Origin: a virus
IMG/VR virus record: IMGVR_UViG_3300042554_001150
Coordinates: 1-34,489 of that record
Length of the DNA: 34,489 nucleotides
Strand: one strand, 5' to 3'
Part shown: positions 1-34,489 of the stretch, piece by piece
Position numbering within the stretch: the stretch's first letter is position 1
Layout: every line of letters begins with the position of its first letter
Notes under the pieces: model-generated
Seen by the model: the letters and a program-made list of their open reading frames with translations, nothing else
What the model was told of the DNA's origin: nothing
The model's database searches: none
Position numbers and translations under genes: made by a program

Positions 1-8
1 CTGAGACG
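1..8. repeat. 8-bp terminal direct repeat, left copy
   Basis: CTGAGACG opens the window and the same 8 bases close it (34482-34489). The repeat lies just upstream of the terminase small subunit gene, the place of cos in lambda-type genomes. A filled-in 5' cohesive end would give such a repeat at both ends, and so would a small assembly overlap of a circular genome. The sequence alone does not separate these. Confidence 0.6.
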
Positions 9-26
9 CCCCCTGTATATTTATGC

Positions 27-36
27 AACGATCGTT
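27..36. promoter_or_regulatory. Palindrome between genome end and terminase genes
   Basis: AACGATCGTT is a perfect 10-bp palindrome in the 58-nt stretch between the genome end and the terminase small subunit gene. In lambda-type phages the small terminase binds sites near cos, so this is a candidate recognition element. It is short and could be chance. Confidence 0.25.
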
Positions 37-58
37 TGAATAGGACATAACCAAGACC

Positions 59-574
59 ATGCCAAAGAGAACCATAAAAGACCTGCTTAAACTGCACGGA
101 GTAACGCGGGATCAGCTTAACGCAGCCAAGTCAAATGGCGTTGATATCTGGAACGATGAGGCAGTTAAAACGTGGCTAGATACCAAAAGACACCGCATAA
201 AGCCTGGTGCCGAGATGTCCGAAGAGGTTGGTGCAACTCAAACCTTGGCAGAGATTGAGGAAGCCATTAAACGGGCAACAAATATTGACGATGTAAAGAT
301 ACTTAAAGAAAAGGTTCTGGCATTGAAGGGTATTACCGCAGTTCAGCAAGAAACCAAAGAACTTGTTCCAGCTGGTATGGTTCGTGAAGCGGCAACGTCA
401 TGTTTTTCGGTTGTCCGTGCCGAGCTGCTAAAGTTGACTTCAGACTTACCTCCTCAACTGAGCGGCCTTGGCGAGACTAAGATCCAAAAAGTATTGAGAG
501 AAAACATTATTGAGGTTTTAGAAAGATTATCGGACGCACAATCAAAAATATTTGACGATGACGAACAAAGCTAA
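59..574 (+). CDS. terS: Terminase small subunit (Nu1-like)
   Basis: Predicted DNA-recognition subunit of the packaging motor, 171 residues. The call rests on position (first gene, overlapping the large terminase gene) and build. The N-terminal part (KDLLKLHGVTRDQLNAAKSNGVDIW) reads like the winged-helix/MerR-type DNA-binding domain of Nu1, where a helix-turn-helix chooses the packaging site. It is followed by a charged, helical middle (residues 60-100) that could mediate assembly and an acidic C-terminus. Its 3' end overlaps the large-subunit gene by 17-23 nt, so the two are probably translationally coupled. The role is inferred from order and fold type; no unique catalytic motif is expected. 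Confidence 0.7.
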   Translation: MPKRTIKDLLKLHGVTRDQLNAAKSNGVDIWNDEAVKTWLDTKRHRIKPGAEMSEEVGATQTLAEIEEAIKRATNIDDVKILKEKVLALKGITAVQQETKELVPAGMVREAATSCFSVVRAELLKLTSDLPPQLSGLGETKIQKVLRENIIEVLERLSDAQSKIFDDDEQS

Positions 575-2351
575 AGAGGCATGGCTTGACGGTTTGAGGG
601 CGGGGTTGAAACCACCGACCACGCTAAAGCCTTGGCAATGGGCAGCAAAGAACGTCAAAATATCCAACTCAGAAAGGGCTTCCTTTTTTGATCCAGAGCA
701 AACGCCGTGGTGGAAAGCTCCGATGGAATGTGCGGGAGATCATGAGGTTCGGGAAGTTGTCGTTATTGCACCAACTGGTTCGGGTAAGTCAACGATGGCA
801 GAGGGTTTGATTCCATACATTATTGCCGAAGACCCAGGCGCGATGTTCTATGCTTCACAGACAGATGCCGATGCGCGGTTCTGGGCTGAGACTAGATTGA
901 AGCCAGCTTTAATGTCGGTTGAGCAAGTTCGACGGCTATTCCCAGAAGACCGTCACAAATCAAGAAAGTTGGAAATCATATTTCCGCACATGCCGTTAAT
1001 CATGGGCGGGGCAAACATGTCGAACTTCCAAGAGAAATCAGTTCGCTGGATTTACGGGGATGAGGTTTGGAAATGGGAGGCTGGTTTATTGAGGGAGTGC
1101 CAAGCTCGGACGCACAACCGCTGGAACAGGAAAGAGTTTTATGTATCACAGGCTGGAGTCGGTGGGCAGATCGAGGATAACGGGGTATTCCACGGCGGGG
1201 ATGATTTGTGGCGGGAGTGGATGAAGACGGACAGGGCATCATTCTCATGGAAGTGCGAATGCGGGCAGCAACACCCGTTCGGCTTTGGTTCGATCAAGTA
1301 TGACATTATCGAAAAGAACAAAGGAGTGATTGATGAGCAAGCCACGGCTAAAACGGCACGGATGGCATGTAGTGAGTGCGGAAAGGAATACGAGGATAAC
1401 ACGATGGTTCGGCGTAAGTTATCGGAGTCAAATATGGACAACGGCAAGTTGGGATATATCAGCCTGAGCGATACGGCATTTGATTCTATACGTGGCTTCC
1501 ATGTTGATTCCTTGGCTATCTGGTGGATTCCGTGGTGGCAGGAGGTTCTTGAGTTTCTAGGAGCAAAGAGGTTATCGTCAAATGGCTTTACCGATGCTTT
1601 AAGGCAATGGACGCAAAAAAGACGGGCGCAATTTTGGACGGACGATATGGCGGATAGCGAAGTCAGAATCACCCGATCATCAGATTTTGAGAAAAAGGAT
1701 TTTGAAGGCGGGCAGTTGATTGATGAGGAGATGGCAAGGTTCGCAACTATTGACGTAGGCAAAGATCATTACTGGATCGTGATTGCGGCATGGCGAAACG
1801 GTGGGTTTTGCAAGGTTCTTTACGAGGGATATATTCCATCTGACGGAGGGAATGAGAAGGAGCTTGTGGATTTATGCGACAGATACGCGGTAGCACGAGC
1901 TAAAACGTTGATTGATATTGGGTATCAGCAAGACAGGATTGCAGATTTATGCGTAGAACACGGATGGATTGGTATTAAAGGAGAGGGTAATAAACGCCAT
2001 TTCTTGCACCCAACTGCAACTGGTAAGCCAGTAGAGAAGTTGTATTCCACAACTAAGCGGGTCAATTCACGAAGCGGCGGCATTATGAAATACATCTTTG
2101 CTGCATCAAATCCAATTAAAGATATATTGAGTGCGATGGTTGGCAACGGGGATCAGATTGAGTTACCTAAAGACCTTTCCAAGCCATTTGAAAACCACAT
2201 GCAATGTGAGCGCAGGAACGTGGTGAGGAATCCGAAAACAGGCGAGGAAAAGTCAGAATGGATTAGACCAGGCGGACAAGCAAACCATCTTTGGGACTGC
2301 ATGTGCTATCAAGTTGTCGCTGCGTTGATTTGCAAAGTGTTTGAAGACTAG
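558..2351 (+). CDS. terL: Terminase large subunit, GpA family
   Basis: ATPase and nuclease of the DNA-packaging motor. The Walker A loop APTGSGKST is near residue 75, and WIYGDEV near 165 is the Walker B candidate. Paired cysteines (CECG, then CSECG about 35-40 residues later) form the zinc-ribbon-like insertion seen in lambda gpA relatives. The C-terminal half carries acidic residues of the RNase H-like nuclease (ATIDVGKDHYW, LIDIG, HLWDCM). At about 600 residues it has normal length for the family. I place the start at ATG 558; an in-frame TTG at 552 would add two residues. GpA-type terminases usually cut at cos sites, which suits the position next to the genome ends. Confidence 0.93.
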   Translation: MTNKAKEAWLDGLRAGLKPPTTLKPWQWAAKNVKISNSERASFFDPEQTPWWKAPMECAGDHEVREVVVIAPTGSGKSTMAEGLIPYIIAEDPGAMFYASQTDADARFWAETRLKPALMSVEQVRRLFPEDRHKSRKLEIIFPHMPLIMGGANMSNFQEKSVRWIYGDEVWKWEAGLLRECQARTHNRWNRKEFYVSQAGVGGQIEDNGVFHGGDDLWREWMKTDRASFSWKCECGQQHPFGFGSIKYDIIEKNKGVIDEQATAKTARMACSECGKEYEDNTMVRRKLSESNMDNGKLGYISLSDTAFDSIRGFHVDSLAIWWIPWWQEVLEFLGAKRLSSNGFTDALRQWTQKRRAQFWTDDMADSEVRITRSSDFEKKDFEGGQLIDEEMARFATIDVGKDHYWIVIAAWRNGGFCKVLYEGYIPSDGGNEKELVDLCDRYAVARAKTLIDIGYQQDRIADLCVEHGWIGIKGEGNKRHFLHPTATGKPVEKLYSTTKRVNSRSGGIMKYIFAASNPIKDILSAMVGNGDQIELPKDLSKPFENHMQCERRNVVRNPKTGEEKSEWIRPGGQANHLWDCMCYQVVAALICKVFED

Positions 2352-2354
2352 GGT

Positions 2355-2391
2355 AATTTGACTTTCGCCCTATTTATGGCAAAACTACCGC
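2355..2391 (+). promoter_or_regulatory. Late upstream element, copy 1 (TTGACTTTCGCCC box)
   Basis: The 16-mer AATTTGACTTTCGCCC recurs exactly at 16985-17000, and in both places it starts 37 nt before the ATG of the next gene. Both copies also share GGCAAAA and end in ACCGC directly before the ATG. The TTGACT could be a -35 box with a weak -10 at -12 to -7, which would start transcription at or near the start codon. The GCC/GGC arms could also form a small hairpin. Confidence 0.55.
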
Positions 2392-2667
2392 ATGAGTGTT
2401 TTCGATCAGGCGAGGAGCATATATAACGCGATTAAATATGACCCCGTATCTATCCAAGCAATTCGTGATGAATACAAGGCATTGGCTTTGTCTATTGCCA
2501 CGGATGCGAACGGCACAGCTCAAGTGACTTCTACCACTATCAATGGTCAAACGATTTCGACGCGTCCAACGGCGACAAACCAGCAACGTATGCAGATGTT
2601 GCGTTATGTTTGCTACTTTGTTGACAATGGCGGGGTCGTTAGCACCACATCACTTACCACGTTTTAA
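2392..2667 (+). CDS. Head-tail joining protein candidate (gpW-like)
   Basis: A 91-residue protein between the large terminase and the portal, the exact slot of gpW in lambda, where a small protein plugs the portal after packaging. The N-terminal half is helical (DQARSIYNAIKYDPVSIQAIRDEYKALAL) and the C-terminal half is Thr/Ser-rich and probably beta. This agrees with the alpha-beta layout of gpW, though it is somewhat longer than lambda's 68 residues. The call is by position, with no diagnostic motif. The gene starts 34 nt after a TTGACT box and has no Shine-Dalgarno sequence. Confidence 0.5.
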   Translation: MSVFDQARSIYNAIKYDPVSIQAIRDEYKALALSIATDANGTAQVTSTTINGQTISTRPTATNQQRMQMLRYVCYFVDNGGVVSTTSLTTF

Positions 2668-2670
2668 CTT

Positions 2671-4167
2671 ATGATCCTTGATAGTTACGGACAACCATAC
2701 AAAATAGCACACGCAGCGGACACATCGTATCGCCGTGGCCCTCAATTTGCGGTTCGGAATGATGATATTGAGAGGCTAATCCCAGCTGGAGACAGAAAGA
2801 CCCTTACTAGTCTTTCAAATCGTTTATTTACCAACATGGGAGTGCCGAGGGCTTGTATCTTGCAGAAGGCAGATTATTCCGTAGGTGAGGCATGGATTCC
2901 TAGCTATTTAGGTAAAGATCAAGAGCGAGGCAAGCAAGTTGCCAAGTTTATTCATGATATCTGGCTACCACAAGCTGACATTAGGGGCGGAGTATTTGAT
3001 TGGTGGAAACTTTTGGAATTAAGCAGCGTTGAAATTGACCGAGCTGGTGATGTATTTTGGTTAATGGTTAAAGGGAAAGATAATTTCCCAAGAATCCAAA
3101 TGATTCCCAATCATAGATGCTATTCAGGGACTGAAACCGTAGTTGAATCTGGAGAATACAAGGGATATCGGATTTGTGATGGGGTAATTTATTACTCATC
3201 GGGACAACCAGCGGCATATCGTTTTAATATCGGTAAAGATGGCGAAGAAAAGATGGTGGATTTACCAGCTAAAGACGTAATCCATTTATTTGATGCAACA
3301 CATTGTGACCAAGGGCGCGGGTTGCCAGCATTTACCCATGCTTTAGAATCCCTTAAAATGTCCTTGCTATCCTTGGAGGATGAGCGAGTAAGGCAACAGA
3401 TTATTTCACGGCTACATCTTACAATCTTTAACGATGCTGGCGCCCCCGACATTGACGAAACAGAATCTTTAATGAGTGGTAGCGGAGACTTGCCAAATCC
3501 GATGTCATTTACTTCAAAGTCATTCCCAGGCGGGGTGATGTATATGCCAGCGGATGGCAAACAACGTATTGAGCAGATGCGGCATGAGAACCCAGGCGAG
3601 ATCTGGGAATCATTCCAAGACCGCATGATGCGTGATTCTGTAATTCCAGTATGGTCTTATTCTGTATGGAAAGGATCAACGCAAGGCACAGACGTTCGTG
3701 CTGAGGTTGTTAAATGCCGTAGATTCATTACCAAACGCCAAGGATTGCTGTGGTATGGGGCTAGACGTGCGATGGCATGGGCTTACTCTGTATTCGCTGA
3801 GAATGGCAGATTGCCTAAACTTGATGCGCCTACACTTTGGGATTTCTCACGTCCGCCTCGTTTATCAGTTGATGATGGGCGGGAATCCAAAATGGAAGTT
3901 GAGGAAGTTCGGGTAGGAACTAAAAACATCAGCGAGGTTTTAGAAGCTAGGGGTTTGAACGAAGATGACTTTATTGAATCACGCGCACGTTCCGTTTGGA
4001 ATCGCAAATACAAAGCCAAGATCATAGCTGAAGAGCTTAACAAAAAGTATGGACAAGATATTGAGATTGAGGAACGCGAAATGTTCATGCTGACCGCTAA
4101 CGAAATGGGCGAGCAATCAGAAATAGAAACTAAATCCAAAGAAGAATCACAAAATGAAAACGATTGA
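2671..4167 (+). CDS. Portal protein, lambda gpB family
   Basis: Dodecameric ring at the capsid vertex through which DNA enters and leaves. The 498 residues are typical for the family. Lambda-type hallmarks include an N-terminal region rich in arginine (TLTSLSNRLFTNMGVPRACI), the VGEAWIPSY segment near residue 70, and the clip/stem region with DVIHLFDATHCDQGRGLPAF and a long helical LSLEDERVRQQI stretch. The C-terminus is acidic and probably disordered. It starts 3 nt after the gpW-like gene and overlaps the protease gene by 14 nt, as expected for a tightly packed head operon. Confidence 0.88.
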   Translation: MILDSYGQPYKIAHAADTSYRRGPQFAVRNDDIERLIPAGDRKTLTSLSNRLFTNMGVPRACILQKADYSVGEAWIPSYLGKDQERGKQVAKFIHDIWLPQADIRGGVFDWWKLLELSSVEIDRAGDVFWLMVKGKDNFPRIQMIPNHRCYSGTETVVESGEYKGYRICDGVIYYSSGQPAAYRFNIGKDGEEKMVDLPAKDVIHLFDATHCDQGRGLPAFTHALESLKMSLLSLEDERVRQQIISRLHLTIFNDAGAPDIDETESLMSGSGDLPNPMSFTSKSFPGGVMYMPADGKQRIEQMRHENPGEIWESFQDRMMRDSVIPVWSYSVWKGSTQGTDVRAEVVKCRRFITKRQGLLWYGARRAMAWAYSVFAENGRLPKLDAPTLWDFSRPPRLSVDDGRESKMEVEEVRVGTKNISEVLEARGLNEDDFIESRARSVWNRKYKAKIIAEELNKKYGQDIEIEEREMFMLTANEMGEQSEIETKSKEESQNEND

Positions 4168-5233
4168 AATTGAAAACAAAAGAGGTAAGGTAAAGCTCAA
4201 TGAAGTAGTTACCCGTGACGCGGCTGGCAAGATTGCTGAAGAAATCGGCAGGCTTTTTGGTTTTTCCGCGGTTGCTAGTGGGGCAGACTTTGGGGAGATT
4301 ACGAACGTAATTGAAAACGGGGTTGATGTTCTGGATATTGAAATCAACTCACCTGGCGGCAGCGTTTTTGATGGTTACACTATCTATCAAGAAATCAAAA
4401 GCCTACAAGATCGTGGGGTTGTTGTTAATGCGACAATTACTGGCTTGGCAGCATCTATGGCTTCAGTAATTGCTATGGCCTGTGATAATGTTGCAATCGT
4501 GCCACACGGCAGAATGATGATCCATGACGCATCAACTGGAGTCCAAGGCAATGCTGATGAGCTTAGACGGCAAGCAGATTTATTGGATGGAGTATCAGAA
4601 AACATCGCTGAGATTTACGCATATCGCACTAAGAAATCAAAAGAAGCAATCCGTGATCTAATGAAGAAAGAGACATGGATGAACGCAGCACAATGCGTAG
4701 CCGAGGGCTTTGCTGACACCATATTTGACATTGGCAAAAAAACATCTAAAAAAGAACCCATGAATCTATTCAAGAATTTCATTCAGTCACTTAGTTCCGA
4801 TGAGAAAGTTCAATTTGCTGCACAAGTTGCAGAAGTTGAATCGCTTCAATCCGAACTTGCCGAAGCACAAGCTAAAATCGAAGAATTGACCAATGTCTCT
4901 GCCGTAGTGCTGGAGAAAGAGGTTAAGATCCAAGAGTTGTCCGAAAAGAACGGAGAACTGGAAGCCAAAGTTGCCGAAGTTGCAGCTGAAGTTGAAACTC
5001 TGAAAGAAACCATTTCTGCAAAAGAGGCTGAAATCGAAGAAGTTAAAAACTCTGTGGCAGATAAGACCATTGAGGCACTTGCTTCAATCGGTCAATCTGA
5101 ACCACTTGACCTTGACAACAAAGGCGAGCAAAAAACCGTTCTTGAAACCTTTGAATCTCTTAAAGGTGCAGATGCAACCGCATTTTACAAAGCCAACCGC
5201 AAAGCGATTCTGGCTGAGCAATCAAAAAAATAA
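4154..5233 (+). CDS. ClpP/S49-like head maturation protease with scaffold domain
   Basis: Prohead protease fused to a scaffold, as in lambda C/Nu3. Residues 1-195 form a ClpP-type serine protease domain: INSPGGSVFDG (66-74), the nucleophile region GLAASMAS with Ser101, and MMIHDAS with His124. From residue 203 on the protein is scaffold-like: a long Glu/Lys/Ala coiled coil (about 225-310) and an acidic C-terminal part. The protease would act inside the prohead, trimming scaffold and coat and then itself. An in-frame ATG at 4760 (residue 203) lies exactly at the domain border and could start a separate scaffold protein. It sits directly before the major capsid gene. Confidence 0.85.
   Translation: MKTIEIENKRGKVKLNEVVTRDAAGKIAEEIGRLFGFSAVASGADFGEITNVIENGVDVLDIEINSPGGSVFDGYTIYQEIKSLQDRGVVVNATITGLAASMASVIAMACDNVAIVPHGRMMIHDASTGVQGNADELRRQADLLDGVSENIAEIYAYRTKKSKEAIRDLMKKETWMNAAQCVAEGFADTIFDIGKKTSKKEPMNLFKNFIQSLSSDEKVQFAAQVAEVESLQSELAEAQAKIEELTNVSAVVLEKEVKIQELSEKNGELEAKVAEVAAEVETLKETISAKEAEIEEVKNSVADKTIEALASIGQSEPLDLDNKGEQKTVLETFESLKGADATAFYKANRKAILAEQSKK
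4760..5233 (+). CDS. Possible internal-start scaffold protein (Nu3-like)
   Basis: In-frame ATG at residue 203 of the protease gene would give a 157-residue protein (MNLFKNFIQSL...) made almost only of coiled coil. In lambda, the scaffold Nu3 is made from an internal start inside the protease gene C, and the domain border here matches that design. The stretch AAAAAAGAACCC before the ATG holds no clear Shine-Dalgarno sequence, so use of this start is inferred from analogy and not shown. Confidence 0.35.
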   Translation: MNLFKNFIQSLSSDEKVQFAAQVAEVESLQSELAEAQAKIEELTNVSAVVLEKEVKIQELSEKNGELEAKVAEVAAEVETLKETISAKEAEIEEVKNSVADKTIEALASIGQSEPLDLDNKGEQKTVLETFESLKGADATAFYKANRKAILAEQSKK

Positions 5234-5253
5234 TCTCCAACTAAACTAAATAT

Positions 5254-6162
5254 ATGTCTACTCTATTCAACGACAAAATCTATACACAGGAAGTTCTTAA
5301 CGCCTTTACTGCTGGTCTTGCACCGCTTAAAGCCTTTACCCGTTCTTTCTCCGCAGAAACTCGCCGCAAAGGTGATGCAATCATCATCCCACGCGTTGAC
5401 GCTCTTTCCACCAGTACCTTTGCATACGCAAACAACAGCGGCAGCCCTTATGAAAATGAAGGCGGCACAGTTGCAGCAATCACCGTCAATCTTGATCAAC
5501 ATCAGATCGTTGGCGTTGACATCACCGATGTGCAATATGCTAACTCCAGCAACTCCGACATCAATATCTTTGCACAACAACAAGGACGCGCCTTGGCTCG
5601 TAAGTGCATCGAAAACGTATTCGGTCTGCTTTCCATTGCCAACTTTGGTGCAGCTGCTGCAACCGCAGTTTCCATCGCTGATACTGGCTTGGCACAACTT
5701 CGCGCCGCTCGTAAAACCCTTATGGATCGCAAAGTTGATCTTGGCATGGTTTCGCTTATCTCCAACTCCGAGCTTTACAGTTCGCTTCTTGGTGACAGCA
5801 ACATCACCCAAGCCTTCCAATACGGCGGTTCTGAGGCAGTTCGTGAAGCTCGTATCCCACGCCTTTACGGTATGGATGTTTACGAAACCAACGCACTTCC
5901 ACTTGGCGGCACTCTCTCACTTGTTGGCTTCCTTGCTCACCCTGACTCCATCGCGATTGCAATCCGCAACTTGATGCCACAGGACGCAGGTGACAGCTAC
6001 CTTGCTGTTGAAACCGTTACCGATGCTGAAACTGGTCTTGGCTTTACTTATCGCCGCCACTTCAACCCAGGTAAAGGACGCCACTATGCAAGCATCGAGT
6101 GCTTGTTCGGTATGGCAACTGCCCTCACCCTTGGTATCGGACTTATCCGCAAGGCTGACTAA
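5254..6162 (+). CDS. Major capsid protein (HK97 fold expected)
   Basis: Main shell protein, 302 residues, directly after the protease/scaffold gene and closed by a strong terminator. Supporting traits: TLFNDKIYTQEVLNAFTAGLAPLKAFTRSFS at the N-terminus (N-arm), a stretch GDAIIIPRVDALS (start of the beta-rich core), the long central helix ALARKCIENVFGLLSIANFG, and a C-terminal segment with TGLGFTYRRHFNPGKG. No delta-domain is present, in line with scaffold being supplied by the preceding gene. Codon use is more C-rich at third positions than in neighbours (GCC, ATC, TTC), as often seen in highly expressed phage genes. The fold is inferred from context and pattern. Confidence 0.85.
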   Translation: MSTLFNDKIYTQEVLNAFTAGLAPLKAFTRSFSAETRRKGDAIIIPRVDALSTSTFAYANNSGSPYENEGGTVAAITVNLDQHQIVGVDITDVQYANSSNSDINIFAQQQGRALARKCIENVFGLLSIANFGAAAATAVSIADTGLAQLRAARKTLMDRKVDLGMVSLISNSELYSSLLGDSNITQAFQYGGSEAVREARIPRLYGMDVYETNALPLGGTLSLVGFLAHPDSIAIAIRNLMPQDAGDSYLAVETVTDAETGLGFTYRRHFNPGKGRHYASIECLFGMATALTLGIGLIRKAD

Positions 6163-6191
6163 TTTCTGTCTGGTATTGTTCATAGTCATTA

Positions 6192-6223
6192 AGCCGTCCT
6201 CAGAAATGGGGGCGGCTTTTTTT
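6192..6223 (+). terminator. Rho-independent terminator after the capsid gene
   Basis: Stem AGCCG..CC pairs with GG..CGGCT across an 8-base loop, followed by seven T. It lies 29 nt after the capsid stop codon and closes the head operon. Confidence 0.85.
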
Positions 6224-6240
6224 CTTGTCTAAAATAAAAG

Positions 6241-6268
6241 TTGACAGCTTATCCGCTTATGATAAATA
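6241..6268 (+). promoter_or_regulatory. Sigma-70-type promoter for the accessory block
   Basis: TTGACA (6241-6246), 16-bp spacer, TAAATA (6263-6268). It lies directly behind a terminator and ahead of the small gene at 6279, so the leader would be only a few bases long. Confidence 0.6.
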
Positions 6269-6278
6269 AAGCGCATCT

Positions 6279-6437
6279 ATGAATTGTCCACATTGTAACG
6301 AACCAATCAAAGCCGACCAGATAGCCGCGCATTTAGGCAGTCTTGGGGGGAAGAAAAGCAAGAGAAAGATAACAAGTGATCAGCAAGCTAAGATGCAAGC
6401 AAAGCGCAATGAGTCATACAAAAAGAAGAAAGGATAG
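6279..6437 (+). CDS. Small zinc-ribbon-like basic protein
   Basis: A 52-residue protein beginning MNCPHCNEPI, with one CxxC pair and a second half of almost only Lys, Arg, Gln and Ser. A single CxxC could bind zinc as a dimer or with His20 (AAHLG). It is the first gene after the terminator/promoter pair at 6192-6268, so it opens the accessory block. It ends 4 nt before the next start. The basic tail suggests nucleic-acid contact. Function unknown. Confidence 0.65.
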   Translation: MNCPHCNEPIKADQIAAHLGSLGGKKSKRKITSDQQAKMQAKRNESYKKKKG

Positions 6438-6441
6438 ATTT

Positions 6442-6867
6442 ATGGGAAGGCGTAAATCAACACCCGAAGAAAAGGCGGCATCTTTAGAGAGAAAAAAAGC
6501 CTACATGAAAGCCTACCACCAAACCCCAGAGTATAAAGCTAAAGAAAAAGCCCGCCAACAAACTCCAGAGTATAAAGCCCGAAATAAAGCCCGCCAAAAA
6601 GCCTACTACCAAACCCCAGAGTATAAAGCTAAAGAAAAAGCCCGCCAACAAACTCCAGAGTATAAAGCTTACCAAAAAGCCTACATGGAAGCCTACAAGC
6701 AAACCCCAGAGTATAAAGCTAAAGAAAAAGCCCGCCAACAAAATCCAGAGTATAAAGCCTACCAAAAAGCCTACGGAACCAAATGCACCCGCCAAAAATC
6801 AGCCGACCAATTTTTCGTAATGACCGCCGCACTTGGCGATCTTACCAAATCAACAGAAAAACAATAA
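6442..6867 (+). CDS. Lys/Tyr-rich tandem-repeat protein
   Basis: A 141-residue protein of which about two thirds is a 30-residue repeat containing QTPEYKAKEKARQQTPEYKA and a variable linker (ARNKARQKAYY, YQKAYMEAYK, YQKAYG). Three copies follow each other. It is strongly basic, with regularly spaced Tyr and Pro, and predicted helical with breaks at each TPEY. I choose ATG 6442, 4 nt after the previous stop; an upstream in-frame extension would overlap that gene by about 60 nt. The net charge suggests binding to DNA, RNA or an acidic protein. Function unknown. Confidence 0.7.
   Translation: MGRRKSTPEEKAASLERKKAYMKAYHQTPEYKAKEKARQQTPEYKARNKARQKAYYQTPEYKAKEKARQQTPEYKAYQKAYMEAYKQTPEYKAKEKARQQNPEYKAYQKAYGTKCTRQKSADQFFVMTAALGDLTKSTEKQ
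6521..6775 (+). repeat. 90-bp tandem repeat, three copies
   Basis: Units begin with AAACCCCAGAGTATAAAGC at 6521, 6611 and 6701, so the period is exactly 90 bp. Each unit holds two CCAGAGTATAAAGC half-units. The copies are nearly identical at the DNA level, which implies recent expansion or homogenisation and makes the copy number prone to change. Confidence 0.9.
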
Positions 6868-6868
6868 T

Positions 6869-7468
6869 ATGACAATGACACTAGACAAACCAACAATGAC
6901 AGTAGCCGAGTTAAATCACGGCATTAAACGATTCGCAGAACTATACGTCAAAGGCGTAGAGGCGTGGATTGAAGCAGGAACAGTCCTATGCGAGTTAGTT
7001 GACGCTGACCCGCACGTTTATGACTACATCCTAAAGGATTGCCCGAACTTAAACGCGGGAATACTCGAAAGATTTGAGCAAATGGGAAGAAAAACGCTAC
7101 ACCCTCAACTCTTGCTTAATAACTCAATCGGCTATTCCAGATTGCAGAAACTTCCTTACAGCTTGCAAGAGCGTTATCTCGACGAGCCTATTCCATTGGT
7201 AGTCCACACGGAATCGGGCGAGACTGATATCTTGCTTGTAAAGGCGCGGGAAATGACCAAAGACCAAGCCAACCAAGTATTCGCAAACGGAAGGCTTAGA
7301 ACCGAAGGCGAGCAAAAAGCATGGCTTATCCAACAGCAAAGCAACAAATCCCGCGACATTATCCCAGCACAAGAGACGGGATATAAGATCAAAGGTAAAA
7401 AGGTAATTATCAACGGGGTTGAATTCACCCGAAGACAACTAGCAAGCATCCTCGCACAAATGGATTAA
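6869..7468 (+). CDS. Hypothetical protein of the accessory block
   Basis: A 199-residue protein with no motif I recognise. The N-terminal two thirds look helical (AELNHGIKRFAELYVKGVEAWIEAGTVLCELVD), then follow VVHTESGETDILLVKAREM and a short basic beta stretch YKIKGKKVIINGVEFTRRQL at the C-terminus. ATG 6869 comes one base after the preceding stop codon; a start at 6833 would overlap the repeat-protein gene. A perfect terminator follows 7 nt after the stop. The spacing ties it to the two small basic proteins before it. Confidence 0.6.
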   Translation: MTMTLDKPTMTVAELNHGIKRFAELYVKGVEAWIEAGTVLCELVDADPHVYDYILKDCPNLNAGILERFEQMGRKTLHPQLLLNNSIGYSRLQKLPYSLQERYLDEPIPLVVHTESGETDILLVKAREMTKDQANQVFANGRLRTEGEQKAWLIQQQSNKSRDIIPAQETGYKIKGKKVIINGVEFTRRQLASILAQMD

Positions 7469-7474
7469 ACAATC

Positions 7475-7506
7475 AGCCCTACCCGTTACAAGGTAGGGCT
7501 TTTTTT
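7475..7506 (+). terminator. Perfect rho-independent terminator
   Basis: AGCCCTACC and GGTAGGGCT form a 9-bp perfect stem with an 8-base loop, followed by seven T. It separates the small accessory genes from the glycosyltransferase fusion. Confidence 0.93.
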
Positions 7507-7507
7507 C

Positions 7508-7535
7508 TTGCCAAAATCTCAGATTTAGGTATTTA
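7508..7535 (+). promoter_or_regulatory. Promoter-like sequence before the glycosyltransferase fusion
   Basis: TTGCCA (7508-7513), 16-bp spacer, TATTTA (7530-7535), directly after the terminator and 13 nt ahead of ATG 7548. The 16-bp spacing equals that of the likely promoter at 6241. Confidence 0.45.
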
Positions 7536-7547
7536 ACAAATCCACAC

Positions 7548-9731
7548 ATGAGAAATGAAAAATTAACGCTGTCCGTTATTACGGGTAATTGCGAAAAAGA
7601 CGTTGTGCGATTCTTGGATGTATTCCAGCCATTTTTTGATGAAGTGGTAATGGTTCGCGCTATTGGCAATCAAAAACCAGATTCAACTTTGGATATCGCA
7701 AAGGAACGAGGTTGCATAACTGGCGAGTATTTTAACAAAAATAAAGAATGGAATCACGTTGATAACTTTTCAGCAGCTCGCAACGCATCCGCCAAGCTCG
7801 CAACTGGCGATTGGGTAATGTGGGCGGATATGGATGACACCGCAGATGGATTGGAACACTTGCGCGAGATCATTGCAAAACTAGACAAAGATTGTAATAT
7901 TCTGCGTTGTCCTTATGTGGTTAGCGAGCAAGGGGTGATTGCAAACTATCGGGAAAGGGTTTGGAGGAATACAGGCAAGATGGAATGGAAGAACGCATTG
8001 CATGAGAACTTGATTGACACAAGCCAATCAGAATACCCACATGCACAAACAGACAGGATTAAGATTATCCATGTTCCAAGACTTGATCGAGATTGTTCGC
8101 AAGATCGTAATTTGCGGATCTTAGAAAGTATTCCCAAAGACGATCGCACCCATGCTCATACATTTTATTTGATGACGGAATACGCAAGACGTAAGGAAGC
8201 TAAAGCAATAGAACTAGCTCAAGAGTTCCTAAACCATCCAGAAGGTGGGGCAGCTGAACGATTTGAGACGTTTATGACATTGGCAGCAATGGCTGAAAAC
8301 TTCGAGACTAAAGCTCAAATTTACACCCAAGCATTTGCCGAAGATCCAAACCGTGCAGAACCATTGTATGAGCTTGCGGCTTTGTCCTTGTCTTGTGATG
8401 AACCAGAACGTGCATTATCGTTTGCTCGCCACATGATGACGTGCAGATGGCCAGATAATCCGTGCTGGAATCACAGAAAAATGTTTTATGAGTTTTTCCG
8501 TGAGGATTTATTTCTGCAATGTTTGAGATCCGCTGGCAAGGTCTATGAATCTGATGCCCGCAGAATGAACATGAACGCAAAGTCTGGTAAGCCAGTAATT
8601 TCTCTTTTACACGCAACACGGGGCAGATCATCACAAGCTATTAAATGCCGGTCAGAATGGTTGAAATTAGCAAACAACCCAGAAGCCATTGAACATATTT
8701 TTGCCGTAGATTTGGATGATGAACATGCTGAGGTTTTCCATAGATTCCAGACGGTATTCCTTCCATCTGGATCGGGTGGATGCGTGGCGGCATGGAACGC
8801 GGCCGCAGCTATTTGCCGAGGTCAGGTATTGTTGCAGCTAAGTGACGATTGGAAGCCATTTAAAGGATGGGATGATGCTATTCTTGATGCTATTGGCGAC
8901 ACGAAGCAAAAAGCGGTTTTAGCGGTATCTGACGGGCATAGAGAGGATGATTTGCTATGTATGGCAATTATGACCCGTTCACTTTACAAAGAGTGGGGTA
9001 ATATGTTTCATCCAGAGTTTTTCTCAATGTTTTCAGATAATTGGTTTTCCGAGCAGGCTTTCAAAAAAGGCTTGGTTATTGATGCAAGGAGCAAAATCAA
9101 ATTTGAGCATGAGCATCCTGCATTTGGCAAAGCTGAAATGGATGAAACCTATGCAAGATCAAATCAATCTTACAATTACCAATGCGGTTCTGGTATCTTT
9201 GAACGTCTAAAAGCAGGGGTAAAGGTATCCTCTGAAATGGACGGATGGTTTGATTTTAGAGACGTTTATGATTATGTGGCTAAAACCATCCCAAACAATG
9301 GAACATTTGTTGAGGTTGGGACATGGAAAGGTAAAAGTGCAATTTACCTAAAAGATAGGCTAGATGACATCAAGAAGCCTGTGGATTTTTGGGTTGTTGA
9401 TACCTTTAAGGGAGATGATGAAACTGGAAAGGTTAATGTTCTTGAGGAGTTTAAATTGAACCGAGGAGAGCGTGATATTTCCATTATTGAAGGAGACAGT
9501 GCAGAATCGGCAGATAAATTCCAAAACAACACCCTAGACGGGGTTTTCATTGATGCGGCGCATGATTACGCCAGCGCAAAGCGTGACATCAAATCGTGGC
9601 TTCCAAAGGTCAAAGAAGGCGGCTTCTTTGGTGGACATGATGCGGATTCTGAAGGGGTGGCTAAAGCACTTGACGAATTAGGCATTAAATACGCCGTAGT
9701 TGGGCGTTGTTGGATTCAAACCGAAAAATAA
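7548..9731 (+). CDS. Fusion: two glycosyltransferase domains plus SAM methyltransferase
   Basis: A 727-residue enzyme with three catalytic modules. Residues 1-180 are a GT-A/GT2-type domain (LTLSVITGNCEKDVVRFL, metal-binding WADMDD at 92-97, NALHENL). Residues 200-335 are helical and TPR-like. Residues 348-555 look like a second glycosyltransferase (VISLLHATRGR, AVDLDDEHAE, LQLSDDWKPFKGWDD, then SDNWFSEQAF). Residues 565-727 are a class I methyltransferase with the SAM loop FVEVGTWKGKS (587-597), VVDTF (616-620) and FIDAAHDYAS (668-677). It may add and methylate sugars on phage structural proteins or on a host surface polymer; the substrate is unknown. It sits in the accessory block with a second glycosyltransferase. 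Confidence 0.82.
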   Translation: MRNEKLTLSVITGNCEKDVVRFLDVFQPFFDEVVMVRAIGNQKPDSTLDIAKERGCITGEYFNKNKEWNHVDNFSAARNASAKLATGDWVMWADMDDTADGLEHLREIIAKLDKDCNILRCPYVVSEQGVIANYRERVWRNTGKMEWKNALHENLIDTSQSEYPHAQTDRIKIIHVPRLDRDCSQDRNLRILESIPKDDRTHAHTFYLMTEYARRKEAKAIELAQEFLNHPEGGAAERFETFMTLAAMAENFETKAQIYTQAFAEDPNRAEPLYELAALSLSCDEPERALSFARHMMTCRWPDNPCWNHRKMFYEFFREDLFLQCLRSAGKVYESDARRMNMNAKSGKPVISLLHATRGRSSQAIKCRSEWLKLANNPEAIEHIFAVDLDDEHAEVFHRFQTVFLPSGSGGCVAAWNAAAAICRGQVLLQLSDDWKPFKGWDDAILDAIGDTKQKAVLAVSDGHREDDLLCMAIMTRSLYKEWGNMFHPEFFSMFSDNWFSEQAFKKGLVIDARSKIKFEHEHPAFGKAEMDETYARSNQSYNYQCGSGIFERLKAGVKVSSEMDGWFDFRDVYDYVAKTIPNNGTFVEVGTWKGKSAIYLKDRLDDIKKPVDFWVVDTFKGDDETGKVNVLEEFKLNRGERDISIIEGDSAESADKFQNNTLDGVFIDAAHDYASAKRDIKSWLPKVKEGGFFGGHDADSEGVAKALDELGIKYAVVGRCWIQTEK

Positions 9732-9732
9732 T

Positions 9733-9921
9733 ATGAGTAGCCACAAAGGATCATGGAGTAGAGTTAAAGATACTAAAGCATGGGATGAATGTCCGCTTTG
9801 GAATAATATTAAAAAGAATAAAGAAAATGAAAATAAAAATCAGTATCCTTACGCCGACCATACCAGGAAGGGAAAACCAAGCAAAGGCACTAAGCGAAAA
9901 ACTGGCAAAGCAGATCGGTGA
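9733..9921 (+). CDS. Small hypothetical protein overlapping a glycosyltransferase gene
   Basis: 62 residues from ATG 9733, one base after the preceding stop. The first 24 residues (SHKGSWSRVKDTKAWDECPLWNNI) look like a folded, Trp-rich protein, while the rest is Lys/Asn/Gly-rich and overlaps the next gene by 95 nt in another frame. The 5' half may be the functional part, with the tail being forced by the overlap. A second possibility is that this is an old N-terminal piece of the following glycosyltransferase displaced by a frameshift. Function unknown. Confidence 0.45.
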   Translation: MSSHKGSWSRVKDTKAWDECPLWNNIKKNKENENKNQYPYADHTRKGKPSKGTKRKTGKADR

Positions 9922-10399
9922 TTTACCAGTAGAGCATTTAATGGTTTCCGATAATCGGCGGCGTTCGATTGGTGAGAAAAGGCAGTCATTGGTTGATATA
10001 GCCAATGGCGAGTATGTGGCTTTTTGTGATGATGACGATGACATCATGGATAATTACGTATCAGAACTATTGAAAGCATCAGAAAAGAACGCTGACGTAA
10101 TTACTTTTAATCAAGAAGCACATTACAATGAATATTCATCGACTGTAATTTTTGGCATTAACAATCAAGACATGCCATTTAATCCGAATGGAATTACACT
10201 TCGTGCGCCTTGGCACATTTGTGCTTGGAAACGTGATAAAATCAAAGATTGCCAGTTTGGATTTACTAATTTTGGAGAAGATAAAATATGGTCTGTCCAA
10301 GCAAGAAAATGCGTAAGAACCGCAACTCATATTGATAAAATCCTGCAAATTTACATACATAACGTTAATACAACGGCAGCTCCGACAACGCCTGATTGA
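9827..10399 (+). CDS. Small GT2-type glycosyltransferase
   Basis: 190 residues. The N-terminus KISILTPTIPGRENQ is the usual first beta strand and turn of a GT-A glycosyltransferase, and AFCDDDDDIMDNYV holds the DXD metal/nucleotide-sugar motif. LRAPWHICAWKRD and FGEDKIWSVQA match the acceptor-side segment where GT2 proteins carry an ED catalytic pair. ATG 9827 is preferred because the fold starts right there. The protein is shorter than free-standing GT2 enzymes (about 230-300), so it is a minimal domain. It probably works with the upstream fusion enzyme. Confidence 0.75.
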   Translation: MKIKISILTPTIPGRENQAKALSEKLAKQIGDLPVEHLMVSDNRRRSIGEKRQSLVDIANGEYVAFCDDDDDIMDNYVSELLKASEKNADVITFNQEAHYNEYSSTVIFGINNQDMPFNPNGITLRAPWHICAWKRDKIKDCQFGFTNFGEDKIWSVQARKCVRTATHIDKILQIYIHNVNTTAAPTTPD

Positions 10400-10429
10400 T
10401 TTCCGCATAATTTGAGGTATTTTTTATTT

Positions 10430-10741
10430 ATGAGCCTTGCAAAATCTCACTCTTTAACCAATTCAGTTTCCGCGTTTTCCATGCTAGGTAGCGAGGAGTT
10501 GACCTTAAACGGCACGGTTATTGATGCTATAATTAGCGAGGTGGAATATACCAAGGATTACGAGGAAACAGGATTTAAGCCAGTTCAGCGGTTTGAAGCT
10601 GTGGTTAAAACAAGTGATTTACCATCTGGCATATTACTTAAGAAGATTGGATTACTTCGCGGTGAATCATTCAGGGTTGAGGGTATGAGGAAAGGCAGCA
10701 CATATACCATGGTGACTTTGGAAGAAATCCACAAAGCATAA
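10430..10741 (+). CDS. Head-tail connector candidate (gpFII-like position)
   Basis: A 103-residue, beta-rich protein (LTLNGTVIDAIISEVEY, RFEAVVKTSDLP, ESFRVEGMRKGSTYTMVTLEEI). In lambda the slot between the capsid gene and the tail completion genes is filled by gpFII, a 117-residue beta barrel that joins head and tail. Order, size and predicted fold class agree, but no sequence signature proves it. ATG 10430 is chosen over an upstream TTG because a TTGATT box lies exactly 34 nt before it, as for five other genes here. Confidence 0.5.
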   Translation: MSLAKSHSLTNSVSAFSMLGSEELTLNGTVIDAIISEVEYTKDYEETGFKPVQRFEAVVKTSDLPSGILLKKIGLLRGESFRVEGMRKGSTYTMVTLEEIHKA

Positions 10742-10768
10742 AAAAGTTCTTGCAATAATCCGTCAAAA

Positions 10769-10785
10769 GTGAACATTAGGTTCAT
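10769..10785. promoter_or_regulatory. Imperfect operator-like palindrome at the ligase start
   Basis: GTGAACATTAGGTTCAT matches the perfect palindrome at 27737-27753 in 15 of 17 positions. It covers the region just before and at ATG 10784, where it would overlap the -10 region of a TTGCAA box at 10750 and could repress the ligase-domain gene. Confidence 0.45.
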
Positions 10786-11320
10786 GAGCAACGCGCAACT
10801 ATTGACCAGCCACATTCCATCCGATGTTACAGGATGGTGGGTATCGATCAAATATGATGGTATCAGGGCGATCTGGACAGGCAGTCATTTTATAACTCGT
10901 CACGGCAAAAGGTTAAAAGCTCCAGCATGGTTCACGGCCAAGATGCCAAAGAGCGTGAGGCTTGATGGTGAGCTATGGATGGGCAATGGCACTTTTGATG
11001 CCTTGCAGTCCAATCTTCAAACCAAAGGATCAAACTGGGATGGTATCAAGTTTATGGTATTTGACCTAGCCGGCGAAGGCGCATTTGAGGATCGTTATTC
11101 AAAGTTATTGATGATGAGATTGCCAGAACATGTATGCATTGTTGAGCATACCACTTGCCAATCAAATGAGGCATTAGCCGCGACTGAGAAGGAAGTTGTT
11201 GCCAATGGTGGCGAGGGTCTAGTTATACGCCGTCCACAGTCACAATACAGACCTGGGCGTATGGGTGACGTTATCAAAATCAAGCGCATCACCGCAGATT
11301 TGGAACGCTGGCAAGGTTGA
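10784..11320 (+). CDS. Stand-alone ATP-dependent DNA ligase adenylation domain
   Basis: A 178-residue nucleotidyltransferase with the ligase motifs in order: I KYDGIRA (Lys23, the AMP acceptor), Ia-like TRHGKRL (38-44), III DGELW (61-65), IIIa KFMVFDL (89-95), IV GEGLVIR (143-149), V DVIKIK (162-167). It stops right after motif V, so the OB-fold domain and motif VI are missing; even minimal viral ligases have about 300 residues. It may still self-adenylate, may need a partner, or may do another nucleotidyl transfer. It sits as an insertion between head-tail connector and tail genes. The start is ATG 10784; GTG 10769 is in frame but lies in the palindrome. Confidence 0.85.
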   Translation: MSNAQLLTSHIPSDVTGWWVSIKYDGIRAIWTGSHFITRHGKRLKAPAWFTAKMPKSVRLDGELWMGNGTFDALQSNLQTKGSNWDGIKFMVFDLAGEGAFEDRYSKLLMMRLPEHVCIVEHTTCQSNEALAATEKEVVANGGEGLVIRRPQSQYRPGRMGDVIKIKRITADLERWQG

Positions 11321-11357
11321 TGTTTGATTTTAGCCTAAAACATGTCATTTTTTGGGC

Positions 11358-12116
11358 ATGGCGGTTTCTGCTAAAATTGACAAAGCAAAACTAGAAAGGG
11401 GTCTAAGACGTTTTGCGGCATTGTATGGGGAAACCCAGTCGCAAGCCGTGGTTCGCTGGTCAGTCCAAACTTGCCGAGAATTGGCGTTTGAATCGCAAGT
11501 ATGGGGTAGAAGCAAGACCAAGGGCAAACAGGACGGCAAGATTATATCTGATGCCTTAAACGTATGCTTAGTGGTTGACAGTCTTACCAAAGCCCCGACA
11601 GGGAGCGGATACAGGGCAAGTAATATGGGCAAGTCTTATCATGTAGTAGCAAGGAGGGTTTTATTGACTGCTGATGCGGTTAATAATTGGATTGAGCTAA
11701 ACCGCACCAGGCGGAGAAGAAACACGGCAAAACTTGCAATAAATGAGCGTATGGTATGCCAAAGCTCGATATTTAAAAAAGCCATGACTATTCGCAAGAA
11801 GAAATCGGGCATGGCAAAGGGTGGATGGATTGGGGCAGGACATGACATAGCTAAAGCACAGACGGGGCAAGACAAAATTGCGATTGGTAAGTCCTATATG
11901 GCATATACTCAAAAGGCTGGAGCATCTTATGGAAGTGCAAAAAAACCTAAATCGGGTTTCAAACCAGCAGCATATATTACAAATAGCGTAGAGCATACGG
12001 CCAGTAAGGATGTATTGGCTAAATCTGGCATCCAGAAAGCTATTGAATTTGGGCTTAAAAAATCTATAAACTATTACAGAAGCGCATTAAGGGCATTAGC
12101 TAAAAAGAATTTATGA
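11358..12116 (+). CDS. Tail completion protein candidate (gpZ-like position)
   Basis: 252 residues, rich in Lys and Arg (TRRRRNTAKLA, MTIRKKKSGMAKGG), beginning with a helix (KIDKAKLERGLRRFAALYGETQSQAVVRWSVQTCRELA) as in gpZ and HK97 gp10-type minor tail proteins, in which such a helix is followed by a charged beta domain. The lambda slot after the connector is gpZ, which caps the tail before it joins the head. The long central basic insert is unusual. ATG 11358 lies 34 nt after a TTGATT box. Overlaps the next gene by 4 nt. Confidence 0.45.
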   Translation: MAVSAKIDKAKLERGLRRFAALYGETQSQAVVRWSVQTCRELAFESQVWGRSKTKGKQDGKIISDALNVCLVVDSLTKAPTGSGYRASNMGKSYHVVARRVLLTADAVNNWIELNRTRRRRNTAKLAINERMVCQSSIFKKAMTIRKKKSGMAKGGWIGAGHDIAKAQTGQDKIAIGKSYMAYTQKAGASYGSAKKPKSGFKPAAYITNSVEHTASKDVLAKSGIQKAIEFGLKKSINYYRSALRALAKKNL

Positions 12117-12553
12117 ATATACAGACATCAATTAAGGAATGGATTGAAAAGCGGACAGAGGAGGAATATACCGAGCTGGAGGATATTACTATATCAACCA
12201 CGGGGGAGATTAACGATATAACTCCGCCGATGATCAATATTTACGAAACTGGTCAGGGAATCCATGAAGTCGGTGGCGTTACAATGTATGGAGTTACTGA
12301 TTTTGAAATTAGCGTGGAACTTGTAACCGTGCCAGCAACTGAGAACGACGAAGGAACGCCAACAGTCGATGATTTAGAGGCAAGGAAGGCTTTATACAAT
12401 ATCTTGGCAGACAGATATGCCATTGAGTGGATGAGTGAGCAGAACGGATGGCGGATATTTGACATTCGCTTATCTTCCCCTATAACAGAATCAAACGAAG
12501 GGACACGATCAACGAGGTTTGAACTTCAAATCGTAGCCTGTCCAACCAACTAA
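12113..12553 (+). CDS. Tail terminator candidate (gpU-like position)
   Basis: A 146-residue alpha-beta protein starting MNIQTSIKEWIEKRTEEEYTELEDITIS, with later beta strands (EISVELVTVPA, WRIFDIRLSSP, STRFELQIVACPTN). Lambda gpU is 131 residues, lies in the same place after gpZ, and forms the hexameric ring that stops tail-tube growth. The strand pattern and size are compatible. Translational coupling to the preceding gene through a 4-nt overlap supports a shared role. Called by position. Confidence 0.45.
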   Translation: MNIQTSIKEWIEKRTEEEYTELEDITISTTGEINDITPPMINIYETGQGIHEVGGVTMYGVTDFEISVELVTVPATENDEGTPTVDDLEARKALYNILADRYAIEWMSEQNGWRIFDIRLSSPITESNEGTRSTRFELQIVACPTN

Positions 12554-12562
12554 TTAAATTAC

Positions 12563-12985
12563 ATGAGCGCAACAGTATTTGGAGCAGCAAGATACGGGGT
12601 TATTGATGATTCTTCGGCAACAGGATTGTTGGTGGGGAACATCAGTTATTCATATAGTAGTGAACAAGCATTTGCCAAAGATCACCTTGGATGTGATGTT
12701 GGCATGTCGGTTTATAATGATTCCACCGAAATCTCGATTAGCGGGGTTGTTAAAACAAAAGCTACTGGTTTAGTTCCAGATATAGCTGCCGTTTTAACTC
12801 TTGCAAACAGTTCTGCTGATACATTAGGACTTGATTCTAAGAATCTCTTTACAAGTCCATCAAGCGCAGGCGTTGTTGTCACAGGAGCAACACTTAATCG
12901 GGTAAATAGCGAGTTTGAGAATGGAGAAGTATCGGCAATCTATAAACCATTGATAAGTGTTTCATCGCCTGCGGTGTTGACGTAA
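12563..12985 (+). CDS. Major tail (tube) protein candidate
   Basis: 140 residues, almost wholly beta and Ser/Thr/Val/Ala-rich (GLLVGNISYSYSSEQAFAKDHLGCDVGMSVYNDSTEISISGVV, then GVVVTGATLNRVNSEFENGEVSAIYKPLISV). It lies between the terminator candidate and the chaperone genes, which is the slot of the tube protein (gpV in lambda, 246 residues; tube proteins of other siphoviruses are about 140-200). The C-terminal alternation of strands fits a tube beta sandwich. The call is by order and composition. Confidence 0.5.
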   Translation: MSATVFGAARYGVIDDSSATGLLVGNISYSYSSEQAFAKDHLGCDVGMSVYNDSTEISISGVVKTKATGLVPDIAAVLTLANSSADTLGLDSKNLFTSPSSAGVVVTGATLNRVNSEFENGEVSAIYKPLISVSSPAVLT

Positions 12986-13010
12986 TATCAATTTATAAAA
13001 TTTAAGAAAA

Positions 13011-13580
13011 ATGAATAACACGGGCGAAAGCTACGGGACGGGTGATTTGAATTTAGCTGCGGCAATATTATCAATGGGGATTCCTCCAGAGATAATGCCA
13101 GTTAAGTTAATAGCCACTTCGGGGGGGAAGGATTATGTGCGATTCATGATGAAAGAGCTTTCCATTGATGGAACATTAAACACTCGTTCATTGATGGTGG
13201 CATGGGATAATTATTATACTTATTCCAAAAACAACCCAGATTGCATATTTACGAAGATTATGACCTTTGTCAGATCTAAGCCTGGCGATTGTAAAACATA
13301 CCTTAATTGGTGCGAATATGGTTCAGAATGGTTGGAAATAAGCATGGCCGCTTGTAAGCGATACATGACGGGAGAACCTAAGATTTGGCAAAGTGCGCCA
13401 GATTCCGAACCAGCATACATCTTGGCATTTATTACCAATCGATTCTGGCTTTTAAACTTAGCTAAACAATTTCAAAAGGATGGCAACTTTGATGTTCTTA
13501 CGGAGCGGGGTAAATCCATTTCACTTATATCAGAGAAGCTATCTAAGAGTAAAAGAGACTATTTAACATCAAGAATGTAA
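13011..13580 (+). CDS. Hypothetical protein between tube and chaperone genes
   Basis: 189 residues, mostly helical, with several Trp and Cys residues (DCKTYLNWCEYGSEWLEISMAACKRYM). No known motif recognised. N-terminal residues TGDLNLAAAILSMGIPPE suggest a small folded domain. Lambda has no gene in this position, so it is specific to this phage group. It begins exactly 34 nt after a TTGACG box and its spacing to the chaperone gene is 5 nt, so it is likely made together with the tail proteins, perhaps as an assembly factor. Confidence 0.55.
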   Translation: MNNTGESYGTGDLNLAAAILSMGIPPEIMPVKLIATSGGKDYVRFMMKELSIDGTLNTRSLMVAWDNYYTYSKNNPDCIFTKIMTFVRSKPGDCKTYLNWCEYGSEWLEISMAACKRYMTGEPKIWQSAPDSEPAYILAFITNRFWLLNLAKQFQKDGNFDVLTERGKSISLISEKLSKSKRDYLTSRM

Positions 13581-13585
13581 CACAT

Positions 13586-13918
13586 ATGAAATACGAACTA
13601 AAAAAAGGAACGCTGGGAATCATTGATTGGTTATCAGGGACAAGTAAGAACCCGTTACTATTAGGCGGGGCTTTTGGCATATCAGACGTAGCTGAGGCTT
13701 GCTGGATATTTACGGTTGATCTTATGGATGTTGAGAAAATGACACCCCAGAAGGTAAAAGCTGAGGTTAAGCGATTTATGGCAGATTTAGATGCCGATGC
13801 GTTTAATCAGATGCAAAAACACGCCGAGATTGAAATTAAAAAATTCTTTAATTCCGATACCCGACCAAAAAAGCAGGGGGTGGCGGTGGGTCTGAAAAAG
13901 AAAGTATCTCGCAAGTAA
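13586..13918 (+). CDS. Tail assembly chaperone, short form (gpG-like)
   Basis: A 110-residue helical protein upstream of the tape measure, the slot of gpG. Its last 14 residues follow the heptamer A-AAA-AAG at 13867-13873. Most ribosomes should read through to TAA 13918 and give this form. In lambda gpG and the frameshifted gpGT wrap the tape measure and recruit tube subunits. Residues 90-96 (DTRPKK) are the last shared with the longer product. Confidence 0.7.
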   Translation: MKYELKKGTLGIIDWLSGTSKNPLLLGGAFGISDVAEACWIFTVDLMDVEKMTPQKVKAEVKRFMADLDADAFNQMQKHAEIEIKKFFNSDTRPKKQGVAVGLKKKVSRK

Positions 13919-14154
13919 AGATATCGCCACTAGCCACAGCAATTCACATATTAAGTGCATATGGATTAACAGCAAAAGAGATTAAATATGACTTAGATAT
14001 TGAATTAGCTAATCAGCTAATGAGTTGCCATTGGATCAGTAAAGGATTAGAAATTGAGTATTCAAATGCAAGCCAAGACTCTACGGAGGAGATTGAGGCG
14101 GAAATCAATAAAACAGCTAAACGAAAACACTCATGGCGATTGGAACAACTTTAA
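13586..14154 (+). CDS. Tail assembly chaperone, -1 frameshift product (gpGT-like)
   Basis: After AAA-AAG at 13868-13873 a -1 slip continues the frame from 13873: AGGGGGSEKESISQVK, then 76 more residues to TAA 14154. The product has 189 residues (96 shared and 93 new). The new part begins with a Gly/Ser linker and has a helical, well-structured look (ATAIHILSAYGLTAKEIKYDLDIELANQL). The frame carries no suitable start codon and fills what would otherwise be a 215-base gap before the tape measure gene. Its 3' end overlaps the tape measure gene by 22 nt. Such shifted chaperones are conserved in long-tailed phages; the shift itself is inferred. Confidence 0.82.
13867..13873 (+). promoter_or_regulatory. 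-1 programmed frameshift slippery site
   Basis: AAAAAAG in the phasing A-AAA-AAG relative to the gpG-like frame, the same heptamer known from bacterial dnaX. It is followed by GCAGGGGGTGGCGGTGGG, whose GTGGC can pair with GCCAC at 13934-13938 as a possible stimulating structure. Confidence 0.82.
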
Positions 14155-15434
14155 AGATTGGATTTGACGGCAGCGAAGTTCAGCGGGGCTTTGCCAAGAT
14201 GAAGGCTGGAGCTTTAAATATAGGTAGTAGTATTGCTGGCATGGGAATTGCCACAATTACCACGGCTATTGCTGCTGCTGGAGCTGCTATGGTAGCTTTT
14301 GGCGTATCATCCGCAAAATCGGCAATGGAAATGGAGGATTTGGAAACCCAGTTTGGGGTATTGCTTAAATCCACAGATCAAGCCAAGCAAATGATGAGTG
14401 AATTCCGCAAGGAAGCAATTAAGTCTCCATTAAGTATTGAGGATTATGCTAAAGCAGGCAAAACCATTTTAGCTTTTGGCGTATCGCAAGAAAAAGTAAT
14501 GCCATCGCTTAAAATGCTTGGTGATGTTTCAATGGGTAATGCAGATCGGTTTCAAAGTCTTGCTTTAGCATTTGCACAAACCCAAGCGGCTGGCCGTTTG
14601 ATGGGTCAAGAGGTTTTGCAATTTGTCAATGCTGGCTTTAACCCATTGCAGGTTATTTCTGAAAAAACAGGTCGATCTATGAAAGACCTTAAAAAAGACA
14701 TGGAAGATGGTGCCATATCAGCTGATATGGTTTCAGAGGCTTTTAAAATTGCCACTTCTGAGGGTGGGTTGTTTTATGGCGCACTTGAAAAAGGAAGCCA
14801 AACCACTTCAGGAAAATTTGCCAAGCTAACCGATCAATTTAGCCAGTTAAAAGTAGCGTTTGGCACAGGATTAAATGAAGGTCTAGGAGTAGTCTATGAA
14901 CTACTTGGTGGGGTAATGGGTAAATTTACTGAAACCTTTACACTTGCTGGCAAAGCAATCGGCGCGGTCATTGCAGAAGCGGTTGAGAATGACACGACTA
15001 GGCTTGAGGCAATCGGGTTTTATATCGGCACTTTGATTAAAGATGGTATAACATCAGCATTACAAGCAGCAGGTGAGAATTTAGCTGTTGAGATGGCTAA
15101 AAATTTTGAAACATATACTCCTGCTGGTATTTTAAGTAAAAAATTGGGTTTGAATCTTTCTGGAAATATCGAAAGTGGGCAAAAAAACTTTTCGGGATAT
15201 TGGGCTGAAAATAAAAGCCAACGCGAAGGGTTGCTTACTGGCATTAAATCATCGGTTGCGGTGGATGATTCCAAAAAGATTTATGCTGAATCACAAGCCG
15301 AGATTGTGGCTGCTGCAACTAAACGTATTCAAGAGATTAAAGCAGATCCTTTTGCCGTTGCAGATGCAGATAAAGAAATTGCAAAAATATTAAAAGAGAT
15401 TGAGAAAAACACATCAGAAGGGGCTAAAATGTAA
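14133..15434 (+). CDS. Tape measure protein
   Basis: 433 residues. The N-terminal half carries the tape-measure domain: LETQFGVLLKSTDQAKQMMSEFRKEA, the region AGRLMGQEVLQFVNAGFNPLQVISEKTG, and EMEDLETQF. A hydrophobic Ala/Gly stretch (SSIAGMGIATITTAIAAAGAAMVAFG, about residues 31-56) resembles the membrane-active segment of such proteins. The C-terminal third is helical. The protein sets tail length; at about 0.15 nm per residue this implies roughly 65 nm, a short siphovirus tail. Its start overlaps the -1 chaperone frame by 22 nt and its stop shares a base with the next ATG. Confidence 0.88.
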   Translation: MAIGTTLKIGFDGSEVQRGFAKMKAGALNIGSSIAGMGIATITTAIAAAGAAMVAFGVSSAKSAMEMEDLETQFGVLLKSTDQAKQMMSEFRKEAIKSPLSIEDYAKAGKTILAFGVSQEKVMPSLKMLGDVSMGNADRFQSLALAFAQTQAAGRLMGQEVLQFVNAGFNPLQVISEKTGRSMKDLKKDMEDGAISADMVSEAFKIATSEGGLFYGALEKGSQTTSGKFAKLTDQFSQLKVAFGTGLNEGLGVVYELLGGVMGKFTETFTLAGKAIGAVIAEAVENDTTRLEAIGFYIGTLIKDGITSALQAAGENLAVEMAKNFETYTPAGILSKKLGLNLSGNIESGQKNFSGYWAENKSQREGLLTGIKSSVAVDDSKKIYAESQAEIVAAATKRIQEIKADPFAVADADKEIAKILKEIEKNTSEGAKM

Positions 15435-16318
15435 TGAGCGCAAAAATATATTCGACAACTAATGCAATTATCCCGCAGCCAGACTTTGAGGCCAGCGAGG
15501 GAGAGAACGGGATGTGGACAGGTTCACAAACATTTAAGGTAAAAAAAGGTGATTTGGATAGTGGAGAAACCAGACCATTTTTTAGCCGCAGTAAAAAAGC
15601 TACGGAACTTGATCCAAATAACGATAGTTTTTTTAACTTTTTAAAACTTAAAACTTGGTCAGTTGGAACAGAGGCTGGTGGATGGACTAATATTAAAGTT
15701 GAATATCAAGGGTTTTCAGCAGACAGCAATGACCCTACACCAGAGGGCGAAAAACCTTTAACTACTTACAGTTTAAGAGGAGTTACCAAATCAGTTCCAA
15801 TTACCGAGCATCCGAAGTTCCAGACTTGTTCGGATAATGAAAAATTTATGCTTCGTTTACTTTTGGGTGGTGAATTTGTTTTAGATGAAACAGGATATAA
15901 AATTGGTCAATGGAATACTAAAACAGATGAGACATTACCTGTCGGGGATCAGAATTATATGGTTTTCATTGAATTAAACAACATCAATAGTGAATATAGT
16001 GATTATGAGCTTTTAAGCGATGTTTCTAAGGAATTTGCCAATCGTATATCAAAAGGAATAACTACATACGAAGTCGGCACTTTTGAATATTGGGTAAGAT
16101 GGTCTTCTGCCGAACCATTATCAGCCGCTGATATATCAAAACTTGGTTTAATTTCCCCTCCAACTGGTGACCCACCTACACCAGCAGGAGAAAGAGATTG
16201 GAGATTGACAACCGTTAACCAAGAACAAGAAGGGACAACAGACCCAACATATACCATTGAAATAGGCTATGTTCTTTCTGATGAAGGTGGATGGGATACA
16301 CTTCTTTACACGTCATGA
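15434..16318 (+). CDS. Tail tip / baseplate protein candidate
   Basis: A 294-residue, beta-rich, acidic protein directly after the tape measure (TAATG overlap). Contains a long run of strands (KPLTTYSLRGVTKSVPITEH, FMLRLLLGGEFVLDE, EVGTFEYWVRWSS) and a Pro-rich linker GLISPPTGDPPTPAGERDW near residue 240, followed by a small C-terminal beta unit. Position matches the distal tail and tail-tip genes in lambda-type phages (M, L, K, I, J), but no peptidase or receptor motif is visible. Function inferred only from order. Confidence 0.5.
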   Translation: MSAKIYSTTNAIIPQPDFEASEGENGMWTGSQTFKVKKGDLDSGETRPFFSRSKKATELDPNNDSFFNFLKLKTWSVGTEAGGWTNIKVEYQGFSADSNDPTPEGEKPLTTYSLRGVTKSVPITEHPKFQTCSDNEKFMLRLLLGGEFVLDETGYKIGQWNTKTDETLPVGDQNYMVFIELNNINSEYSDYELLSDVSKEFANRISKGITTYEVGTFEYWVRWSSAEPLSAADISKLGLISPPTGDPPTPAGERDWRLTTVNQEQEGTTDPTYTIEIGYVLSDEGGWDTLLYTS

Positions 16319-16956
16319 ACTTAGATTTTAAAACACATATTACAATCCCACGTCAACCACGTGAGGGATTGGCGTTATTGGCTTGGGCTAAAGATGTAAA
16401 TTACGCCATAAGGCAACTGGCAAATATATCATCGAGCAATATTCCATACAAAACGCCAAAAGGGATTAACATCAATGGGGTTGGAAGAAATTATACGCAC
16501 CCTTGGAAATGTATAGCTAATGGAAACAATACGATTACGGTATTAAGCGGAAATATGTGGACTTATCGCAACAATGGCACGGGCTACGCTGGCGACCCTA
16601 TTGATTATACCGCTTTCCCATTAGAGTTTGATGGGGTTAATGATTTAACAATTACAGCTACGGGTTACGTGTATGCTCTTTGCGACATTGCACAAATATT
16701 AGTTTTAGATGATACAGGGCCATCTGGTATTCCATTTTACAGCGAAAGAGATGGTTTTAGCGGAACTCCAGAAGTTATTTTTTCGACTGATGCACCAGCA
16801 GTTTATTCACCCCAAACAGATGCCCGTAATTTTGCTATACCATTGGCAAGCGTTGGTTGGAACTCAGAAGAAAGCATTGCTAATGTATTAAAACAATACG
16901 TAGTTGATGATATATGGCCAGTTGGCGGAAGTGCCACTTACGAGCCAACTCCTTAG
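16315..16956 (+). CDS. Tail-associated hypothetical protein
   Basis: 213 residues from ATG 16315, which overlaps the previous stop (ATGA). An N-terminal helix (REGLALLAWAKDVNYAIRQLANISSSNIPYK) resembles the short anchor found at the start of many tail-tip and fibre-base proteins. It is followed by a beta-rich body (NTITVLSGNMWTYRNN, LTITATGYVYALCDIAQILVLDD). Probably a fibre base or tip component. No conserved catalytic residues seen. Confidence 0.5.
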   Translation: MNLDFKTHITIPRQPREGLALLAWAKDVNYAIRQLANISSSNIPYKTPKGININGVGRNYTHPWKCIANGNNTITVLSGNMWTYRNNGTGYAGDPIDYTAFPLEFDGVNDLTITATGYVYALCDIAQILVLDDTGPSGIPFYSERDGFSGTPEVIFSTDAPAVYSPQTDARNFAIPLASVGWNSEESIANVLKQYVVDDIWPVGGSATYEPTP

Positions 16957-16984
16957 TATTTCAAATAAATCCTTTTTGTCTTGA

Positions 16985-17021
16985 AATTTGACTTTCGCCC
17001 AAAAAAGGCAAAAATCACCGC
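16985..17021 (+). promoter_or_regulatory. Late upstream element, copy 2 (TTGACTTTCGCCC box)
   Basis: AATTTGACTTTCGCCC at 16985-17000 is identical to 2355-2370, with the same 37-nt distance to the start codon and the same ACCGC before it. Upstream, ATTTCAA and TTGAAAT form a weak 7-bp inverted repeat. Confidence 0.55.
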
Positions 17022-17876
17022 ATGGATATTACTTCAGCAGTAGCAAGTGGGTCTTTAAACGCAACAGCCTCCGCAACTTCCACAAGGGTATCGGGAGTTG
17101 TGACTATTGGTGGCACAAATACAATCAGATCACTTACGGGCGTTAATGTTGCATATAGCACAAGAGCTATCTTAGCTAATGCGTCTGATGCTTTCGTTTT
17201 GGTTACTTCAACCGATACCACATCTGCATCAACGGCATGGTCAGCTGGAACTGCTCAAGTTGAAACCGCAACAGCAGCTGGCACAATTACAGCAAGCGGA
17301 AATGCCACGATTACGGTTACAGCGGCAGGGATGACAGGATCACCTAAAGCCATTAGCGTAGCAGTTACCAATACTGATACCGCAGCTACTTGGGCTGGCA
17401 AGGTCAGAACCGCTCTTGCAGCAGATGCGGACGTTTCGGCATTATTTACAGTTGGAGGCACAACTACGGCCATCAGTTTGACCCGTAAAGTCAATTCTCG
17501 CGGCGTGTTACCTGGCAATGACGCGACTTTAAACATCGCCACAGCAAACGGCACTTGCACGGGAATTACGGCGGCTGCAACTTCAGCTAACACCACGGCA
17601 GGGGTAGCTTCTGACGGGGCTTATATCTATGACGGTGATGCCAAAGACTTTGAGGGGGTGACAATCCCAACTATTGCAACTCTTAAAGCTATTGAGATTA
17701 TTTGTGACCACGGAGAAGTTGATTTAACTTCCACGGATGAAACATCGACTATCAAAGCGGGAGAGCGCAGAACTATTTCAAATGATAATGGTATGCCTAG
17801 TTTTCTTGCTACTTTGACGTTTACCGCAGTATCGGAAAGCGATATATCAATTACTGTATTTGGCGCAACCGCATAA
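17022..17876 (+). CDS. Repetitive Ala/Thr-rich tail or decoration protein
   Basis: 284 residues, about half Ala, Thr, Ser and Val. The central part (AGTITASGNATITVTAAGM through TAISLTRKV, about residues 90-165) is a module seen in many phage tail proteins: GNATITVTAAGMTGSPKAISVAV, a short helix WAGKVRTALAADADV, then strands. It is followed by TGITAAATSANTTAGVAS. The C-terminal part ends in strands FLATLTFTAVSESDISITVF. Its position is just before the fibre genes; a role as decoration, fibre-base or tail-surface protein is likely. Confidence 0.55.
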   Translation: MDITSAVASGSLNATASATSTRVSGVVTIGGTNTIRSLTGVNVAYSTRAILANASDAFVLVTSTDTTSASTAWSAGTAQVETATAAGTITASGNATITVTAAGMTGSPKAISVAVTNTDTAATWAGKVRTALAADADVSALFTVGGTTTAISLTRKVNSRGVLPGNDATLNIATANGTCTGITAAATSANTTAGVASDGAYIYDGDAKDFEGVTIPTIATLKAIEIICDHGEVDLTSTDETSTIKAGERRTISNDNGMPSFLATLTFTAVSESDISITVFGATA

Positions 17877-17880
17877 AATC

Positions 17881-18198
17881 ATGGCAGATTCATTCACACT
17901 AGCTAAAGGCGAGATATTACGCATGGTTTATACACCTGTGACGGATGGAGAAGCCATTACAGTTGATCCAAGCTGGGATGTAGCATCAAGCATGAAAAGG
18001 CAAGGAGTATCGGCATTGATTGACCTTGAACCAACTATTGCCAATGGCGTTATCAATATTGAATATGACACAGTTGACCTAGATTTAGGCACTTACAATA
18101 TAGATGTTCGCATTACCCAAACTGGGAATGACGATGTATTTTCCGTGCAGTTTTTCTTTCATTTAGTAGGCACAGTAACCCCACCATCAACCCGATAA
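17881..18198 (+). CDS. Small beta-sandwich structural protein
   Basis: 105 residues from ATG 17881, 4 nt after the previous stop. Pattern of strands (GEILRMVYTPVTDGEAITVD, GVINIEYDTVDLDLGTYNIDVRITQTGNDDVFSVQFFFHLVG) is typical of a BppU-like or Ig-like beta sandwich used at the base of fibres. Directly upstream of the long fibre gene with a one-base gap, so it likely takes part in the same appendage. No motif proves it. Confidence 0.5.
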   Translation: MADSFTLAKGEILRMVYTPVTDGEAITVDPSWDVASSMKRQGVSALIDLEPTIANGVINIEYDTVDLDLGTYNIDVRITQTGNDDVFSVQFFFHLVGTVTPPSTR

Positions 18199-18199
18199 C

Positions 18200-20221
18200 A
18201 TGGCAAGCTCAGTAGATATTACCGTTAATAATGGAATCGCAACCGTAGAGATTGACGTAACACGCGGATTGGCAGGTGCAGCCGCCACAGTCGATCAAAC
18301 TATTATTGATGGCAGCGCCAACGCCGTGTCTGGCAATGCTGTATTTGATGGACTTGCACTCAAAGCGCCACTTGCCAACCCTACCTTCACCGGCATCGTC
18401 ACAGCTCCACGGATCACAGGCCGCTGCGATGGTCTTGAGGTTTTCTGCAAGGCAGGACTTGCGATCAACGCTGGTCAGGTCGTCTACGTCACAGGCGCAT
18501 CTGGCAACAACATCATTATCGGTCTGGCACAAGCCAACGCCGAGCTGACATCCAGCAAGACCATCGGCATCAGCGAGTCAACTCTTGCCAACAACGGCAC
18601 GGGCTACGTCATCACCGAGGGGCTGCTTACAGTCAGCATCTCGGCACCGTCTGCTATCGAGGGCGACCCGATCTGGCTATCACCATCGACCGCTGGCGGC
18701 ATGGTCTTTGGCGCAGCCAATAAGCCCGTGGCACCGAATCATATGGTTTATCTCGGCGTGATAACACGCAAGACCGGCAACAATGTTGTCGAGATTTACG
18801 TTAAGATACAGAACGGATCGGAGCTTGATGAGCTTGCCGATGTGTTGATAACCAGCGCAACCGCAGGGCAGGCATTGATGCGGGGGGCGACTAACTGGGA
18901 GAATCGCAGTCTTGTAGCCACTGACATCAGCGACTCAACTAGCGCAGGTCGCGCTTTGCTCACGGCCGCAGATGCAGCAGCTCAGCGGACATCGCTGGGA
19001 CTTGGCACCGCAGCGACTACTGCATCCACCGATTACGCAACCGCAGCGCAAGGCACCGACGAGCGAGTTCCAACCGCAGCGGGGCTGACCACTAAGTTCG
19101 GCACGGCAAAAGCAACTCCAGTTGACGCTGACAAGGTGGCTATCCTCGACTCGGCTGCATCAGACGCGCCGAAGCACTCAACGCTGACGGCGATCTGGAC
19201 GTGGATACAAAGCAAGTTCGCAGGCGCATCGAGCAAGACAACCCCGATTGATGCTGATTCTTTCAACATCGTTGATTCAGCGGACAGCAACGCAGCCAAG
19301 CGAGTTACGGGAACTAACCTCAAGGCGTTTCTCAAAACCTACCTAGATACGCTCTACGTGGCTTTGACGGGCGATCAGACTATTGCTGGAGCAAAATCAT
19401 TTTCCTCCACAACCCGACCTACAAGCAGCGGAACTGGAACGCCTGCCAGTAACTCTTTAATTACTCGCGCAGATGCAGATTCAAGGTATTGGAGTCCAAG
19501 AATGATTTCTGGAATAACCCTTTACTTGGAGGCTAATGAATTACTTTATCAAGGCACGGCAACACCGACAGACGGGTCAGAAGTAACATCTTGGAAATCA
19601 GCTCATAGAAACGGGACTTCTGAAATTTTGGTTGTTCAAGCTGGTGGAACACTTAAACCATTGTTCAAAACTTCAGTTCAAAACAGTTTGAATGGAGTTT
19701 TGTTTGATGGATCAAATGACTTACTGCAATCCGCAACTGGTTACAATGGATTCGTCTCAAATACGGGCAGAACAATGTTTGTTGTATGCCGCCCGACAGT
19801 TCAAGTATCAACTGGATCTGGAACGAGCTATGCAAGACCGCAATTAGTCGCGAACCTTTCACAATTCAACGGTATTGCAGTCAGTCCGTCTGGATCTGGT
19901 AACATTTTCACAGCTTGGGATTATGATTCGAGCGGTGCTTTAATTCAAGCTAGCACAGCAGAGGTTGCAACAAATACGGCAGTAGTTATTACCAACAGGC
20001 ATCAAACAGGAACTAGCCTCATACAGGTCAATAAATCAACTCCAGTAACAGCTACGACCCTTCGTGAATGTACTAACGGATCAGCTTTACAGATTGGAAC
20101 ATCTGGAGGATCTGCGTATTACACGGGATACATCTTCGAGACTATTATTTTCGGCAGAGCTTTAAGCAACGATGAAATTTCAGCAGTCCAAGACTTCTTA
20201 ATCTCTAAATGGGGAATATAA
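18200..20221 (+). CDS. Tail fibre with C-terminal lectin-like (LamG-type) domain
   Basis: A 673-residue host-binding fibre candidate. An N-terminal attachment region is followed by the fibre motif LALKAPLANPTFTG (about residue 52), a beta-rich domain similar to phage capsid-decoration/trimeric fibre folds (GLEVFCKAGLAINAGQVVYV), Ala/Thr-rich shaft repeats (LGLGTAATTASTDYATAAQ), and from about residue 430 a concanavalin/LamG-like domain ending in FGRALSNDEISAVQDFLISKWGI, a typical end for that domain. The 5' part (to about 19370) is visibly more GC-rich, with GGC and GCC codons, than the 3' lectin part. That suggests the tip was exchanged separately. Confidence 0.78.
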   Translation: MASSVDITVNNGIATVEIDVTRGLAGAAATVDQTIIDGSANAVSGNAVFDGLALKAPLANPTFTGIVTAPRITGRCDGLEVFCKAGLAINAGQVVYVTGASGNNIIIGLAQANAELTSSKTIGISESTLANNGTGYVITEGLLTVSISAPSAIEGDPIWLSPSTAGGMVFGAANKPVAPNHMVYLGVITRKTGNNVVEIYVKIQNGSELDELADVLITSATAGQALMRGATNWENRSLVATDISDSTSAGRALLTAADAAAQRTSLGLGTAATTASTDYATAAQGTDERVPTAAGLTTKFGTAKATPVDADKVAILDSAASDAPKHSTLTAIWTWIQSKFAGASSKTTPIDADSFNIVDSADSNAAKRVTGTNLKAFLKTYLDTLYVALTGDQTIAGAKSFSSTTRPTSSGTGTPASNSLITRADADSRYWSPRMISGITLYLEANELLYQGTATPTDGSEVTSWKSAHRNGTSEILVVQAGGTLKPLFKTSVQNSLNGVLFDGSNDLLQSATGYNGFVSNTGRTMFVVCRPTVQVSTGSGTSYARPQLVANLSQFNGIAVSPSGSGNIFTAWDYDSSGALIQASTAEVATNTAVVITNRHQTGTSLIQVNKSTPVTATTLRECTNGSALQIGTSGGSAYYTGYIFETIIFGRALSNDEISAVQDFLISKWGI

Positions 20222-20222
20222 T

Positions 20223-20573
20223 ATGATACCAAAACTCACAACAATCGATCAAGTGACAATCCAAGGGGCTGAAGCAGCTCATCATTTAGCAGTCACGCTA
20301 AAGGCGGGATGGGAGCAAGTATGGAATCGCGCACCTGAGATCGTCGCAACCGAGCTTAACGCCGACCTTGCAAAGTCAGGCGCGATCTTCCAACTCAACG
20401 CACAGACCGCCACAGCAATCAACGCGATCCTAGACCTAGTAGATGACGAGCGATTCACCGTGCGCGTCCCAACATCCATGCCGAGTGGCTGGGAATTAGG
20501 GCAGGCAGGATTTATCTATACCGCCCCTCCTATCCCAGACATAACTGACAATCCGCCAGCACCGCAACCATGA
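20223..20573 (+). CDS. Hypothetical protein downstream of the fibre gene
   Basis: 116 residues with an N-terminal helix (EAAHHLAVTLKAGWEQVWNRAPEIVATELNADL), a central helix (TATAINAILDLVDDERFTVRVP) and a Pro-rich C-terminus (APPIPDITDNPPAPQP). It starts two bases after the fibre stop. Base composition is GC-rich like the 5' part of the fibre gene, so the two may have moved together. In other phages this slot holds fibre assembly or host-specific factors. Function unknown. Confidence 0.55.
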   Translation: MIPKLTTIDQVTIQGAEAAHHLAVTLKAGWEQVWNRAPEIVATELNADLAKSGAIFQLNAQTATAINAILDLVDDERFTVRVPTSMPSGWELGQAGFIYTAPPIPDITDNPPAPQP

Positions 20574-20626
20574 TCGATCCAGACGATGACGAAATCGGCG
20601 AAGGCACAGGATCACCCGTAACATGA
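20570..20626 (+). CDS. Possible 18-residue peptide
   Basis: MIDPDDDEIGEGTGSPVT, overlapping both neighbours by the ATGA pattern. The regular overlaps support translation, but the peptide is very short and acidic with no known function. Confidence 0.25.
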   Translation: MIDPDDDEIGEGTGSPVT

Positions 20627-20730
20627 AACCAATGTATCCATACCGACCACCGCAATCAGACTCAATGATTTCCCTATCGATCGCGCTTGTAATACCCACT
20701 ATTTTAATCATCTTCTATAACTTACAATAA
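20623..20730 (+). CDS. Tiny membrane protein of the lysis region
   Basis: 35 residues: a soluble N-terminus (MKPMYPYRPPQSDSM) and one membrane segment (SLSIALVIPTILIIFY). It begins in an ATGA overlap and ends 3 nt before the holin candidate. A single-pass protein in the lysis region could be an antiholin, a pinholin-type partner or a spanin-like piece; the sequence does not decide. Confidence 0.5.
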   Translation: MKPMYPYRPPQSDSMISLSIALVIPTILIIFYNLQ

Positions 20731-20733
20731 GCC

Positions 20734-20916
20734 ATGCACGAGCATTCCCACCTTTACAATCTAGTCAACGGCGCAGTCGGGACTGTCGCGTCATTACTTG
20801 GCGTGATCAGCACCTGCCAAGAACAATTTGAGTATGGAGTTCGCATTACTGGTGGATTGATCGGTATTTTGATTGGCTTGATTACCCTGTATAACTTCAT
20901 CAGAAAAAGGAAGTGA
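20734..20916 (+). CDS. Holin candidate, two membrane segments
   Basis: 60 residues with two hydrophobic stretches (LVNGAVGTVASLLGVIS and ITGGLIGILIGLITLYNFI) separated by a short polar loop (TCQEQFEYGVR), and a basic tail RKRK. This two-segment, small, basic-tailed layout is common among class II holins. It lies upstream of the endolysin with only small genes between. No homology claim; called by topology and context. Confidence 0.55.
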   Translation: MHEHSHLYNLVNGAVGTVASLLGVISTCQEQFEYGVRITGGLIGILIGLITLYNFIRKRK

Positions 20917-21305
20917 TTGAATCCTTTCCAGATATTCCAGCTAAGTTTGAGAAGTATGGATCTAATAATGGGTCAATGCTGATACGGGTGTTGGAGGATT
21001 TCCGATATATTTCCAGCTATGGCACAATCAAAGTTCCTAAAGGCTTTCTTAGTGATGGTGCATCTGTGCCACGTCCATTTTGGGCTATATTCAGCCCCTT
21101 TAATGGCGTTTATTTTGAGGCTGCCCTAGTCCACGATTACCTATATTCTAAGGCATCAGACATAAAACACCCAATGTTAACTCGCCCAGAAGCTGATGAG
21201 ATTTTCAAAGAGGCAATGTATAATCTGGGGGTTGGCTGGCTAACTCGCGGAACGATTTACACCGCCGTAAGGGTAGGTGGATGGGCTAGTTACAAACGAA
21301 AATGA
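20913..21305 (+). CDS. DUF1353-like phage protein
   Basis: 130 residues beginning with GTG in a GTGA overlap with the holin candidate. The stretch TIKVPKGFLSDGASVPRPFWAIFSP, then AALVHDYLYS and EADEIFKEAM, is the signature of the DUF1353 family: a short beta region, then a His-Asp pair in a helix. The family is common in phages near lysis genes and its biochemical function is not established. The conserved HD suggests metal or substrate binding. Confidence 0.78.
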   Translation: MIESFPDIPAKFEKYGSNNGSMLIRVLEDFRYISSYGTIKVPKGFLSDGASVPRPFWAIFSPFNGVYFEAALVHDYLYSKASDIKHPMLTRPEADEIFKEAMYNLGVGWLTRGTIYTAVRVGGWASYKRK

Positions 21306-21394
21306 ACGCAGATCCAGACAGATTGTTTGAGGTAACTGTGTTAATCACACTTATTTTGTTGATTATCGGAATTATATTGCTAGAAAGACGTTAA
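21302..21394 (+). CDS. Tiny membrane protein before the endolysin
   Basis: 30 residues: MNADPDRLFEV then one hydrophobic segment (TVLITLILLIIGIILLERR). Start and stop overlap both neighbours (ATGA and TAATG), a strong hint that it is translated. Candidate antiholin or small spanin-like factor. Confidence 0.55.
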   Translation: MNADPDRLFEVTVLITLILLIIGIILLERR

Positions 21395-21969
21395 TGACAA
21401 CGGAACAGATTAAAGCCATCCAAGCTAAGATTGGTGCTGAACCAGATGGTTTTTGGGGTGAAAAATCCATAATTGCTTGTAAGAAGTATTTACGAAAATT
21501 GATGGATTCATGCGAGGATAGCTTGCATATTCCTAAAACCGATCAAAACAGCCTCACATCGGATTACGGTCTACCTGGCGATGAATCCAAGCTAGTCAAC
21601 CTAGACGTGCAGGGTTTAGGCGTTAAATACGATGGGCAGTCAGTTAAAACCATAAGAGTTAATAAAGCGTGTTCTGAATCGTTGAATCTTATCATTCGGG
21701 AATTAGCCACAATGCCAGAAGGTAAGATAGCTCTAAGCCAATACGCTGGATGCTATAACAACCGAGCAATGCGGGGTGGATCTCTGCCATCATTACACGC
21801 TAGGGGGGCTGCCATTGATCTAATGCCAGCCACTAATCGCAATAAGCAATCTTGGCCAGTAAGTGCTGATATGCCGTTTAGCATCATGGAGGTATTTGCC
21901 AAACACGGATGGCTTAGTGCTGGTGCTTTTTGGGGACGTGACGGGATGCACGCACAAAGGACAAAATAA
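21394..21969 (+). CDS. Endolysin, M15-type peptidase with N-terminal binding segment
   Basis: 191 residues. The C-terminal domain is a zinc peptidase of the M15 group that cuts peptidoglycan stem peptides: SQYAGCYNNRAMRGGSLPSLHARGAAIDL gives His135 and Asp142 and GRDGMHAQ gives His186, the expected H-D-H zinc ligands. Residues 1-45 (IKAIQAKIGAEPDGFWGEKSIIACKKYL) look like a peptidoglycan-binding helical segment with the typical DGFWG turn. No signal peptide, so export depends on a holin. A four-gene run of overlaps with the tiny membrane proteins makes this the lysis cassette. Confidence 0.88.
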   Translation: MTTEQIKAIQAKIGAEPDGFWGEKSIIACKKYLRKLMDSCEDSLHIPKTDQNSLTSDYGLPGDESKLVNLDVQGLGVKYDGQSVKTIRVNKACSESLNLIIRELATMPEGKIALSQYAGCYNNRAMRGGSLPSLHARGAAIDLMPATNRNKQSWPVSADMPFSIMEVFAKHGWLSAGAFWGRDGMHAQRTK

Positions 21970-21997
21970 ACATCCATAACGGATAATTAAACCAACT

Positions 21998-22279
21998 ATG
22001 AAACTACCGCGCCAAGTCAAAATAGCTGGTCAAACAGTTAAGATTCGTATTGGGAAGCTCGAAAGTGCTTACGGACAGTATGAGCATGAGGATCGGACTA
22101 TCTGGATCTCGGACAAGATCAAAGACTACAAAACACAAGTCTTGACACTTAGACATGAGATGCTAGAAGCCACGCTACTAATAAGCGGCGTAGGCTGGCA
22201 AGAGAAGTATGAATCTGAGTGTGTAGTGAGATGTATTGATGAATTATTTTTTCCCGCTTACGAATCCCTAAACTTATGA
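21998..22279 (+). CDS. Small HExxE-motif protein
   Basis: 93 residues: an N-terminal beta unit (VKIAGQTVKIRIGKL, YGQYEHEDRTIWISDKI) followed by a helix with TLRHEMLEATLLISG. HExxE in such a helix is typical of small phage proteins related in pattern to ImmA-type metallopeptidases, where His and Glu hold a metal. A second conserved metal ligand is not obvious, so catalytic activity is unsure. Overlaps the following phosphoesterase gene by 4 nt. Confidence 0.55.
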   Translation: MKLPRQVKIAGQTVKIRIGKLESAYGQYEHEDRTIWISDKIKDYKTQVLTLRHEMLEATLLISGVGWQEKYESECVVRCIDELFFPAYESLNL

Positions 22280-23007
22280 GCTTTAAAAGATTTATTATAG
22301 CAGCAGATAGCCACGGCGAACTCATACATAATGAGTCAATGTCTAAATTACTTGGCTTTTGTGATACGTGGAAGCCCCATGTTCGAGTTGATCTTGGAGA
22401 CGTATGGGATTTTAAAATGCTTCGGGGAGGAAGCAGTCAAAACGATCAAGCGTGTAGCATTTCGGAGGATTACCAAGCTGGAGTTAAATACCTAGAGCAA
22501 TATCGCCCAAACTTACTTACCTTGGGTAATCACGATGCGAGAATTTGGGAATGGGCGCAAAATAAATCAAATGGCATAATGAGAGATCATTGCCAAGGCT
22601 TGGTTGATGCGTCTATCCGTAAGTTCAAACAGCTTAAAATTACGTGGATTCCCTATAAAGTTGGAGCATATTTAACACTCCCAGATAGCAAGGTAAAACT
22701 TATCCACGGCTTTCATAGCGGAGTCAATCCTGCCAAGATGCACTTTGAGAAGTATGGATCTTGCGTCCACGGCCATGTCCACGCGCCAAACCAATACACA
22801 GCACGGCACATAGATGGTGGGGAAGCTCATTCAATCGGTTGCATTGGCGACATTGACCAGATGGAATACGCTGACAGGCACACCGCTAAACTCGGCTGGA
22901 GACAGGGATTTGCATACGGAATAATCAATACCAAAACAGGAGACACAAAAATATGGCACGTAACCAAAGAGGGAAACACTTGGATCAGTCCACAAGGAAT
23001 CATCTAA
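22276..23007 (+). CDS. Calcineurin-like metallophosphoesterase
   Basis: A 243-residue dinuclear-metal phosphoesterase with all five motifs: ADSHG (Asp11, His13), DLGDVWD (Asp42), LGNHD (Asn85, His86), a later IHGFH and VHGHVHAP. Substrate not predictable; phage enzymes of this group act on nucleic-acid ends, nucleotides or proteins. It lies at the end of the late half, away from the nuclease genes. The 3' end overlaps the next gene by 55 nt. Confidence 0.85.
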   Translation: MSFKRFIIAADSHGELIHNESMSKLLGFCDTWKPHVRVDLGDVWDFKMLRGGSSQNDQACSISEDYQAGVKYLEQYRPNLLTLGNHDARIWEWAQNKSNGIMRDHCQGLVDASIRKFKQLKITWIPYKVGAYLTLPDSKVKLIHGFHSGVNPAKMHFEKYGSCVHGHVHAPNQYTARHIDGGEAHSIGCIGDIDQMEYADRHTAKLGWRQGFAYGIINTKTGDTKIWHVTKEGNTWISPQGII

Positions 23008-23228
23008 GCGCACTAGACGCATTTATCAAAGCTGAGGCAGAACAATCTAAGCCCCAGCAGGAGGGTGAGTTTACCATTGCTGAATACCGCAAAAAGATGG
23101 CTATTTTAGGTATGCCCGTTTCAGACTCAATCGCTAGGCGCAAAATGAAAAGTTTGATCGAATCTGGCGTGTTGACTTCCCGTAAATCAACAGCTCCAGG
23201 TTATCCAGTTTACTATAAATTCCTATGA
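22953..23228 (+). CDS. Winged-helix-like DNA-binding candidate
   Basis: 91 residues. The segment FTIAEYRKKMAILGMPVSDSIARRKMKSLIESGVLTSRKSTAPGYPVYYKF has the order helix, helix-turn-helix and a beta wing ending in VYYKF, the layout of small winged-helix proteins. The N-terminal 35 residues are polar and overlap the phosphoesterase gene; an internal start without this extension cannot be excluded. It could be a regulator or a packaging/replication helper. Confidence 0.5.
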   Translation: MARNQRGKHLDQSTRNHLSALDAFIKAEAEQSKPQQEGEFTIAEYRKKMAILGMPVSDSIARRKMKSLIESGVLTSRKSTAPGYPVYYKFL

Positions 23229-23410
23229 AAATTACACTTGAACCAACAGAGCTAGATCAATCACCGCAAAACCTACATCCCAAGGTAACCGTTGAGACGT
23301 GTTACGATGACATGACGATTGAGGAGATTATGGAGAACCTAATCATCCCTGCATTGCTTGGTATTAGTTTCCAGAAGGAGACAATCGACAAGTATCTAGG
23401 CAATAAATGA
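23225..23410 (+). CDS. Small hypothetical protein, last late gene
   Basis: 61 residues, acidic, with a helical C-terminal half (MTIEEIMENLIIPALLGISFQKETIDKYLG). Starts in an ATGA overlap. It closes the rightward late operon just before the long non-coding region. Function unknown. Confidence 0.5.
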   Translation: MKITLEPTELDQSPQNLHPKVTVETCYDDMTIEEIMENLIIPALLGISFQKETIDKYLGNK

Positions 23411-23506
23411 CCTATAAATCATACAAAATGACGGCAAATGTTGGTTATGTCCGACATTAGGTAAATGTAGCACATCGGCAACAAAGTGTGATATTATACG
23501 CAAATT

Positions 23507-23528
23507 ATGACGGTTTTCGTCATTTTTT
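23507..23528 (+). terminator. Terminator at the end of the late operon
   Basis: ATGACG and CGTCAT pair across the loop GTTTT, followed by TTTTTT. It lies about 100 nt after the last late gene. Confidence 0.75.
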
Positions 23529-23541
23529 GTATATGATAACT

Positions 23542-23628
23542 CGTCACGATTTAAGCGGGTAAGTTGTGACAAAAGCAACTATCTTGTTACAAATTGTAAC
23601 AGATTTCAAGTGGGGGACGGATTGTCAC
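23542..23628. promoter_or_regulatory. TTGTNAC cluster with a 17-bp perfect palindrome
   Basis: TGTTACAAATTGTAACA (23585-23601) is a perfect palindrome about a central A. Related sites nearby: CGTCACG (23542), TTGTGACAA (23564) and TTGTCAC (23622). Repeated symmetric half-sites in a gene-free region between operons are typical of repressor operators or initiator-binding sites. The binding protein is unknown; the Cro-like protein at 27519 is a candidate. Confidence 0.55.
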
Positions 23629-23860
23629 CTAGTTGGGAGATAAAAAAGGTTTTTTGCTTTTCTTCAATCACTTTTACTTATTGATATTTCTTATTCTCAA
23701 TACCCCCCTACCCCCCATGGAAACCCATAGTGGAGCAGAGAGTGACCCTGATTGATTTATTTTAGGACGCTCAATCAATTAACCCTAGCGTCTCATTGTG
23801 GCTGTTGCTGTTGATCTGTGCGTCCTTTGGAACAGGTGACATATCCAATCTGCATAAAAC

Positions 23861-23916
23861 AGAGAGGGGTCACGACTAGCGGTCTGAACCCCCACTAGTA
23901 ACGTGACCCCCTTTCT
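23861..23916. other. Large hairpin in the non-coding region
   Basis: GGGGTCACG (23866-23874) pairs with CGTGACCCC (23902-23910), then ACTAG pairs with CTAGT after a two-A bulge, and the tip contains GGT/ACC. With one bulged C, the outer AGAGA also pairs with TTTCT. The total is about 17-19 base pairs, far above chance for this AT-rich stretch. It could be an RNA structure or a replication/packaging signal. Confidence 0.65.
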
Positions 23917-24042
23917 TGAAGGAAAACCATGGCTTATGAGGGTTCAGCTCGATTGCCAAGGGAAAAATAAGATATTTTATTTCATTGGTCAATACCATTT
24001 TACCAATCGGTGAAAATAATTTGATTTATACAGAAATAAATC

Positions 24043-24071
24043 TTGCAAACAGGTAAACGCTAGGTTTATCT
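24043..24071 (+). promoter_or_regulatory. Promoter candidate for the early operon
   Basis: TTGCAA (24043-24048), 17-bp spacer, TTATCT (24066-24071), 24 nt before ATG 24096. An AAGGAAG Shine-Dalgarno-like stretch at about 24081 precedes that ATG, one of the few in this genome. Confidence 0.5.
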
Positions 24072-24095
24072 AATCCCAGCAAGGAAGCAAACCCT

Positions 24096-24347
24096 ATGTT
24101 CAAATCAATATATTTCATTAAACCAGAAGCCTTAATCGTATGCAAAATCTGCAAAGAGCCTCACAAGGTTTCTGCGCCTGAATTAGTATTGGACAAGGAC
24201 GAGCTAAAAGACTTAACAGAAGTAACCATTACTGATGCCCTTATCGAACGGCAAAAAGTTGATGGCTGGCATCATGAGTATTGCCCTAGATGCACGCACA
24301 TGAACGCAGCCAGAATTGCTGAGGAAGAATTTAACGAACAAATCTAA
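24096..24347 (+). CDS. Small zinc-binding protein, first early gene
   Basis: 83 residues with two CxxC pairs: CKIC (16-19) and CPRC about 45 residues later (HHEYCPRC). Four cysteines in this spacing make a zinc-ribbon or treble-clef fold likely. Between them lies an acidic helix (LDKDELKDLTEVTITDALIERQ). First gene after the early promoter and preceded by a clear ribosome-binding site, so probably made early and in quantity. Possible regulator or host take-over factor; function unknown. Confidence 0.6.
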   Translation: MFKSIYFIKPEALIVCKICKEPHKVSAPELVLDKDELKDLTEVTITDALIERQKVDGWHHEYCPRCTHMNAARIAEEEFNEQI

Positions 24348-24351
24348 AACT

Positions 24352-24570
24352 ATGATTGAACCACAATACGAAGACCAGAACCGCTATACTGCGCCGCCAG
24401 ACAACGATCCAGAACCTAAAACCTATGACGGATACCAGATTGGCTTATTTGTCATGTCGTGCCTGCCAGATGGCAAAGATCACGGGTATCAGATCCACGA
24501 AATACGTGAATACCTACAAACAGCAATCGCTGGGCTAGAGGATGAATTTTACGGCATTGATACTATATGA
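24352..24570 (+). CDS. Small acidic hypothetical protein
   Basis: 72 residues, start ATG 24352, 4 nt after the previous stop. Acidic (about 12 Asp/Glu) with a polar N-terminus (EPQYEDQNRYTAPPDNDPEPKTYDGYQ) and a helical C-terminus. No motif recognised. Confidence 0.5.
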   Translation: MIEPQYEDQNRYTAPPDNDPEPKTYDGYQIGLFVMSCLPDGKDHGYQIHEIREYLQTAIAGLEDEFYGIDTI

Positions 24571-24812
24571 GCGTCCACACGAATACCAAACAACGTGCCA
24601 TCATGAAGGCTAAGAAATCCGTTTCGCGTATCTTGCCAGCTGGTGGGTTTAACTTCCAGATCCAACATGAGAACGGGTTATTTACCATGCCGTCACCATT
24701 TAAAACAACGCAATCAGTCCGAGCGCAAGCCATGATCGACAAGGCACGCAAAGAACTGGGATTGCCACCAGTTAAATACAATGGTGGATTCTGGCAGGAA
24801 TATTTACAATGA
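24567..24812 (+). CDS. Small basic hypothetical protein
   Basis: 81 residues, overlapping both neighbours by the ATGA pattern. N-terminal basic stretch (KQRAIMKAKKSVSRI), a Gly/Phe segment (PAGGFNFQIQHENGLFTMPSPF), and a helical part RAQAMIDKARKELGLPP. Lies directly before the Mom-like gene with translational coupling, so it may take part in the same process. Function unknown. Confidence 0.5.
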   Translation: MSVHTNTKQRAIMKAKKSVSRILPAGGFNFQIQHENGLFTMPSPFKTTQSVRAQAMIDKARKELGLPPVKYNGGFWQEYLQ

Positions 24813-25417
24813 ATAATTTTTGCGCAGATAATGTAACAGACAGCATGCCGCTTTTCCGAAGCGGTAGTGGCGGTGCAATTCCGACCTCTGCGCTCCAGCT
24901 TCAAATTAGGAAGTGTAACGTTCATTTTGCTTGTAGTTTAAATGCGTTGTGGCACTCCAGATTTCCCAAAATAGATTGGTCAAATGTAGTAAGAAATAAA
25001 GATTACATTTGTTTTGTTGCTGAATACGATGATATAGCTTACGCGACCGCTATTTGGTCAAGTCCTATCGCTGCAAACCGATTATCTGAGGGTAAAACCG
25101 CTTTAGAATTACGCAGGATGGCTATTTGTGATAAAGCACCAACTAATACAGCAAGCAGAATGATTGGGATAATGCGCCGTATAATATCTAAAGAAATGTC
25201 TCATATAACACTTTTGATAAGTTATCAGGATACCGATGTTCATGCTGGGACAATTTACAAAGCAAGTGGATGGAAAGCGGCAGCACAAAATAAAGGAACT
25301 TCTTGGACAAATAAAACAAGAAAACGAAATCAAGAACAAAGCCTATCCGATAAAATCAGATGGGAATACAATATTTACAATGAATACAAAACAAGAAGAA
25401 CTAATGCAGGAGTTTAG
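24809..25417 (+). CDS. Mom-like DNA-modification protein
   Basis: 202 residues of the phage Mu Mom type, a GNAT-fold protein that converts adenine in DNA to an N6-modified form and so protects phage DNA from restriction. Visible family features: LFRSGSGGAIPTSAL (15-29), ALWHSRFP (47-54), ICFVAEYDDIAYATAIWSSPIAANR (67-91), ELRRMAICDKAPTNTASRMIG (100-120), and LISYQDTDVHAGTIYKASGW (136-155), the most typical block. The last 40 residues are basic and may bind DNA. The start overlaps the previous gene by 4 nt and its end overlaps the next by 38 nt. The modification itself is inferred from family membership. Confidence 0.78.
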   Translation: MNNFCADNVTDSMPLFRSGSGGAIPTSALQLQIRKCNVHFACSLNALWHSRFPKIDWSNVVRNKDYICFVAEYDDIAYATAIWSSPIAANRLSEGKTALELRRMAICDKAPTNTASRMIGIMRRIISKEMSHITLLISYQDTDVHAGTIYKASGWKAAAQNKGTSWTNKTRKRNQEQSLSDKIRWEYNIYNEYKTRRTNAGV

Positions 25418-25589
25418 CAATATCCTCGAACGGGCTGAAAAGAACCACACCGAGGCTTATGCTGAACTTACCAAAACCGACAAAAACAGTCCCGACAGAC
25501 CGTTAAAAGCAACCCTTGAATCATTCTATAATGGATGGCTTGAAGGGGTAAAACACATGAACAACACCGCGAAACATCACTTACTATGA
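25380..25589 (+). CDS. Small helical hypothetical protein
   Basis: 69 residues from ATG 25380, overlapping the end of the Mom-like gene. Helical and charged (EELMQEFSNILERAEKNHTEAYAELTKTDK), then ATLESFYNGWLEGVKHMNNTA. No motif recognised. It ends in an ATGA overlap, so it sits within a chain of coupled small genes. Confidence 0.45.
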   Translation: MNTKQEELMQEFSNILERAEKNHTEAYAELTKTDKNSPDRPLKATLESFYNGWLEGVKHMNNTAKHHLL

Positions 25590-25942
25590 AAGTATCAGAC
25601 ACAGCAATATACCTAGAGACAGAAGCCTTGGAGGGCAAAGACGTAACAGTCACGATTGAATCAATCAGACCGCCATCAGCCAAGGACAAGGGGAAGGACG
25701 GCAAACCAATGAGCGAAAAGTCAGTTATTATCGCTTACAAAGGAGCTAAGAAAGAACATATTGTTTGCCGCACCGTTCAGAAGCAAATCCGCGCCCTATA
25801 TGGCAACGATATGACAGGATGGACAGGCAAGAAAATCACCCTTTATCCGACAACCTGCAATGCGTTTGGAAACCCGAACACGCCTTGCATCCGAGTAAGG
25901 AACATCAACCCAGAAACAGGAAAAGCACCAGAAGCATTTTGA
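25586..25942 (+). CDS. Hypothetical protein linked to the recombination genes
   Basis: 118 residues. A beta-rich protein (DVTVTIESIRPP, EKSVIIAYKGAKKEHIVCRT) with a conserved-looking C-terminal block GWTGKKITLYPTTCNAFGNPNTPCIRV. Such proteins are found in several phages just upstream of RecE-like nuclease genes, as here (gap of one base). It could aid recombination or bind DNA ends. No catalytic motif visible. Confidence 0.5.
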   Translation: MKVSDTAIYLETEALEGKDVTVTIESIRPPSAKDKGKDGKPMSEKSVIIAYKGAKKEHIVCRTVQKQIRALYGNDMTGWTGKKITLYPTTCNAFGNPNTPCIRVRNINPETGKAPEAF

Positions 25943-25943
25943 T

Positions 25944-26807
25944 ATGATACCACAAGGAATACATTACAACCTAGGCATGAAGGATTATCACGGGTGGAAG
26001 TTGGATAAGTCCAACCTACTCAATGGCCCGATTAGTTGCTCCATGCTTAAAGCCTTCTACCCTAATCCGTATGAGTGGCTGAAATCTCCAGACTTTGAAC
26101 CATCCGATGCGATGCGGATTGGATCTCTTTACGACCTGGCAGTCACAGATCCAAAGAAGCTAATGACCGAAGTGGTTGTCAGCCCGTTTGATAGCTTCCG
26201 CACCAAGGAAGCGCAGGAATGGAAAAAAGAAGCTATTGCAGACGGTTACTTAATCGTGGATCAAGAGGAAATCGACCAAGCTATATCCGCAGCTCAAGCC
26301 GTAAAAGATCACCCTATCGCTGGAGAGATTGTAAAAGACGCTCAGATGCAGGTTGCTGTAATTGGCGAGATTGCTGGCATCCCAGCTAAATGCCTTATTG
26401 ACATCCTGCCAAATAAAGATGGCGAATACGGAGAAACCATTTTTGACTATAAAACCACGTCAAAAGGACTCGATGACGAATCAATCCGCAAGACTATCGG
26501 TGATTACAAATATCACCATCAAGCCGCATATTACCGCACCTTAGCCAACAAGGTTTTCACAGATCGCAACTTTTCCCAGTTTGGTTTCATCTTCCAATCA
26601 ACCAAGACTCACGAGATACGCGTGGTTATCCTCGCAGATGACGCTATGGCATTAGGCACGCGCTCTGTGGCACAATCAGTCAAGGAATACGTCAAAGCGG
26701 CTCACAACGGCATAGAAAGCCGTTATTTGACCACTTCTGATGCGGTTGACTTGATGCCATACCACGCGATGAACGAAGACGAGCAACTTAACAAGATTGA
26801 CGCATGA
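25944..26807 (+). CDS. RecE-like PD-(D/E)XK exonuclease
   Basis: 287 residues of the exonuclease-VIII type. ISCSMLKAFYPNPYEWL (30-46) and DAMRIGSLYDLAVTDP (55-70) are the family's N-terminal elements. The catalytic core follows: IPAKCLIDIL with Asp153, TIFDYKTTS with Asp168 and Lys170 (the DxK signature), and HHQAAYY (191-197). It degrades one strand of double-stranded DNA to give ends for annealing recombination. I see no RecT/Beta annealing gene next to it; the SSB-like protein 27190 may play that part. Confidence 0.85.
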   Translation: MIPQGIHYNLGMKDYHGWKLDKSNLLNGPISCSMLKAFYPNPYEWLKSPDFEPSDAMRIGSLYDLAVTDPKKLMTEVVVSPFDSFRTKEAQEWKKEAIADGYLIVDQEEIDQAISAAQAVKDHPIAGEIVKDAQMQVAVIGEIAGIPAKCLIDILPNKDGEYGETIFDYKTTSKGLDDESIRKTIGDYKYHHQAAYYRTLANKVFTDRNFSQFGFIFQSTKTHEIRVVILADDAMALGTRSVAQSVKEYVKAAHNGIESRYLTTSDAVDLMPYHAMNEDEQLNKIDA

Positions 26808-27193
26808 AAGCAGGGGAACTAAATAAGCAGTATCTACTAAACCTTTTGAACCGTCTATTCGGGGCTGAAAACGTGGTTTCCGAATACAAGTTTCATCCTG
26901 TCAGAAGATGGCGGTTTGACTACGCCGTGCCAGATGCTTGCTTATCGGTGGAATACAACGGCCACGGTGGATTTATCAAAGCAGGAGGAATGAGCCGCCA
27001 CGGGTCTATTATCGGGCTTACAGGAGACTGTGAGAAGATCAACCAGGCAATAGCGCACGGATGGAGAGTGATTCAATTTACAGCTCTACATTTCCAGCAT
27101 AAAGACCGCATAAAGCATAAACTCACAGACCCAGAGACAACAATCATGCAAGTAATTGCACAAATACAAACAGAGAAAGAAAACAAACAATGA
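26804..27193 (+). CDS. Small PD-(D/E)XK-like endonuclease
   Basis: 129 residues. The pattern of Glu27, RRWRFDYAVPD (Asp39), LSVEYNGHGG (Glu50), SRHGS and later DCEKINQAIAHGWRVIQFT is that of small DUF559/Vsr-like nucleases in phages; the usual Lys of ExK is Asn52 here (EYN), which may be replaced in function by a nearby residue. Likely a branch- or nick-specific nuclease that works with the exonuclease and SSB. ATGA overlaps with both neighbours. Confidence 0.75.
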   Translation: MKAGELNKQYLLNLLNRLFGAENVVSEYKFHPVRRWRFDYAVPDACLSVEYNGHGGFIKAGGMSRHGSIIGLTGDCEKINQAIAHGWRVIQFTALHFQHKDRIKHKLTDPETTIMQVIAQIQTEKENKQ

Positions 27194-27501
27194 GCAAACT
27201 AATAACACTAAGCATCGACGTGACCGCAATCCCGAAAGAGAAGATCACGCCACATAAGAACGGCAAGAAATACCTAGCCATCGATATCTGGATTAACGAT
27301 GAACCAAACGAATGGGGAAATGACGTATCGGCAAACATTAGCCAGACTAAAGAAGAGCGTGAAGCCAAGGCAAAGAAAGTCTATATTGGCAATGGGCAGA
27401 CTAAGTTTGGCTTTGATGATTCGATTAAAGTTGGAAGCAAGCCGTCACCGAAGCCAGTAGTTACTGACGATGATGATGAATCGGATTCTATTCCCTTCTG
27501 A
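27190..27501 (+). CDS. SSB-like single-stranded DNA-binding protein
   Basis: 103 residues. The N-terminal half is beta-rich (LITLSIDVTAIP, KYLAIDIWINDE) and could be a small OB fold. The end is DDDDESDSIPF, closely resembling the acidic tip of bacterial SSB proteins that recruits partner proteins. The link between core and tip is short and has a KPSPKPVV stretch. It lies directly after the nuclease genes. Shorter than typical SSB (about 150-180), so a compact version. Confidence 0.65.
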   Translation: MSKLITLSIDVTAIPKEKITPHKNGKKYLAIDIWINDEPNEWGNDVSANISQTKEEREAKAKKVYIGNGQTKFGFDDSIKVGSKPSPKPVVTDDDDESDSIPF

Positions 27502-27518
27502 CCTTAAAATCCGATCAC

Positions 27519-27680
27519 ATGACCGCAGATCAATACAAAAAACACCGCATCAAGTTGGGGCTTACTCAGTCCCAGCTTGCCGAGCGGACGGGCGTAACCA
27601 AGAAAACCATCAGTTGGAGGGAGCGAAATGTGACTAAAATCACTAAATCGGCAGAGATAATGATAAAATCTTTGCGCTAA
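27519..27680 (+). CDS. Cro-like helix-turn-helix protein
   Basis: 53 residues; the core MTADQYKKHRIKLGLTQSQLAERTGVTKKTISWRE is a standard XRE/Cro HTH (LTQSQLAERTGV is helix 2 and turn, KKTISWRE the recognition helix). Without a dimerisation domain it resembles Cro more than a CI-type repressor. It is followed after 56 nt by a perfect 17-bp palindrome (27737-27753) that could be its own operator. Confidence 0.8.
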   Translation: MTADQYKKHRIKLGLTQSQLAERTGVTKKTISWRERNVTKITKSAEIMIKSLR

Positions 27681-27736
27681 ATTGCTATATAAAATAAGGG
27701 ATTTTGAAAATAGTTGAAAATAATTGTTGTCAATCA

Positions 27737-27753
27737 GTGAACATTATGTTCAC
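27737..27753. promoter_or_regulatory. Perfect 17-bp palindrome, operator candidate
   Basis: GTGAACATTATGTTCAC is symmetric about its central T. It lies between the HTH gene and the next operon in an AT-rich stretch with TTGAAAATA repeated at 27704 and 27714. An imperfect copy (15/17) sits at 10769-10785. Candidate target for the HTH protein. Confidence 0.6.
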
Positions 27754-27798
27754 TTAGTCACGTCAGCAAGACAACCAACCAACCAACCAATCATCATT

Positions 27799-27906
27799 AT
27801 GAACCAAATCATCGCTATACCATTTGCCTTAGCACTACTTATTACCCCAGCTTATATCGAGAACCACCTTGTGCCTTGGATCATGGCACTTATTGAAAAC
27901 ATTTAA
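27799..27906 (+). CDS. Tiny membrane-type peptide
   Basis: 35 residues, one hydrophobic stretch (IIAIPFALALLITPAYI) and a second amphipathic one (LVPWIMALIENI). Preceded by four AACC repeats (27773-27790) and no Shine-Dalgarno sequence. Could be an early membrane protein; function unknown. Confidence 0.45.
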   Translation: MNQIIAIPFALALLITPAYIENHLVPWIMALIENI

Positions 27907-27919
27907 CCGACAAAAGACT

Positions 27920-28180
27920 ATGAACGACAAACCGACATACCAAGAACTAGAAACAATGAACGCCAGGCTGACTGAACAACTTAGCAAGGCATTAACCGCG
28001 ATGACCGAATGGAAGCAAAAAGCCGCTTTATCTGGGGCTGATAACGTCATTCAGCATCAAGAACTCAATGAGAAAATAGCCCATTGGAAAAACCGCGCCA
28101 TTAACTCAGAACGTAAAGTAACCATCGCCAACATCGAGCTGCAAAACGAAATCGACAGATTAACCCTCACCAGCTACTAA
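27920..28180 (+). CDS. Coiled-coil hypothetical protein
   Basis: 86 residues, nearly all helical with heptad-like spacing (YQELETMNARLTEQLSKALTAMTEWKQKAAL and NEKIAHWKNRAINSERKVTIANIELQNEIDRLTL). No catalytic motif. Likely a small scaffold or partner protein. Ends one base before the next gene. Confidence 0.5.
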   Translation: MNDKPTYQELETMNARLTEQLSKALTAMTEWKQKAALSGADNVIQHQELNEKIAHWKNRAINSERKVTIANIELQNEIDRLTLTSY

Positions 28181-28181
28181 T

Positions 28182-28388
28182 ATGATTATCCTACTAACCA
28201 TCATCACAGGCCTATCGTTCTTTACAGCTTTAATCGCTAACTATGAGCTTAAACGCCTCAAACGTGAGATCAGATCAGCCGTAAATGAACTATGCAGACA
28301 ACCAATGCAGAAACCCGTCAAAACTGGCACTTTTAAACGCGTTACTTGGATTAAAGACGCGCCGCTATACCTTGTCATCAAAAATTAA
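28182..28388 (+). CDS. Single-pass membrane protein
   Basis: 68 residues. An N-terminal membrane segment (IILLTIITGLSFFTALIAN) is followed by a basic helix (YELKRLKREIRSAVNELCRQ) and a C-terminal strand region. Membrane anchoring with a cytoplasmic basic tail is expected. Lies just ahead of the structured RNA element. Confidence 0.5.
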   Translation: MIILLTIITGLSFFTALIANYELKRLKREIRSAVNELCRQPMQKPVKTGTFKRVTWIKDAPLYLVIKN

Positions 28389-28390
28389 AC

Positions 28391-28418
28391 TTGCCTTAAT
28401 CGCGGGGTGTGGTAGATT
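28391..28418 (+). promoter_or_regulatory. Promoter candidate ahead of the structured element
   Basis: TTGCCT (28391-28396), 16-bp spacer, TAGATT (28413-28418). A transcript from here would begin near 28425 and carry the whole RNA fold. Confidence 0.45.
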
Positions 28419-28424
28419 GAAAAC

Positions 28425-28572
28425 GTTGACTAGATCAACTCCGTTTAGAAGCGGAAAATAATGATGAAAACCAAAACTAAACAGCCTCCTGTCCTGCTTG
28501 CTAAGCCGCTTCAATGCGGATCACGTATTCATCGCGTGACTTCTAACTTAGCAGCAGGACAGGGGGTTTTTT
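28425..28572 (+). ncRNA. Candidate structured RNA with terminator, upstream of HNH gene
   Basis: The sequence folds into: an upstream hairpin GTTGA/TCAAC (28425-28439); a long closing stem P1 with 28485-28505 pairing to 28547-28566 (20 pairs, one G-T, one bulged T); inside it P2 CCGC/GCGG (28506-28519) and P3 TCACG/CGTGA (28521-28539), a three-way junction. P1 is followed at once by six T, as in a terminator. The single-stranded junction CTTCTAA (28540-28546) is complementary to TTAGAAG (28445-28451) upstream, and CCGCTTC of P2 to GAAGCGG (28448-28454), so a pseudoknot or switch is possible. Not a tRNA: no anticodon-like or T-arm elements. Confidence 0.65.
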
Positions 28573-28586
28573 CGTTATTTGTATGA
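28464..28586 (+). CDS. Possible 40-residue leader peptide inside the RNA element
   Basis: MKTKTKQPPVLLAKPLQCGSRI... runs through the RNA fold to TGA 28584-28586, overlapping the HNH start by ATGA. The overlap is the usual coupling pattern in this genome, but the codons are fixed by the long stem, so the frame may be open by chance. If translated, it could act as a leader peptide that controls the fold. Confidence 0.3.
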   Translation: MKTKTKQPPVLLAKPLQCGSRIHRVTSNLAAGQGVFSLFV

Positions 28587-29047
28587 ATATTCATAAAGTA
28601 GATTATATAAACATTAGGGTTAAAATTAATGATTTAGTTCAAGATTTATCCAAAGATATATATGAAGAAAGGGAGATAAATAGAACCATAAAACTGGCCA
28701 GAGAATCTCAAAATACAATCAATAATCAAATTTCTTATCATTTTGAGACAATAAGGATCTTAAATACTCAAAAAGAAAAAACCGAAAGGGCGTTAGAACA
28801 ACTATTTTTGCAAATTGAAAAATCTTACAGGGAAAGAAGGAAAGACGAAAATTATAAAATATCAAAAACGCTAGTGAGACACATGATTTTCCAAAGGGAT
28901 GGCAATAAATGCAAAAATTGCAACACTACGTCAAATTTAACAATAGATCACATTATACCAGTAAAACATGGAGGGACGAGTGAAGATACTAACCTGCAAA
29001 CCCTTTGTAGAAAATGCAACTCATCGAAAGGAGCTAAGATTTTATGA
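28583..29047 (+). CDS. HNH endonuclease with N-terminal coiled coil
   Basis: 154 residues. The C-terminal 50 residues form an HNH nuclease: zinc pairs CKNC (110-113) and CRKC (142-145), the catalytic block LTIDHIIPVKHGGTSEDTNLQTLC with Asp122-His123 and Asn137, and a final Asn146. Residues 15-85 are a charged helical/coiled-coil region of unknown role. The gene is clearly more AT-rich than its neighbours (AAA, ATA, AAT codons), a sign of recent arrival, yet it overlaps the next gene by 4 nt. It could be a homing-type nuclease or part of a two-component element with the RNA fold just upstream. Confidence 0.85.
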   Translation: MNIHKVDYINIRVKINDLVQDLSKDIYEEREINRTIKLARESQNTINNQISYHFETIRILNTQKEKTERALEQLFLQIEKSYRERRKDENYKISKTLVRHMIFQRDGNKCKNCNTTSNLTIDHIIPVKHGGTSEDTNLQTLCRKCNSSKGAKIL

Positions 29048-29895
29048 ACCACTTTGAACTAGAACCATTTCCGCAGTCTGGAATTAACCTGCATATACTT
29101 TCATGTGCCAGGAAATGTCAATTACACGGACTAAGCGAGGGAGAAGCAGAAAGCAGAATCATGGCGTTTCAAGGCACTACTAGACGACCTTTAAAGTCTA
29201 GCGAGGTCAAGAGAGCTATTAGCCGAGCGTATTCAACTGATTACAAGCCGACACACGTTAAACCGCCGAAGCAGGAATGGCAGCCATCCAAGACTAGGCA
29301 GACAACCTACCGCAAGAAAACCAAAGGGATCACGCCTTATGACCTATGGGAGATGTCACCGATGCGTATTGATGATGGACTAACTCAAAAGATGATTCTT
29401 GAAATGCTCTTTCCAGATCCAAACGGTTTAGTTTGTGTTGGCAAGTCGGCTTTTGAGTTCCACACCGCACGGCTGAATCAATTCAAAGACTTGAGCCAAT
29501 GCCAGTTTATTGTGGCCGCATACATGACTAAGCCTAAAGGAATCACCCAAGACGGCAAGGAATCAATGCATTGCTTGGATAACTGCGGAGAAAGGCGATA
29601 TTTCGTTTGTGACTTTGACGAGCCAAAGAGCGCGGATCATCCAGCTATTATCATGCAATTAAAGCGAACGTTTGATTTGGTTATGGTATTGAGCAGCGGA
29701 GGCAAATCACTTCACGCTTGGTTCAATGTCCAGCCAGACGAGGAAGAATCATTCTGGCAATCCGCAATCGAATACGGGGCAGATCCAGCACTAATGAGAA
29801 ACCGCTCGTCATTTGTTCGGCTGCCGTTTGGAAAACGCGATAACGGCAAAACCCAACAAGTGTTTTATTTTGACTATACTAAATTGAAAGATTGA
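29044..29895 (+). CDS. Primase of the archaeo-eukaryotic type
   Basis: 283 residues. The catalytic core lies in the second half: YFVCDFDEPKSADHP with the DxD pair (Asp190/Asp192), VLSSGGKSLHAWF (the sxH motif, near residue 217-227), and SFVRLPFG (257-263). The N-terminal 90 residues are helical and basic with a Pro/Lys-rich linker and may bind DNA. Together with the initiator and DnaB helicase that follow, it supplies priming for phage replication. No zinc ribbon or helicase fusion is visible. Confidence 0.75.
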   Translation: MNHFELEPFPQSGINLHILSCARKCQLHGLSEGEAESRIMAFQGTTRRPLKSSEVKRAISRAYSTDYKPTHVKPPKQEWQPSKTRQTTYRKKTKGITPYDLWEMSPMRIDDGLTQKMILEMLFPDPNGLVCVGKSAFEFHTARLNQFKDLSQCQFIVAAYMTKPKGITQDGKESMHCLDNCGERRYFVCDFDEPKSADHPAIIMQLKRTFDLVMVLSSGGKSLHAWFNVQPDEEESFWQSAIEYGADPALMRNRSSFVRLPFGKRDNGKTQQVFYFDYTKLKD

Positions 29896-29913
29896 TGTAA
29901 TTTACTGTTAATT

Positions 29914-29929
29914 GTGTTAAACTTAACAC
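29914..29929. promoter_or_regulatory. TTAACAC palindrome next to a promoter
   Basis: GTGTTAAACTTAACAC is palindromic except for the two central bases. It abuts the -35 box at 29930. The same TTAACAC word appears in the repeats at 32186-32242, so it may be a shared binding site. Confidence 0.5.
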
Positions 29930-29957
29930 TTTACAAAAACATTTACAAATAGATAAT
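29930..29957 (+). promoter_or_regulatory. Promoter candidate for the initiator/helicase genes
   Basis: TTTACA (29930-29935), 16-bp spacer, GATAAT (29952-29957), 9 nt before ATG 29967. It lies in an AT-rich gap right after the primase gene. Confidence 0.55.
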
Positions 29958-29966
29958 ATAACCACC

Positions 29967-30929
29967 ATGTATGCAAAACTCTTCTCAAGGATAGCACAGT
30001 CCTCTTTAATGGAGGAAGACGTGAAAACTAGATATATTTTTATGATGCTCCTAGCACTTGCCGATTCTCACGGGGATGTCATTGGAACAGATGTGGCAAT
30101 AGCCCGTATGATGAACATATCTAAAAATGAATTTGTGGAGGGGGCGCAAAGGTTAATGCAGCCAGATGCAGACAGCAACTCTCCTGCATATGATGGGCGC
30201 AGAATCATACTTAGCGAGGCAGGAAGGGGCTATAAATTGGTTAATTATCTCAATTATCGAGCTATTAAATCTGACGATGAAAAGCGTGAATATATGAGGG
30301 AATATATGAAAAAACGCAGAGCAAGTAGCAGACAATTAGAGGAAAATGTAAAATCTGTTAAACTCTGTAAATATCAGTTAACCGATGTAACACATACAGA
30401 AGCAGAAGCAGATACAGAGGAATATAATAATAAACTACTTATGTCCGTTAGCACGGACGAGAGTAATTCTGAAAATCCGCTTATGCCATTATGGAAAACA
30501 TTTAATTCAAAATCCCGCGAAAGATCATCACTCAAACAACTCGAAGCGGAATGGAAGAAAACACAAGACAAGCCAGATATAGCTGGGTTAATAGAATCGG
30601 TAAAGATTTGGAATGACTCAAGCGAATGGATAAAGAAGAATAGGCAGTTTTCACCTGGCGCACATTTATTCATTAAGAACCGCAAATGGGAAACTACACC
30701 CGAAAAGGCTAAACCAGAGGATTTAGGAAAAAGGTCAACACATGAGATATTCAAACCACTTGACCAAAACGCCCCCACTAGTGGCAAAAGAGACACCCAT
30801 GAAGTTTTCCGAGATGAAGCGGGGAACATACTAAACGGAACAGGACGCAGATCAATACACGAAACATTTACGGATGACGGTAATGGAACAGTCCAGAACG
30901 GCAGAAGATCAACCACAGAATATATTTAA
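29967..30929 (+). CDS. Replication initiator / helicase loader candidate
   Basis: 320 residues. Residues 1-115 resemble the winged-helix part of phage replisome organisers (RYIFMMLLALADSHGDVIGTDVAIARMMNISKNEF, then GYKLVNYLNYRAIKSDDEKREYMREYMKKRR). Residues 170-245 form a helical unit (FNSKSRERSSLKQLEAEWKK). From residue 254 four degenerate repeats G(K/R)RSTHEIF follow at 254, 273, 293 and 312, each about 19-20 residues apart (GKRDTHEVF, GRRSIHETF, GRRSTTEYI). The repeats are unusual for this class and may bind the helicase. It lies 4 nt ahead of the DnaB gene, the usual loader position. Confidence 0.6.
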   Translation: MYAKLFSRIAQSSLMEEDVKTRYIFMMLLALADSHGDVIGTDVAIARMMNISKNEFVEGAQRLMQPDADSNSPAYDGRRIILSEAGRGYKLVNYLNYRAIKSDDEKREYMREYMKKRRASSRQLEENVKSVKLCKYQLTDVTHTEAEADTEEYNNKLLMSVSTDESNSENPLMPLWKTFNSKSRERSSLKQLEAEWKKTQDKPDIAGLIESVKIWNDSSEWIKKNRQFSPGAHLFIKNRKWETTPEKAKPEDLGKRSTHEIFKPLDQNAPTSGKRDTHEVFRDEAGNILNGTGRRSIHETFTDDGNGTVQNGRRSTTEYI

Positions 30930-30933
30930 AATT

Positions 30934-32196
30934 ATGACCCAAGAACCAAAACAAATTGAAATGCCAACAGCTCCAGATGCCGAGGCCGCATTACTAATCT
31001 GCCTAATCGAAAACCCTCAAAGATTTGGCAAGCTATTACTGGCATCCAATATCAATGCTGATTATTACTCTAGTCCCTCCAATGCTGAGATGCTGAGGAT
31101 TATCACGCAGCGACTAAAAGACCAGTTGCCGCTTGATCCAACCAGTATTAAAGAGCAAATCAGAGGTAAAAAGCACGAGCCTTTAAGCATTGCTCATCTT
31201 ACCTCAATTTTATCCACCGAATACTCCGAGGAAGGGTGGGAAGGGTATGTTGCAGTTATCCGAGAGGCAAAGGCTAAGAGGACGCTTTTAGAGGCATCTA
31301 CGGCATCTTTAGAGATGTCTGGGGAGGAGGCTTTATCCGCGCTCAGAAAGGCTCACAAAGATGCACAAAACGAGTTACAGGGATCAAGTGAGGTTCAGAC
31401 AGCGAAGGAAGCTGTAAAGGCTTTTGTTAAAGCCATGAGAGAGCGTTCTGAATTAGGTTCATCAGCAGGATTAAAAACGGGGGTTGAACAAATTGACACC
31501 CACACAGGCGGGATGCGTAAGGGAGAATTATGGGTTGTAGGGGCTAAAACAAGCGGAGGTAAATCAATTCTCATGCTACAAATGGCAACTGAAGCGATAT
31601 TAGCGGGAAAGCGAGTATTAATATTTAGCCTGGAACTTGGATCTGATGAGATTATTAACCGCATGATTTCTTTTCAAGCAAGGGTCAGCATGGGTGAATT
31701 AACTGGGGTAAAGCCATATCTAGTGAACAGCACCTTGAAAATAAAAGCCCAAGCAGATGAGTTAGCAAAATTAAACTTTTCCATTTGCGATACAGCCAAC
31801 ATGACAATGGATCAAATCGAAGGGCATTGCATCAGAGAATATGAGACAAACGGACTCGACTTGGTTATAATCGACTATTTACAGCAAATAAGCACACCCA
31901 AGATAAAAGGTCAAAACAGGGAACAAGAGGTTGCAAACATATCAAGATCATGTAAGCAACTGGCAAAGCGAGTTAAATGCCCTGTATTAACAGCTACTCA
32001 GTTAAATGACAATGGACAAGCCAGAGAGAGCCGAGCAATCGAACATGATTCAGATAATATCTTGATTGTTGAAAACATACCAGATGGCAGAACTGAGCTT
32101 GTATTCTGGAAATGCCGTAACGGAGAAAGAGGCAAATCATTTGAGGCAAGGTTAAATGGTGAATTCCAGCGATTCGACTTCAACCCGCGATATTAA
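30934..32196 (+). CDS. dnaB: DnaB-type replicative helicase
   Basis: 420 residues from ATG 30934. N-terminal DnaB domain (APDAEAALLICLIENPQRFGKLL), then the RecA-like motor: Walker A GAKTSGGKS (203-211), IFSLELGSDEI with the conserved Glu, Walker B LVIIDYLQQ (310-318), TATQLND, and the arginine-finger region FWKCRNGERG. Length is close to bacterial DnaB (about 450-470). The protein unwinds DNA ahead of the fork in concert with the upstream initiator and primase. Its last codons run into the first iteron-like repeat. Confidence 0.93.
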   Translation: MTQEPKQIEMPTAPDAEAALLICLIENPQRFGKLLLASNINADYYSSPSNAEMLRIITQRLKDQLPLDPTSIKEQIRGKKHEPLSIAHLTSILSTEYSEEGWEGYVAVIREAKAKRTLLEASTASLEMSGEEALSALRKAHKDAQNELQGSSEVQTAKEAVKAFVKAMRERSELGSSAGLKTGVEQIDTHTGGMRKGELWVVGAKTSGGKSILMLQMATEAILAGKRVLIFSLELGSDEIINRMISFQARVSMGELTGVKPYLVNSTLKIKAQADELAKLNFSICDTANMTMDQIEGHCIREYETNGLDLVIIDYLQQISTPKIKGQNREQEVANISRSCKQLAKRVKCPVLTATQLNDNGQARESRAIEHDSDNILIVENIPDGRTELVFWKCRNGERGKSFEARLNGEFQRFDFNPRY

Positions 32197-32242
32197 ATTT
32201 AACACGCGACATTAACTTTAACACGCGATATTAAAAACAATA
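32186..32242. repeat. Three 19-bp tandem repeats (iteron-like)
   Basis: Units start at 32186, 32205 and 32224 with CGCGAYATTAA; two carry TTTAACA after it, giving the word TTTAACACGCGA twice. The first unit contains the helicase stop codon. Exact 19-bp spacing (almost two helical turns) fits side-by-side protein binding, as in iteron origins or multi-site operators. Confidence 0.75.
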
Positions 32243-32252
32243 CAGTTTTATA

Positions 32253-32280
32253 TTTACAAAACAAAAACAAACGATAAAAA
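32253..32280 (+). promoter_or_regulatory. Promoter candidate behind the iteron-like repeats
   Basis: TTTACA (32253-32258), 16-bp spacer, TAAAAA (32275-32280), 10 nt before ATG 32290. Same -35 sequence and spacer as the promoter at 29930, likewise just downstream of TTAACAC words. Confidence 0.4.
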
Positions 32281-32289
32281 GACACCAAT

Positions 32290-32433
32290 ATGAACGAATA
32301 CCACTACGAAACCGAGAGCCACATGAGGGCAAGACATCCATACATAGCGAATCACCTGGCTAATATTGCTGAGTTAATTGACGGGCTTATGGTGGCAAGA
32401 CTAGAGGGGAAAACCTACACATGGAACGCATGA
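32290..32433 (+). CDS. Small hypothetical protein after the helicase
   Basis: 47 residues (MNEYHYETESHMRARHPYI...), with a helix HLANIAELIDGLMVARLEG. His-rich N-terminus. Its stop overlaps the next start (ATGA). No motif recognised. Confidence 0.5.
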   Translation: MNEYHYETESHMRARHPYIANHLANIAELIDGLMVARLEGKTYTWNA

Positions 32434-32513
32434 AGCTAGCACTAACCTTAACGACATTAGCCGCATTTGTAATTGGTGCGGTGTTGACCAGAAAGAAACA
32501 AGACAATGAGTGA
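32430..32513 (+). CDS. Tiny membrane or exported peptide
   Basis: 27 residues: MKLALTLTTLAAFVIGAVL and a basic tail TRKKQDNE. One membrane segment; overlaps both neighbours. Function unknown. Confidence 0.4.
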   Translation: MKLALTLTTLAAFVIGAVLTRKKQDNE

Positions 32514-32715
32514 ATTAAAATACCCAGTATGGATCTGCCATCCGTGTGGCATGAGGCACGGAAATAAAAAGTGTGGTGTGGCAACGTGGCATGAAGGCAA
32601 ATGCGACATCTGCGGAGATACAACCGAAGTCACCGAGCCACGCGACTTTGGACATTTAAAGGATACATGGGAGGATACTGCACTCCAATCCCTAACCCCT
32701 AAAGACCATGAGTAA
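32506..32715 (+). CDS. Small zinc-ribbon protein
   Basis: 69 residues with CHPC (11-14), a Cys/His stretch (MRHGNKKCGVATWH) and CDIC (33-36), giving ligands for one or two zinc ions, and an acidic C-terminal half. Possible regulatory or assembly factor; no closer assignment. Confidence 0.6.
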   Translation: MSELKYPVWICHPCGMRHGNKKCGVATWHEGKCDICGDTTEVTEPRDFGHLKDTWEDTALQSLTPKDHE

Positions 32716-33082
32716 ATCAGAAACACCGAGAACGGATGTTATTCACGAACTAAGAAAAGACAGGGAAAACCTTTCACAGTATTTTTACATGGTCAATCAT
32801 GCGAGACAACTAGAACGCGAACTAGCCGCCGCCCGTGAAGAGATTACAATTCTAAAGAGTAAATACGCAGCCCACCACGCAGAAGCCGAAAGACTCACAT
32901 CTGAAATTAGATCAGTCACCGAGCAGCGGGACAGGCTGGCAGAGGCACTAGAGCAAATACTAGAATACCAAGGTAGATTTGCCGAAGAAGATCCAGAAAG
33001 TATCGCCCGCGAAGCCCTCCAATCCCTAATTACGAACGAAACAAGTGCTGCCGCTGGTGGCGAAAGGAAAGACCATGAGTGA
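32708..33082 (+). CDS. Coiled-coil protein, paralogue 1
   Basis: 124 residues. Begins MSKSETPRTDVIHELRKD and is mostly a coiled coil (ARQLERELAAAREEITILKSKYAAHHAEAERLTSEIRSVTEQRDRLAEALEQIL). Shares the N-terminal (S/D)TPR motif, the ELxAARxEI segment and the SVTEQRD segment with the next gene; the 18-mer GTCACCGAGCAGCGGGAC is identical in both. ATGA-type overlaps link it to its neighbours. Such proteins are widespread in phages without known function. Confidence 0.6.
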   Translation: MSKSETPRTDVIHELRKDRENLSQYFYMVNHARQLERELAAAREEITILKSKYAAHHAEAERLTSEIRSVTEQRDRLAEALEQILEYQGRFAEEDPESIAREALQSLITNETSAAAGGERKDHE

Positions 33083-33506
33083 CCAATCAGACACGCCGAG
33101 AATGATTAAGGAATTTAACCAAATGGTTAACGAACCAAGAATGAATTGGGAAATGATCGCATTTGCCATGAAAGACAAAGCAGTTGAACTCGATGAGTTA
33201 TTGAAATCAGCGGTAAATGAAACGTGGCAAGTCGGAACACATAATGAAAATTTACAAGCCGAACTAACCGCCGCCCGTGCTGAGATTGCTGAATGGCGGA
33301 TCTTGAACGGATGGGGCGGAACTCCAGAGATAATCAACGACTTCATCAAAGGGCAACAGACAAGAATCCACCTCGCTCAAAATCTAGAGGAAGAATTAGA
33401 TCGAGTCACCGAGCAGCGGGACGAGGCGCGGAAGTGCGCTGAAATGTTAAGAGAATGTGCCAAACAACAGGAATGGCCGAAGTTAATTATATTTCCTTGG
33501 AAATAA
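33075..33506 (+). CDS. Coiled-coil protein, paralogue 2
   Basis: 143 residues from ATG 33075, with a GAAAGG Shine-Dalgarno-like stretch ahead. Begins MSDQSDTPRMIKEFNQM and contains NLQAELTAARAEIAEWR and DRVTEQRDEARKCAEML, which align with the preceding gene; a central insert (WGGTPEIINDFIKGQQTRI) is new. The pair looks like a tandem duplication followed by divergence. Confidence 0.6.
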   Translation: MSDQSDTPRMIKEFNQMVNEPRMNWEMIAFAMKDKAVELDELLKSAVNETWQVGTHNENLQAELTAARAEIAEWRILNGWGGTPEIINDFIKGQQTRIHLAQNLEEELDRVTEQRDEARKCAEMLRECAKQQEWPKLIIFPWK

Positions 33507-33514
33507 ACAACCTC

Positions 33515-33694
33515 ATGAAACCGCAAAACCAAAACGCTGCCAAGCCAGATCACGCTAAAGTCTGGAACAAAGGCAGAATAACCGTGGATCTTGGAATACC
33601 GCTAAAGACCATTTTGCTTAGCTATGCCAAACATGAGAAGCGGACAATGAAACAGATTGTCCTAGAGGCACTTAATGATAAGATTAAACCATGA
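33515..33694 (+). CDS. Ribbon-helix-helix-like protein
   Basis: 59 residues from ATG 33515. The core GRITVDLGIPLKTILLSYAKHEKRTMKQIVLEALNDKI has the order strand, helix, helix of MetJ/Arc-type DNA-binding proteins, in which the strand enters the major groove. The N-terminus is Asn/Lys-rich. A regulator of phage or host genes is likely; the target is unknown. Confidence 0.6.
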   Translation: MKPQNQNAAKPDHAKVWNKGRITVDLGIPLKTILLSYAKHEKRTMKQIVLEALNDKIKP

Positions 33695-34053
33695 GCGGAC
33701 ATTGCAAACACTGCGGCTGGGACAGATGCCTATGCGATGACAGACCATCTTGCCATAGATGTAACGGCTTCCTAGAACCAGATGGAACTTGCCAGAACCT
33801 TTACTGCCCGAACTTCACTTTTAAACTACCAATGAACGAACTATTCAACCTAGAACCTTCCGAATCACCCAAGCTCAAGTGGATGAAACGCCACTTCATC
33901 GAGGTAACAGAAATCAAAGAAGATCACTTCACAGTCACGCACGGCATGAAATATATATGCCAGGCAGACACATTTGATGCGGCCTTATTCCTTGCAGCTA
34001 AACGATTAAACCTAAGGCTATGGAATGAGGAAACCATCAAGCCAAACGAATAG
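33691..34053 (+). CDS. Cys-rich zinc-binding protein
   Basis: 120 residues. The first 40 contain eight Cys in CKHC, CLCD, CHRC, CQNLYC, giving two zinc-binding knuckles. The rest (LKWMKRHFIEVTEIKEDHFTVTHGMKYICQADTFDAALFLAAKRLNLRLW) is an alpha-beta unit. Overlaps the RHH gene by 4 nt. Function unknown. Confidence 0.6.
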   Translation: MSGHCKHCGWDRCLCDDRPSCHRCNGFLEPDGTCQNLYCPNFTFKLPMNELFNLEPSESPKLKWMKRHFIEVTEIKEDHFTVTHGMKYICQADTFDAALFLAAKRLNLRLWNEETIKPNE

Positions 34054-34103
34054 GCTTGACATGATCGCTATAATTAGATGAAGACTAAGACACCATAAAT
34101 CTC

Positions 34104-34478
34104 ATGTCTCGCCAATCATATGCCAGAAAGCGCATCGAAACTTTGCAAAAGGATAAAGCTAAATGCGATTACCTTAGCAAGATAGGCGATGAGATTAAAG
34201 AAGCATGCGATATTTTCAACAAGCATCGAGGCATAGAAAGTGGTGCGCTTACTAAGGCTAAGGCAAAAGAACGAGCAAGAATTTCCGTTACGTTCCACGT
34301 TCGTAATATACCCCCACCACGTAAGGTCTATATAAGAAAACAACAAGACTCAACACAAGACATGACATTAAAAAGGTTCATGATCGTATCATTAGCTGAA
34401 CAAGTTCGGCAAAGCCTTATAGATAAAGGGAATTACACCCCACGTAAGGAGACTTCTAACAATTTAAGAACGCCGTGA
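34104..34478 (+). CDS. Basic hypothetical protein at the right end
   Basis: 124 residues, last gene before the genome end and so, if circular, the gene just before the terminase. Basic and helical at the N-terminus (RKRIETLQKDKAKCDYLSKIGDEIKEACDIFNKHRG), then KERARISVTFHVRNIPPPRKVYIRKQ. No motif recognised. In several small phages the gene at this spot is a late regulator or a terminase-linked nuclease; neither is supported by a motif here. Confidence 0.55.
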   Translation: MSRQSYARKRIETLQKDKAKCDYLSKIGDEIKEACDIFNKHRGIESGALTKAKAKERARISVTFHVRNIPPPRKVYIRKQQDSTQDMTLKRFMIVSLAEQVRQSLIDKGNYTPRKETSNNLRTP

Positions 34479-34481
34479 GCA

Positions 34482-34489
34482 CTGAGACG
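34482..34489. repeat. 8-bp terminal direct repeat, right copy
   Basis: CTGAGACG, identical to positions 1-8, 3 nt after the stop of the last gene. Joining the ends through this word leaves about 60 nt between the last gene and the terminase small subunit gene. Confidence 0.6.

Follow-up and report, generated by a model that had tools for sequence, protein, structure and literature searches.

A conserved phage RNA fold that appears to hide a leader start codon and could switch replication genes on and off

In an uncultured phage, a highly structured RNA lies directly 5′ of an HNH endonuclease gene. Does this RNA belong to the nuclease, or does it serve the replication genes that lie beyond? 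The stretch of DNA analyzed here (the window) is a phage record of 34,489 bases. Its left part carries genes for terminase, portal, protease and tape measure, and its right part those for an exonuclease and for replication. The RNA element is placed between short ORFs and a run of genes on the same plus strand: the HNH gene (28583–29047, 154 aa, Pfam HNH 9.7e-13), a conserved replication-region gene (29044–29895, 283 aa), a gene resembling those of replication initiation proteins (29967–30929; a weak match to phrog_9474, 5e-4, in the position of the relatives' initiators) and a DnaB-like replicative helicase gene (30874–32196; phrog_19 1.4e-76, Pfam DnaB_C 3.4e-46). The protein of the 29044 gene had no Pfam or PHROG match; by eye it resembles a primase type. 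A sequence-only reading of the locus had described a promoter-like pair, an upstream hairpin, a three-way junction, a stem of about 20 bp, a U-tract and an HNH start codon at 28583, all of which are present in the sequence. Its remark that the HNH gene is AT-rich also agrees with the composition (29.9% GC, compared with 43.4% for the whole window).

The element contains a 5′ hairpin (28425–28439, plus strand as for all other features of the element; GUUGA-CUAGA-UCAAC); most relatives have a short hairpin with a GNRA tetraloop in its place (e.g., GUC-GCAA-GAC, GCC-GCAA-GGC or GUC-GAAA-GAC). Hairpin P0 (28440–28455, CCG-UUUAGAAG-CGG) follows; by inspection, most P0 loops start with YUNR, the U-turn motif of RNA-RNA recognition loops. 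The closing stem P1 (28484–28566), which would double as the terminator stem, pairs 28484–28505 with 28547–28566 over about 20 bp. Within it lie hairpin P2 (28506–28519, CCGC-UUCAAU-GCGG), with counterparts in all members; hairpin P3 (28521–28539, UCACG-UAUUCAUCG-CGUGA), an extra that is specific to the window; and the linker CUUCUAA (28540–28546). A U-tract (28567–28572), present in the sequence of all members, completes a predicted intrinsic terminator after P1. The 200-nt region folded at −72.1 kcal/mol; shuffled versions averaged −46.6 (z −6.7, 0/200 shuffles).

We searched with the protein of the 29044 gene and obtained L012 and L013 as first relatives. In both, the corresponding position holds a hairpin followed by an AUG, AAACAGCCUC, a long stem that encloses a further hairpin, a GGGG-U-tract and then an ORF. 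The pattern AAACAGCCTC...GGGGTTTTTT resulted in nine viral loci, all true members when checked by eye. Looser patterns gave further members, yet most of their matches were ordinary terminators. L160 and L167 were recruited by their proteins and by a covariance model without pseudoknots, and a pattern derived from those two yielded L263 and L268/L272. Together, these pattern, covariance and protein searches located the element in about 20 records of related uncultured phages. Of these, 19 are clearly distinct and formed the set of members for statistics. Each record holds a single copy in the sense orientation (20/20). Only 3 of the 80 best DnaB relatives carry the element, which is therefore confined to a narrow set of phages. 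At gathering score, Rfam 15 returned nothing but tRNA in the window and ten relatives, and sub-threshold scans of the window, L018 and L059 gave chance-level matches only. DNA queries against cultured phages and plasmids had no match, nor did the 29044 protein against cultured phage records, and no description of the RNA was found in the literature searched, the coverage of which was partial. The RNA family appears to be unlisted so far.

An RNAalifold model of the first 15 members consisted of P0 and P1. Two-sided changes occurred in 13 of its 20 pairs, including 10 of the 16 within P1, and 93% of cells in the modelled pairs were paired, compared with 35–62% in slid controls (0/500 shuffles). 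An invariant U.G pair within P1 (15/15 members) fits an RNA rather than a DNA cruciform. In L160, L167, L263 and L268/L272, U takes the place of the G of AAACAG, and the base that pairs with it ahead of the U-tract is A; a pair that hardly varies elsewhere has thus changed in a compensatory way. Invariant columns are largely AAACA[G]CCUC, GGGG and the U-tract; loops and linkers vary freely while still pairing. The sequence-only reading had named covariance in other phages beforehand as its check, and compensatory changes proved abundant among the relatives. The fold is real and conserved, and this is well supported.

Covariation also extends outside P1, to two pseudoknots. In PK1, the P0 loop pairs with the linker that separates P2 from P1′; in the window these are TTAGAAG (28445–28451) and CTTCTAA (28540–28546), an exact complementarity that the sequence-only reading had pointed out and that covaries in the relatives (e.g., UUGAGAC/GUCUCAA, UGCAAC/GUUGCA, UAGAAAC/GUUUCUA, UAGUAA/UUACUA and UUAGAAG/CUUCUAA). 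PK2, which that reading had not described, joins the P2 loop of the relatives to the region of a leader AUG; the window uses its P3 loop instead (28528–28534) as the 3′ side. Examples of PK2 helices are GCAUGA/UCAUGC, GAAUGAAA/UUUCAUUC, GAUGCAG/UUGCAUC, UUUACCG/CGGUAAA and AACAC/GUGUU. Across the 19 members, with segments set by hand, PK1 formed 12 distinct helices (z 8.5) and PK2 formed 17 (z 7.8), each with 0/20,000 permutations; as permutation removes relatedness incompletely, the counts of distinct helices are the stronger argument. The permutation result was unchanged for both after near relatives were thinned out, and four members recruited with a search model free of pseudoknots obey PK1 and PK2 alike. 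In 13 of 19 members, PK2 lies across the AUG, at positions −3 to +5; it is weak or lies away from the AUG in L059 (5 bp), L160 and L167. The switch that had been suggested between GAAGCGG of the P0 3′ strand and CCGCTTC of the P2 5′ strand fared less well. This pairing exists in the window, but in relatives it rises only weakly above permuted partners (z 2.3, 317/20,000), since both stems usually have CCG/CGG. We rejected this alternative fold as not specifically conserved.

The AUG that PK2 covers opens a reading frame that runs through the whole fold, a feature that likewise went beyond the sequence-only reading. In the window, the AUG is at 28464 or, in frame, at 28461 (leader AUG region 28461–28468), within the 5′ side of PK2 (UGAUGAA, 28462–28468), and the predicted leader ORF (28464–28586, 40 codons, MKTKTKQPPVLLAKPLQCGSRIHRVTSNLAAGQGVFSLFV) ends in a stop that overlaps the HNH start as ATGA (28583–28586). 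An AUG stands 12–16 nt 5′ of AAACA[G/U]CC in 19/19 members, and it is kept even where the PK2 partner has no CAU (L013, L021, L042 and L065). The leader frame is open across the entire fold in 19/19 members; with the AUG itself left out of the count (ATGA gives TGA in the +1 frame), stops interrupt 22 of the 38 alternative frames (Fisher 7e-6). If the AUG could fall in any frame with equal probability, it would open on a stop-free one in every member with a chance of about 2e-5. Relative to the conserved letters, the leader frame is 0, 1 or 2 depending on the member (2 in L160), so the peptide is not conserved and being translated seems to be. A conserved leader peptide, which KQPP suggested at first sight, was rejected on these differing frames. 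The conserved regulatory codons of classical attenuators were not found among the 19 members, in which peptide and frame vary; the short ORF ahead of the candidate regulated genes, overlapping the regulatory structure, is what a leader-peptide attenuator would have. About ten members, including the window, end the leader ORF with AUGA on the next start, in about six it shares the frame of the next gene, and in the rest it overlaps the next gene or ends just before it. This relation is no more than suggestive. Conservation extends to nucleotides, the AUG and an open frame and not to the peptide or its reading frame, which makes 'translation for its own sake' testable.

We propose that the element is, on balance, probably a cis-acting leader RNA of the phage replication operon, in which translation of the leader ORF competes with a fold that occludes the start codon and forms a terminator. 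Transcription would start about 40–50 nt 5′ of the leader AUG. A promoter-like site (28391–28418) has TTGCCT at 28391–28396, a 16-nt spacer and TAGATT at 28413–28418; this consensus match was chosen by position and analogy, the top match of a promoter scan in the window being a different pair. The best −10-like hexamer is 44–51 nt 5′ of the leader AUG in about half of the 19 members, and the mean best score in relatives was 8.1, compared with 6.9 (sd 0.8) at random places; in several members, the match is missing or shifted. If undisturbed, the nascent RNA would form P0 first and then P1 and P2, the P0 loop would dock on the linker after P2, the P2 loop would pair with the region of the leader start codon, and P1 with its U-tract would end transcription, leaving a compact RNA of about 130–150 nt with its AUG hidden. 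If a ribosome reached the AUG first, translation would carry it across P1, P2 and the linker; this would prevent both pseudoknots and the terminator from forming, and RNA polymerase would continue. The balance might be set by ribosome supply, by a host or phage protein or by an antisense RNA. The ORF spans P1, P2 and the 3′ strands of both pseudoknots, so these two states are expected to be sterically exclusive. On reaching the stop on or near the next AUG, often as AUGA, the ribosome could re-initiate, or give an N-terminal fusion where the frames agree. The regulated output would then be the replication genes. A point against this reading is that a terminator alone could respond to translation, without two pseudoknots.

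The leader has no Shine-Dalgarno (SD) motif, which is normal in the window, where an SD-like motif stands at only 2 of 36 plausible gene starts; occlusion of the AUG is accordingly a plausible block to initiation. Pairing on the start codon suggests a way to shut a leader in phages that do without SD motifs. More broadly, a structured RNA that appears to be unlisted, and in which two pseudoknots covary, sits at a control point of phage DNA replication.

Known systems offer likenesses in kind, and we claim membership in none of them. Replication of IncI-complex plasmids is controlled by a pseudoknot that acts as a switch and by an antisense RNA from the same locus. The phage leader shares with IncI control a leader ORF, a pseudoknot and a position before the replication initiator gene; it differs in its two pseudoknots, one of which covers the AUG of the leader, and in a terminator that lies within the leader ORF. 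In these plasmids, translation of a leader peptide (repY/repB) is required for that of the replication initiator (repZ/repA) (PMC10286972), and a title cited there, Asano & Mizobuchi 1998, names an RNA pseudoknot as a molecular switch in IncI-complex replication control. The B12 riboswitch of ppe2 in Mycobacterium tuberculosis is similar in its structured leader, uORF and AUGA overlap: translation of the uORF is essential for the next gene, by termination-reinitiation at the overlap without an SD (PMC11260477). It differs in having a cobalamin aptamer with a conserved core, whereas the phage fold has no conserved core of this kind and itself contains the ORF and terminator.

Instead of a leader, the element could be a stand-alone phage small RNA acting in trans, with its own promoter and terminator, loops directed at host or phage targets and an ORF that is a by-product. 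We consider this possible though unlikely. The self-contained run from promoter-like site to terminator, the 5′ hairpin at the expected start, the one copy per phage and the persistence of the RNA while the first downstream gene changes all agree with it; such an RNA, however, needs neither an AUG with an open frame (19/19, in varied frames) nor an ORF that ends on the next start, and the place at the head of the replication genes is kept. Action in cis and in trans are compatible: once terminated, the RNA might also act on further copies, as happens in plasmid copy-number systems. One such extension, which we think very unlikely, is a phage counterpart of plasmid copy-number RNAs. A terminated RNA of about 140 nt would accumulate and use its variable P0 and P2 loops to pair in trans with leaders of its own type; it would set when replication takes place or at what level, and would exclude co-infecting phages whose loops are the same. 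If so, the specificity of exclusion would reside in the many different loop pairs, each matched within its own RNA.

A ligand-sensing riboswitch that controls transcription of the replication operon through the terminator is also quite unlikely. A pseudoknotted fold joined to a terminator ahead of an operon is what one would expect of it, but a conserved unpaired ligand-binding core was not found: the invariant letters are largely the P1 base with the U-tract and AAACA, and loops and linkers that vary this freely are unlike a binding pocket. This scarcity of conserved unpaired letters makes a metabolite riboswitch less likely, and no Rfam riboswitch matched. In the Pistol ribozyme, a 5′ hairpin loop is pseudoknotted with a downstream linker, much as in PK1; the order of hairpin and pseudoknot strands is reversed, however, and Pistol had no Rfam match at E ≤ 1 in the sub-threshold scans. 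An origin or primer RNA, with a transcript or structure that primes phage DNA replication or marks its start, would suitably adjoin the initiator and helicase genes from upstream; we hold it highly improbable, as the open frame and AUG would be without a role and P1 is followed by a terminator U-tract.

As for the nuclease neighbor, the RNA heads replication genes, a third point beyond the sequence-only reading, and the first gene after it is exchangeable. HNH-type genes of unrelated families follow the RNA in L013, L016, L020 and L263 (by Pfam or PHROGs; L016 below the Pfam cut-off) and, on weaker evidence, in L012, L021 and L087. By eye, the next ORFs of both L012 and L013 are HNH-type and unlike the HNH of the window, with clear PHROGs support in L013 only. 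Next genes named by eye as ParB-like or helicase/methyltransferase-like occur in L017, L018 and L042, and small unknown ORFs in L014 and L019. A replication gene comes directly after the RNA in L056 (initiator, phrog_16167 2.7e-40) and L167 (DnaD-like loader, 3e-20) and, judged by position, in L059, L064 and L272. Near-identical RNAs (L017, L018, L022, L081 and L105) precede different genes, and the ten proteins most closely related to the window's HNH come without such an RNA. With an exchangeable next gene and HNH relatives that have no RNA, the nuclease is best seen as a passenger at a hot spot after the terminator, and such a hot spot for HNH and other passengers explains the misleading neighbor. 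The riboswitch-like attenuator of the nuclease that had been suggested comes close to our favored reading, given abundant compensatory changes and a U-tract in every member, and loses the HNH gene as its target because the next gene varies.

An HNH-linked RNA, whether a guide of the IscB/omegaRNA kind or part of a mobile RNA-nuclease unit as the sequence-only reading had offered, is hardly tenable. HNH-type genes do adjoin the RNA in several members, but their types differ and five members (L056, L059, L064, L167 and L272) have none directly 3′ of it. HEARO and the IscB omegaRNA share with the element a place beside an HNH gene; there, the RNA is stably linked to a RuvC-HNH IscB, whereas here RNA without HNH and HNH without RNA both occur and Rfam gave no match. 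The protein is, as had been judged, not IscB, being 154 aa long with HNH only and no RuvC. A strong intrinsic terminator and nothing else, which the GC-rich stem and U-tract would provide, is scarcely conceivable, as two covarying pseudoknots, a conserved AUG and an open frame would be superfluous and the chance terminators caught by the same pattern have none of these.

L162, a close relative by its 29044 gene, has at the same genome position (4590–4735) a different and larger hairpin array with a U-tract, ending in CCGGGCGGGATTTTTG. It adjoins a similar HNH gene, the covariance model gives no match there, and the array is possibly a diverged or replaced leader.

The near-absence of SD motifs among the window's genes suggests a host with SD-independent initiation. 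Among 388 Verrucomicrobiota genomes, one gave a strong match, on a phage-like contig of 59 kb that had been binned into a Verrucomicrobia MAG (L109 / G019:C89), where the element matches that of L020. Because this sole strong genome match is a phage-like contig binned into a MAG, host assignment is uncertain, and a Verrucomicrobia host is a weak hint. A second, weak match (L159) resembles a plain terminator and was rejected. The L109 contig also encodes Bet-like recombinase, sigma-factor-like and Mom-like genes. In the window, a tRNA-Gly (tcc) at 24821–24893 overlaps the ORF start of a Mom-like DNA modification protein (24809–25417), and a 727-aa protein (7548–9731) matches two glycosyltransferase families and then a DNA methyltransferase family, an unusual fusion.
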